From Candidatus Nitrosotalea bavarica (GTDB lineage: Archaea; Thermoproteota; Nitrososphaeria; Nitrososphaerales; Nitrosopumilaceae), in assembly GCF_900167955.1 (NCBI RefSeq), contig NZ_FUYK01000001.1:5318-51549 (forward strand): a DNA stretch of 46,232 nt, in the 5' to 3' direction. Shown one piece after another: positions 1-46,232 of this stretch. The translations under genes were made by a program, and so were the position numbers. Under the pieces are notes generated by a model, which had not been told where the DNA came from, made no database searches, and worked only from the letters and a program-made list of their open reading frames with translations. Every line of letters begins with the position of its first letter. Within the stretch, counting starts at the first letter, position 1.

Positions 1-691
1 CTTAGACAATCATCATAAACAATCACGTAATCTTGCCAAAATTTTCTCTCTTCAATATCTGCAAGACTAAATTTCCAGTTCTTGTCTGGCGCATCTATTC
101 GTTGAAGAAAACGCTTTTGTTGCTCATCCTTTGAAATATGAAGGAAAAACTTTATGATTCTAGTTCCGTTTCTGTGTAGATGTTTTTCTAAATCCATAAT
201 AGAATCATACCTATCTTGCCAGATGGTTTTCTTGTCTAGTGATTCCTTTGGAAGTCCTTGACTAGATAGTATTTCAGGATGTACACGAACAATTAGCACA
301 TCTTCATAATAGGAACGATTGAAGACACCAATTCGTCCTCGTTCTGGAAGGCAACGAGTTGTGCGCCAGAGAAAATCATGTTCGAGATCCTCAACACTGG
401 GATGTTTGAAACTAAACACTTGACACCCTTGTGGATTGACACCAGACATTACATGCTTGATGGCACCATCTTTTCCCGAGGCATCCATTCCCTGAAAGAT
501 TATCAATAAAGAATACTGATTTGATGCATACAGGAGATTTTGTAGAGAGTTCATCTCACGGATGTGTTCCGCAAGGATTTGGTGATACTGCTCTTTTGAC
601 GTGTAAACAGGCTCGACATTTGTTGGCCATTTTTTAAGTTTGACCTTTTTCCCTGGCCTGACAAGAAAATCTCGGGAGTTTATTTTCATTC
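1..691 (-). CDS. ppk2: Polyphosphate kinase 2 (PPK2) family protein, 3' end outside the window
   Basis: Partial gene reading leftward off the window edge; 230 residues are visible from the ATG at 691. PPK2 enzymes move phosphate between polyphosphate and nucleotides. The Walker A-like motif GMDASGKDG is at residues 67-75, followed by the FNRSYYED segment at 123-130 and RVHPE, all typical of PPK2. The last visible residues ([12 protein letters not shown]) also fit the family, so only a short C-terminal part should be missing. It is divergent from the TPR gene, with about 100 bases between them. Whether it favours ADP, AMP or GDP cannot be told from these motifs. Confidence 0.9.
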
Positions 692-789
692 TGCTTTATT
701 GATAAAGATCTTAGATTTATCTAATTCCCTACTTTCATAGCAAAATAAAACATTAAACATCACATCAAGAATCTTTCAAACATAGTAAA

Positions 790-1602
790 ATGAGTTCAGA
801 TAAAACATCAACCCAAAAAATGATCCTAGAAGGTATTAGTTATGCCAAGCTTAAAAAACATAAAGATGCAATATCATTTTTTGACAAGGCCTTAAAACAA
901 GACCCAGAAAACATTGACGCACTTTACAACAAAGGAATGTCTTTGTTAGAGTTGAAGAAAAATAAGGACGCAGTATTATGCTTTGAGAAAATAATTGAAT
1001 ACAAGCATGATCATGTTGACGCACTAAATAATTTGGGAAATCAGTGTGCAGAATTACAACAATTTGAAAAAGCAGTTACATATTACAACAGAGCACTAGT
1101 AAGTGAGTCCAATTATATTCCTGCATTATACAATAAGGGAATTGCAACAATTCGACTTGAGAGATATGATGATGCACTTGATTGCATGAATAAGGTCCTA
1201 GATATGGAACCAGAAAACATACAAGCTATGCACTATAAGGGATTGGTTCTAGGTAAACAAAAAAAACATGAGGATGCAATATACTTTCTTGATAAAGTTC
1301 TAGAAAAAGAACCAGAAAATAATGAAGCGCTATTTTACAAGGCAACTGAATTATCTGAGATTGGAAGACATCAAGATGCAATATTGATCTTCGATAAAAT
1401 ACTAAAGGAATTTCCAAAAAATGGCACTATAATTTATGCAAAAGCAAGAAGTAAAGCTCAACTTGGTGAAGATAGTGATGCATTAATTCTTCTCGCACAG
1501 GCAATCTCCCACTATGGTAAAACCATAAAGAAATGGGCAGTTAAAGATTCTTCATTCGATAAACTAAAAGGGGATCCCAAATTCAAGACTATAGTGAAAT
1601 AA
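790..1602 (+). CDS. Tetratricopeptide repeat (TPR) protein
   Basis: A 270-residue protein made almost wholly of about seven 34-residue TPR units (e.g. ALYNKGMSLLELKKNKDAV, ALYNKGIATIRLERYDDAL), with a short C-terminal tail (FDKLKGDPKFKTIV) of a kind common after TPR arrays. There is no signal peptide or membrane segment, so it is probably a cytosolic scaffold for protein-protein contacts. The stop codon is one base before the ATG of the small downstream gene, so the two are very likely co-transcribed. The partner is unknown. Confidence 0.88.
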   Translation: MSSDKTSTQKMILEGISYAKLKKHKDAISFFDKALKQDPENIDALYNKGMSLLELKKNKDAVLCFEKIIEYKHDHVDALNNLGNQCAELQQFEKAVTYYNRALVSESNYIPALYNKGIATIRLERYDDALDCMNKVLDMEPENIQAMHYKGLVLGKQKKHEDAIYFLDKVLEKEPENNEALFYKATELSEIGRHQDAILIFDKILKEFPKNGTIIYAKARSKAQLGEDSDALILLAQAISHYGKTIKKWAVKDSSFDKLKGDPKFKTIVK

Positions 1603-1603
1603 A

Positions 1604-1903
1604 ATGTCTGAAGATATACTAAAAACCGTCAAGAATTTGATCACATCCGGTAAAGGAGATTCAAAGAGATTACGAGAAATAATCGAGGTTATAAAAAAAG
1701 GAGAACCTGTAGTCATGTCAGATTATAGATATATTCAAACATTGACCGAATCTTTGAAAGTTGTTGATGGAGAACAATCTCCAAGTATAAAACCAAGTAA
1801 AAGACACGAATCATTAGAACTGCTTCGAGTCAGACTTGCAGAAGGTCAGATAACAGTTGAAGAGTTTAGAAAACTCAAGGACGCTCTTACAGAAGATGAA
1901 TAA
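1604..1903 (+). CDS. Small protein with C-terminal SHOCT-like motif
   Basis: A 99-residue soluble, charged protein. Its last 30 residues (LELLRVRLAEGQITVEEFRKL) match the short helical SHOCT-type pattern of L..L..L...G.IT.EEF..LK, found at the C-termini of many prokaryotic proteins and thought to aid oligomerisation. The N-terminal 60 residues are helical and unrecognised. It begins one base after the TPR gene stops, implying translational coupling and joint function. Confidence 0.75.
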   Translation: MSEDILKTVKNLITSGKGDSKRLREIIEVIKKGEPVVMSDYRYIQTLTESLKVVDGEQSPSIKPSKRHESLELLRVRLAEGQITVEEFRKLKDALTEDE

Positions 1904-2068
1904 AAGAAGAAATTCTTCTTAAATCTTAAATTCAAAAAGGCTAGAGCTGAATATAAGATTGAAATTGGAACAAAATCAATATCATGTCTATAACTATCAA
2001 GTATGGACTTTACAATCTTGCACTATATGGTTAAAGAGACAAGTTTCAGTTCCAGATAGTGATTAGAC
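1904..2068 (+). other. Intergenic region upstream of the tubulin-like gene
   Basis: About 165 A+T-rich bases. A TATA-like stretch (actatatgg, near 2022-2030) lies about 43 bases before the proposed TTG start, which would leave a leader of roughly 15-20 bases. I find no tRNA, hairpin terminator or small ORF here. This suggests that the tubulin-like gene has its own promoter instead of being read from the TPR operon. Confidence 0.35.
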
Positions 2069-3454
2069 TTGTCAAAGTTTGCACCATTACCACCCGCACC
2101 AGTCATTATGACATGTTTTGGTCATTGTGGAATTGGTCTAGGTGCAGAGACATATAGGAGATTATTAATTGATGTTGGCGCTGATCCCCTAAAACCAACC
2201 TTAAAGGGTGAAAAGGATGAATCCCGTATACTCAAGAGATATGGAAGTACTATTTTGCGATTTCCAAATGCATACGGTGGAAGTGAAATTCCATTAATTC
2301 CAAGAGCATTGTTAATCGATTTAGACCCAAGAGCCGCCAATTTGATACTACAGTCATATCCAGATCTTTTTGCGTTAAGAGACAAGCATGTAATATCAGG
2401 AGCTGGAGGCGCTGCAAGAAATTGGGCAGAGGGTCGTACAAGATTCATCAAAGAAGTAAGTACAAAATATGATATGCAAAAACAACTTGCTAGTCTTTCT
2501 CCTGAACCAGTGAGAGGATTTACTATTCCATTTGCAATGGGTGGTGGTACTGGTGCTTCATTTGCCAGTGCCTTTATGCAATATATTAAAAAAGATACAA
2601 AAGAACATGCAACAATTGCATCATTTGGATTATTACCAGAGTTTGGATGGGATCCAGTAATTTTAGAAGCATCTGCTATCAACATTGTAATGAATCTAGA
2701 ACACCAGATAAAATACAGTGACTGTTCAATTCTATTTTCAAATAAAAGACTAAGAGAGTTAGCACAAAAGCATGAGAAAAGATTAGATAAAATGTCATCA
2801 ATTATAGATGACCTTCCAAAGGAGCATGAAGTAGGTTGGAAGGATTACAGAGGGATGAACTTGATTGCAGCAAATGCAATGTCCATGTTTGTGGCATCAT
2901 TTGCAAGAGAAACAGAGTGGGACATGTCAAACTATAGGACGTGGCTTGCAACAAAAAGACCAAGATTTGCAATCACTTGGGTAATTCCAGTAGTTCCAGA
3001 AGAAAGACAATGGGGTGCTGATTTGACCGGTACTAAACATAACACAATGGAGGGAATTGTAGAACACATCAATAAGAAAGAAGATGCAGTATTGTTTGAT
3101 ATTGATGAAAATGACATAAGAGATAAAGGCGGACCTAAAGACTCTTGTTGTATACTTGTCAAAATAAGCGGAGATTTTGAAGCAAAGGAAAGAGACATTC
3201 TAAAGAACATAATAAAAGACAGATTCCACATCGAAGAATCCAGAATGATATTCATCAAGATTCCAATCTTAGAAACAGAACAGGCAAATATCACAATACT
3301 TGTAAACACTAAAGCAATCGGAACCAAGATTTTAGAGATTGCAAGTGAAGCAGAGGCTTCATGGGATGCTTTCAAAGAGGAATATGGAAAGTGGGGATTG
3401 ACCACTGAGGAATTCAAGGCAAGCCTCATGGACGTAGTCCATGAGTTTAGCTAG
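2069..3454 (+). CDS. Tubulin-family GTPase (artubulin-like)
   Basis: A 461-residue protein, close to the length of eukaryotic tubulin (about 450) and longer than FtsZ or CetZ cores. Landmarks run in tubulin order: T1-like GHCGIGLG (18-25); a PRALLIDLDP strand (78-87) like tubulin PRA.LVDLEP; SGAGGAARNWAEG (110-122) like tubulin SGAGNNWAKG; the G-box GGGTGAS (158-164); SDCSILFSN (217-225) like SDCAFMVDN, with the guanine-contacting Asn; T7-like EWDMSN (283-288); and a C-terminal VNTKAI (412-417) followed by a helix pair ending TTEEFKASLMDVVHEF, like tubulin's EF.EA...M..L..EY. NWA.G and the C-terminal helices are tubulin traits absent from FtsZ. The catalytic T7 acid is Asn here, as in the non-catalytic style of beta-tubulin (Lys there). 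There is no acidic tail. The TTG start is chosen because strand 1 needs the residues before Met14 (ATG at 2108). It is tightly linked to the next gene. Confidence 0.85.
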   Translation: MSKFAPLPPAPVIMTCFGHCGIGLGAETYRRLLIDVGADPLKPTLKGEKDESRILKRYGSTILRFPNAYGGSEIPLIPRALLIDLDPRAANLILQSYPDLFALRDKHVISGAGGAARNWAEGRTRFIKEVSTKYDMQKQLASLSPEPVRGFTIPFAMGGGTGASFASAFMQYIKKDTKEHATIASFGLLPEFGWDPVILEASAINIVMNLEHQIKYSDCSILFSNKRLRELAQKHEKRLDKMSSIIDDLPKEHEVGWKDYRGMNLIAANAMSMFVASFARETEWDMSNYRTWLATKRPRFAITWVIPVVPEERQWGADLTGTKHNTMEGIVEHINKKEDAVLFDIDENDIRDKGGPKDSCCILVKISGDFEAKERDILKNIIKDRFHIEESRMIFIKIPILETEQANITILVNTKAIGTKILEIASEAEASWDAFKEEYGKWGLTTEEFKASLMDVVHEFS

Positions 3455-3456
3455 AT

Positions 3457-4002
3457 ATGTCAGATTTTACATTCTTAGAACAGGTCGCAACCCGTATTAG
3501 AGAAAATAGAACAAATCTAAAGGATATAGAAGATGAGCTTGCAACAGTAAATTTCAGAATCCATGAAATTCCACTCAAAAGCCCTACAGAATCAACATTT
3601 GCAAAGATGATAGGTCAAGATTATCATGATCCAACAACAGACTTGGAAAGTGCAAAAGAGAAACTCAGTGCACAAAAAGAAGATTTGAGTACAAAGATAA
3701 AAGAAGACATTTCGACGTTCATAACGGAATTCACTTCACAGGAACTAGTGATTCCTTTAGAGCCAAACCCAAAGATTGCAGATGGAAATACAATTTTTCA
3801 TTACAAAAATAATGTCACTTTTAACAACATACTTGCAATACTAAGCGAGCTATTAGGCCTCTCCCCACCAATACTTGTAAAAGATGTAATGTTTTCAGCA
3901 TCTGAAATTGTCATAAAAGTAACCGATGAGTATGAGGCCAAACAAAAATTCTTGAGCAGTTTAAATGAGGTCCAAAAGACATTAGCAATCAAGAGAAAAT
4001 AA
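3457..4002 (+). CDS. Coiled-coil protein encoded directly after the tubulin-like gene; unknown function
   Basis: A 181-residue soluble protein that I do not recognise. Residues about 5-95 are predicted by eye to be largely helical with heptad-like charge patterns (e.g. RENRTNLKDIEDELATVNF, AKEKLSAQKEDLSTKIKED). Residues about 95-181 look like a compact alpha/beta domain. Its ATG lies 2 bases after the tubulin-like stop, so the two are almost certainly translated from one mRNA. By position it is the best candidate for a binding partner or regulator of the tubulin-like filament; that is inference only. Confidence 0.75.
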   Translation: MSDFTFLEQVATRIRENRTNLKDIEDELATVNFRIHEIPLKSPTESTFAKMIGQDYHDPTTDLESAKEKLSAQKEDLSTKIKEDISTFITEFTSQELVIPLEPNPKIADGNTIFHYKNNVTFNNILAILSELLGLSPPILVKDVMFSASEIVIKVTDEYEAKQKFLSSLNEVQKTLAIKRK

Positions 4003-4040
4003 TAAACCATTCATACTCATTCTCAGCATTCTACGTATAA

Positions 4041-4048
4041 GATATAAC
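4041..4048 (+). promoter_or_regulatory. TATA-like box for the Vgb-type propeller gene
   Basis: The stretch gatataac is centred about 28 bases before the GTG at 4072, the spacing expected for an archaeal TATA box serving a leaderless transcript. It supports the GTG start. Confidence 0.4.
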
Positions 4049-4071
4049 AAGGTAAAAACAGCCAAGATTTT

Positions 4072-5622
4072 GTGAACAAGAATACCAAAAAGCTTCTTGC
4101 AATAGTATTCATGGCAATCTTTATCGTTTCTACCGTAAGCGCAGCATTTCTCGGAGGGGGAAAAGTTGCAACACCTAGTAATCAGAATACAGGCATTACA
4201 CTCACTGGAACACCTGCAGACAATTATCCAGACAACAAGAGAACAACTTTTTGTGAAACAGGTCCTGCTCAGTCCAGCAAATACATTACAGAATACAAAA
4301 TACCAACATCTTGTACTCAACCACTAGCAATTATTGCAGATCCTGCTGGCAATGTATGGTTTACAGAGTCAAATACTGGTAACTTGGGTAAGTTTGATCC
4401 TTCTTCAAAGACATTCCAAGAATTCACCAATGAACAATGGCAGAAAGGAGAAAAATCCATGATGTGGGGTCTTGGCACTGCCCAAGATGAAAATATTTGG
4501 TTTACAGATTCTCAGCACAGTTTGATCTGGAAATTCAATCCAACAGACAAGAGTTATACAAGATTTGTATTCCCCAAGAGTAATGGAACAGATGGTTCTT
4601 TTCCACAAATGCTTTACATAGATGGTAAAAATGCCTATGTCAATGACTTTACTGGTAAAAAAATCGGCACTTTTACCACAGATCATATTGGTCCTGATCT
4701 TGGAGTAACAAACATTTCATCTCCTGGAAACTACAACTTTACAAGTACAATGACAACAGATCCTGGAGGTAATGTATGGTATACAGTTTGGAAATATCAA
4801 CAAGGAGGAAATCTTGTAAAATACGACCCGAAAACTGGTAATTCTACGCAATATACTTTGCCTCAAGAAATTCAAGCACCCAATGGAATTGCAATTGATT
4901 CAATAGGCAAGTTATGGATAATGGATACTGCAAGTAGTATCTTTTTTGATTTTGATCCTAATAGTAACCAATTTACAAAACACCTAACCTCTCCTCCACC
5001 AATATCTTCGTATGGCAATGCATCAGGACTCATCAAGACACCAATATCGAGACCATACTGGAATCACTTTGATGATAAAGGAAGACTATGGTTTAATGAA
5101 CAAGTTGCAAATAGTTTAGGAGTATATGATTCATCAACTCAGTCTCTTGTAGAATATCTAGTACCTTCCAAGAATCCCAACTGGTCTGATTGTGGAACAT
5201 TGCAAGATTGTGGAGTAGCCCAAGTTCTTGACTTTACAGTAGATCACAATAAGGTTTGGTTTGCAGAATGGGTTGAAAACAACATAGGAGTTTTGGATTC
5301 TAGCATAGCGCTACCAATTGAAGTAAATGCGTCTGATACTTCAATTACTATACAGCGTGGACAAAATGTAACTGTTTCATTTAACATCAACCCACAAGAG
5401 CAGTTGACATCACCAGTATCAATCATCACATCAAACACAGCAGGAGCACAAAATATATCCGTCATACCACAAGATGCCTTAGTTACAGTTGACAAGTCAA
5501 AGACTGTAAAGGTGACAATATTAGCAGATAATTTTGCTAGTGCAGGAACTTACCAACTCTTACTAGGTGTAAGATACCATGACATTACAGTATCAAAATA
5601 CATCACCGTAACACTAGAGTAA
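4072..5622 (+). CDS. Secreted Vgb/SMP-30-type beta-propeller protein with C-terminal Ig-like domain
   Basis: A 516-residue protein with an N-terminal signal peptide (KKLLAIVFMAIFIVSTVSAA, residues 6-25). Repeated blades such as PAGNVWFTESNTGNLGKFDP, EDENIWFTDSQ-type and GKLWIMDTASS segments match the streptogramin-lyase-like (Vgb) propeller. The last 100 residues (from about 415) are beta-rich and resemble an Ig-like or transglutaminase-linked beta domain. The family name does not imply antibiotic cleavage; in archaea these proteins are mostly uncharacterised surface proteins. It starts with GTG and follows the coiled-coil gene by 69 bases with its own TATA-like box. Confidence 0.8.
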   Translation: MNKNTKKLLAIVFMAIFIVSTVSAAFLGGGKVATPSNQNTGITLTGTPADNYPDNKRTTFCETGPAQSSKYITEYKIPTSCTQPLAIIADPAGNVWFTESNTGNLGKFDPSSKTFQEFTNEQWQKGEKSMMWGLGTAQDENIWFTDSQHSLIWKFNPTDKSYTRFVFPKSNGTDGSFPQMLYIDGKNAYVNDFTGKKIGTFTTDHIGPDLGVTNISSPGNYNFTSTMTTDPGGNVWYTVWKYQQGGNLVKYDPKTGNSTQYTLPQEIQAPNGIAIDSIGKLWIMDTASSIFFDFDPNSNQFTKHLTSPPPISSYGNASGLIKTPISRPYWNHFDDKGRLWFNEQVANSLGVYDSSTQSLVEYLVPSKNPNWSDCGTLQDCGVAQVLDFTVDHNKVWFAEWVENNIGVLDSSIALPIEVNASDTSITIQRGQNVTVSFNINPQEQLTSPVSIITSNTAGAQNISVIPQDALVTVDKSKTVKVTILADNFASAGTYQLLLGVRYHDITVSKYITVTLE

Positions 5623-5625
5623 GAA

Positions 5626-6825
5626 GTGATTCCCAATCTAGACAAACTGATTGGGATTTTCACATATTGTACTAAAACAGAAGGTATTGGAGGCAGAATA
5701 AAATCAGCTCCAGAACAATTCTTTGTCTCAGAAATATTACGAGAAAAATCCCTTGATAAAATTTCAGCTTCAGGAAGCTATGCAGTATACAAGCTAAAGA
5801 AACATGGCATTGATACAAATCACGCATTATCAGATATTTTCACAAAATATGGATTAAGACTCAAGGCATTGGGCCTCAAGGATGCAAATGCTACAACAGA
5901 ACAGTATGTTTGTGACATGACAACTGGTAGGTCTACTAATACCCTAGTCACAAACAGGTATACCCTTGAGAAAATCGGCCTACTACAAAAGCCTCTAACA
6001 AAAAAAGACATGATTGGAAATCATTTCAAGATAAAGATAGAGGATGCAGACTTTTCAAAGATCTCCCAGTTCAGTGAACAAGACAAGATTCTAAACTTTT
6101 TTGGCTATCAGAGATTTGGAAGTAGAAGACCAGTATCACATCTAATAGGAAAGGCCATCTTGCAGAAAAATTTTGAATACGCCGTAGAGATTTTACTGTC
6201 ATACACCTCAGAATATGATTTACCGCATAATAACAAGATACGAGAAAGGCTCAAGGATAAATCAAATTATTCAAAAACATTCAACGAGGTTCCACCACAG
6301 ATGGATATTGAAAGAATTGTCTTGGACGAAATGATAAACCATGGAGATGCACTTAGAGCATTACGTGCAATACCAATACAATTGCGGAGATTTTTTGTGG
6401 AAGCATTTCAATCATTTGTGTTTAATCAAACGGTGTCAATGTCATACGAGGTTGGTGAAAATCTATTACAAGCACAACTAGGTGATGTTTGTTTTGATAA
6501 AGACGACAATCTTGGAAGATATCAAAATGATCCTCAACAAAGATTAACAATACCACTTGTAGGATATTCATATTCAAAAAAGAATAGATTTGATAGTTTT
6601 ATATCTCAAATACTTGTAGAGCAACAAATAACCCCAAAAGATTTTTTTGTAAAAGAGATGCAAGAAGCAAGTGAAGAGGGAGGATTTAGACAAGTTACAA
6701 TGCGATGCGATGATTTTGTAATAAACGAACCATATGTTGATTTTACGCTTTCAAGAGGCTCATATGCAACCATTCTATTACGTGAAATAATGAAGCCGTC
6801 AGATCCAGTTTCTGCAGGATTCTAG
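5626..6825 (+). CDS. truD: tRNA pseudouridine(13) synthase TruD
   Basis: A 399-residue enzyme that isomerises uridine 13 of tRNA to pseudouridine. The TruD catalytic motif ALGLKDANATTEQYV places the nucleophilic Asp at residue 86. The family signature NFFGYQRFGSRRPVSH follows at about residue 160, then the insertion domain and QSFVFNQTVS. Length fits archaeal TruD. It starts with GTG 3 bases after the preceding gene stops. The reading frame after its TAG carries an NHL-repeat fragment, described separately. Confidence 0.93.
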   Translation: MIPNLDKLIGIFTYCTKTEGIGGRIKSAPEQFFVSEILREKSLDKISASGSYAVYKLKKHGIDTNHALSDIFTKYGLRLKALGLKDANATTEQYVCDMTTGRSTNTLVTNRYTLEKIGLLQKPLTKKDMIGNHFKIKIEDADFSKISQFSEQDKILNFFGYQRFGSRRPVSHLIGKAILQKNFEYAVEILLSYTSEYDLPHNNKIRERLKDKSNYSKTFNEVPPQMDIERIVLDEMINHGDALRALRAIPIQLRRFFVEAFQSFVFNQTVSMSYEVGENLLQAQLGDVCFDKDDNLGRYQNDPQQRLTIPLVGYSYSKKNRFDSFISQILVEQQITPKDFFVKEMQEASEEGGFRQVTMRCDDFVINEPYVDFTLSRGSYATILLREIMKPSDPVSAGF

Positions 6826-7026
6826 GTTTCAACAATAATCGGAAGATATGGAATGGGTGGAATTTGTAAATTAGATGACCCAAATTGTGACGCCCTAGAA
6901 CTTTACGAACCAAGTGATGTAGAGTATCATGAAGGCAAATTGTACATTGCTGATACCAATAATCACCTCATAAGAGTATATGATCTTAAGACAAATATTC
7001 TAAAAACATTGGACATGAGAATTTAG
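6826..7026 (+). pseudogene. NHL-repeat fragment (remnant of a larger NHL protein)
   Basis: Directly after the truD stop and in the same frame, 66 codons encode a clear NHL unit: IIGRYGMGG near the start, EPSDVEYHEGKLYIADTNNH and LIRVYDLKTN. This matches the last blade of a multi-repeat NHL protein such as the NHLRC2-like thioredoxin-NHL proteins. Nothing upstream supplies the other blades, because truD occupies that space. An ATG at 6853 could open a 57-codon ORF, but a single NHL blade would not fold alone. A deletion or rearrangement remnant is the simplest reading. Confidence 0.6.
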
Positions 7027-7030
7027 TATT

Positions 7031-7318
7031 TTATTCAAAAAAGTTTTCCGTTACAATATTATGTTTTAGTGCAAAATCTTTTAGCTGTGAAAACTGTATT
7101 TTTCCCTTATGATACTTGTCCCAGATGAAATCAAGTATCTCTATGCTGGACAGATGTTCTTTATCAATTGCTGGATTTTCCCCCAGGATATTAATACAAA
7201 AAGATTGAAGATCAGCAAATTGAAAGTTATCAAGCAATATTCTCATCTGTTCAACTGTGGCATCATTTTGTTTTGACCTTCCAAATAGACCCATAATGAT
7301 ATTTCCAAGAGCCGCCAT
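7031..7318 (-). CDS. Small conserved-looking protein of unknown function
   Basis: A 95-residue frame. The second Met (MGLFGRSKQNDATVEQ, residue 9) is an equally good start and looks more like a natural N-terminus. The body is helical and acidic (LLDNFQFADLQSFCINILG, IEILDFIWDKYHKGKIQFSQ) and resembles nothing I can name. It is convergent with the NHL fragment and 131 bases from the divergent Lrp-like gene. Coding nature is supported by normal composition and the absence of a better frame. Confidence 0.6.
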   Translation of the reverse strand: MAALGNIIMGLFGRSKQNDATVEQMRILLDNFQFADLQSFCINILGENPAIDKEHLSSIEILDFIWDKYHKGKIQFSQLKDFALKHNIVTENFFE

Positions 7319-7421
7319 TTAATTCCATGCTCATTATCTGAACTGCCTTATAAGAAAAATTGCAAAAAAAAAGAACCAGTGACATAATTTAACAAGAATT
7401 GTGACTAGATCCATGAAAAGG

Positions 7422-7428
7422 ATTTAAG
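7422..7428 (+). promoter_or_regulatory. TATA-like box for the stand-alone RAM protein
   Basis: atttaag is centred 25 bases before the ATG at 7450, consistent with a leaderless archaeal promoter. Confidence 0.4.
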
Positions 7429-7449
7429 CTTGTTTTAATGTAATACAAT

Positions 7450-7680
7450 ATGGAAAAAGCATACGTTTTGATCGGTTGCGATCTTGGTGCCGAAAACGAA
7501 ATTGTTGAAAAATTGAAGAAAATAGACAAAGTAAAGGATGCAAGAGTAGTATACGGAGATTACGACATTGTAGTGGAAGCTGAGACCGACACAGAAGCCC
7601 AGATGGACCACATGATTACAAAAAAAATTCGTCAGTTATCCAAGGTTAGATCAACTATGACCTTGGGCATCGTAAGCTGA
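7450..7680 (+). CDS. Stand-alone Lrp/AsnC ligand-binding (RAM) domain protein
   Basis: A 76-residue protein that is only the alpha/beta ligand-binding and oligomerisation domain of Lrp/AsnC regulators (KAYVLIGCDLGAENEIVEKL, KVKDARVVYGDYDIVVEAE). There is no helix-turn-helix. Such stand-alone RAM proteins form ring oligomers and may bind amino acids or modulate full-length Lrp proteins. The 3' end overlaps that of the convergent membrane-protein gene by 26 bases. Confidence 0.85.
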   Translation: MEKAYVLIGCDLGAENEIVEKLKKIDKVKDARVVYGDYDIVVEAETDTEAQMDHMITKKIRQLSKVRSTMTLGIVS

Positions 7681-7867
7681 TTCCAAGACCAGCTGCTAGG
7701 ATCAATACCCCGCTGACGGCAATCCATTGTCCGTTAACAATCCATTTCGGATTTGAATACATAAACGAGGAAGTAGGGCCAACTAAAGAATTTCCTTGTA
7801 AATAGAAAATAATACCGAAAATCAAAGTGATGATCCCAATACCCGTTATTACAAAACCCATTTTCAT
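7655..7867 (-). CDS. Small two-helix membrane protein, unknown function
   Basis: The ATG at 7867 gives 70 residues: a first hydrophobic helix (GFVITGIGIITLIFGIIFYL), a loop with MYSNPKWIVNG, and a second helix (WIAVSGVLILAAGLGISL). The open frame continues upstream to 7993, but those residues are less likely to be translated because they would overlap the divergent gene at 7969. The family is not recognised. Confidence 0.6.
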   Translation of the reverse strand: MKMGFVITGIGIITLIFGIIFYLQGNSLVGPTSSFMYSNPKWIVNGQWIAVSGVLILAAGLGISLRCPRS

Positions 7868-7968
7868 ACGCGAATACACCCAAGCCTCAGATAAAAGGCA
7901 AAATGAGTTGATAAAATAGGCAAAATCCTTTGGATTTCTTTCTTTAATCCATTTTTTAAAAAGGAATA

Positions 7969-8574
7969 TTGGCACTTGTAGTATATCTGACATTTGGACC
8001 AGATATCGATAAAATTACAAAACAGACTCCATTAATTATCGATTTAATGTTTGCCCCTTCTTTTGGAATAGGCCTTCTGTATGGTCTTAAAATGACTGAC
8101 AGAGTAATGCAACCTTCCGAATCCCGAAGTCCTCTAAAACGTGCCTTCTTCAAAGGATTCTTATTTTTGTTCATGATGGGTGCAATCTTTACTTCGGTCT
8201 CTTTTGCACTTCACGGGGGTGCGCAACCATCACACAAATCAATTCTTAGTGACGGTTTGATTCCATGGGCAACAGAATTCATTCAAACAAATGGAGGATT
8301 GACATTTCTAATTGTATCAAGCATAACGATAATGGCGGCTGCAACAAAAAGAATTGTTGGAATGGAAGGAATATTTAGTAAATTATTCACATTTGTTGGA
8401 ACATACATCTTCTTCTCCATGCTTGCATTAACTTTTAGTCATACAGATCCTTCACATTCACAAGTTTACCTATATGCATTCTATCAGGCAGGTATTGTAG
8501 GTGGAATATTTTATCAAATGAATAAACTTACCACAAGAGCAAACATGTGGGAAGACTATAACAATGGGTTTTAG
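7969..8574 (+). CDS. Multi-pass membrane protein, unknown function
   Basis: 201 residues with about five hydrophobic segments, including FKGFLFLFMMGAIFTSVSF, LTFLIVSSITIMAAA and FVGTYIFFSMLALTF. The proposed TTG start follows an aaaggaa stretch. The first in-frame ATG (8047) would remove the first hydrophobic segment, so TTG is preferred with caution. The C-terminus (KLTTRANMWEDYNNGF) is polar. No catalytic motif is seen. Its stop overlaps the convergent PEF-CTERM gene by 4 bases. Confidence 0.65.
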   Translation: MALVVYLTFGPDIDKITKQTPLIIDLMFAPSFGIGLLYGLKMTDRVMQPSESRSPLKRAFFKGFLFLFMMGAIFTSVSFALHGGAQPSHKSILSDGLIPWATEFIQTNGGLTFLIVSSITIMAAATKRIVGMEGIFSKLFTFVGTYIFFSMLALTFSHTDPSHSQVYLYAFYQAGIVGGIFYQMNKLTTRANMWEDYNNGF

Positions 8575-9071
8575 AGTTTTCTCAGTCTTGTCGTAAATAG
8601 AACCATTACAATTGATAATACCATTACGAGAGGAGCAATACTTGAGAATTCTGGAAGATATGTGGTTCCTACAACACTTGTTTTAGTCAAACCAGTCTGA
8701 TTAAATTTGAGCATCATAGTAGAGCTGTTCGTACCTGGAATTACTATCACGGAAATTGGTTTTTCATTTTGAGATACGGTCAGAGTTCCCCCAATCAAAT
8801 TATGTGGTATTTCAATTTCAGCAATATTTCCATCGTGAGTACTATTACCAGTAAAAATTAATTCCTTGTTGATTTCGTTAAAAGTAACATTTTTCATATC
8901 ATAGTTTGAGACTGTACTCACATCAAATGTATAATTTCCTGCATTAATTTGCCAGTCCCACTTTATCCCAGGATGATTAAGACCTTCAGGGGCAGGGATT
9001 AGTTGTGCATAAGCTGGTACTGGTAACAAACCCATTAACAATATACACGATAAGAAAATTTGAGTTCTCAA
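8571..9071 (-). CDS. Secreted protein with PEF-CTERM-like C-terminal sorting signal
   Basis: 166 residues. An N-terminal signal peptide (QIFLSCILLMGLLPVPAYA) is followed by a beta-rich domain of about 110 residues and a C-terminal LPEFSS motif, a hydrophobic helix and a basic end (TTRLRKL). That tripartite tail matches the archaeal PEF/PEFG-CTERM signals processed by archaeosortase-type enzymes. Translation apparently starts at TTG, overlapping the L15e stop (TTGA), so the two are coupled. The role is unknown. Confidence 0.72.
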   Translation of the reverse strand: MRTQIFLSCILLMGLLPVPAYAQLIPAPEGLNHPGIKWDWQINAGNYTFDVSTVSNYDMKNVTFNEINKELIFTGNSTHDGNIAEIEIPHNLIGGTLTVSQNEKPISVIVIPGTNSSTMMLKFNQTGLTKTSVVGTTYLPEFSSIAPLVMVLSIVMVLFTTRLRKL

Positions 9072-9526
9072 TTTTTCAAAGTAGCTAGTTTACCACGTAT
9101 CTCTTTGTCTTTTACAATTCTTGGGTGTGATACATCTGCAAGAATTATTTCGTACCAAAGATACAAACCGTCTTGATGAAGATAGTATGAACCAAGTAAA
9201 TTCATGTTAGGAAATCTCTCCAGCACTCTACGTTCTGCAACTCGTTGCATACTAAGCGCTGGTTTTATTCTAAGTACACCAAGGTGTTTTGGTCTTCTTC
9301 CTGCAACTGGCCTTTTCTTGCGCATGTTACCTTTACCCACACGCATTCTGACTACAACAATACCTTGCTTTGCTTTGTATCCTAGTCTTCTAGCCCTTTG
9401 GATCCTACTTGGCCTATCAATACGTACTAGTGCATTTTGTTTTCTCCATTCTACAGCCTTGGCTCTAAGCTCTGGAGAATTTTCTTTCCACATTTTTATC
9501 CAGATCTGATCTTGGATACTAGGCAT
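9068..9526 (-). CDS. rpl15e: 50S ribosomal protein L15e
   Basis: About 152 residues from the ATG at 9526; an in-frame GTG at 9535 would add three. The highly basic sequence has L15e hallmarks: RIDRPSRIQRARRLGYKAKQ, VVRMRVGKGNMRKKRP and RRPKHLGVLRIKPALSMQ. L15e is found in archaea and eukaryotes, where it binds the large-subunit rRNA. This copy is shorter than the 190-residue form I remember from other archaea, mainly at the C-terminus, which I believe is normal for this lineage. Confidence 0.93.
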   Translation of the reverse strand: MPSIQDQIWIKMWKENSPELRAKAVEWRKQNALVRIDRPSRIQRARRLGYKAKQGIVVVRMRVGKGNMRKKRPVAGRRPKHLGVLRIKPALSMQRVAERRVLERFPNMNLLGSYYLHQDGLYLWYEIILADVSHPRIVKDKEIRGKLATLKN

Positions 9527-9612
9527 ACTCGGCACTACAGATTTACCCTTTATATTCTGTTAGAAAATCAGGCGTGCCATAGTCAGTAAACTAGTTCTAG
9601 TTTCAAGGAAGA

Positions 9613-9620
9613 CTATTTAT
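9613..9620 (+). promoter_or_regulatory. TATA-like box supporting the ATG start at 9644
   Basis: ctatttat lies about 27 bases before the ATG at 9644 and only about 15 before the upstream TTG at 9632. The spacing favours the ATG for a leaderless mRNA. Confidence 0.35.
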
Positions 9621-9643
9621 GAAATTGATTTTTGTTATTTTCT

Positions 9644-10273
9644 ATGAGTTGGTCTAGAAATATTCTCATACTAACTATGGTTGTAGTACTATCCATTGGT
9701 TTACAGCAGAGTTCTGCAGTTGCATCTCTTGAGATATCAACCAGCAAACAGGTTTATGAATACAGCGATTTTCTTTCTATAAATTTTCAAGTTTCAGAAT
9801 TGACTGGAAATGATATCATAATACAAATAGTGGATAATTTGGGCAGATCAAGTTCACCAATCAACATACCAATAAGTACACTGAATTACACAAAGATTGC
9901 ACCATTTCCTTTTTACAAGACAACTTTTAGTCCAGGAATGTATCAAATCAATGCAAGATACGGAGAGGACAATGCAACTGTTTCTTTTGACCTAATAGAT
10001 TCTGGCAAAATTGCCATACCAAATGAATTCAAAACTTTGGTCAAGACATGGCAACAAGGATCTCCAACTGATAAAGACTACGCAGGACTAATTCATGAAT
10101 TAATAAATGACAACATCATCAATGGTACAAACTATAATAATCAAACAAATCAGGTGCACATCCCACAGTGGTTCAAGAATAGTGCAAATTTATGGTCAGA
10201 TGATTACACATCAGACAATGAATTTGGTTTGAGCATACAATACTTGATTCAGAAAGGAATTATTGTAATATAG
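9644..10273 (+). CDS. Secreted protein with C-terminal WFK-type thaumarchaeal domain
   Basis: About 209 residues from the ATG at 9644. A signal peptide (ILILTMVVVLSIGLQQ) precedes a beta-sandwich-like domain (ISTSKQVYEYSDFLSINFQV...) resembling the macroglobulin-type beta domains often seen in these surface proteins. The C-terminus carries IPQWFKNSANLWSDDYTSD followed by FGLSIQYLIQKGI, the motif shared with the protein at 40715-41896. It acts outside the membrane; its function is unknown. Confidence 0.75.
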   Translation: MSWSRNILILTMVVVLSIGLQQSSAVASLEISTSKQVYEYSDFLSINFQVSELTGNDIIIQIVDNLGRSSSPINIPISTLNYTKIAPFPFYKTTFSPGMYQINARYGEDNATVSFDLIDSGKIAIPNEFKTLVKTWQQGSPTDKDYAGLIHELINDNIINGTNYNNQTNQVHIPQWFKNSANLWSDDYTSDNEFGLSIQYLIQKGIIVI

Positions 10274-10386
10274 GTTATTTTCAAATAGATGTTTTATTTC
10301 TAGGTCTACAATAGTGTTAGCAGTTACAGAAACAAAAGATATTATCAAAAACAGAAGCGATAGGAAGACAAGTTAAACGAGTCGAA

Positions 10387-11319
10387 CTAGATAACTCCAC
10401 GAAGAATCATTATTATTTTTTCTCCTATAACATTTGCCGCAAGGGTCTGAGCTTCTTTTGTCTGTGCCCCCATATGCGGTGTACATACTACGTTTGAAAG
10501 TGTTGTAAGTTTGTTGCCAACTGCAGGTTCCTTTTCAAATACATCCAATGCAGCACCTGCAAGATTTCCCTCTTTAAGTGCGTTATACAATGCGTCCTCA
10601 TCAATGATTTCGCCCCGAGATGTGTTAATGATATATGCAGTCTTTTTCATCATAGAAAGTCTTTTGGCATTAACTAGATGATGAGTATCATCAGTTAGTG
10701 GAACATGAAATGAAATGAAATCTGCACTTGAGATTAGTGTATCAATATCTGCTTTGATCAATCCCACATCACGTGCAAAATCATCGGCAATTGGCATAAC
10801 GTCAAAACCAATGATATTCATGTTCAATCCTCTTGCAAGTTTTGCAAGTCTTTTCCCTATGTTTCCTAGACCAACAATTCCAAGATATTTTCCAGATAAT
10901 TCAATTCCCATGAGTTCTTTTTTGAGCCATTTGCCATTTCGTATCTCTCGGTCTGCTCTTGGAATTTCTCTTGCCATAGAAAGCATCAATCCTAAAACAA
11001 GCTCTGCTACAGCATTCATTGCTCCCTCTACTGCATTTATGACTCGAATATTTTTTGCCTTGGCCGCATCAACATCAATATTATCAAGACCTACTCCCAC
11101 ACGTGCAATTATTTTACATTGAGTAGCACAATCGATCATTTCTTTGGTAATCTTTGTTCTACTTCTAACTACAATAATATCAAAACTAGAGATTTTTTCT
11201 TTGATTTGATCTGGTGTTATTTCTGGCTCGTATGTAATTTTCAAACCATTTTTTTGTAAAATTTCATTTAGAATGGGAGCTACTTGATCACATATCAAAA
11301 CAGATTGATTCATGGACAT
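10387..11319 (-). CDS. serA: D-3-phosphoglycerate dehydrogenase-type 2-hydroxyacid dehydrogenase
   Basis: A 310-residue NAD-dependent dehydrogenase. It has the Rossmann motif LGIVGLGNIGKRLAKLA, the substrate-binding IARVGVGLDNIDVDAA, the catalytic-region NTSRGEIIDEDAL and the C-terminal CTPHMGAQTKEAQ with the active-site His. It would oxidise 3-phosphoglycerate in serine synthesis. The C-terminal ACT or ASB regulatory domains of long SerA are absent, so feedback control by serine is not expected. Another 2-hydroxyacid substrate cannot be excluded. Confidence 0.85.
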   Translation of the reverse strand: MSMNQSVLICDQVAPILNEILQKNGLKITYEPEITPDQIKEKISSFDIIVVRSRTKITKEMIDCATQCKIIARVGVGLDNIDVDAAKAKNIRVINAVEGAMNAVAELVLGLMLSMAREIPRADREIRNGKWLKKELMGIELSGKYLGIVGLGNIGKRLAKLARGLNMNIIGFDVMPIADDFARDVGLIKADIDTLISSADFISFHVPLTDDTHHLVNAKRLSMMKKTAYIINTSRGEIIDEDALYNALKEGNLAGAALDVFEKEPAVGNKLTTLSNVVCTPHMGAQTKEAQTLAANVIGEKIIMILRGVI

Positions 11320-11391
11320 GAAATGAGACCATCAAGTACAGAATATAATCATTGTGTGAATTAGAAAAACAAAAAGAGAAAAGATGGGGAT

Positions 11392-12729
11392 TTACCCGCT
11401 AATGGATGTCGCAATTTCTGCAGCTCTTGCATCAGTACATTCACAGTGAACTACTTGCTTTTGTGCAATAGAGTTCATACCCAATGGAGGTACTGCGTCA
11501 GATGGGTTTGGCATGTCACCTGGACCATATCCTAAATTGAACGGGTCGCCTGCGACAAATACTGTAGCCGCACCTGTAAAGATTGCTGCATAGTCATGAT
11601 TGACTGCAACATATGCACCTGGACTGTTAAAGACAACATCAACAATTGCATCCTGTGAGCCACCAATCAACCAAGTTTGACTTCCTTGAGCTTCGACATG
11701 GTTTCCTTGTGTTACACGAGCTAGCATACTACCAACAATGTGGAAGAATACTGGCATGTTACCTTGATTTACTACAAAGAGTCTGTAGTGAGTACCAAGA
11801 TCAACAAATAATGGATGTCCTTGATATTGTTTCAAACTATCGGCATTCCAAGGTTGCACTGGGAAGACATTCTTGGTTGGATCACCTTTTATCAGCTTGT
11901 TAATATCTGCGTTAGGTGTGTAACCAAATGCCATACCATTTACAACAGTTTGTGTTGTATTATGAAGGAACATTGCTTGCTGGTTGTAGCTGCCATCTGC
12001 GTTCAAGTACAATTGATTGTACTGTAACACAAATTCTTTTGCTGCAGCTTCATATCTTTGATGTACGATTACAACTTTGCCATTTTGGACATCAGTGTGA
12101 TCTACTATCAATGGATTGTATCCATTCAATGGGTCAACGATTGTTACTCCGTACATGCCGGATAACACATGTTGATCCATTGCACCAAGATTGACTCCTT
12201 CACAGTGATACTTGAATGCACCAGGTACCTCAGCTATGTATGCATAGGTGGAATTGTGACCAACTTTAACAGCTCCAAAGTTTGTTGCACTAAGTTGACC
12301 TGCGTGCATATCTATAGAGTGTCCTGTTGATTCAGTTGATGGAACTGTAAGAGTTACTCTGACAATATCGCCTTGAGTTGCTCTTACAATTGGTCCTGGA
12401 ACTTGACCGTTAAAGGTCAGTGCATAATAGGTTCCGCCTCCCATAATAGGCAAGCTAGTACTTTGAGCTACTAGCTGTACATCTACTAGGTGACGTCCTT
12501 GTGCGACCATAGTATCAACTTGGTCCAACGGTATCTGTGCAAATGCACTTGGCATTTGTAATTGGATACCGCCCATGTCATCGACTGCCTTTGTAGAGAC
12601 CTGTGTTGATACACTAGGTACGCTCTGACTAGATGCAGTCATCTGAGTCTGTGAATATGTGCTTGCGAACAATAATCCTGCTACTGCCACTACTGCGGCA
12701 ATAGACATCATACTGTATCGTCTGTTCAT
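11392..12729 (-). CDS. nirK: NirK-like copper-containing nitrite reductase / multicopper oxidase
   Basis: 445 residues with a signal or anchor helix at 8-25 and a serine/threonine-rich linker, then two cupredoxin domains. All expected copper ligands are visible: type 1 His137, Cys176, His187 and Met192 (FKYHCEGVNLGAMDQHVLSG); type 2 His142, His175 and His378 (VAVNHDYAAI); plus the catalytic Asp140 (HSIDMHA) and His330 (FFHIVG). The pattern is that of NirK, which reduces nitrite to nitric oxide. In ammonia oxidisers NirK-like proteins are tied to ammonia oxidation metabolism, though the exact role is debated. An unusual Cys-containing tail (VVHCECTDARAAEIA) follows the core. It is divergent from the lyase gene. 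Confidence 0.9.
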   Translation of the reverse strand: MNRRYSMMSIAAVVAVAGLLFASTYSQTQMTASSQSVPSVSTQVSTKAVDDMGGIQLQMPSAFAQIPLDQVDTMVAQGRHLVDVQLVAQSTSLPIMGGGTYYALTFNGQVPGPIVRATQGDIVRVTLTVPSTESTGHSIDMHAGQLSATNFGAVKVGHNSTYAYIAEVPGAFKYHCEGVNLGAMDQHVLSGMYGVTIVDPLNGYNPLIVDHTDVQNGKVVIVHQRYEAAAKEFVLQYNQLYLNADGSYNQQAMFLHNTTQTVVNGMAFGYTPNADINKLIKGDPTKNVFPVQPWNADSLKQYQGHPLFVDLGTHYRLFVVNQGNMPVFFHIVGSMLARVTQGNHVEAQGSQTWLIGGSQDAIVDVVFNSPGAYVAVNHDYAAIFTGAATVFVAGDPFNLGYGPGDMPNPSDAVPPLGMNSIAQKQVVHCECTDARAAEIATSISG

Positions 12730-12750
12730 CGTTTCGAATGTTTAAATCTA

Positions 12751-12760
12751 AATATATTAA
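12751..12760 (-). promoter_or_regulatory. TATA-like box for the NirK-like gene
   Basis: The sequence aatatattaa is centred about 26 bases upstream of the ATG (12729) on the minus strand, fitting a strong leaderless promoter. Confidence 0.45.
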
Positions 12761-12816
12761 CTTATTGGGGATTTTCGTAGGAAATTCACAGGTTTTCCCT
12801 ATTTGATAACTTACAA

Positions 12817-14217
12817 ATGCGAATGCATATTAGGAAAATTAATTTTAGTTTTGGCGTGAAGTTTAGAACAGATTCTGATTCTTTAGGCAAAGTAGAAATT
12901 CCAATTGATGCATATTATGGAGCTTTTACAGCTAGAGCCATCAAACAGTACCATGTCACTGGTCAGAGATCTCATCCATATCTCATCATGGCATTTGTTA
13001 TGATCAAAAGATCAGCTGCTGTTGCAAATATGAAAGTAAAGGTACTAGATAAAAAAAGAGGCAATGCAATCATCAAGGCCTGTGATCAAGTTTTGACAGG
13101 AAAACATCTTGATCAATTTGTTGTAGAGGCAATCAACTCTGGTGCTGGAACTGCATTTAATATGAATACGAATGAAGTAATTGCAAACATTGCATTAGAG
13201 AGTATTGGAAAGAAGAAAGGAAATTATGAAGTTATTCATCCAAATGATCATGTAAACATGTCCCAGTCTAGTAATGATACTTTCCCAACTGCCATGCATG
13301 TTGCAATTTTGTTTGATGTAAATCAAGTCATCCCAGCTATCGATGATCTTGTAAAGATATTGATAAAAAAAGCAAAGGAGTTTTCAAGTTATCAAAAAAT
13401 TGGAAGAACCCATTTGATGGACGCACTTCCTGTAACTCTCGGAAGTGAATTTGCCGCATATGCTACTGCAATTGCAAAAGCACGCGATGCAATCTTTGAA
13501 GCAAAAAAAGAATTGGGATACGTTGCATTAGGAGGAACAGCTGTAGGCTCTGGAGCAAACACTCCAAAGGGATACAGAGTCTTGGCAATATCAGAGCTTG
13601 GAAAAATATCAAAGCTTCCACTCAAACCAGAACCAGATATGCAATTTGGACTTGAAAGTAGATTTGCAGTTGTCAAGGTTTCATCTACTCTTAGAAATCT
13701 TGCACTAGAACTTGGACGAATCTCAAACGATATAAGATTAATGGCATCAGGACCAGTTGCAGGTCTATCCGAAATTGGAATTCCTGCAGTTCATGCTGGG
13801 TCTTCAATCATGCCAGGCAAAGTCAATCCATCACTTGCTGAATGTATGAACATGATATGCTTTGACATAATTGGAAAAGATTCTACAGTGGCACTTGCTG
13901 CACAAGCAGGCCAGTTTGAACTCAATGTAATGCTCCCGGTAATGTTAAAGTCAGTTCTAGATTCTATGGACATGCTAAGAAATTTTGTTCCAATATTCTC
14001 AAAGAATTTAGTAGATGGATTGACTGCAAACAAGAAAAAGCTTAGTCAATACATAGAAAATAGTCCAGTCATAGTAACGCTTCTAACTCCAAAGATTGGA
14101 TATCAAGTATCTGCAGACCTCTTCAAAGAATCACTAAAGACAGGAAAAACAATCAGACAACTTGTTATCTCAAAGGGATTGTTGACCGAGAAAGAAGTAA
14201 AGGCGTTACTAGGATAA
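12817..14217 (+). CDS. Fumarase class II / aspartate ammonia-lyase superfamily enzyme
   Basis: 466 residues if started at the ATG at 12817. Homologues typically begin near FRTDSDSLGKVEIP, so the in-frame GTG at 12856 is a good alternative. The superfamily signature GSSIMPGKVNP (near residues 328-338) and HPNDHVNMSQSSNDTFPTAM are clear. The latter resembles fumarase. The segment FNMNTNEVIANIALE, the IGTG/VGSGANTPKGY-like region and the C-terminal LVISKGLLTEKEV look more like aspartase. It could therefore make fumarate from malate or from aspartate. It precedes the methylthiotransferase gene by 3 bases. Confidence 0.8.
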   Translation: MRMHIRKINFSFGVKFRTDSDSLGKVEIPIDAYYGAFTARAIKQYHVTGQRSHPYLIMAFVMIKRSAAVANMKVKVLDKKRGNAIIKACDQVLTGKHLDQFVVEAINSGAGTAFNMNTNEVIANIALESIGKKKGNYEVIHPNDHVNMSQSSNDTFPTAMHVAILFDVNQVIPAIDDLVKILIKKAKEFSSYQKIGRTHLMDALPVTLGSEFAAYATAIAKARDAIFEAKKELGYVALGGTAVGSGANTPKGYRVLAISELGKISKLPLKPEPDMQFGLESRFAVVKVSSTLRNLALELGRISNDIRLMASGPVAGLSEIGIPAVHAGSSIMPGKVNPSLAECMNMICFDIIGKDSTVALAAQAGQFELNVMLPVMLKSVLDSMDMLRNFVPIFSKNLVDGLTANKKKLSQYIENSPVIVTLLTPKIGYQVSADLFKESLKTGKTIRQLVISKGLLTEKEVKALLG

Positions 14218-14220
14218 ACA

Positions 14221-15489
14221 ATGGCAAAGATCTGGGTAGAGGCGTATGGCTGCTCTGCAAGTTTTGCTGATTCGGAGATGATATCAGGTCTTATTGTAAA
14301 TGGAGGACATACTCTTGCAGAAAATGAAAAAAATTCCGACCTGAGTGTTATTGTTACTTGCTCTGTCAAAGATGTAACTGCACATAAAATGGTTCACAGA
14401 ATAAAGAGTTTAAAATCAAGACCGCTTGTTGTTGCAGGCTGCCTTCCTAAAGCAGAACAAGTCACTGTAGAGAAATTTAGCCCAAAAGCAAGTTTACTTG
14501 GACCAAATTCTTTGGGAAAGACCCTGGATGTGATCAATTCCACATTGAAGGGAACAAGAAGAATAGAGATCACCGACACAGATGTTACCAAGATTGGGCT
14601 TCCAAAGGTCAGACTAAACCCAGCTGTAGGAATTATAGAGATAGCAGGTGGTTGTATGAGCGAGTGTACATTTTGCCAAACAAAATTAGCCAAAGGAGAG
14701 TTACAAAGCTACCGACTAGGAGACATTGTAAGACAAGTAAAACATGAGATAGAAGATGGATGTGTAGAAGTATGGCTAACTTCAACAGACAATGGATGTT
14801 ACGGTTTTGATATAGGATCAAGCCTGCCTGAACTAGTACAGAGAGTATCTGAAATAGAGCATAATTTTATGGTCAGAGTTGGAATGATGAATCCAATGTA
14901 CCTTCCACGCATAAAGGACAAACTTTTGGAAAGTTTTGCAAGCGACAAAATCTTCAAGTTTTTGCACATGCCAGTTCAGAGTGGTAGCGACAAAGTTCTA
15001 AAAGAGATGAAAAGGCTACACACTTCCAAGATATTTCGAGAAGTAGATTATGCATTTAGGAACCTATACGACAAGTTTACCATAGCTACCGATATCATAG
15101 TGGGTTTTCCTACTGAGACAGAGGAAGACTTTATCAAAACTGTTGATTTGATAAATGAAACTAGGCCAGATATTGTAAACCTTTCAAGATATAGTGCAAG
15201 GTCTGGTACCAAGGCGTCTCAAATGGAACAGATCGAGGTATCAGAAGTCAAACGCAGAAGCAAGATAGTTTTTGACCTTGCAAAAAATATATCTCAAGAG
15301 AGAAATGAAGAATGGATTGGTTGGGAAGGACAAGTCTTGTTTGATGAGATATCAGATGGCATTACAAAGGGAAGAAATTTTGCATACAAGCAAGTGGTTA
15401 CGGATAACAAAGTCAAACTTGGTGAGAAGATCAAGGTCAAGATAACAAAAGCTATGCCAAATGGCCTTCAAGGCGTTTTAGTGAGCTAA
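14221..15489 (+). CDS. tRNA-N6-threonylcarbamoyladenosine(37) methylthiotransferase (e-MtaB/CDKAL1-type radical SAM)
   Basis: 422 residues in methylthiotransferase domain order. The N-terminal UPF0004 domain has three cluster cysteines (Cys11, Cys47, Cys74). The radical SAM core has GGCMSECTFCQ (Cys145, Cys149, Cys152), and the C-terminus is a TRAM-like RNA-binding domain (from about 360). The YGCSASFADSE start is typical of the archaeal/eukaryotic branch that converts t6A37 to ms2t6A37 in tRNA. It is probably co-transcribed with the upstream lyase. Confidence 0.9.
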   Translation: MAKIWVEAYGCSASFADSEMISGLIVNGGHTLAENEKNSDLSVIVTCSVKDVTAHKMVHRIKSLKSRPLVVAGCLPKAEQVTVEKFSPKASLLGPNSLGKTLDVINSTLKGTRRIEITDTDVTKIGLPKVRLNPAVGIIEIAGGCMSECTFCQTKLAKGELQSYRLGDIVRQVKHEIEDGCVEVWLTSTDNGCYGFDIGSSLPELVQRVSEIEHNFMVRVGMMNPMYLPRIKDKLLESFASDKIFKFLHMPVQSGSDKVLKEMKRLHTSKIFREVDYAFRNLYDKFTIATDIIVGFPTETEEDFIKTVDLINETRPDIVNLSRYSARSGTKASQMEQIEVSEVKRRSKIVFDLAKNISQERNEEWIGWEGQVLFDEISDGITKGRNFAYKQVVTDNKVKLGEKIKVKITKAMPNGLQGVLVS

Positions 15490-15530
15490 ATATTTTAGAT
15501 CCGATCTTGGATCAAAACTAAGCAACAAAG

Positions 15531-15539
15531 TTTTTTAAT
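15531..15539 (+). promoter_or_regulatory. TATA-like / T-rich element before the FtsZ-like gene
   Basis: ttttttaat lies about 30 bases before the ATG at 15565. A short GATCC/GGATC hairpin with a 6-base loop is present at 15498-15513, before this T-run. Together they could instead end transcription of the upstream operon. Both roles are plausible. Confidence 0.35.
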
Positions 15540-15564
15540 CAATTTTGTAAGCAAGAGGAGAGTT

Positions 15565-16518
15565 ATGGAATTTCAAATGAAAGAACCAGTTTTAGTTGTA
15601 GGGTTAGGCGGCGCAGGATGTAAACTTGCTATCAATATCAAGGAAAAACTTGGCTATGACTGCCTTCTGGTAAGCCATGACGCAAGAGATCTAAATCATG
15701 ATGCTTCAAAAATACTGATCAACACAAGTCCAGTCCTAAATCCATCGGCATATCTCATAAGAGGTGTCTCATTTGGTGCAAGAGGTTCCATGGAGGCCAA
15801 GATAAACGGATATTCCACTATAATGATTATTGCCAATTTAGCAGGAAAATCAGGCGCTGCTCTGGCTCCAGTAGTATCTCAAATTGGCAAAGAGTTAGGA
15901 AAAAGCATACTTTCATTTGGAATCATGCCATTCAAGTTTGAAAAAGATAGAATATTCTTCTCAGGAGTTTCCCTAAAGAGACTAAAGGCAAATTCTGATT
16001 GCACTGTAATAATAGACAATGATGCATTACTTGAGAGTAATCCAGACCTTACTCCAGATGCATGCAATGTCATAACAAATTCGGCTCTAGCGCACGTAAT
16101 ATCCACTCTAAAGAACTCATCATTGCCACTTCAAACAAGCATACTTTCAACCAGTAAAGACATCTCAGATATAGAGACATCCCTTAGAGATTCAATCAAG
16201 ATGCTATACGAAGATGTATCAGCAAACAGCATCAAGAAAACTCTAATGTATGTAGTAGGCGGAAACAAGGTTCCAATAGGAATTCTAAATTCAATGGTAA
16301 ATACAATAAGCGGAATTTTCGGAAATGACAGTACTAGAGTTAGCATGTCAGTCACCGCAGGTGAAAATTCCAAAGTTGTTCTACTTACTTCAATTGAAGG
16401 TGAAACACGCTTTGACAGATACGACCCACTTGGTTTCATACCAAAAGAAAATGTTCTTGATTGGGATGAGCCAGATGCAAGTGTAAAGATTGATCTTAAC
16501 TTAGATCAAATAGAATAG
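15565..16518 (+). CDS. Divergent FtsZ-like (tubulin superfamily) protein
   Basis: 317 residues with an FtsZ-like fold order: a first strand and T1-like loop LVVGLGGAGCKLAINI (10-25); the segment LAGKSGAALAPVVSQIGKEL (92-111), which aligns with FtsZ GGGTGTGAAPVIAEIAKE but has lost the GGGTG G-box; GIMPFKFEKD like KPFSFEG; and NVITNSALAHVISTL like the helix before T7. The catalytic NxDxxD loop is not seen (SLPLQTSILSTSKDI there). It is therefore probably a weak or non-GTPase. FtsZ homologues with diverged nucleotide sites are, as I recall, known in this phylum, where division is thought to be by Cdv/ESCRT proteins. Convergent with L31e. Confidence 0.8.
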   Translation: MEFQMKEPVLVVGLGGAGCKLAINIKEKLGYDCLLVSHDARDLNHDASKILINTSPVLNPSAYLIRGVSFGARGSMEAKINGYSTIMIIANLAGKSGAALAPVVSQIGKELGKSILSFGIMPFKFEKDRIFFSGVSLKRLKANSDCTVIIDNDALLESNPDLTPDACNVITNSALAHVISTLKNSSLPLQTSILSTSKDISDIETSLRDSIKMLYEDVSANSIKKTLMYVVGGNKVPIGILNSMVNTISGIFGNDSTRVSMSVTAGENSKVVLLTSIEGETRFDRYDPLGFIPKENVLDWDEPDASVKIDLNLDQIE

Positions 16519-16573
16519 ATTTAAAATTATTTTTAATTTATTACAAATAGAATAAAGTTAGTTTTTTAGAAGT

Positions 16574-17137
16574 TTATTCTTTCTTTGATTTCTTTGCAGG
16601 TTTAGATTCAGTACTCTTTTTTTCTTCTACTTTCTTTGGAGTCTCATCTGTTTTCTTTTCTTCTACTTTCTTTGGAGTCTCCACTGTTTTGGTTTCTTCT
16701 TTTGCGGGTTTCTCTTCTGTCTTCTTTTCTTCTACTACTTTCTTTTCATCTTTCTTTGGTGTGCCTTTAGATTTCTCATCACTCTTCTTTGACTTACCTT
16801 TAGATTTCTTATCACCCTTCTTTGACTTGCCTTCAGATTTCTTATCACCCTTCTTTGATGTCTCGTCTACTGTCTTTTCTTCTTGATACTTTGAAACTAT
16901 AACGTTACCATCATCTTTTGTAATCTTGACTCTAATCTTTCTTGGAGGATGTCTAATACCGCGGGCCCAAACCAAATGGCTTACTTCTTCTTCGATTTTG
17001 ATATTTTCAGACTTCATGTGTTTTGTTGCAAATTCACGAATCATGTTGATTGCTCTCTTTGCCCTCTGGTTGTTTGGAGACAAGAGTACTTTTCCAAGAT
17101 TAATAGTGTAAATTCTCTCTAATGATTCAGTAGACAA
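16574..17137 (-). CDS. rpl31e: 50S ribosomal protein L31e with long Lys/Glu-rich C-terminal extension
   Basis: The N-terminal 85 residues are L31e (LERIYTINLGKVLLSPNNQR, RAKRAINMIREFATKHM, VWARGIRHPPRKIRVK). A further 100 residues of low-complexity Lys/Glu/Ser/Pro repeats follow. They include an about 11-residue unit (KSKKGDKKSKG) and a TPKKVEEKKT-type unit. Normal archaeal L31e stops near residue 85-90. Translation apparently starts at TTG immediately after the L39e TAG, so the two are coupled. The tail is probably disordered and could contact rRNA or nascent chains. Confidence 0.9.
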   Translation of the reverse strand: MSTESLERIYTINLGKVLLSPNNQRAKRAINMIREFATKHMKSENIKIEEEVSHLVWARGIRHPPRKIRVKITKDDGNVIVSKYQEEKTVDETSKKGDKKSEGKSKKGDKKSKGKSKKSDEKSKGTPKKDEKKVVEEKKTEEKPAKEETKTVETPKKVEEKKTDETPKKVEEKKSTESKPAKKSKKE

Positions 17138-17296
17138 CTATCCCACACTCACATCAGTTCTGCGCCATTGTCTCTTCTTAGGATTGGTTCGCACTCTACG
17201 CTTTGTCCTAACTATAATCCAAGCTGGTACAGATGAATTCTGTTTCACTTTTTTCATCAGTCTGTTCTTTCTTGGAGTTGACTTACGGGCAGCCAT
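17138..17296 (-). CDS. rpl39e: 50S ribosomal protein L39e
   Basis: A 52-residue basic protein read directly from the minus strand, beginning MAARKSTPRKNRLMKKVKQN and continuing with VPAWIIVRTKRRVRTNPKK and RQWRRTDVSVG. The VPAWII.RT.RRVR.NP..R.WRR pattern is diagnostic for L39e, which lines the peptide exit tunnel. Its length matches the family (about 51). Its stop abuts the L31e start; L39e-L31e pairing is the usual archaeal order. Confidence 0.93.
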   Translation of the reverse strand: MAARKSTPRKNRLMKKVKQNSSVPAWIIVRTKRRVRTNPKKRQWRRTDVSVG

Positions 17297-17353
17297 AAAA
17301 ATTTGACATTTCAACCTCTTTTTAAATGAATCTCAGAAATATCAGGTAAACTA

Positions 17354-17923
17354 CTACGATATCTTGGCAAGTATCTGTTTTAGCATTCTTGCCGATGCTC
17401 CCCAAATCAAATGATCTTTGAATTTGAAAGTATACATCTCTAGAATAGATTTGTGGGAAGGATCTTTGTCATCTTCAATTGTTTTAAGAAGTGTAAAAAG
17501 TGGCATTCTCAAGACTGATTCAATTTCAGAATTTGGCACAATTGTTGGCAATTCATCAAGTATTGCAATAAAAGGAGTTATTGTAAAACCAGAATTCAGA
17601 GTTGTGACAGGTTTTAGTTTTCCAATTACCATAGACCTAGAAATTTCCATACACAACTCTTCCCTTGCTTCCCTAATTGCAGTTCCCAGTAGATCTCCAT
17701 CTTCCGCCTCCCACGTACCTCCAGGAAATGAAATTTCACCAGCATGATGATTCATTGTTTTAGATCTTTCAGTCATCAATAACATTGGTTCATTTCCAAA
17801 GATAATTATCATAACTGCTGCAAGTTTACTGTTAGAATCGCCTTGTACCTCAGGCATTATTGAATTTGTCAATATCTGTTTTAGATTTTCAACATCCAAT
17901 GTTTTGTGATTATCAGAATTCAT
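17354..17923 (-). CDS. Nudix hydrolase, CoA pyrophosphatase-like
   Basis: 189 residues. The Nudix box is present (GTWEAEDGDLLGTAIREA followed by REELCMEI), preceded by LLMTERS..MNHHAGEISFPGG, the extra motif of the NudL/CoA-pyrophosphatase subgroup. That subgroup splits CoA or related dinucleotides into 3',5'-ADP and phosphopantetheine products. It is on the same strand as metH, 32 bases downstream of its stop. The true substrate is not provable from sequence. Confidence 0.85.
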   Translation of the reverse strand: MNSDNHKTLDVENLKQILTNSIMPEVQGDSNSKLAAVMIIIFGNEPMLLMTERSKTMNHHAGEISFPGGTWEAEDGDLLGTAIREAREELCMEISRSMVIGKLKPVTTLNSGFTITPFIAILDELPTIVPNSEIESVLRMPLFTLLKTIEDDKDPSHKSILEMYTFKFKDHLIWGASARMLKQILAKIS

Positions 17924-17955
17924 TATTGTTTGTTATGGTACATGCAATAAGAAAA

Positions 17956-20472
17956 CTAGAGAGTAAAGTATTCTGCTTCCGGATGATGTACTACTATAGC
18001 AGCAGTTGATTGTTCAGGAATTATTTGCCCTGCTTCTGTTAGTGTCATTCCAGATTTTTGTGGTTCCAACAATTTCCACACAATATGATGCTGTGATACA
18101 TCTGGGCAGCTAGGATACCCCCAACTGTATCTAAGACCTCTTTTATCCCCAATCTTGAGATCTTCTCGTATTTTATGATTAATCCATTCAGCCATTGCCT
18201 CTGCCGTTTCTACTGCCATACCATGCAAGTAATAGGCATCAGCGTACCTGTCTTCCTTATTCCATTTGTCTATCAAGTCGGAGGTTTTAGTACCTACAGT
18301 AACTGCTTGGAATATAACCACATCATCTTTACCAAAATAATCAGTAAGACAGAGATGCTTAGATTTTGAAGAGCGTGGAAAATCAAATACCAATTTTTCT
18401 CCGCTTGGACGTTCTACAGATAACTTGCCATCCTCATTATGACATCTAAAGTAACCATATACTGCTCTTGGCTCAAACAGTTTTTCTTGCAGTATTCTCT
18501 TTTTCCATTCTTCAAATAATACTTCATGTTCTTCTTCTGATTCTTTAGCAGATTGTCCTCTAACTCCCCAAGACAATACAAACAGCGATTTTTTGTTGAG
18601 ATATTTCCAAACCTCGTTCAAGTCTATATCTTTTGGTTCCAGTCTAATTGGAGTGTTAAATGTGGGTGGAATAGGAGATGTTACAGGAACTATTCCACTA
18701 TGTGCAAACTCTCGCGCTTCATGTTTTTCAAAGACCGGTTCTTTCCACTTTTCAATTTTCTCTTGCCACTCTTGTACAAATTTTTGTTTTTCAGGTGAGA
18801 CAAGTTTGTCCATCATTTTTAATCCATCAAACATGGTCTTGCAATAAAAGACACCTGGCGTATAGATTCCACCTTCCTTTGCCACCCTATTGATGTAATT
18901 AGTGTTAATTGCAGCACCTCCACAAAGTACTGGAATATTCATGTTGTTTTTTCTTGCATGTTCTACAAAATATTGCATTTGTTTTGATGTCGATACCAAG
19001 AGTGCAGAAAGCCCAATGGCATCGGCATTTACCTCTTCTATTTTTTCCAAGAATTTTTGTAGAGGAACTTGTTTCCCAAGATCATATACAGTATATCCAT
19101 TGTTTTCAAATATAGTTTTTACAAGATTCTTTCCAATATCATGTACATCGCCATAAACGGTTCCAAGAACTAGTTTTCCTTTACTTGAGCCCTCTTCTTT
19201 TAAGAGATATTTTTCAAGTTCTACAACAGATGCCTTCATGCATTCTGCAGATTTGAGTACAAATGGAAGGATTAATTCTCCAGAGCCAAACTTGTCACCA
19301 ACCTCCTTCATTGCAGGCAGGAGATCCTCGTTTAGTGTCAAAATAGCGGCTTGATGAGTAACATCTTTCGGAGCATCAATTGCAATTCTGCCATCTTTTT
19401 CAACCAGATTAAATTTTGCAGAAATTTTTTCAGCTATAGCACTTACAACATCATTTTCTATTCCATCCTTTAGCCTGTTTACTATTCTAAAGTTTGATCT
19501 CTTTCCTGCTGGCCAGGTAGGATCTACATCTACTTTTTTGGCTGCTGCCCGAGTGGTATATTTTGAGATTTCAAAATATGCAATAAAGTCAGCAAGTGTA
19601 TTTGGATGTTTGTTAAATATTAGATCCTCTGAAAGTTTTTTTTCTTTTTCATCGATTTCAGTATAAGGTATGACATCCTTTGGATTGATTATGACTGTAT
19701 CTAATCCATTTTTTACTGCATGAAACAAAAATACAGCATTAAGGATTTTTCTTGCACGTGGTGCTAAACCAAAACTAACATTACTTAGTCCAAGAGTTGT
19801 AAAGGAGTTTGGAAATCTTTGTTTTACAAGACGAATTCCTTCTAGGGTATTTTTTCCTGCATCTAGGAATTCAGCCTCTCCGGTAGCCAGAGTAAATGTC
19901 AAGACATCAAAAATAAAATGCTCTTCAGTTAGTCCATATTTTTTCCCAGTCTCAACCAACAGTTCTGCAGTCTCTAGTTTTTCTTGAGGAGTTTTTGCCA
20001 TTCCTTTTGGTCCAATACACATGGCAACAGCTGGAACACCATACTTTACCATCAAGGGAGCAAGCAAATGAAATTTACTTCCATCACCTTCCAGATTTAT
20101 CGAATTTATGATGGGCTTTCCTGGAATTTGTTCAAGTGCAGTTGCAATTACTTTGGGTTCGGTGGAATCAATAACTAGAGGTGCATCAATTTCTAAGCTG
20201 AGTAGTTTTACAAGTTTTTTCATAAATTCAAGTTCGTCTGAGCGTTCAGTTGTTGCTACACAGACATCAAGACAATGCGCCCCATCATCTACCTGGTCTC
20301 TTGCAAGTTTTACCAGTTCCTCAAAATTGTCATTTAGTACACATTCCTTTGCCCTTTTGGAGCCTTGTGCGTTTAGTCTCTCTCCAATTATCATGGGAGC
20401 TGGATTTTGCCTAAGATCTATTGCCTTTAATGCAGAACTGACTCTTGGAGTTTTCAACAATGTTGTTCTCAA
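17956..20472 (-). CDS. metH: Cobalamin-dependent methionine synthase, pterin/B12/activation modules (MetH C-terminal part)
   Basis: 838 residues. Domains in order: pterin (methyl-tetrahydrofolate or methyl-tetrahydromethanopterin) binding from about residue 25 (MIIGERLNAQGSKRAKE, LDVCVATTERSDE); a cobalamin cap at about 340-430; B12-binding with GDVHDIGKN near residue 443 giving the lower axial His; and the AdoMet activation domain with RYSWGYPSCPDVSQHHIVWK. It moves methyl groups through cobalamin to homocysteine. The homocysteine domain is encoded separately by the gene just upstream. The start is TTG. Confidence 0.93.
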   Translation of the reverse strand: MRTTLLKTPRVSSALKAIDLRQNPAPMIIGERLNAQGSKRAKECVLNDNFEELVKLARDQVDDGAHCLDVCVATTERSDELEFMKKLVKLLSLEIDAPLVIDSTEPKVIATALEQIPGKPIINSINLEGDGSKFHLLAPLMVKYGVPAVAMCIGPKGMAKTPQEKLETAELLVETGKKYGLTEEHFIFDVLTFTLATGEAEFLDAGKNTLEGIRLVKQRFPNSFTTLGLSNVSFGLAPRARKILNAVFLFHAVKNGLDTVIINPKDVIPYTEIDEKEKKLSEDLIFNKHPNTLADFIAYFEISKYTTRAAAKKVDVDPTWPAGKRSNFRIVNRLKDGIENDVVSAIAEKISAKFNLVEKDGRIAIDAPKDVTHQAAILTLNEDLLPAMKEVGDKFGSGELILPFVLKSAECMKASVVELEKYLLKEEGSSKGKLVLGTVYGDVHDIGKNLVKTIFENNGYTVYDLGKQVPLQKFLEKIEEVNADAIGLSALLVSTSKQMQYFVEHARKNNMNIPVLCGGAAINTNYINRVAKEGGIYTPGVFYCKTMFDGLKMMDKLVSPEKQKFVQEWQEKIEKWKEPVFEKHEAREFAHSGIVPVTSPIPPTFNTPIRLEPKDIDLNEVWKYLNKKSLFVLSWGVRGQSAKESEEEHEVLFEEWKKRILQEKLFEPRAVYGYFRCHNEDGKLSVERPSGEKLVFDFPRSSKSKHLCLTDYFGKDDVVIFQAVTVGTKTSDLIDKWNKEDRYADAYYLHGMAVETAEAMAEWINHKIREDLKIGDKRGLRYSWGYPSCPDVSQHHIVWKLLEPQKSGMTLTEAGQIIPEQSTAAIVVHHPEAEYFTL

Positions 20473-20489
20473 TCACTTTTTCTAAATAC

Positions 20490-21458
20490 CTAGCGGTTAT
20501 TTTCTGTCGCCTTTTCGTCAATTACTTTACGTAACAGAGAGATATGGTCCACATTTGTTCCACAGCATCCTCCAATTATTCTCACATTGGGATATTGCGA
20601 TAAAAAATCCATCATTACTTTGGCCATCTCAGGTGGTGTCATTTTGTATACCGCCCTTCCCCCCTGGTTTTCTGGCATTCCAGCATTTGGTACAACAAGT
20701 AGCGGCAATTCATTTTGCTCGTTGAGCCATTGTACACTAGGAATCATTTCATTGGGCCCAGTGGAACAGTTCAGCCCAAAAGCATCAATTCCCATCTCAG
20801 AGACTGTAGTATATGCAGCTTGTATGTTTGTGCCAAGAAGCATCTTGCCGTATTTATCCAATGTAACATTTGCAATAATTGGAACTTTCTTGCCAGTTTT
20901 TTTAAATGCGTTATGACAGGCTTCAATTGCAAGTTTTACTTCTAAAATATCCTGACTTGTTTCAATTAAAAGTGCGTCAACTCCTCCAAGTATTAGACCC
21001 TCAGCTTGGATCTCAAATGCTTCTCTGATATCATCAAGTTTTATCTGTCCAAGGGACGGATCGTTTGAGCTTGGAAGAAAACCAGTTGGACCCATTGAGC
21101 CAATGACATATCGTGGCTTGTCTGTAAATTCTTTAGTGACTTCAACTGCAATCTCGGTAATCTTTTTGTTATATTCCAGTGTTTGGTCACCATAACCATA
21201 TTCTTCTAACTTTAGCTTGTTTGAACCAAATGTATTGGTCTCAATACAATCTGCACCTGCACGCAAATATGATCTGTGGATATTCTTAATCCAGTCAGGT
21301 CGTGTAAACGATAATCCATCATTGAATCCTTCTTTGCCATCAGGAAAGTCTTCTGGTTGTGGATTAAGTTTCTGAATCTCTGTTCCCATTGCACCATCAA
21401 AAAGTACAACTTTTTGTTTCATCAATTGATCTAAAGGAATTTTTCCAGTCAAGTACAA
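20490..21458 (-). CDS. metH: Homocysteine S-methyltransferase module of split methionine synthase (MetH N-terminal part)
   Basis: 322 residues matching the first domain of MetH: LFDGAMGTEIQKL, ETNTFGSNKLKLEEYG, and zinc cysteines in GLNCSTGP and IGGCCGTN. It holds homocysteine through Zn-thiolate for methylation by methyl-cobalamin on the partner protein. It stops 17 bases before the partner starts, so the two form an operon and an obligate complex is likely. TTG (21458) is used as the start; an ATG at 21422 is also in frame. Confidence 0.9.
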   Translation of the reverse strand: MYLTGKIPLDQLMKQKVVLFDGAMGTEIQKLNPQPEDFPDGKEGFNDGLSFTRPDWIKNIHRSYLRAGADCIETNTFGSNKLKLEEYGYGDQTLEYNKKITEIAVEVTKEFTDKPRYVIGSMGPTGFLPSSNDPSLGQIKLDDIREAFEIQAEGLILGGVDALLIETSQDILEVKLAIEACHNAFKKTGKKVPIIANVTLDKYGKMLLGTNIQAAYTTVSEMGIDAFGLNCSTGPNEMIPSVQWLNEQNELPLLVVPNAGMPENQGGRAVYKMTPPEMAKVMMDFLSQYPNVRIIGGCCGTNVDHISLLRKVIDEKATENNR

Positions 21459-21522
21459 CTCAGATGTGGTATCAACGATTTAATTCTGTTTTGTTTTGTG
21501 GCAATGTGATTATCTTCAAAGG

Positions 21523-21529
21523 TTATAAT
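21523..21529 (+). promoter_or_regulatory. TATA box for the metF-like gene
   Basis: ttataat is centred 26 bases before the ATG at 21552, inside the 93-base region shared with the divergent metH operon. The two methionine units could be co-regulated from here. Confidence 0.45.
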
Positions 21530-21551
21530 CAAGTAGTCAGGACAGTCAATT

Positions 21552-22307
21552 ATGACCGTAATTTATGAGATCAACCCTCCAAAGGTTATTCAGGATACAA
21601 TATTATCGCATGATCAGTTATCTGAATCAGTTGAAAAACTAAAGGAGCGAGCTGGAAAAATTGGTCAAGCATGTGATGGAATTCATCTGACTGACTCAGT
21701 ACTTGGAATTCCGCGTGTCTCACCTATTACTGCGGGATTTTTCATAAGAAATTCTAACAACAAAATAAGAATAACTGCAAGTATTCGGGTAAGAGATAGA
21801 AATCTCACTTCGATAACACAAACCATATGTGATGCTATTTTACTAAATTTGAATGGAGTTCTAGTCCTCAAAGGCGATTCACCTCCGGCAGGTCCAACAG
21901 ATTCCGGACTTGTTCCAAGTGACGTTGTAAAACAATTCAATGAACAAGGTTTTGGAAAGAGAATTGACATGTATCTATCCATTTCAAGTAATCCCAATTT
22001 TGAAAAGATGCATAAAAAAATAGAAGCCCAGCCAAAAGGGTTTGTGACTCAGGTCATAAATTCCATAGACCAAGTGACAAGAATGGTAGACAAGCTAAAA
22101 CCACAAGGATTTAGGATAATTCCTTGTGTGCTGGTATCATCGGAGAAGAATCTCAAATCAGCTCAAATGCTAAAGCTAGACTGGTCAGAATATAGTAAAG
22201 ACTTGGCAGGATTTGTAAAACAGGTAGACAAGATTGCAGGAAATGTATTGATAAGTTCTCCAAATGACTTTGCTGGCGCACTAGATCTTTTACACAGATT
22301 AAAATAA
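21552..22307 (+). CDS. Methylenetetrahydrofolate reductase-like protein (MetF family)
   Basis: 251 residues of TIM-barrel type, beginning VIYEINPPK like MTHFR's FE..PPK. It also has GIHLTDSVLGIPRVSP, an LVLKGDSPPAGPTDSG segment equivalent to the FAD-site LRGDPP loop, and a late FRIIPCVLVSS strand. It would reduce methylene- to methyl-pterin, supplying the methyl group used by the divergent metH genes. It is shorter than bacterial MetF (about 295), so pterin specificity is uncertain. Confidence 0.8.
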   Translation: MTVIYEINPPKVIQDTILSHDQLSESVEKLKERAGKIGQACDGIHLTDSVLGIPRVSPITAGFFIRNSNNKIRITASIRVRDRNLTSITQTICDAILLNLNGVLVLKGDSPPAGPTDSGLVPSDVVKQFNEQGFGKRIDMYLSISSNPNFEKMHKKIEAQPKGFVTQVINSIDQVTRMVDKLKPQGFRIIPCVLVSSEKNLKSAQMLKLDWSEYSKDLAGFVKQVDKIAGNVLISSPNDFAGALDLLHRLK

Positions 22308-22383
22308 TTTAGTAGATATAACAAAGATGGAAATCAATACCTAGATTAAAATTAAAGATTAGCATTCAAGAGAGCGTCATAAC

Positions 22384-23442
22384 ATGAGGTTACTTGTTGT
22401 AATATCCATATGCATAGCATTAATTGGCTTTGGAATAATTTCCCCTCATGCGGCTTCAGCAAATGTATGGATTCCAGATAATGAATTTCTAGGATATTAT
22501 GATTCCAATGGCACGTATACAGTTGTAGGAGCAGTAAAAAATACAGAAAATATGCCAGTGATTCCTTCCATTACAATCAATGTTAAAGATGGAGACAAGG
22601 AAATCTCAGATAACTATACCTTTTCAATTATAAATTCACAAACAGATATTCCATTTAAGATCAAAATACCCGAAGTAGGTGACAAGAATGCAACTCTTGA
22701 GACCCCCCAAGTCAGTTTTGTCACATCAAGTCATAATGCTTTAGACATCGATGTAATCTATGGCAGGACTTTGATCAAACACCCAGATGGCCATACTTCT
22801 GGATTTATCTTAAATAATGACACTTCTCCTGCATATGGAGTACGAGTTTATGCCGTAATCTATGGCAAGGATGGAAAGATGCTAGATACTGGTAAAAGTA
22901 TTGAGACAATTGAAAGAATGGATCCAGGACAAAAAATTGCATTTTCAATGTACCCTGATCCTCAATTTGCCTCAAACGTAAGCTACTATAGCTGTTTTGT
23001 GGTTGGTGGAGATGGCTCACAAACCGAATGGGTTGAAAGAAATGGTAATAAATTCTATTTTAGTTTTATAACTTCGGGAGCAGTGGCATATCCAAAATAT
23101 GACGATCTTACTCAGACCCTAAGTTTAACAGTACGTCAGCCCTTCCCTGAAAAAGGATTTGTGAATTTTATGTTTACTCAAGAAACAGGTGATGAGAAAT
23201 TTACAGTAAAAGTAAATGGCAATCCAATAGAATTCCTTCAGAGTAAAGATCCTCAAGGTAGTTGGCATGTATCTTTTAATGTTCCACAAAGATCAGTGTC
23301 TAATGTAGAAATTTCTGGCTTTGGAGCAATTAGTAGTATTCCAGAATTTCCAGCAAACAACAGTAAAAATTATCTTTTAATAGCAATACCAATCGCAGCA
23401 GCTGCAGTAAGTATCATAATCTGGAAAAAGAAGAAAAACTAG
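22384..23442 (+). CDS. Secreted PEF-CTERM protein, unknown function
   Basis: 352 residues. A signal peptide (LVVISICIALIGFGIISP, then HAASA) leads into beta-rich repeats (TYTVVGAVKNTENMPVIPS; NNDTSPAYGVRVYAVIYGKD) that look like paired FxLYD/CARDB-type domains. The tail is SSIPEFPANNSKNYLL, a hydrophobic helix (IAIPIAAAAVSIIIW) and KKKKN, i.e. a PEF-CTERM-type sorting signal or plain membrane anchor. The 3' end overlaps the convergent solute-binding gene by 4 bases. Confidence 0.75.
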   Translation: MRLLVVISICIALIGFGIISPHAASANVWIPDNEFLGYYDSNGTYTVVGAVKNTENMPVIPSITINVKDGDKEISDNYTFSIINSQTDIPFKIKIPEVGDKNATLETPQVSFVTSSHNALDIDVIYGRTLIKHPDGHTSGFILNNDTSPAYGVRVYAVIYGKDGKMLDTGKSIETIERMDPGQKIAFSMYPDPQFASNVSYYSCFVVGGDGSQTEWVERNGNKFYFSFITSGAVAYPKYDDLTQTLSLTVRQPFPEKGFVNFMFTQETGDEKFTVKVNGNPIEFLQSKDPQGSWHVSFNVPQRSVSNVEISGFGAISSIPEFPANNSKNYLLIAIPIAAAAVSIIIWKKKKN

Positions 23443-24497
23443 GGAATGGTTGTAAGATTCTGTTCTTGTAACACTTTATTGAGAATTGTCAAATCAAATA
23501 TGTTAGACAGATCTGGTTTCTCATCACCTAGAAAACCCAGACTATATGCATCGTTAGCAGATTTGTCAATAGATGATTTTACAGGATTATAGGTAACCTC
23601 CATTCTAGACAAGGCCTCTGAAATTACATCGTTTGGAATTGTTTTTCCTGTTAGTTTCTGAATTTGATCATTGAAAATTTTGATAGATTCATCTTTGTTA
23701 TTGTTAATCCAAATTGTTTCTTTTACATGCGCTTCTAAAAATTTCTGTATAACATCAGGATGACTGTTCAGATAATCAGTTCTTGCTACTATTAGTGCAG
23801 TTGTAAATTCCCCATTTGGCCACAAGTCTCTCTCATCAAGAAAGATCTTTCCATTTGCTTGCTTGGCAAGTATAGTTCCCCATGGTTCTGGAACCCAAGC
23901 ACCGTCAATGTCTTTTTTTGACATCATAGTAACTATATCAGCAGTCTTTGCAGGAATTATTGTTACATTTCCTCCATTTTCAGTAGTCTTGTAACCATTT
24001 TTTAGGATATAGGATCGTAATGCCACATCCTGTGTATTTCCAAGTTGAGGTGAGGCAAATTTCTTGTCTGCAAAGTCATGGACATTCGTTATTCCAGAAT
24101 CATTTCTAATTACGAAAACTACACCTCCACTTGAGGCACCAGATATTATTCTGAGTGCTTGTCCATCACTTTTTAGATATCCATTGATTGCAGGATTTGG
24201 TCCCACATATGCTACATCAATCCTATTTGCAATGAGTGCTTCAATAGCAGAAGGTCCTGCATCAAATACTTGCGATTGAACCTTAACATCACCTAGACCA
24301 TTTTGAAAGTCGCCATTACCAATTCCTATTACGGCTTGAATGTGATTTATGTTGGCAAAGTATCCAATTCTTAGAACATCAGATGAAGTATTCTCAGAAT
24401 TTACTGATCTAATATCATAATGTGTTGTTAATGAAATAATTATTACTGCAATAATTATTCCTCCTGCAATTGCAAACTTTAATCCTGGTTTCATCAT
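23439..24497 (-). CDS. ABC transporter substrate-binding protein, SsuA/TauA/NMT1 family
   Basis: About 352 residues from the ATG at 24497, chosen because it lies just after the permease stop; the frame also runs back to 24614 but would overlap the permease. An N-terminal membrane anchor (KFAIAGGIIIAVIIISL) is followed by an NMT1-like binding domain (VLRIGYFANINHIQAVIGIG, GPSAIEALIANRIDVAYVGP, DIDGAWVPEPWG). This family binds nitrate, sulfonates, taurine or similar small anions and organic molecules. The ligand cannot be assigned. Third gene of a three-gene importer operon. Confidence 0.88.
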   Translation of the reverse strand: MMKPGLKFAIAGGIIIAVIIISLTTHYDIRSVNSENTSSDVLRIGYFANINHIQAVIGIGNGDFQNGLGDVKVQSQVFDAGPSAIEALIANRIDVAYVGPNPAINGYLKSDGQALRIISGASSGGVVFVIRNDSGITNVHDFADKKFASPQLGNTQDVALRSYILKNGYKTTENGGNVTIIPAKTADIVTMMSKKDIDGAWVPEPWGTILAKQANGKIFLDERDLWPNGEFTTALIVARTDYLNSHPDVIQKFLEAHVKETIWINNNKDESIKIFNDQIQKLTGKTIPNDVISEALSRMEVTYNPVKSSIDKSANDAYSLGFLGDEKPDLSNIFDLTILNKVLQEQNLTTIP

Positions 24498-24504
24498 TAC
24501 ATCA

Positions 24505-25305
24505 CTATCTATGATGATCCAATCCCCACTTTCTTCTGATTCTATCTTCCATCTTGTATAAAAGGAATCTATCAACCAACAAACCAATAACAAAAATTGT
24601 AACCATACTTGCAATTACCTGACTCATATCCAAAAATTCTCTTCCGACAGAGAGAATGTGTCCAAGACCTACAATTGACATCAGTATCTCCGCACCAATT
24701 ATGGCATGCCAAGCAAATGACCATGCTTGTCTTAGACCAATTATCAGAGATGGCGTAGCAGCAGGAATTGTAACGTGTCTAAATAATGAAAAACCTTTTG
24801 CTCCCATATTTCTTGCAGCATCAAGATAGATTGTAGGTATGTTTCTAATACTACTATACGTTGAAATCATTATAGAAAAAATTGAACTCATTATTACAAC
24901 AAACATTATTCCAAATTCATTAAAGCCTATGAATAGAATCGAGAATGGTACCCAAGCAATACTAGGAAACGAAAGTAGGCCTGCTGAAAATGAGTTCAAA
25001 GTCTTTCCAAAGCCCTTGAATTTTATCATTGTAAATCCAATTAGGGTTCCAAGAGTAATGGAAATTGCAAAAGCCCCAAGCAATCGTCCAAGGGTTATAC
25101 CTATACTTTGAGGCAGCGAACCATTCCATATTATCTTGGCAAAGGTCTCAGCCACCATGACTGGAGAAGGAAGAGAAATTATTGGCCATATTCCAAGCAT
25201 AAATATAATTTGCCAAATGCCAGTGAATATAGCTATAAACAATGCGGCATTTGCAGCATCATCAAGATTACGGTGAGATTTTTTTAATTGAATATCTTTA
25301 ATCAT
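24505..25305 (-). CDS. ABC transporter permease, SsuC/TauC type
   Basis: 266 residues with about six membrane helices and the EAA-loop motif for coupling to the ATPase (GAKGFSLFRHVTIPAATPSL). The N-terminal segment (IFMLGIWPIISLPSPVMVAE) is typical of the nitrate/sulfonate/taurine permeases. Its ATG overlaps the stop of the ATPase gene by 4 bases and it is followed 7 bases later by the binding-protein gene. Confidence 0.9.
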   Translation of the reverse strand: MIKDIQLKKSHRNLDDAANAALFIAIFTGIWQIIFMLGIWPIISLPSPVMVAETFAKIIWNGSLPQSIGITLGRLLGAFAISITLGTLIGFTMIKFKGFGKTLNSFSAGLLSFPSIAWVPFSILFIGFNEFGIMFVVIMSSIFSIMISTYSSIRNIPTIYLDAARNMGAKGFSLFRHVTIPAATPSLIIGLRQAWSFAWHAIIGAEILMSIVGLGHILSVGREFLDMSQVIASMVTIFVIGLLVDRFLLYKMEDRIRRKWGLDHHR

Positions 25306-26078
25306 TGTAATTCATCCTTTGTTTGTGCAATGACCTCACTTTTTAGTTCGTCAAGAATTTGATGATAATATTTTTGAAGATTTTCATCTTCTGCCAGTCG
25401 TGGTCTTCGATAATCAATTATTATTTCTTTTTTAATTTTAGATGGACGGTTTTTGAAGATCTCAACTTTATTTCCAAGTATTACAGATTCTGAAATATTA
25501 TGTGTGACAAATATGATAGTCTTCTTTGTTCTTTCCCAGATCAGTTGTAATTCAACTAATAACAAATCTCTTGTTTGAGAATCAAGTGCGGCAAAAGGCT
25601 CATCCATTAGAAGAATTTCAGGATCCATTGCAAGAGCTCTTGCTATTGCAACTCTTTGTTTCATTCCAGTTGAGAGTTGATACGTATACGAGTCTGCAAA
25701 TTTTGTAAGCTGCATCATATCCAAATATCTCTGAGATATCTCTCTGCGTTCATCTTGTGGAATACCTGTTATCTTTAATCCAAATTCTATATTGTCAATT
25801 ACTTTGAGCCATGGAAACAGTGCACCTTCTTGGAACACCATAGTTCTGTCAGGACCAGGAGTAGAGATTGGTTTTCCATTTAGAAGTATTTCTCCAGAGT
25901 CTGGTGTTTCAAGTCCAGCTACAATATTTAGAAAGGTAGATTTTCCACATCCAGACGGTCCAACTATACATACAAAGTCACCTTCCTCGACATTTAGATT
26001 AATTCCATCTAAAGCAGTAACAGAATTTCCATTATGATCAAAGTGTTTTACAATATTTTTGGCTTGAAGTTTGGTCAT
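25302..26078 (-). CDS. ABC transporter ATPase, SsuB/TauB type
   Basis: 258 residues with Walker A GPSGCGKST (40-48), Q-loop VFQEGALFPWL, Walker B LLMDEP (156-161) and a switch His in IFVTHNISES. The ABC signature reads LSTGM (135-139) instead of the LSGGM or LSGGQ usual in this family. It is first in the operon, reading from a promoter with a palindromic operator candidate upstream. Confidence 0.92.
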   Translation of the reverse strand: MTKLQAKNIVKHFDHNGNSVTALDGINLNVEEGDFVCIVGPSGCGKSTFLNIVAGLETPDSGEILLNGKPISTPGPDRTMVFQEGALFPWLKVIDNIEFGLKITGIPQDERREISQRYLDMMQLTKFADSYTYQLSTGMKQRVAIARALAMDPEILLMDEPFAALDSQTRDLLLVELQLIWERTKKTIIFVTHNISESVILGNKVEIFKNRPSKIKKEIIIDYRRPRLAEDENLQKYYHQILDELKSEVIAQTKDELQ

Positions 26079-26134
26079 TTCTCAAAATCGCCTTTCATGT
26101 TGACGAATAGTCACAACTATGATTCCCGCATAGG

Positions 26135-26149
26135 ATATGAATTTCATAT
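26135..26149 (-). promoter_or_regulatory. 15-base palindrome, candidate operator of the ABC importer operon
   Basis: ATATGAATTTCATAT is a perfect inverted repeat (7-base arms, single central base). On the minus strand it sits between a TATA box (TTATAA, 26157-26162) and the expected transcription start near 26134, the classic place for an archaeal repressor site. The mRNA would have a leader of about 56 bases. Confidence 0.45.
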
Positions 26150-26156
26150 AACAGCG

Positions 26157-26162
26157 TTATAA
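26157..26162 (-). promoter_or_regulatory. TATA box candidate for the ABC importer operon
   Basis: TTATAA lies in the 237-base region between the importer and argG. It is symmetric, so strand is assigned from context: the importer start is 79 bases away and the argG start about 154. Confidence 0.35.
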
Positions 26163-26315
26163 TTTATTGGTTAAATAGTAATCGAATTTTAGCTTGGACT
26201 AATTTGCTTTACAAGATAAATTGAAAACTAGTTTCACATATTTTCTAAAAAATAAAATCGATCTATGGTCTGATCATAAAAGATAAATGCTAAAATCTGG
26301 TCACACAAAACCTCG

Positions 26316-27503
26316 ATGAAAGGAAAAGCAGTTCTAGCTTTCTCTGGTGGACTTGATACTTCGGTTGTCATAAAATATCTCCAAGAAAAACACAATCTAG
26401 ATGTTGTAACAGTTACTGTTGATGTTGGTCAGGAAGATAATCTTGTAAAGATTTCAGCCAAAGCAAAAAGTCTAGGGGTACTAAATCATTACAACATTGA
26501 TGCACGTCAAGAATTTGTAGATAATTTCATTTTTCCATCAATTAAAGCAAATGCACTTTACCAAAAGAAATACTGTCTTGCAACTGCTCTTGCACGACCA
26601 TTAATTGCACAAAAAGTAGTAGAAGTTGCAAAAAAAGAAAATGCAACAGCATTAGCTCATGGTTGCACAGGTAAAGGAAATGATCAAGTAAGATTTGATG
26701 TGACATATCGTTCTGGTTCCAATCTGCCCATAATTGCACCAATACGCGATCTGAATCTAACACGTGATGTAGAGCTAAAGTACGCACAAAAACACAAGAT
26801 TCCAATTGATACAGCTGCCAAGAGATTCAGTATCGATCAAAACTTGTGGGGAAGAGCTATCGAAGGTGGAGAGATGGAAGATGCATTTTCTGAACCGCCA
26901 GATGATGCATTCATTTGGGTCAAGACAAAGAATCTACCAGATAAACCACAATACTTGGAAATAAAATTTGAAAATGGAATACCTGTTACAGCGGATGGAA
27001 AACGCATGAAATCCATTGAATTAATAAAATACATCAATAAAAAAGCAGGTGCAAACGGAGTAGGAATTGTAGACCACATTGAAGACAGAGTGGTAGGAAT
27101 AAAATCAAGAGAAGTCTATGAGACACCAGGCGCCTCATGCATAATTGAGGCACATACTGATCTTGAAAAGATGGTTCTAACTAAACATGAATTAAAATTC
27201 AAAGCGATGGTTGATGTAGAATGGGCATGGTTAACATATTCTGGATTGTGGCAAGATCCATTGAAAACGGATTTAGATATGTTTATCAATGCTACTCAGA
27301 AGAGGGTTAGCGGAACTGTCAAGCTCAAAATGTTCAAAGGAAGTCTCAGAGTTGTTGGAAGAAAATCAGAATATTCATTGTATAGTCATGACTTGGCAAC
27401 ATATGGAGCAGGATCTACTTTTGACCAAACTCTTGGAAAAGGATTCGTTGAGCTATGGGGACTACAATCAACAGAAGCTAATAAATTACTAAAAAAGAGG
27501 TGA
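26316..27503 (+). CDS. argG: Argininosuccinate synthase
   Basis: A 395-residue ATP-dependent ligase joining citrulline and aspartate. The PP-loop AFSGGLDTSVV is at 8-18, with CLATALARPLIA, AHGCTGKGNDQVRF, DQNLWGRAIEGGE and the C-terminal YDLATYG-like SHDLATYGAG segment all standard. It is first in the arginine/lysine cluster, 11 bases before the first lysW. No argH is visible in this window. Confidence 0.96.
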   Translation: MKGKAVLAFSGGLDTSVVIKYLQEKHNLDVVTVTVDVGQEDNLVKISAKAKSLGVLNHYNIDARQEFVDNFIFPSIKANALYQKKYCLATALARPLIAQKVVEVAKKENATALAHGCTGKGNDQVRFDVTYRSGSNLPIIAPIRDLNLTRDVELKYAQKHKIPIDTAAKRFSIDQNLWGRAIEGGEMEDAFSEPPDDAFIWVKTKNLPDKPQYLEIKFENGIPVTADGKRMKSIELIKYINKKAGANGVGIVDHIEDRVVGIKSREVYETPGASCIIEAHTDLEKMVLTKHELKFKAMVDVEWAWLTYSGLWQDPLKTDLDMFINATQKRVSGTVKLKMFKGSLRVVGRKSEYSLYSHDLATYGAGSTFDQTLGKGFVELWGLQSTEANKLLKKR

Positions 27504-27514
27504 AATGATCAAAT

Positions 27515-27682
27515 ATGAATTGTCCAGAATGTGATGCAACAATAAAAATTCCAGACGACGCAAGTGTTGGAGAGATAGTCTCCTGTCCTGATTGTGGAGC
27601 AGATTTTGAGATTGCTTCCAAAAATGGCGCCGTATGTGAATTAAAGCATGCAGAAAAAGTAGGCGAAGACTGGGGAGAGTAA
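27515..27682 (+). CDS. lysW: Amino-group carrier protein LysW (first copy)
   Basis: A 55-residue protein found by direct translation: a zinc ribbon with CPECD (3-7) and CPDCG (24-28), an acidic body, and the C-terminal signature VGEDWGE. In LysW the gamma-carboxyl of the terminal Glu is joined to the amino group of glutamate or alpha-aminoadipate, protecting it during chain reduction and transamination. The stop TAA directly precedes the ligase ATG. Position after argG suggests this copy serves arginine synthesis, though it may serve both. Confidence 0.93.
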   Translation: MNCPECDATIKIPDDASVGEIVSCPDCGADFEIASKNGAVCELKHAEKVGEDWGE

Positions 27683-28540
27683 ATGCCTAAAGTTCGAATC
27701 GTGTTCGATAGAGTAAGACTAGAGGAGAAAATGCTCGAGCAAAAAGCAATCGAGCTTGGACACGATACGAAGATGATTGATGCAAAAACTACCCAATTTA
27801 CCACCGAAAGTAAAAAAAACGATTATGATTTTGGAGATGTCGTTTTAGAAAGATGTGTCAGTTACTTTCGTGGCCTTCATTTTACAGCAGCACTTGAATT
27901 TTTAGACATTCCAGTACTAAACAGAACCGAGGTTGCAAATAATTGTGGAAACAAAATGATAACCTCACTTCTCTTAAAGAAACACAATGTACCAACTCCC
28001 AAAACATACTTTTCATTCTCATCAGAGGCAGCAGTAGAGACATTAGAAAAGGAAGGATACCCATTGGTGATAAAACCAATCATAGGTAGCTGGGGAAGAG
28101 GCGTGATACCTCTAAGAGATAGAGAGACTGCAGATGCAATAATTGAAGTCCGAGAACTAAATGATGGGGCATTAGACAGAATTTACTATTTGCAAGAGAT
28201 GATAAATCGTCCACCAAGAGATATCCGTGCCATAACAGTAGGAGACCAGTTGATTGCTGCAATGTATAGAACCTCGACTGGTGGCTTTAAGACAAACATT
28301 GCTCTAGGGGCAGAGCCAATTGCATGTGATATAACAAAGGATCTAGAGGATATTTGTATAAAGGCATCAAAGGCTGTGGGAGGAGGAATTTTAGGTATTG
28401 ATGTCATGGAAGACGAAAAACGCGGATTTGTAGTTCACGAAGTAAATAACACTGTAGAATTCAAAGGAATGGCAAAAGTTGCCAAAAAAAACATCCCAAA
28501 AGAAATGATCGACTATGCAATAAGCTATGCAAAACGATAA
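27683..28540 (+). CDS. argX: LysW ligase, ATP-grasp (ArgX-type, glutamate-specific by inference)
   Basis: A 285-residue ATP-grasp ligase of the RimK/LysX family (YPLVIKPIIGSWGRGVIPL; metal-site HEVNNTVEF). It links LysW to an amino acid. Two paralogues exist in the cluster. This one follows argG and ends with EFKGMAKVAKKNIP, whereas the second copy has EYKNTVRVTGVNIP, closer to the bacterial LysX that I remember. I therefore assign this copy to glutamate (ArgX) and the second to alpha-aminoadipate. The split is inference. Confidence 0.82.
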   Translation: MPKVRIVFDRVRLEEKMLEQKAIELGHDTKMIDAKTTQFTTESKKNDYDFGDVVLERCVSYFRGLHFTAALEFLDIPVLNRTEVANNCGNKMITSLLLKKHNVPTPKTYFSFSSEAAVETLEKEGYPLVIKPIIGSWGRGVIPLRDRETADAIIEVRELNDGALDRIYYLQEMINRPPRDIRAITVGDQLIAAMYRTSTGGFKTNIALGAEPIACDITKDLEDICIKASKAVGGGILGIDVMEDEKRGFVVHEVNNTVEFKGMAKVAKKNIPKEMIDYAISYAKR

Positions 28541-28602
28541 TCGTAACAGTTGAAAAAAATTTTAGAGTTTAAATTATACTATGTTATGGTAGGAAAGTAT
28601 CT

Positions 28603-29655
28603 ATGAAAGTAGGTGTAGTCGGAGCATCAGGATATGTTGGAGGAGAAATTCTCAGATTGCTTGTAAGCCACCCACATGTAGAAATTGCAATGGTGACTTC
28701 ACGACAATATGCTGGAGAATACATATCAAGAATCCAACCAGCTTTGAAGGGATTTACTGATCTTACATTTTCAGAACTTGATTATGATAAATTAACAGAC
28801 AAGTGTGATCTAGTATTTACCGCAGTGCCACATGGAACTGCAGTCGATATAGTAAAAGCACTATACGACAGAGGAATGAAAGTTATTGATTTGAGTGCAG
28901 ATTACAGATTGCACAATCCTGCGGATTATGACAAGTGGTATGGTTGGCAACATCCACATCCAGAATTATTATCAAAGTCTGTCTTTGGAGTTCCAGAACT
29001 TCACAGAGAAGAGATCAAAAAATCTCAGCTTGTATCATGCCCTGGTTGTATGGCAGTAACATCAATACTAGGATTATATCCTTTAATCAAAAAGAATCTC
29101 ATAGATACGGAACACATCATAGTGGATTCAAAGATTGGTTCTTCAGGCGCAGGTGCTGGAACTCTTTCAGGAACACATCATGCAATGAGGTCAGGTGTAA
29201 TCAGACCATACAAACCAGCAAAGCACAGACATACTGGAGAGATTGAACAAGAATTATCTCTAGCAGCTGGAAGTAAAATTAAAGTATCAATGAGCCCTCA
29301 TGCAGTAGATATTGTAAGAGGAATTTTATGTACAAATCATGTATTTCTCAAACAGCCATTAAGTGAGATGGACTTGTGGAAGATATATCGCGAACAATAT
29401 CAAAACGAGAGATTCATAAGACTAATCCGCGATAAGAAAGGATTTTACAAATTCCCAGATCCAAAGTTTGTCGTAGGTTCTAACTTTTGCGATGTCGGAT
29501 TTGATATTGACGAAGATAATAACAGAGTTGTAGTTCTTTCTGCATCAGACAACCTTATGAAAGGCGCCGCAGGTTCTGCCATTCAAAACATGAATGTCAT
29601 GGCAGGATTCAACGAGTCGGAAGGAATCGCCCAGACTCCGCTAACTCCAGTGTAA
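28603..29655 (+). CDS. argC: LysW-aminoadipyl/glutamyl-phosphate reductase (ArgC/LysY)
   Basis: A 350-residue NADPH-dependent semialdehyde dehydrogenase. It has the N-terminal VGVVGASGYVGGEILRLL, an active-site Cys in VSCPGCMAVTSI, and late His-containing motifs (KHRHTGEIEQEL, MSPHAVDIVRGI). It reduces carrier-bound acyl phosphates to aldehydes. With only one copy in the cluster it probably works in both the arginine and lysine branches. It follows the ligase by 62 bases. Confidence 0.93.
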   Translation: MKVGVVGASGYVGGEILRLLVSHPHVEIAMVTSRQYAGEYISRIQPALKGFTDLTFSELDYDKLTDKCDLVFTAVPHGTAVDIVKALYDRGMKVIDLSADYRLHNPADYDKWYGWQHPHPELLSKSVFGVPELHREEIKKSQLVSCPGCMAVTSILGLYPLIKKNLIDTEHIIVDSKIGSSGAGAGTLSGTHHAMRSGVIRPYKPAKHRHTGEIEQELSLAAGSKIKVSMSPHAVDIVRGILCTNHVFLKQPLSEMDLWKIYREQYQNERFIRLIRDKKGFYKFPDPKFVVGSNFCDVGFDIDEDNNRVVVLSASDNLMKGAAGSAIQNMNVMAGFNESEGIAQTPLTPV

Positions 29656-29659
29656 AAAA

Positions 29660-30460
29660 ATGATTACGATAAAGATAGGAGGAAGTGTAGTAGATGGTCT
29701 TCATCCTACCACTATAACAGACTTGAAAAAAGTTTCAGAAAAAGAGAAACTGATTTTGGTACACGGTGGAGGAAAAGAAGTAACAAAAATTTCTGAAGCA
29801 TTAGGAAAAGAGCAAAGATTCATCGTATCCCCAGGCGGAATCAAAAGCAGGTTTACAGATAAAGAGACTGCGGAGATATTTACAATGGTCATGTCTGGAA
29901 AGATAAACAAAATGATAGTTATGATGCTGCAAAAACATGGAATTAATGCAGTTGGTCTTTCAGGAGTAGATGGAAAGATAATCCAAGCAGAACGAAAAAA
30001 GAAACTGATTGTAATGAATGAAAAGGGTCGTAAGATGGTAATAGACGGTGGGTATACAGGAAAGATACAGGATGTTAATGCAGGATTGATCCGCTCAATT
30101 TTAGACCAAGGATATGTTCCAGTCATATCACCAATAGCAATTAGCGAAGAGTGTGATTTTCTCAATGTTGACGGAGACAGGGCCGCTGCATACATAGCAG
30201 GCAAGATGCAATCAGATAAGATATTATTTCTTACAAATGTAGATGGATTACTAATGGATGAGAAGCTGGTCGAAAAATTAACTCTAGCTGAGGCAAAGGA
30301 GATCTTGCCAAAGATTGGATTTGGAATGGAAAAAAAGATACTTGCTGCAACAGAGGCATTAGAGATGGGAGTCAAAGAGGCATTAATTGCAAATGGTAAA
30401 AAAGAAAACCCAATATCAGCGGCAATTGCTCATGACAAATGTACGGTGATATCAAAATGA
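29660..30460 (+). CDS. argB: LysW-aminoadipate/glutamate kinase (ArgB/LysZ)
   Basis: A 266-residue amino-acid kinase. It has TIKIGGSVVDG, LVHGGGKEVTKIS, a SPGGIKSRFTD substrate loop, and FLNVDGDRAAAYIA with LFLTNVDGLL. It phosphorylates the carboxylate of the LysW-bound substrate. It starts 4 bases after argC and its stop overlaps the aminotransferase ATG (ATGA at 30457-30460). Confidence 0.93.
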   Translation: MITIKIGGSVVDGLHPTTITDLKKVSEKEKLILVHGGGKEVTKISEALGKEQRFIVSPGGIKSRFTDKETAEIFTMVMSGKINKMIVMMLQKHGINAVGLSGVDGKIIQAERKKKLIVMNEKGRKMVIDGGYTGKIQDVNAGLIRSILDQGYVPVISPIAISEECDFLNVDGDRAAAYIAGKMQSDKILFLTNVDGLLMDEKLVEKLTLAEAKEILPKIGFGMEKKILAATEALEMGVKEALIANGKKENPISAAIAHDKCTVISK

Positions 30461-31632
30461 CTGAAGATCAATTTATGGGAAATATCTACCAGAGATTCCC
30501 TGTAACAATAGAACGTGGATTAGGAGCTCATGTATGGGATGCAGATGGAAAAGAGTACATCGATTGCATGGGAGGATATGGTGTTGCACTAGTTGGTCAC
30601 TGTAATCCTAGAGTAGTAAAAGCAATCAAGGCTCAACTTGACAAAATTATCACAGTACATAGCTCACTATACAACAAGACAAGAGAAGAATTTCTTGAAA
30701 AACTGATAAAAATTTCTCCAAAGAGTCTCAGTCAAGTCTATCTAAGCAACAGTGGAGCAGAAGCAGTAGAAGCTGCAATCAAGTTTGCACGCAAGTTCAC
30801 AGGTAAGAAGAAAATGGTTGCAATGAACGGATCATATCATGGAAAATCTCTAGGTGCACTATCAGTTACATTTAATCAAAAATATCGTAAAGCCTTTGAA
30901 CCACTTGTTGATACGGTCCAATTTTCATCATTTGGAGATATCGAAGCATTACGAAATACTGTAGATACAGATACTGCGATGGTAATCATGGAGCCAATTC
31001 AAGGTGAAAGTGGAATCATTGTAGCACCAGATGGATTTTTGCAAGAAGTCAGAAAATTATGTGACGAAAAGGGAATTGTTCTAGTATTTGATGAAATTCA
31101 GGCAGGCCTTGGAAGAACTGGGAAAATGTGGGCAAGTGAGCACTGGAATACAGTGCCAGACATCATGTGCCTTGCAAAAGGAATTGCGGGTGGTGTTCCC
31201 ATGGGTGCAACTTTAGTAAGACCAGATATCTTGGCTACAATTAGCAAGGGAGAGCAATCATCAACATTTGGAGGTAACCCACTATCATGTGCAGCAGGAA
31301 TTGGAGCAATTGATGCCCTAACAGAAGACAAGCTAGTTGAGAATGCAGAAAAGAATGGAAAGTTATTCAGAGATGGACTAGAAAGACTAAAAGAAAAACA
31401 CAGGATAATTCGAGAAGTAAGAGGCAAGGGTTTGATGATTGGTGTTGAGATGAAGTTTGAAGTAAAAGACATACTATTTGATGGAATTGCAAATAATCTA
31501 TTACTGCTTTATTCTGGTAAAAACATACTACGATTATTACCGCCTCTAGTGATATCAGAGTCTGACATAAACAAGGCTTTAGAAACTTTAGATATGATAA
31601 TAACAAAGGAGGAGCAGAGAAGAAATGTCTAG
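30457..31632 (+). CDS. argD: LysW-gamma-lysine/ornithine aminotransferase (ArgD/LysJ)
   Basis: About 391 residues from the ATG at 30457; an in-frame ATG at 30439 would overlap argB further. It is a class III PLP aminotransferase: YLSNSGAEAVEAAIKFAR, LVFDEIQAGLGRTGKMWA, a PLP-Lys in LAKGIAGGVPMGAT, and STFGGNPLSCAAG. It adds the terminal amino group to the carrier-bound aldehyde, giving ornithine or lysine precursors. The regulator gene overlaps its 3' end by 8 bases. Confidence 0.92.
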   Translation: MTEDQFMGNIYQRFPVTIERGLGAHVWDADGKEYIDCMGGYGVALVGHCNPRVVKAIKAQLDKIITVHSSLYNKTREEFLEKLIKISPKSLSQVYLSNSGAEAVEAAIKFARKFTGKKKMVAMNGSYHGKSLGALSVTFNQKYRKAFEPLVDTVQFSSFGDIEALRNTVDTDTAMVIMEPIQGESGIIVAPDGFLQEVRKLCDEKGIVLVFDEIQAGLGRTGKMWASEHWNTVPDIMCLAKGIAGGVPMGATLVRPDILATISKGEQSSTFGGNPLSCAAGIGAIDALTEDKLVENAEKNGKLFRDGLERLKEKHRIIREVRGKGLMIGVEMKFEVKDILFDGIANNLLLLYSGKNILRLLPPLVISESDINKALETLDMIITKEEQRRNV

Positions 31633-32044
31633 AGACAAGACAGATGAAATAATAATTGAGATGCTAAAAAAAGATTCTAGACAATCGTTTGTAGAGATTG
31701 GCGAAAAACTAGGACTGTCAGAATCTGCAGTAAGAAGAAGAGTTAAAAATTTAACAGATGCTGGAACGATAAAAAAATTTACAATTGAGACAGGAGATGT
31801 AAATTCTACAAGTGCAATTATTTTGATCTCAGTTGATTCATCAACTGACACATCCAAAGTATCTGCAAAACTTTCCAAACTACGTGGAGTGCATACAGTG
31901 TTTGAGATAACAGGTCAGTACGATATTGCTACTATAATCAGAGCACCAACAATTGCTGACATCAACGTATGCATAGACGAATTACGAAAGGTTCCTGGCG
32001 TATTTGATACAAATACTGTAATTATACTACGTACAGTCACATAA
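31625..32044 (+). CDS. Lrp/AsnC family regulator in the lysine/arginine cluster (LysM-like)
   Basis: 139 residues: an N-terminal winged helix-turn-helix (DEIIIEMLKKDSRQSFVEIG, GLSESAVRRRVKNLTDAG) and a C-terminal RAM domain. Its place inside the cluster parallels Sulfolobus LysM, an Lrp-type regulator of lysine genes that senses lysine. It lies immediately before a 108-base region with three dyads ahead of the homocitrate synthase promoter, its likely target. Confidence 0.88.
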   Translation: MSRDKTDEIIIEMLKKDSRQSFVEIGEKLGLSESAVRRRVKNLTDAGTIKKFTIETGDVNSTSAIILISVDSSTDTSKVSAKLSKLRGVHTVFEITGQYDIATIIRAPTIADINVCIDELRKVPGVFDTNTVIILRTVT

Positions 32045-32045
32045 A

Positions 32046-32122
32046 ACGAATTTCGTCATAGAGTTTCGAAAACCGCCTAAAATCGTTCCAAAAACAACAA
32101 AACTAGACGAATTCTGTACGAA
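32046..32122 (+). promoter_or_regulatory. Cluster of ACGAA-type dyads, candidate Lrp operators
   Basis: Upstream of the homocitrate synthase TATA box are ACGAATTTCGT (32046-32056, inverted arms ACGAA/TTCGT), GTTTCGAAAAC (32063-32073) and ACGAATTCTGTACGAA (32107-32122). They share ACGAA/TTCG elements and sit where an Lrp-type activator or repressor would bind next to its own gene. The binding itself is inferred. Confidence 0.45.
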
Positions 32123-32125
32123 TAT

Positions 32126-32135
32126 GTTTATATTT
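32126..32135 (+). promoter_or_regulatory. TATA box for the homocitrate synthase unit
   Basis: gtttatattt lies about 22-27 bases before the ATG at 32153, fitting a leaderless promoter. It marks the start of a second transcription unit in the cluster. Confidence 0.5.
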
Positions 32136-32152
32136 GTAAAACTCAAAGAAAA

Positions 32153-33349
32153 ATGAGAATGGACGCCGCAAACTATTACGCATACAAGTATAATGAGATG
32201 GGTGTCAAGCCAAAAAAAATTAGAATACTTGACAGCACTCTAAGAGAAGGAGAACAGCATCCAGGGGTTACTTTTTCAAACAAGCAAAGAATCCAAATTG
32301 CATGGATGCTGGATTATTTTGGAGTTGATCAAATTGAAATTTCACCTGTTGTATCACCTGATCACAAGGAAGCAACAAAGACAATCATCAAACAAGGGTT
32401 AAAGGCAGACATTGTTGCACATGTTCGTGCATTAAAAGAAGATGTAGATGTTGCAATTGATTGCGATGCAACATGGATGGCAACTTATCTGGGTATTTCT
32501 GAAATTCACATGAAAGACAAGCTAAGAATTACAAGAGAAGAAGCATTGAGAAGATCAGTTGAAACTGTAGAATATGCAAAAGCACATGGCCTGAAGATGA
32601 GGTTTACTGTTGAAGACGGTTCCAGAGCAGACCCAGAATTTCTAATGCAAGTGTGCAAAGCAATCTCTGAAGCAGGTGTTGACAGAATAAGTTTGCCAGA
32701 TACCGTTGGAATAATGAGACCAAATGGAATGTATAATTTTGTAAAGTCAATTCGTGATGAAATAGATACTCCACTTGATGTACATTGCCACAATGATATT
32801 GGACTTGCTTTAGCAAATTCATTAGCAGGATGCGATGGTGGTGCAGATCAGATTCATACAACAATTGATGGAATTGGAGAAAGAACTGGAATACCAGCAC
32901 TTGCAGAGACTGCAGTTGCGCTGACATATCTATACAATTCTCCAAATAATTTTAGGCTAGATATGCTCATGGACCTCTCAAGATTAATTGAACAGTATAC
33001 TACAATAGTTCCATACGATTCAAAGCCGATTGTAGGTCCAACTGCGTATAAACACAAGGCAGGAACTCACTTGGCTGCAATTTTGAGAAACCCTGCAGCA
33101 TACGAGCCAATTGAGCCCAAAGTAGTGGGAAACAGGAGAAGAATCGTATTTGGAGAACTTGCAGGAAAGAATGGTGCGGCATATCTCATGTCATTGCTAG
33201 GCCTTGAACAAAATGAAGAACATGCAAAATCAGTAGCAGCAGGTCTGAAGAACCTAAGAATGGGAGACCTTCTAGAGATACCCCTTGATGATAGACTCGA
33301 ACAAAAGATAATTAATGTCAAAGAACTGAAGGAGAAAACAGGAAAATAA
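32153..33349 (+). CDS. Homocitrate synthase
   Basis: 398 residues, alpha-isopropylmalate/homocitrate synthase family: RILDSTLREGEQHPGVTFS at the N-terminus, metal-binding DVHCHNDIG and DGIGERTGIPALAE. It condenses acetyl-CoA with 2-oxoglutarate, the first step of the alpha-aminoadipate route to lysine. The HPGVTFS form and the lysW-lysX neighbours favour homocitrate over isopropylmalate or citramalate. The second lysW starts right after it. Confidence 0.92.
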   Translation: MRMDAANYYAYKYNEMGVKPKKIRILDSTLREGEQHPGVTFSNKQRIQIAWMLDYFGVDQIEISPVVSPDHKEATKTIIKQGLKADIVAHVRALKEDVDVAIDCDATWMATYLGISEIHMKDKLRITREEALRRSVETVEYAKAHGLKMRFTVEDGSRADPEFLMQVCKAISEAGVDRISLPDTVGIMRPNGMYNFVKSIRDEIDTPLDVHCHNDIGLALANSLAGCDGGADQIHTTIDGIGERTGIPALAETAVALTYLYNSPNNFRLDMLMDLSRLIEQYTTIVPYDSKPIVGPTAYKHKAGTHLAAILRNPAAYEPIEPKVVGNRRRIVFGELAGKNGAAYLMSLLGLEQNEEHAKSVAAGLKNLRMGDLLEIPLDDRLEQKIINVKELKEKTGK

Positions 33350-33350
33350 T

Positions 33351-33515
33351 ATGAAATGTCTAGAATGTGATGCAAACATCAACCCTCCAAAGGATTCCAT
33401 AGAAGGAGAGATTGTAACTTGCCCAGACTGTGGCGCAAGTTTTGAACTTGTCAAAGGTTCTACCGGCCTAGATCTAAAACCAGCACAAACTGTTGGTGAG
33501 GACTGGGGCCAGTGA
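33351..33515 (+). CDS. lysW: Amino-group carrier protein LysW, second copy, ending in Gln
   Basis: 54 residues by direct translation, with zinc-ribbon cysteines in CLECD (3-7) and CPDCG (24-28). The C-terminus reads VGEDWGQ (codons gag gac tgg ggc cag tga) where LysW normally ends in Glu, the residue whose side-chain carboxylate carries the substrate. The first Cys pair is CLEC, not CPEC. The gene begins one base after the homocitrate synthase stop and its stop overlaps the lysX GTG (GTGA). Confidence 0.88.
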   Translation: MKCLECDANINPPKDSIEGEIVTCPDCGASFELVKGSTGLDLKPAQTVGEDWGQ

Positions 33516-34360
33516 GCTCAGGTTTATCAATTCTCTACGATACCATCCGGTGGGAAGAAAAAGCACTCTTTGATGCCGCAAAAGAAAAAGGCATTGATGC
33601 AAAGATGGTAGACTGTAAGAATCTGTCCATTAATTTAGATAAAAGTCCAGAAGACTATGGAACTGTAATACAAAGATGTGTTAGTTACTATCGTAGTCTT
33701 CATTCTACTGCAGCTCTTGAAGGAAAAGGAGTCAATGTAATTAATTCTTTGAACACTAGCATATTTGCAGGAAATAAATTATTTACTCACATGCTGTTAC
33801 TAAAAAAAGGAATACCTACACCATTTAGTGCAGTGGCGTTTTCACAAGAAGCCGCATTAGAACTTCTAGACAAGAAAGGATACCCAATGGTCATAAAACC
33901 AACTGTTGGTAGCTGGGGAAGAATGATTGCAATGCTAAAAGACAGAGAAGCTGCAGAGGCAATAATAGAAAGTAGAGAGACAATGTATCCAATTTATCAG
34001 GTATATTATTTGGAGGAATTTGTCAATAGGCCTCCTCGAGATATCAGAGCTATAGTTGTAGGAGACAAAGTTGTTGCTGCAATTTACAGATATTCTGGAG
34101 AAGCCCAATGGAAGACAAATATGGCACTTGGCGGCAGGGCAGAAGAGCTAAAAGTTACAAAAGAACTAGAGGATATTTGCATCAAGGCAAAAGAGGCAGT
34201 TTATGGACAGATTGTAGGAGTGGATCTTATGGAAAGTAAGGAAAATGGCCTTGTTGTTCACGAAGTTAACAATACAACGGAATACAAAAATACTGTCAGA
34301 GTTACTGGCGTAAATATACCAGCAATGATGATTGATTACGTAATACAGTTGAGAAAATAG
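33512..34360 (+). CDS. lysX: LysW-alpha-aminoadipate ligase LysX (second ligase copy)
   Basis: A 282-residue ATP-grasp enzyme similar along its length to the first ligase (YPMVIKPTVGSWGRMIAML; FVNRPPRDIRAIVVGDKVVA; HEVNNTTEYKN). The C-terminal KNTVRVTGVNIP resembles the bacterial LysX I remember, and its neighbours are homocitrate synthase and LysK, so alpha-aminoadipate is the likely substrate. It starts at a GTG overlapping the lysW stop. Its assigned carrier lacks the terminal Glu. Confidence 0.85.
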   Translation: MSSGLSILYDTIRWEEKALFDAAKEKGIDAKMVDCKNLSINLDKSPEDYGTVIQRCVSYYRSLHSTAALEGKGVNVINSLNTSIFAGNKLFTHMLLLKKGIPTPFSAVAFSQEAALELLDKKGYPMVIKPTVGSWGRMIAMLKDREAAEAIIESRETMYPIYQVYYLEEFVNRPPRDIRAIVVGDKVVAAIYRYSGEAQWKTNMALGGRAEELKVTKELEDICIKAKEAVYGQIVGVDLMESKENGLVVHEVNNTTEYKNTVRVTGVNIPAMMIDYVIQLRK

Positions 34361-34362
34361 AA

Positions 34363-35505
34363 TTGGACTCTTCGATTATAAACACACCAAGATATGCAGT
34401 AAAGACGCTAGAGAAGGCTCTAAGGCTCTATACACCATCTCTTGCAGAAAAACCACTTGCAGAGTTTTTAGCAGACAAGTGTGATGATTTTGGGTTTGAA
34501 GATGTTCGCATAGACGATGTAGGAAATCTAATTGCCACCAAAGGTTCTGGCTATCCAAGGATAATGCTATGTGGGCATATGGATACTGTCCCAGGAAAAA
34601 TAAAGGTAAGAAGTGAAAATGGATTTATCTATGGAAGAGGTGCATCGGATGCCAAGGCACCATTAATTGCAATGCTTCTTGCAACATCTTCCGTTCAACC
34701 TGAGAACAATGGAACAATAACATTTGCAGCAGTGGTAGACGAAGAAGGAAATGCAACAGGAATCAAGAGCCTAGTAAAACAAAAACCAGCCATAGATTAC
34801 GCAGTATTTGGAGAACCAAGTGGAATTAAAAATATTACAATTGCATACAAGGGAAGAATTGCAATAAACTTGAGAGTAAATGTAGGAGATAGTGCGCATG
34901 CCAGTGCACCATGGCTTGCAAAAAATGCAATCGAAGAGTCATATATCTTTACAGCCGCACTAAAGAAATCATTAGAAGAAAATCAAGAAGGCCTGGCAAA
35001 GAGCATGATGCTTACTTCATCTCTGACTGAAATTAAAGGAGGTACTAGTCACAATGTAACACCATTAGAATGCGATGCAATAATGGATATCAGAATTCCT
35101 GTAAACATGAATTGCAAAATGGTGGGAGAAAGAATTGCAACTACAGTTCAAGATATAGCAAAAAAACAAGGAGTCAATGCATTTTATTCTGTAATAGATG
35201 AGACAGAGCCATTTGAGGCACCACACAACTCTCCACTTGTTAGAGCATTAACACTTGGAATTATGGATGTAGAAAAAGCAAGGCCACAATTAATTCGAAA
35301 GACAGGCACGGGAGACATGAATATCATAGGAAATTCACTAAACATTCCAGTTGTTACATATGGTCCAGGAGATCCTCATGCATCACATACAATTGATGAA
35401 AGAGTATCAACTGATGAATTTCTAAGAAGTGTTGAGGTCTTCAAGAGGATGCTATCCCATCTGAAAAGATTGCACGAGTTCAAAAGTTCTCCTGCTAAAT
35501 CCTAA
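34363..35505 (+). CDS. lysK: LysW-lysine/ornithine hydrolase (LysK, M20 family)
   Basis: A 380-residue zinc amidohydrolase: metal-site CGHMDT (His72, Asp74), GRGASDAKAP (Asp96), VDEEGNATG (Glu127/128), and late GTGDMN and GDPHASHTIDE segments. It releases lysine, and probably ornithine, from the carrier by cleaving the isopeptide bond. The start is TTG, 2 bases after lysX. It is the last gene of the cluster. Confidence 0.9.
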   Translation: MDSSIINTPRYAVKTLEKALRLYTPSLAEKPLAEFLADKCDDFGFEDVRIDDVGNLIATKGSGYPRIMLCGHMDTVPGKIKVRSENGFIYGRGASDAKAPLIAMLLATSSVQPENNGTITFAAVVDEEGNATGIKSLVKQKPAIDYAVFGEPSGIKNITIAYKGRIAINLRVNVGDSAHASAPWLAKNAIEESYIFTAALKKSLEENQEGLAKSMMLTSSLTEIKGGTSHNVTPLECDAIMDIRIPVNMNCKMVGERIATTVQDIAKKQGVNAFYSVIDETEPFEAPHNSPLVRALTLGIMDVEKARPQLIRKTGTGDMNIIGNSLNIPVVTYGPGDPHASHTIDERVSTDEFLRSVEVFKRMLSHLKRLHEFKSSPAKS

Positions 35506-35544
35506 AACGAAGCTCAAAATATAGAGCGATTGGAGTTTTGTTTT

Positions 35545-36582
35545 ATGTTATGGTTTGTAGGGCTAGGCATTTCAGGACTAGACGGTATTAGTGCAAATGC
35601 AATACAGGTTTTAAAAAAGGCAGACATGACATACTTTGAAATTTTTACAAGCCCAATCGGAAAATCCGAGTTGTTAAAAATAAAAAAACTAGTCAGAGGA
35701 AAATTGACTATAGCTCCAAGATGGATGGTCGAAGATGGCAAAGCTATTTTGTCACTTGCTAAAAAGAAAAATGTTGTACTGCTTGCATATGGGGATCCGT
35801 ACGTGGCAACAACTCACCTAGAGTTAAGAACAAGAGCAGAGAATGAAAAGATCAAGACAAAGACAATTCATGGAGCATCTGCAATTACATCCCTAATAGG
35901 AGAATGCGGACTGCATCATTACAAGGTTGGAAGACCTGTGACCATAATGAGAGAATTACCATCATTAAGTACTGTATACTATACAATTTATGAAAACTTG
36001 GTAAGGGGAAGTCACAGTTTATTGATTTTAGAATATGACAATAGTTCTAATTTCTTTTTAGATCCAAAAGATGCATTGACTAGTTTGCTCAATACAGAAA
36101 ACGGCGAGAGACGAAATGTAATTGACGAGTCTACATTTGCCATAGTTGCGTCAAGAATTGGCGCAAAGAATCAGGGCATAATATCTGGAAAATTATCTAC
36201 GCTTTTGAAGACAGACTTTGGCAAACCACCACATACCATCATAATTCCTGGAAGACTACACTTTACAGAGCAAGATGCAATCAAGATATTTTCCAAGTGT
36301 TTGGACGAGCCATTTGATAATTCATCAAAGATTCAAAAGATATCAGACCAGATGCTATCAAAATATATCCCAAAAGCAAGAAAGGCACTTGAACAAGTTG
36401 TAAGTATATTCAAAGATGACCCAAGTCTCAAATCAGTAATAGAAAATTCCCAGCTATACATTGATGATGCTGAAAAATTCCAAAAGGAAGGAAAGGAGGA
36501 ACTTGCAGTGCTAAGTATAGGATACGCCGAAGGCCTAATGGATGCACTACGCCTCTCAAAAGGAATAGATCCCTGGGCATAG
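35545..36582 (+). CDS. dphB: Diphthine synthase DphB fused to a C-terminal DUF357-like domain
   Basis: About 345 residues from the ATG at 35545, which gives the family N-terminus MLWFVGLGISG. Residues 1-265 are the AdoMet methyltransferase that makes diphthine on elongation factor 2 (YGDPYVATTHLELR, TIHGASAITS). The last 80 residues (YIPKARKALEQVVSIF; LYIDDAEKFQKEGKEELAVL; YAEGLMDALR) match my memory of DUF357, usually a separate small archaeal protein. DphB alone is about 260-285 residues. The next gene is a nucleotidyltransferase of the type DUF357 often accompanies. Confidence 0.85.
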   Translation: MLWFVGLGISGLDGISANAIQVLKKADMTYFEIFTSPIGKSELLKIKKLVRGKLTIAPRWMVEDGKAILSLAKKKNVVLLAYGDPYVATTHLELRTRAENEKIKTKTIHGASAITSLIGECGLHHYKVGRPVTIMRELPSLSTVYYTIYENLVRGSHSLLILEYDNSSNFFLDPKDALTSLLNTENGERRNVIDESTFAIVASRIGAKNQGIISGKLSTLLKTDFGKPPHTIIIPGRLHFTEQDAIKIFSKCLDEPFDNSSKIQKISDQMLSKYIPKARKALEQVVSIFKDDPSLKSVIENSQLYIDDAEKFQKEGKEELAVLSIGYAEGLMDALRLSKGIDPWA

Positions 36583-36620
36583 AGTTTATAGATAAATCAA
36601 ATTGTAATAGTTTCGCTTTA

Positions 36621-37247
36621 GTGATAGATTTGGACGCATTTGATAAAGAAATAATCGCAGCCTTTTTTGTGGCAGCACTTTCAGGTGAGATTGCTATTGA
36701 TATTATACGAAAAAAACTTGCTCTCAATCCAGAATATATCGAAGAGCGAATCAGGGATCTTGTTGAGAAGGGGTTTATTGAAAATAACAAAAAAAACCTC
36801 ACTGAACTTGGAAGAAATGCATTACGAGTTGTTCTAGCAGGAGGAGTTTTTGATATAATTCATCCAGGACATATCCACACCCTCAAGGCAGCAAAAGATC
36901 TTGGCAATGTACTAGTTGTTGTAATTGCAACAGACAAGACAGCACAAAAAATGAAGAATAGGATTCCGCTACACAACATGGAGCTTCGCAAAGATTTGGT
37001 CAGATCACTTGTAATGGTAGACTATGCGGTAGTTGGATACGAAGGCGACATTTTCAAGTCAGTTGAGATAATCAAGCCAAATACCATTGCGCTAGGATAT
37101 GATCAAGTGCATCAAGAGAAATTTATCGTAGATGGTTGCAAAAAAATAGGAATCAATGTATCAATTGCAAGATTACAATCACCAATACCAGATATCAAGA
37201 GTTCTAAAATAGAAAATGATTATGGCAAGTCAATTTATGGAATTTAA
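36621..37247 (+). CDS. RibL-like FAD synthetase / cytidylyltransferase with N-terminal HTH
   Basis: 208 residues. The first 65 form a winged-helix-like segment (EERIRDLVEKGFIENNKK). Then comes a nucleotidyltransferase: AGGVFDIIHPGHIHTLKAAK with the HxGH motif, and SSKIENDYG near the end. Archaeal RibL attaches AMP from ATP to FMN to make FAD. The convergent gene is riboflavin kinase, which would supply FMN. The glycerol-phosphate cytidylyltransferase family is the alternative. Starts with GTG. Confidence 0.82.
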   Translation: MIDLDAFDKEIIAAFFVAALSGEIAIDIIRKKLALNPEYIEERIRDLVEKGFIENNKKNLTELGRNALRVVLAGGVFDIIHPGHIHTLKAAKDLGNVLVVVIATDKTAQKMKNRIPLHNMELRKDLVRSLVMVDYAVVGYEGDIFKSVEIIKPNTIALGYDQVHQEKFIVDGCKKIGINVSIARLQSPIPDIKSSKIENDYGKSIYGI

Positions 37248-37939
37248 TCTCGATTAGATTTTATCCGTACTGGAACTTTAATTGATATTTTGGAACCAGT
37301 AGAAAGTTTTGTTACCTTTTTGATATTCTCTTTTGAGATCAACTCAATTATAGAATCATCGTGGTGAGTGCGCTCCAAGAGAATCAGTGCTGCATCAATA
37401 TTGTTAACTTTGGCAGGATAGCATTTTACCCAGCCATATGTTCTCTTTCCATCTGAGAAACCATCAACCATTATGGCGTCATACGCATCAAGAGAACGCT
37501 TAGCCTCGATTGATTCCTTGTCTTTTAGTTTTACGTTTAATGTCCCAGGAAATGGAACATATCCAAGCTTTGTCTTGAATTGTTTTGTATATCCTTTCAT
37601 TGACATGTAATATGCTCCCTCGCCCATGCCTGAGCTTATAGTTCCCTTAAATTCCAAATAGGCAGGAATTGATTCAAGGCTTGATTTTAGTATAGAAAAT
37701 ATTTTTAACATCTCGGCATGACCTTTGGTTGTTATTCTAACAGATACCTTTTGGCCACTACGCAATCTTTCCACATAGCCATTTGCCTCAAGATCCATGA
37801 GATGTTTTGATGCAGCTTGCTGTGATTTACGAATACTTTTTCCTAGAGAAGATGTAGTTATTGGGACAAAATTATATCGTGCGCCTTTGGTAAAAAGTTC
37901 TGCAAGAGTTAGAATGTGTTGAATCTTTAGTTCTGACAT
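37244..37939 (-). CDS. ribK: CTP-dependent riboflavin kinase RibK with N-terminal HTH
   Basis: 231 residues. An N-terminal winged helix (SLGKSIRKSQQAASKHLMDLE) may sense riboflavin or DNA. The C-terminal archaeal kinase domain (from about 95) has FKGTISSGMGEGAYYMSM, VPFPGTLNVKL and the acidic YDAIMVDGFSDGKRTYG region. It makes FMN using CTP. It overlaps the RibL-like gene by 4 bases tail to tail, so the two FAD-pathway genes sit side by side. Confidence 0.9.
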   Translation of the reverse strand: MSELKIQHILTLAELFTKGARYNFVPITTSSLGKSIRKSQQAASKHLMDLEANGYVERLRSGQKVSVRITTKGHAEMLKIFSILKSSLESIPAYLEFKGTISSGMGEGAYYMSMKGYTKQFKTKLGYVPFPGTLNVKLKDKESIEAKRSLDAYDAIMVDGFSDGKRTYGWVKCYPAKVNNIDAALILLERTHHDDSIIELISKENIKKVTKLSTGSKISIKVPVRIKSNRD

Positions 37940-37944
37940 TAATT

Positions 37945-39090
37945 TTATGCAACACCAAGCTCTGTAAATGTTTTGAGTATCAATCCATCAGTGGATTTTA
38001 GATTAGCCATTCGGTGGCCAATTAGATACCCAATTCCAGCTTGTTTTGCAGAGTCTACTAGTCTTTGTGTAATAATTCCGTCAAGTATTAGATATTTTAT
38101 TCCAGAACCTGCAGCAAGTTTTCCTACAACTTCACTTACTGGTACCTTGAAGACTTGGTTTGTACCATCATCAAGTGCAATTGCTTCCAGTGATTCATTG
38201 AGTTCTGAATAGATCTTTTTTACTAGATCAGCGATTGGTGCATCTTTTTCATCCTTGAGTGCAGGCTTTGCAGTCTCCTTTTTCATGTCTTCTGCAGTAT
38301 CTTTTAGAATTTCTGCAATCTGTATTGGAGTCAGTTCTTCAACCTCTACACCTTCTGGTGCTCTAAGTACAACATCTACGGTAACAAGAGATTTTAGCTC
38401 TTTTAGTATGAAACCGCCTGCTCTATCTCCATCAAGAAATGCAACTACCTTGGATTTAGAATCACAAAGCGATTTTATTGATTCGTCAATTCTTGCACCC
38501 TCTATTGCAAGTGCATTATCAAAACCGGCTCTTAGTAGATTTATCACATCTGCTCTACCCTCTACAAGAATTATCCATGGTGAATCAAACACTCCAGAAC
38601 CACATGCGAGTTTTTCTTTTCCAAATGCGGCAATCTTTCCTGCAGAGCCAATATCAGATACGTCCTTGAGCATCTCTTCACCTTCGCTTATTGTCTTTGT
38701 AGACCACTTTTGGACAATATCCTTTGCTCTATCTACAATCTCTTTTTTCTTGGCAGTTCTAACATCATCAATAGCATCCAATTTGAAATGAGCTTGGAAA
38801 GGACCTACTTTATCTATACTCTCAATAGCAGCTGCAATTAGTGCAGCAGTGTTGATATCAGTACTCATAGGAATCAAGGCATCTCCCTTTGTTTGAGTAG
38901 ACGATGCCGTAGTATTGACCTCTATTCGTCCTACCTTCGACATCTTCTGGAGTTCGTTTAGGTTCATCTCCGGGCCAAGCAGACCTTCTGTCTGGCCAAA
39001 AATTGCGCCTATGATATCTGCTTTTTCAACTAATCCGTCGACTTCGAAGCTGAGCTTAACATGATACTTGACAATTCCTGTGTATACCAA
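37945..39090 (-). CDS. dnaG: Archaeal DnaG-type primase (Toprim)
   Basis: 381 residues. It has an N-terminal DnaG_DnaB_bind-like region (KADIIGAIFGQTEGLLGPE) and a central Toprim fold with WIILVEGRADVINLLRAGF and FLDGDRAGGFILKEL, plus the archaeal C-terminal domain. In archaea DnaG associates with the exosome and has primase activity in vitro. The start appears to be TTG; no better ATG lies upstream. It is followed on the same strand by ribK, 5 bases later. Confidence 0.92.
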   Translation of the reverse strand: MVYTGIVKYHVKLSFEVDGLVEKADIIGAIFGQTEGLLGPEMNLNELQKMSKVGRIEVNTTASSTQTKGDALIPMSTDINTAALIAAAIESIDKVGPFQAHFKLDAIDDVRTAKKKEIVDRAKDIVQKWSTKTISEGEEMLKDVSDIGSAGKIAAFGKEKLACGSGVFDSPWIILVEGRADVINLLRAGFDNALAIEGARIDESIKSLCDSKSKVVAFLDGDRAGGFILKELKSLVTVDVVLRAPEGVEVEELTPIQIAEILKDTAEDMKKETAKPALKDEKDAPIADLVKKIYSELNESLEAIALDDGTNQVFKVPVSEVVGKLAAGSGIKYLILDGIITQRLVDSAKQAGIGYLIGHRMANLKSTDGLILKTFTELGVA

Positions 39091-39167
39091 TTCATTATCC
39101 TCTTAATTTTTGATCAATTATTTTTCTTAATAGTTCGATATAAGTGCTTATTCGTTTTTACCGTGGA

Positions 39168-39542
39168 TCACACCTCAATGGCATACATGAAGAGATCTTC
39201 TACATTCTTGATCCTCCCTTTGGTTACAATTGTCAGCTCTTTTCGGTATGAAAGATCTATTGTCATTCTGTGTTGGAGCTGAGAAATTATCCTCTTTGTA
39301 AGATACCTTCCTTTTCTATCAGAATCTAGCAATAATATCAAATTTTTGTACTTGGGCATACTATCTGCAAATTTTACTAGTCCCTTGAAGCTATGAAATT
39401 GGCAGATCTTTCCATCATATCCTAATTTTGTCAAGGCATCTTCATCTCGTTTTCCTTCAACAACTACAATGCTATTGTGAGCAGAATTGAGTGACTTGAT
39501 GAATCCTTGAACCTTGGATACATCCTCAACTTCGATCTTCAC
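39168..39542 (-). CDS. Small stand-alone Toprim-domain protein
   Basis: 124 residues with the Toprim acidic motifs: IVVVEGKRDEDAL (Glu29) and LLLDSDRKGRYL (Asp73, Asp75). It belongs to the archaeal small Toprim group (UPF0292-like), related to RNase M5 and primase Toprim cores, with a presumed nucleic-acid cleavage or binding role. It sits directly upstream of dnaG on the same strand, 77 bases away, so shared nucleic-acid function is possible. Starts with GTG. Confidence 0.82.
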   Translation of the reverse strand: MKIEVEDVSKVQGFIKSLNSAHNSIVVVEGKRDEDALTKLGYDGKICQFHSFKGLVKFADSMPKYKNLILLLDSDRKGRYLTKRIISQLQHRMTIDLSYRKELTIVTKGRIKNVEDLFMYAIEV

Positions 39543-39585
39543 AAACTTATTTACAAGGAATAGTATTAAGCAATTTTCAGATTAC

Positions 39586-40269
39586 ATGTTAAAATTTCTA
39601 GTGATTCAAAATACAAAGATCGAAGGTTTAGGAGTATTAGGAGAATTACTGAAAAAAGATGGCATTGATTTTAAGACAGTTCTTGCAAAGAGTGAAGAAA
39701 TACCAGACATCAAGCCAGATGCAATTATAATTTTAGGAGCGCCAGAGAGTGCAAATGATGATCTGCCATATCTGAAAAAAGAATTGGAATTGATTCGTAA
39801 ATCAGTTGAAAAAAACATTCCAGTGTTGGGCATATGTCTTGGGTCTCAGCTAATTGCAAAAGCATTTGGAGCCAAAGTATACAAGGGACCAAAAAAAGAG
39901 ATTGGATTTTACAATGATATTGAATTTGATGCTGGTTCCAAGTTATTTAATGGAATAAAAAGTCCTGCAACAGTATTTCATTGGCATGGAGACACTTTTG
40001 ATCTGCCTAAAAATGCCATCAGATTGGCTCATTCAAAGGACTATCAGAATCAGGCAATAAAGATTGGAAGTGCAATTGGAGTCCAGTTTCATCTCGAAGT
40101 AGACGAGCCCACAATAAAATTGTGGATAGAAAAATCAAGAAAAGAACTTGATAATACTCCATACATAGACCCGATTCTAATTGAAAAGCAGATACCCCAA
40201 CATATCAAGACAGTTAGAAACAATCTTGAAATATTTTACAAAAACTTCAAGTCAGAGTTTAATCTTTGA
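39586..40269 (+). CDS. Class I glutamine amidotransferase-like protein
   Basis: About 227 residues from the ATG at 39586; the frame extends to 39514 but would overlap the Toprim gene. The triad is visible: Cys84 in LGICLGSQLIA, His169 and Glu171 in GVQFHLEVDEPT. FHWHGDTFDLP matches the GMP synthase-like GATase subgroup. No synthetase partner is adjacent, so the acceptor of the ammonia, or a peptidase-like role, is unknown. Confidence 0.85.
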   Translation: MLKFLVIQNTKIEGLGVLGELLKKDGIDFKTVLAKSEEIPDIKPDAIIILGAPESANDDLPYLKKELELIRKSVEKNIPVLGICLGSQLIAKAFGAKVYKGPKKEIGFYNDIEFDAGSKLFNGIKSPATVFHWHGDTFDLPKNAIRLAHSKDYQNQAIKIGSAIGVQFHLEVDEPTIKLWIEKSRKELDNTPYIDPILIEKQIPQHIKTVRNNLEIFYKNFKSEFNL

Positions 40270-40277
40270 GTGTCAAA

Positions 40278-40583
40278 TTATTTTAATTTGTTAATCTTCT
40301 GCCAGTAAAATGCCAATGCACCAAAAATAACAACTAATCCTACACTCATTAACACATATCCTCTAGTATTGTCATAATTGCTAAGTTGTTTAAAGAATTG
40401 ATATGTTTCCCCCTGTTTATCCAAGGCATCTAAACTCAATCCCGTGGAAAAATTTACAAGAGTTATTCCCATGCCAATTATAATAGAACCTGCAGTAACA
40501 AATACTGTAAAAAGCAACCCGTAATGTGTTAACTTTTTGTGAAAATTATGATCGTCGTCCAATTCAAACAAGATAATGATCAA
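40278..40583 (-). CDS. Small two-helix membrane protein, unknown function
   Basis: 101 residues with helices YGLLFTVFVTAGSIIIGMGI and GYVLMSVGLVVIFGALAFYW separated by a polar loop of about 30 residues, and a basic C-terminus. The start is probably TTG; later TTG codons are possible. The family is not recognised. Confidence 0.6.
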   Translation of the reverse strand: MIIILFELDDDHNFHKKLTHYGLLFTVFVTAGSIIIGMGITLVNFSTGLSLDALDKQGETYQFFKQLSNYDNTRGYVLMSVGLVVIFGALAFYWQKINKLK

Positions 40584-40627
40584 TGAATTTAAAGACTTTC
40601 CAACAGATCTTGCCAGTTTGAATGTAA

Positions 40628-40714
40628 TTATCCAAAATTAAAATACTTTAATGCACTTACAAAGTCATCGTCAGATATTTTTCCATTAGACCATGCTGAT
40701 GCACTTGTCTTGAT
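40628..40714 (-). pseudogene. Severed WIK/WSNG-type domain following an in-frame TGA
   Basis: Continuing the frame of the upstream surface protein past its TGA gives 28 codons (IKTSASAWSNGKISDDDF, then VSALKYF) and a TAA. This is the canonical lineage-specific domain (W-IK..A..WSNGKISDDDFV.AL.YL) except that the leading Trp is replaced by the TGA itself. A TGG-to-TGA change would convert one protein into this arrangement. Confidence 0.65.
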
Positions 40715-41896
40715 TCATGAAAGCAACGACTGTGATGAAGTTGCAGGGGAGTTATAGTATGGAACCTTGAGTATTCCTTGTTGAATCAAGTATTGAACTG
40801 ATTGTGAAAATTCAGAATCCGTAATCAGACCATCAGACCATTTTTTTGCAGTGCCTTTGAACCAAGTAGGAATATGATTAGTAGGTTGTGTTTGTCCAGG
40901 AGAATTTATCACAATACTGGACTCTGCTTTTGAGCCAAAAATTTCTAATACCACTTTATACTTGCCAGGCTTCCACAGTCCTCCCTGAGTATTTACATTA
41001 AAAGAAAAAGTATCTATTGTTCCAAAAGTTGAACTATCTTTTTTTATTGCTTGCCCTGCAGAATTTATGATAGTACTACTCAAAACTTGAGCAGGTGCGT
41101 ACATCATATCAGGTAAGACATGTCCAGATATCTGGATTGGGTCACCATACCGGTATACAGATTTGTCTGTTGTAAAAAATATCAATCCATTGTTGGACAA
41201 GGGGAATTGTGCAACATTGCATTTTCCTGAGAGACTGATTTGTCCGTTTGCCAAATGGTTTACTCCTACATTTAACATCTGGTTGTTCTGAACTAGATTT
41301 GCCACAGTCCACAAAGGAATTCCGTTTCCATGACGTGGCGGATCGTATATCGTAATATCATACGTATCATTATTTGTACAGGTAAAGGAATATTGTGCTG
41401 CAGTAATACCGCTAATTGATGTCGAGTTTGACGACGTCTGAATGTCTGCCTTCCATGGGACGTTGGTATAAATCAACAAAGTTGCCTTGTCTGAATTTGT
41501 TATATCAGTAGAGATAGTTGGTCCCACAGAAAAATCTAGTTTTATTATGCTAGTACCATCACTTAGTTGAACTTGATATTTCCCATAGCTGTACTTTGTA
41601 ATATCAAACGCATAAGTTGTTTTTCCATTTGGTCCTATTGTTATCGTATCAGAAATTTTCTGTAGTAGTGAACTATCCAGAACTTTGATACTTAGAACTT
41701 TGCCTTCTGGTCCAGATATGACAATCCTTGAGAAATCAGTATTTTGAGAATTTATCTTATCAAATGTTGCGCTAAAATCTGCTCCTGCACAAAGACTTGT
41801 ACCTCCAGGACCTGTGCTGCATATTGCAGATACAGTTACAATACTTGGAGAAATGATTAGCGATAGTATCATTAAGAAAATCAGGAAAGTTTTCAA
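40715..41896 (-). CDS. Secreted protein with beta domains and WFK-type C-terminal domain, probably truncated
   Basis: 393 residues with a signal peptide (TFLIFLMILSLIISPSIVTV), three beta-sandwich-like regions (a KDSSTFGTIDTFSFNVNTQG-type macroglobulin-like segment near residue 300), and IPTWFKGTAKKWSDGLITD plus FSQSVQYLIQQGIL near the end. The same domain recurs at the end of the protein at 9644-10273. It stops at a TGA beyond which the frame encodes a second copy of the domain. Starts with TTG. Confidence 0.75.
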   Translation of the reverse strand: MKTFLIFLMILSLIISPSIVTVSAICSTGPGGTSLCAGADFSATFDKINSQNTDFSRIVISGPEGKVLSIKVLDSSLLQKISDTITIGPNGKTTYAFDITKYSYGKYQVQLSDGTSIIKLDFSVGPTISTDITNSDKATLLIYTNVPWKADIQTSSNSTSISGITAAQYSFTCTNNDTYDITIYDPPRHGNGIPLWTVANLVQNNQMLNVGVNHLANGQISLSGKCNVAQFPLSNNGLIFFTTDKSVYRYGDPIQISGHVLPDMMYAPAQVLSSTIINSAGQAIKKDSSTFGTIDTFSFNVNTQGGLWKPGKYKVVLEIFGSKAESSIVINSPGQTQPTNHIPTWFKGTAKKWSDGLITDSEFSQSVQYLIQQGILKVPYYNSPATSSQSLLS

Positions 41897-41945
41897 TGCA
41901 TCATATGGTCAATCACTTGTAAAAAGTTTTGTTACGATTAGATAA

Positions 41946-44900
41946 TTATCCAAGACCCAAATTCAGACCAGAGCAACCAAATGTTGTCCTGTCTTTAATC
42001 TCAGGTTGCCATTTCAGGTGGAGTTTGTATGTCAATCCATTCTGGTCAAGATATGGTTCATAGTTTGTAATTTGACATTTGGCATATTTCCATGTCTGCA
42101 GTGTACCTCCATCTCCATGTAGTATCTCAACTTTGACATCAAATAGATTTGGCACTATTCCCGGATTGACGTACATGCTAACCAAGTGATAGACAGCTGC
42201 CTTATCCTTACTTGGTAATGATTCAAGGTAGAACATTGGAGTTGTCTTGCCACCTCCAGTAAGTGAGTAAGATGGATTTGTTGGTGAACCCTGTGATATT
42301 GGAGCAAAATTTGAAAACGTGGTAATTGTCTGTGTTGGTATATCAGTGCCCTGGAACGTTGTTCTAATTGACATGGCTCTTTCTCCATCAGTTGGAATAA
42401 TTGGTCGTATCAGATTAGAAAGATTATGATTTGTTGTTTCGGCAAGCCAACCTCTTTGTATCAAATATTGTAGATGACTGGTTTTTACACATGCGGTGTT
42501 GTTTAACGGTGGTCTTACTATTAGTTGAAAGCCTTGGTTGCAGGCAATTTCATCATAAGGTATTCCTATTGCTTGTTGCACTATAGGACCAATAATATTG
42601 GTTGGCGTATCTTTTGGAAGTACAATTGTATTTACTCCAGAGCATTTGACAATTGACTTGTCTCTCATCTCAAACTTTATCGAAGGAGTGTATTTTATGT
42701 CAGCAATATTATTGTCTAAAAATATAGAATAATTTGTTCCACTGCATTTTGGATAAATTATAGAAACTAGTTTGGTTCCATCGCCTGTGATTAAATCAAC
42801 ATCTACATCAAATAATTCCACAGGAGCTGAAGGATTGATATATCTGCTAACTATCTCGTATCCGTCTTTACCATATTTGTTTGGTAATGTACCTATCTGG
42901 AATTGTTGGTTTCCAAGTGTGTCAAACTCTTGTACAAGTCCAGTGGTTCTTGTTGCAGTAAACAGATTACTTGTAAGATGAGCTACATATGTCACAACTC
43001 TAGAATTATCACTTGGAATCAATGGTTGGTTTGATAGGTCTTCATTACCTCCGCTAAAGTTTATTGAAAAACCTCCACATTGGAATGTGGTCTTGTCGTG
43101 AGGTTCAGATATTGCCTTTTTACCACTGAAAGTATAGTAAAGAAGAGTATTTTGAAGAAATATCTGATAATTGGAAGCGGTACATTTTTGATATTGCCAA
43201 GTTTGAACTACACTGCCATCTCCAGTAACCAATTCAATAGAGACATCAAAGAGATTTGGCTTGTAAGTTGGGTTTACAAATCTGCTAATTAGCTTGTAAA
43301 ATTCTATCTTGTCCTTGCTTGGCAGCGAAAGTAATGTAAATGACGATGATTTTATCTGGGGATAAGTTGTTTTTACTTGGTCACTTGCACTCAAGTCAGG
43401 CTGAAAGTCTGCAAAAGAAAAGAATTTTTGAGTAGTTTGAAAATCGCCATTTGAGAATTTTACTACAAAAAATTGTGCCCTATCAGAATCACTTGTGATA
43501 TAGTCTACAGGTGTAATCGTTTGAGTATTGTTCAGATATGTTGTTTTGCTTGGTCCATCTAATGAAAGTCCGGCACATTGAAAAATTGCCCTATCTCGCA
43601 TCTCTGGTTGAAATTTTCCTGTAAACATGTTTACAGTTAAAAACGATTGTAGATATGGCTGGTATTTTGCCACATCACATTTAGCATACTTCCATGTCTG
43701 TATTGTACTACCATCTCCACTTGTAAGATCAATTGATACATCAAATGGTTGTGGAGCTGAACCCGGGGCAACATACTTGTTAACCAATTGATAGAATGTG
43801 CCCCTGTCCTTGCTTGGTAAGGACTCCAAATAGAATTTTGGTTTGTCACCAAATGTATAATCAGGTAATGCAAAACTCTGATAGTCTTTTGAAAATGGTG
43901 CAAATTTTAGAAAAGTATAATCAAATCCATTTTTCATGTCACCCCCAGAGAAATGAACATTAAAGACTTGAGCACGATCAGAGTCTAGCGGAATAACAGG
44001 TCCATTGAAAGTTTGAGATGAGTTTATGTAATTAGGTATAAAATTTACTTTTAATCCATTACATGCAAAAAATGTCCTGTCTCTTATTTCAGGCTCATTT
44101 GATTGTGTGAATTTCCAGATAGCGGAAATTTCTTGACGATAAGTGCTATAATTTGTAACATCGCATCTAGGATATTTCCAGGTTTGCAATATAGTACCAT
44201 CTCCAGTAACCATGTCTACTGAGATATCCACAGGCTGGACTTGTCTTTTGTTGTTGAATTTGTCAATCACGTATTGATAGAATTGTTCCCTGTCTTTGCT
44301 TGGAAGTGATTCTAAAGAAAAGCCCTTTGATTGTCCAGATATGGGATTTGATGGAATAGGTAATGGAAGAGAAGTTTGTGTCCCCATCGGGGTAAACGCT
44401 GAAAAGGTTTGATATGTTTGCCCTGATTTGAATATGTCACTAGATATTGTTACAACATATTTTTGAATTAGATCTTTTTGATCTGGAACAGAGTTGATTG
44501 TATTTTTAATAGTAGCCCAATCAGCTGAAGGTTTACGTAAATCAAAGTTAACTAGAAAACCATTACATGTAAAATCAGTTTCATCCCTAACTCCAGATTG
44601 GAATTGTTTGAAGAATGGTATTCTTATCAAAGTACTGGATAAAAATGGGACATATCCATCTACTTTGCAATTTTTATAATAATACGTTTGAAGAGTATTT
44701 CCATCACCTGTGATTATATCTATATCAGCATTAAATGGATTAGGTACTTTCCCAGGATTGATGTAATCATTGACTATAGAATTGTAAAACCATTGATTGC
44801 TTTTGCTAGGGAGTGACCCTAGAGAAAATCCAGTACTATATTTCTGAGAACCAATAGGAGTAAGAGGATTTTTTGTTATAATAGGTTGGAAATCTGGAAA

Positions 44901-45260
44901 TGTTGTAAATGTCATTGAACCATTTGAGGTACCCCAGAAATGAACTACATAGTATGTTGCACGACTCTGATCATTGACAATCGGATTTATCACCGTTTTT
45001 TCATTTGCCGAGTCATACGAATTTAAAATATCTGACAAGAGCGAGTCTTCAGTTGTTCCCGGTGTAAGATATGGTGTTAATGGAATACCATAATACTTGA
45101 GTATACCAATGCCAAAACCTCCCTCAGAAAAATAATACGGGTCTGCCTGGGTTGCGGCTACAATTGTTGGAACTTGGGTTTGAGCATAACTGGTTGGAAA
45201 ATGCAAGTAAATACAGACTAGTGCAATAGTAAGCGCAATTCCTATGATTGTTCTAGACAT
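41946..45260 (-). CDS. Large secreted six-repeat surface protein, unknown function
   Basis: 1104 residues with a signal peptide (TIIGIALTIALVCIYLHF). Six units of roughly 150-160 residues each contain, in order, a DSDRAQ.F.V.FSGGD-like segment, SLPSKDK, a YVNPG..P..FDV.V stretch, TGDGT.LQTWKY.KC, and EIRDRT.F.C.GL. The two Cys per unit are conserved in all six and probably form a disulfide. Between units 5 and 6 lies IPYDEIACNQGFQLIVRPP then ACVKTSHLQYLIQRGWL, a motif I recall from other proteins of this lineage. No transmembrane tail is seen. Confidence 0.8.
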   Translation of the reverse strand: MSRTIIGIALTIALVCIYLHFPTSYAQTQVPTIVAATQADPYYFSEGGFGIGILKYYGIPLTPYLTPGTTEDSLLSDILNSYDSANEKTVINPIVNDQSRATYYVVHFWGTSNGSMTFTTFPDFQPIITKNPLTPIGSQKYSTGFSLGSLPSKSNQWFYNSIVNDYINPGKVPNPFNADIDIITGDGNTLQTYYYKNCKVDGYVPFLSSTLIRIPFFKQFQSGVRDETDFTCNGFLVNFDLRKPSADWATIKNTINSVPDQKDLIQKYVVTISSDIFKSGQTYQTFSAFTPMGTQTSLPLPIPSNPISGQSKGFSLESLPSKDREQFYQYVIDKFNNKRQVQPVDISVDMVTGDGTILQTWKYPRCDVTNYSTYRQEISAIWKFTQSNEPEIRDRTFFACNGLKVNFIPNYINSSQTFNGPVIPLDSDRAQVFNVHFSGGDMKNGFDYTFLKFAPFSKDYQSFALPDYTFGDKPKFYLESLPSKDRGTFYQLVNKYVAPGSAPQPFDVSIDLTSGDGSTIQTWKYAKCDVAKYQPYLQSFLTVNMFTGKFQPEMRDRAIFQCAGLSLDGPSKTTYLNNTQTITPVDYITSDSDRAQFFVVKFSNGDFQTTQKFFSFADFQPDLSASDQVKTTYPQIKSSSFTLLSLPSKDKIEFYKLISRFVNPTYKPNLFDVSIELVTGDGSVVQTWQYQKCTASNYQIFLQNTLLYYTFSGKKAISEPHDKTTFQCGGFSINFSGGNEDLSNQPLIPSDNSRVVTYVAHLTSNLFTATRTTGLVQEFDTLGNQQFQIGTLPNKYGKDGYEIVSRYINPSAPVELFDVDVDLITGDGTKLVSIIYPKCSGTNYSIFLDNNIADIKYTPSIKFEMRDKSIVKCSGVNTIVLPKDTPTNIIGPIVQQAIGIPYDEIACNQGFQLIVRPPLNNTACVKTSHLQYLIQRGWLAETTNHNLSNLIRPIIPTDGERAMSIRTTFQGTDIPTQTITTFSNFAPISQGSPTNPSYSLTGGGKTTPMFYLESLPSKDKAAVYHLVSMYVNPGIVPNLFDVKVEILHGDGGTLQTWKYAKCQITNYEPYLDQNGLTYKLHLKWQPEIKDRTTFGCSGLNLGLG

Positions 45261-45296
45261 TAATAATATAGGTCATCACAATGTAATTAAATCAAC
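45261..45296. promoter_or_regulatory. 36-base divergent promoter with two TATA-like boxes
   Basis: Only 36 bases separate two divergent start codons. taataatata (45261-45270) could serve the rightward gene, and aatgtaattaaat (45280-45292, read TTTAATTACATT on the minus strand) the leftward one, both at about 26-30 bases. The two initiation complexes would overlap. Confidence 0.4.
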
Positions 45297-45782
45297 ATGC
45301 CAGAAAATCTTGGAATAAATAAAAAAATACCAATCATTCTAGTACTTTTAATCTCTAGCGGATTATGGTTTTATTCCGCATTTGCTCAAGATGTCAATTC
45401 TAATTCGGGATTAGAGGAATCAAAATTTGCAGTAAAAATTAATGAGTTTGACAAGCTTTTGGACATAGGCATAGCTGCCCCACTGACTGCCCTATCTCTA
45501 ACCGGTGCGACATTTTTAACTAGAATTAGTAAAAACAACAATGATGATCCCACATATGCACATCTAATGGAACATACAAAGAAAAATCTCATCAAAGCTT
45601 TTGTGATATTTTTAGCATGCACTATCGTTATTTTCATCTTTGATTTTATAGAATTACTCCTTCCTGCGCCTCTTCTAATAGTAGAAATTTTAGATCTTGC
45701 TATAACATATTCATTACTCTTTATGGGATTTGCATATCTTGCAGTTGCGGCCCATAAAATGTATCTCACTCAAGCAAGATAG
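45297..45782 (+). CDS. Membrane protein with signal peptide and about three helices
   Basis: 161 residues: a signal sequence (KIPIILVLLISSGLWFYSAFA), a short polar segment, LDIGIAAPLTALSLTGATFL, a charged loop (KNNNDDPTYAHLMEHTKK), and two C-terminal helices (AFVIFLACTIVIFIFDFI; DLAITYSLLFMGFAYLAVAA). No catalytic motif. The next gene has a similar plan (signal, polar linker, helix), so the pair may be related surface-membrane components. Confidence 0.65.
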   Translation: MPENLGINKKIPIILVLLISSGLWFYSAFAQDVNSNSGLEESKFAVKINEFDKLLDIGIAAPLTALSLTGATFLTRISKNNNDDPTYAHLMEHTKKNLIKAFVIFLACTIVIFIFDFIELLLPAPLLIVEILDLAITYSLLFMGFAYLAVAAHKMYLTQAR

Positions 45783-45912
45783 GTTGTGAGTAAAATCACA
45801 GATTCTGCGATAGGTAGAAGATTGATTTTTCTAGACACAGTGCACAAAAACATGACAAATTGAATCATATTTTTTTCTACAAAATTTTTAAACTAAAAGA
45901 AAAACATACCAT

Positions 45913-46232
45913 ATGAATAAAATTACCGTATTATTTATTGCAAGTCTTTTTGTCATACCTGGATTTCTTGCAGTCCATGGTCAACAAAATACAGTTCAAG
46001 ATAGTACGAATACTAACAATACCACATCTCAAAATATCTTTGATCAGTTCACTGCTGATTATCAACACGGAGTAAAATTAAGAAATGTATTACCTGTAGC
46101 AATAGGAATTCTGGCATTTAGTTTCTTCATAGTGAAAACTAGCACACTGCTCAGCAAACGTGAAATCTTTACTTCGAAACGCAGATACACTGCCGAAGGA
46201 GTTGAGATCTCTGCTAGAAGGAAGAAAATCAT
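45913..46232 (+). CDS. Putative membrane protein with signal peptide, truncated by the window end
   Basis: 106 codons visible from the ATG at 45913 and open to the edge. A signal peptide (KITVLFIASLFVIPGFLAVH) is followed by an Asn/Thr-rich linker, a helix (VLPVAIGILAFSFFIVK) and a basic cytoplasmic-like stretch (LLSKREIFTSKRRYTAEGVE). It is preceded by 130 bases with a T-run but no recognised element. Function unknown. Confidence 0.6.
   Translation, partial: MNKITVLFIASLFVIPGFLAVHGQQNTVQDSTNTNNTTSQNIFDQFTADYQHGVKLRNVLPVAIGILAFSFFIVKTSTLLSKREIFTSKRRYTAEGVEISARRKKI

Follow-up and report, generated by a model that had tools for sequence, protein, structure and literature searches.

Organisation of the artubulin locus

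The window analysed here is a continuous stretch of 46,232 nucleotides from contig NZ_FUYK01000001.1 of Candidatus Nitrosotalea bavarica, and the gene under study is an open reading frame near its start that encodes an artubulin. The host is a soil archaeon that oxidises ammonia, the latter as the original prediction had held, and the archaeal amoA gene is found in the window's own assembly. The artubulin gene begins with a TTG codon and is followed almost immediately by a second gene, referred to below as the partner. The features of the locus are as follows.

790–1602, forward strand: TPR protein of 270 residues (Pfam TPR), the upstream neighbour of artubulin in the genus
1604–1903, forward strand: SHOCT-like protein of 99 residues (PF09851, E = 4.5e-4, below its cut-off)
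1984–2001, forward strand: conserved element ATGTCTAYAACWATCAAG, 18 nt, at −85 from the artubulin start
2059–2063, forward strand: Shine-Dalgarno-like GTGAT, 5 nt ahead of the artubulin TTG and kept across most of the Nitrosotalea upstream alignment
2069–3454, forward strand: artubulin, 461 residues in 461 codons, TTG start (open reading frame and translation)
3457–4002, forward strand: coiled-coil partner, 181 residues, starting 2 nt past the artubulin stop

Translation of the frame at 2069–3454 gives the motifs SGAGGAARNWAEG, GGGTGAS, SDCSILFSN, ETEWD, NTKAI and EEFKASLMDVVHEF, and every motif named in the original prediction is present. The protein matches the Pfam domain Tubulin, PF00091, with E = 3.3e-16 (60.6 bits, against a cut-off of 33), and the same domain is matched by all 22 diverse artubulin homologues; the Pfam search detected no other domain in the protein, and no NCBIfam model matches it. 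Over nearly its full length it is 75–79% identical to loci named Nitrosarchaeum and Nitrosotenuis. Public loci with 94–97% identity to the gene bear the labels Ca. Nitrosotalea, Nitrosopumilales or Thaumarchaeota, and include that of Ca. Nitrosotalea devanaterra at 95%. Comparisons with relatives at dS values of 0.4–2.4 give dN/dS ratios of about 0.02–0.04, indicative of strong purifying selection. We conclude from these sequence comparisons that the frame is the Nitrosotalea orthologue of artubulin; artubulins are already known, and the present gene adds another member.

Only two PF00091 proteins are encoded in the window's genome, artubulin itself and an FtsZ-like protein at 15565–16518 of the window. 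The latter, an FtsZ paralogue on the forward strand 12 kb downstream of artubulin, carries a degenerate AGKSGAAL in place of GGGTGTG, so that within this genome artubulin alone of the superfamily retains an intact GGGTG. This T4 signature is kept in all 78 of the 78 artubulin loci compared, and nearly all carrier genomes have a single artubulin.

Relationship of the GTPase half to tubulin

The GTPase half of artubulin comprises approximately residues 12–234. Sequence matches in the PDB are headed by the Asgard tubulins AtubA and AtubB, followed by gamma, alpha, Odin and beta tubulins, and are limited to about residues 12–240; among the eukaryotic tubulins it is gamma-tubulin that ranks first by profile score. 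When the 22 artubulins are compared as a profile using hhalign, the score is 124 (98.7%) for tubulins, 36.5 (32%) for CetZ and 26 (3.4%) for FtsZ. In a tree of the GTPase domain (214 columns), calculated with a small reference set in which the Asgard sequences are partial, the artubulins form a single clade (100/100) and group with tubulin (tubulin clade 93.8/92), with CetZ and FtsZ apart in a clade of their own (94.1/98). Likelihood mapping likewise sets artubulin and tubulin against CetZ and FtsZ in every quartet among those listed. The alpha-, beta- and gamma-tubulin and CetZ references were compared residue by residue with PDB chains, the letters of CetZ1 being taken from the PDB chain; the E. 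coli and B. subtilis FtsZ references were verified over part of their length.

Profile scores, PDB ranking, tree and likelihood mapping thus agree with the original prediction that this is an artubulin rather than an FtsZ or CetZ. In published work with many more sequences the exact position of artubulin was left unresolved (PMC13394414), and another many-sequence analysis favours its placement inside the tubulin family (PMC9871819).

The C-terminal half

The description 'true tubulin', used in the original prediction, holds for the GTPase half; the C-terminal half has neither a significant sequence match to tubulin nor a detected PF03953 domain. Of the two Pfam domains that the prediction proposed to search for, Tubulin was found, as given above, and Tubulin_C (PF03953) was not, there being no match in any of the 22 artubulins at E ≤ 10. 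Residues 297–461 taken alone give no significant hhalign match to tubulin (0.4%).

An AlphaFold2 model of artubulin, built from 22 close homologues, has a mean pLDDT of 42. In this low-confidence model a C-terminal strand is followed by predicted helices at residues 415–441 and 446–460, an order that is the same as that of S10, H11 and H12 in tubulin, and the NTKAI motif aligns with NTTAI of alpha-tubulin. When the model is compared with known structures using Foldseek, every one of the top 50 rows is a tubulin; the alignments span the full length at TM-scores of 0.22–0.30, and we count them as weak support because the TM-scores are low and the model is of low confidence. A tubulin-like fold in the modelled C-terminal half can be regarded as suggestive only.

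It is scarcely credible, nevertheless, that artubulin is a CetZ- or FtsZ-type protein that has come to resemble tubulin by convergence only. The GTPase fold is common to all of these families, and such an origin would sit comfortably with a C-terminal half that finds no significant tubulin match, but the profile scores, the tree and the likelihood mapping all favour tubulin, and even a poor model returns nothing but tubulins in the top 50 Foldseek rows.

The T7 motif

The T7/H8 motif of artubulin, RETEWDMSNYRTWL (residues 280–293), is identical in all 22 aligned artubulins and is unchanged even in lineages that are 53–60% identical overall. We examined 80 public artubulin loci, 78 of which cover the motif; it is exact in 77 of these, the other having Phe in place of Tyr289, and all 78 retain Asn288. 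Alignment with other members of the superfamily shows that Asp285 falls on the T7 Asp common to tubulin, FtsZ and CetZ, and that Asn288, when aligned by sequence across a loop of different length, corresponds with Glu254 of alpha-tubulin, Asp212 of E. coli FtsZ and a Glu in CetZ. The T7 acid position is therefore occupied by Asn, as originally predicted, and invariably so. Non-acidic residues are also found at the equivalent position in beta-tubulin (Lys) and gamma-tubulin (Gly). Three acidic residues beside Asn288, namely Glu281, Glu283 and Asp285, are invariant among the 22 aligned artubulins. In FtsZ and tubulin, loss of the T7 acid slows hydrolysis of the GTP bound to the neighbouring subunit.

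A coiled-coil partner downstream of artubulin

The gene at 3457–4002 lies directly downstream of artubulin in 41 of the 41 loci that were oriented on artubulin, and directly after it in each of the 75 public loci of adequate length; in the remaining five of the 80 the contig ends before the partner could fit, or artubulin itself is cut. In most loci 2–18 nt separate the two genes; in a few they overlap slightly when open reading frames are called from the first start. Among 19 divergent loci the partner is the only non-overlapping neighbour common to all, the runner-up being found in 7 of them. All 95 of the artubulin genomes recovered from a sample of 400 across the order also have a partner match; in G331 the two genes are on two contigs, both of which end beside the genes. 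The partner evolves faster than artubulin, being 29–36% identical where artubulin is 53–60% identical, and its dN/dS of 0.04–0.10 denotes purifying selection.

The AlphaFold2 model of the partner has a mean pLDDT of 92. The predicted fold comprises a two-helix coiled-coil hairpin (residues 4–51 and 60–92), a small α/β domain (about 106–153) and a C-terminal helix (158–180). Searches of Pfam, of PDB sequences and, using Foldseek, of PDB folds gave no reliable match to the partner; weak Pfam hits with names such as Mis12, Spc24 and Dam1 were taken for coiled-coil noise and discarded. The original prediction had suggested that artubulin might need a partner subunit. The adjacent coiled-coil gene fits this idea better than a second tubulin would, artubulin and FtsZ being the only PF00091 proteins of the genome. 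The downstream gene is not discussed in the portions of the text of PMC3349469 and PMC3835317 available to us, and it may be the gene drawn as a conserved hypothetical in a figure of PMC3349469; as far as these portions extend, the two-gene module of artubulin and coiled-coil protein appears undescribed.

Two artubulin–partner pairs are present in one assembly from family f3 (L039 and L040, in G092), the artubulin copies being 85% identical, with the same T7 motif in both. Two pairs are also seen in G384 (L175 and L176), an assembly that has 5% contamination and possibly represents two strains.

Distribution and inheritance

Artubulin is present in 33 of 36 other Nitrosotalea genomes and in 95 of the 400 genomes sampled across the order, where it is spread over four families. 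The 'rare group' of the original prediction is thus near-universal in this genus. Within the family to which the genus belongs, many complete genomes have no artubulin. Carriers in families f10 and f13 are without amoA in the seven genomes tested. Beyond the order, 398 sampled genomes of the phylum yielded no carrier, and neither did plasmid records. A weak match in G110 was set aside as part of a 904-residue frame, and two apparently bacterial loci, L105 (BMAH01000059.1, 'Gammaproteobacteria') and L133 (DAIDAO010000036.1), are almost certainly misassigned archaeal contigs.

In a tree of RpoB, families f10 and f13 split from the ammonia oxidisers, and among the latter f2 branches first, then f3, then f8 together with f1. 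The artubulin tree, in which f2 and f8 are not represented, has the same branching order (98 for the f1 clade), and because of this agreement artubulin looks to have descended vertically and to have been lost repeatedly. In the partner tree f2 falls between f10/f13 and f1/f3, at a lower support of 72. The sequence data fit the presence of both genes in the ancestor of the order, with artubulin later lost in f2 and f8; early exchange between lineages may also have taken place. Being inherited vertically over four families, in some of which ammonia is not oxidised, artubulin is an old trait of the order and no mere curiosity of one genus, and its age there bears on scenarios for the origin of tubulin.

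Loss of artubulin and fate of the partner

The genome G017, from the same genus and 99% complete, is without artubulin and retains a 40-residue remnant of the partner, with in-frame stops, beside the same TPR gene (L162, near 8868–8987). G282, a Nitrosarchaeum-type genome that is 97% complete, similarly has no artubulin, only a short partner remnant with a stop (L168); this remnant is adjoined by an intact Snf7/CdvB gene (L168, 7999–9069). In G102, from family f13, the partner is a full-length pseudogene with several stops, and artubulin was not found. From these three cases we conclude that artubulin can be dispensed with and that, in the lineages concerned, the partner is not retained once artubulin has gone.

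The partner family is nevertheless wider than artubulin. Family f2 (L153–L158) has full-length homologues at a different locus, where no tubulin gene adjoins them, and a shorter form, matching from model position about 55–85 onward, occurs in family f8 (L159–L161); such homologues, in families that lack artubulin, indicate that the partner family has, or has acquired, a role of its own. Those of f2 sit between a radical-SAM-like frame and a frame of 546 residues.

Functional implications

Given that the same gene lies downstream of artubulin in every locus of sufficient length and decays when the tubulin is lost, the two probably belong to one machine. Our preferred reading, to which we assign a probability of about 0.6, is that artubulin and the partner constitute an operon and a functional unit, in which a GTP-binding filament with altered hydrolysis is organised by the partner. 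Artubulin would bind GTP and form head-to-tail protofilaments. With Asn at the position of the T7 catalytic acid, hydrolysis at the subunit interface would be slow, or would be rerouted via Glu281, Glu283 or Asp285, and this altered hydrolysis could in turn give rise to long-lived filaments. The partner would bind artubulin, its helical hairpin serving to crosslink, anchor or regulate the filament. Since the pair has been lost in several genomes and is dispensable, a part in cell shape, organisation or an accessory step is more likely than one in essential division. The wider proposal, that this is an obligate two-protein cytoskeleton distinct from microtubules, FtsZ rings and ESCRT-III, present in the ancestor of the order, repeatedly lost, and surviving as the partner alone in two families, we consider to be evenly balanced.

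Other roles can be envisaged. Artubulin could be a catalytically inactive scaffold or nucleator, akin to gamma-tubulin, and not a dynamic polymer, with the partner recruiting or capping it. This is unlikely but deserves serious consideration, given that beta- and gamma-tubulin are also non-acidic at the T7 position, that gamma-tubulin leads the eukaryotic tubulins in profile score, and that there is a single artubulin in nearly every carrier genome; on the other hand, the genome has no alpha/beta-like tubulin to be nucleated, and the invariant acids adjacent to the T7 position count against an inactive protein. A link with cell division through ESCRT-III (CdvB/Snf7) is improbable. It was predicted by Yutin and Koonin (2012) on the basis of the adjacency of Snf7 and artubulin in Nitrosarchaeum (PMC3349469), and a Snf7 gene (PF03357, E = 2e-9) does lie just upstream of artubulin in Nitrosarchaeum-type loci. 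Among the loci fetched, however, it is only in those of Nitrosarchaeum type that the two genes adjoin, and there is no Snf7 gene beside 2069–3454; that the adjacency is missing in N. uzonensis had already been noted in PMC3835317. Moreover, Snf7 is intact in G282 although artubulin has gone and the partner is a remnant, and artubulin is absent, as noted above, from many complete genomes of the same family. On one f13 contig, in which the artubulin side is cut off, a distant Snf7 homologue is located about 2.8 kb from the partner.

Still more improbable is that the adjacency of artubulin and partner reflects a frozen operon in which the work of the partner is unrelated. The stand-alone homologues in f2 and f8, full-length and shorter respectively, would be accommodated by such an arrangement, but the adjacency persists over four families while all other neighbours change, and the partner decays on loss of artubulin in G017, G282 and G102. 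It is thus the coiled-coil protein, and not ESCRT-III, to which the conserved gene neighbourhood points as the associate of artubulin. The ESCRT-III neighbour, which was the sole earlier clue to artubulin function, proves to be local to one genus, and the universally adjacent, co-decaying partner provides the first testable handle on that function and a target for co-expression.

Comparison with other tubulin systems

Artubulins are among the few prokaryotic proteins that have been proposed to lie near the root of tubulin, and to what is known of them the present analysis adds the module with the partner, the natural cases in which both genes have been lost or broken, and the vertical pattern of distribution. 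The artubulins of Nitrosarchaeum and Nitrosotenuis (PMC3349469; PMC3835317) are orthologous to that described here, with the same motifs and, in loci that are sufficiently long, the same downstream gene. In contrast to the published loci, the locus in the window has the TPR and 99-residue genes upstream and no Snf7 neighbour.

The best PDB matches, the Asgard AtubA/AtubB (PMC13394414) and OdinTubulin, are alike in the tubulin-type GTPase domain, but the match extends over only about residues 12–240, no pair like AtubA/AtubB is present here, and artubulin has its own T7 motif. Eukaryotic gamma- and beta-tubulin resemble artubulin in the GTPase half and in the non-acidic T7 position, but artubulin has no detected PF03953 and has EWDMSN instead of N.DL at T7. 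In Prosthecobacter BtubA/BtubB, with the TPR protein BtubC, an accessory gene likewise adjoins a tubulin homologue of prokaryotes. The TPR gene near artubulin in Nitrosotalea recalls BtubC but is not conserved (25/41 loci), and artubulin differs further in that there is a single tubulin gene and in that its conserved accessory protein has a coiled coil in place of TPR.

Other neighbours and the upstream element

The loci in which the TPR gene adjoins artubulin include only 3 of the 19 divergent ones; this gene does not belong to the conserved module and is a neighbour limited to the genus and its close relatives. The 99-residue SHOCT-like gene, found near artubulin in 26 of 41 loci, likewise lies outside the conserved module. 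On the other side, a gene for a virginiamycin B lyase-like protein of 516 residues (PF24684; 4072–5622 of the window, forward strand) follows the module in about half of the loci.

The sequence between these upstream genes and the artubulin start includes the 18-nt element at 1984–2001, from which a weaker conserved block runs on to about 2037. Neither an RNA fold nor an Rfam family was found for the element, and an upstream conserved frame of 16 codons was rejected as a leader peptide because its stop shifts between species. Copies with 16–18 of 18 matches lie 83–88 nt ahead of the start in Nitrosotalea loci, g6 loci and one f3 copy, and 75 nt ahead of it in two of the three Nitrosotenuis-type loci. 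The exact match is unique in the genome. The element is kept between genera in which synonymous changes approach saturation, and it is probably regulatory.
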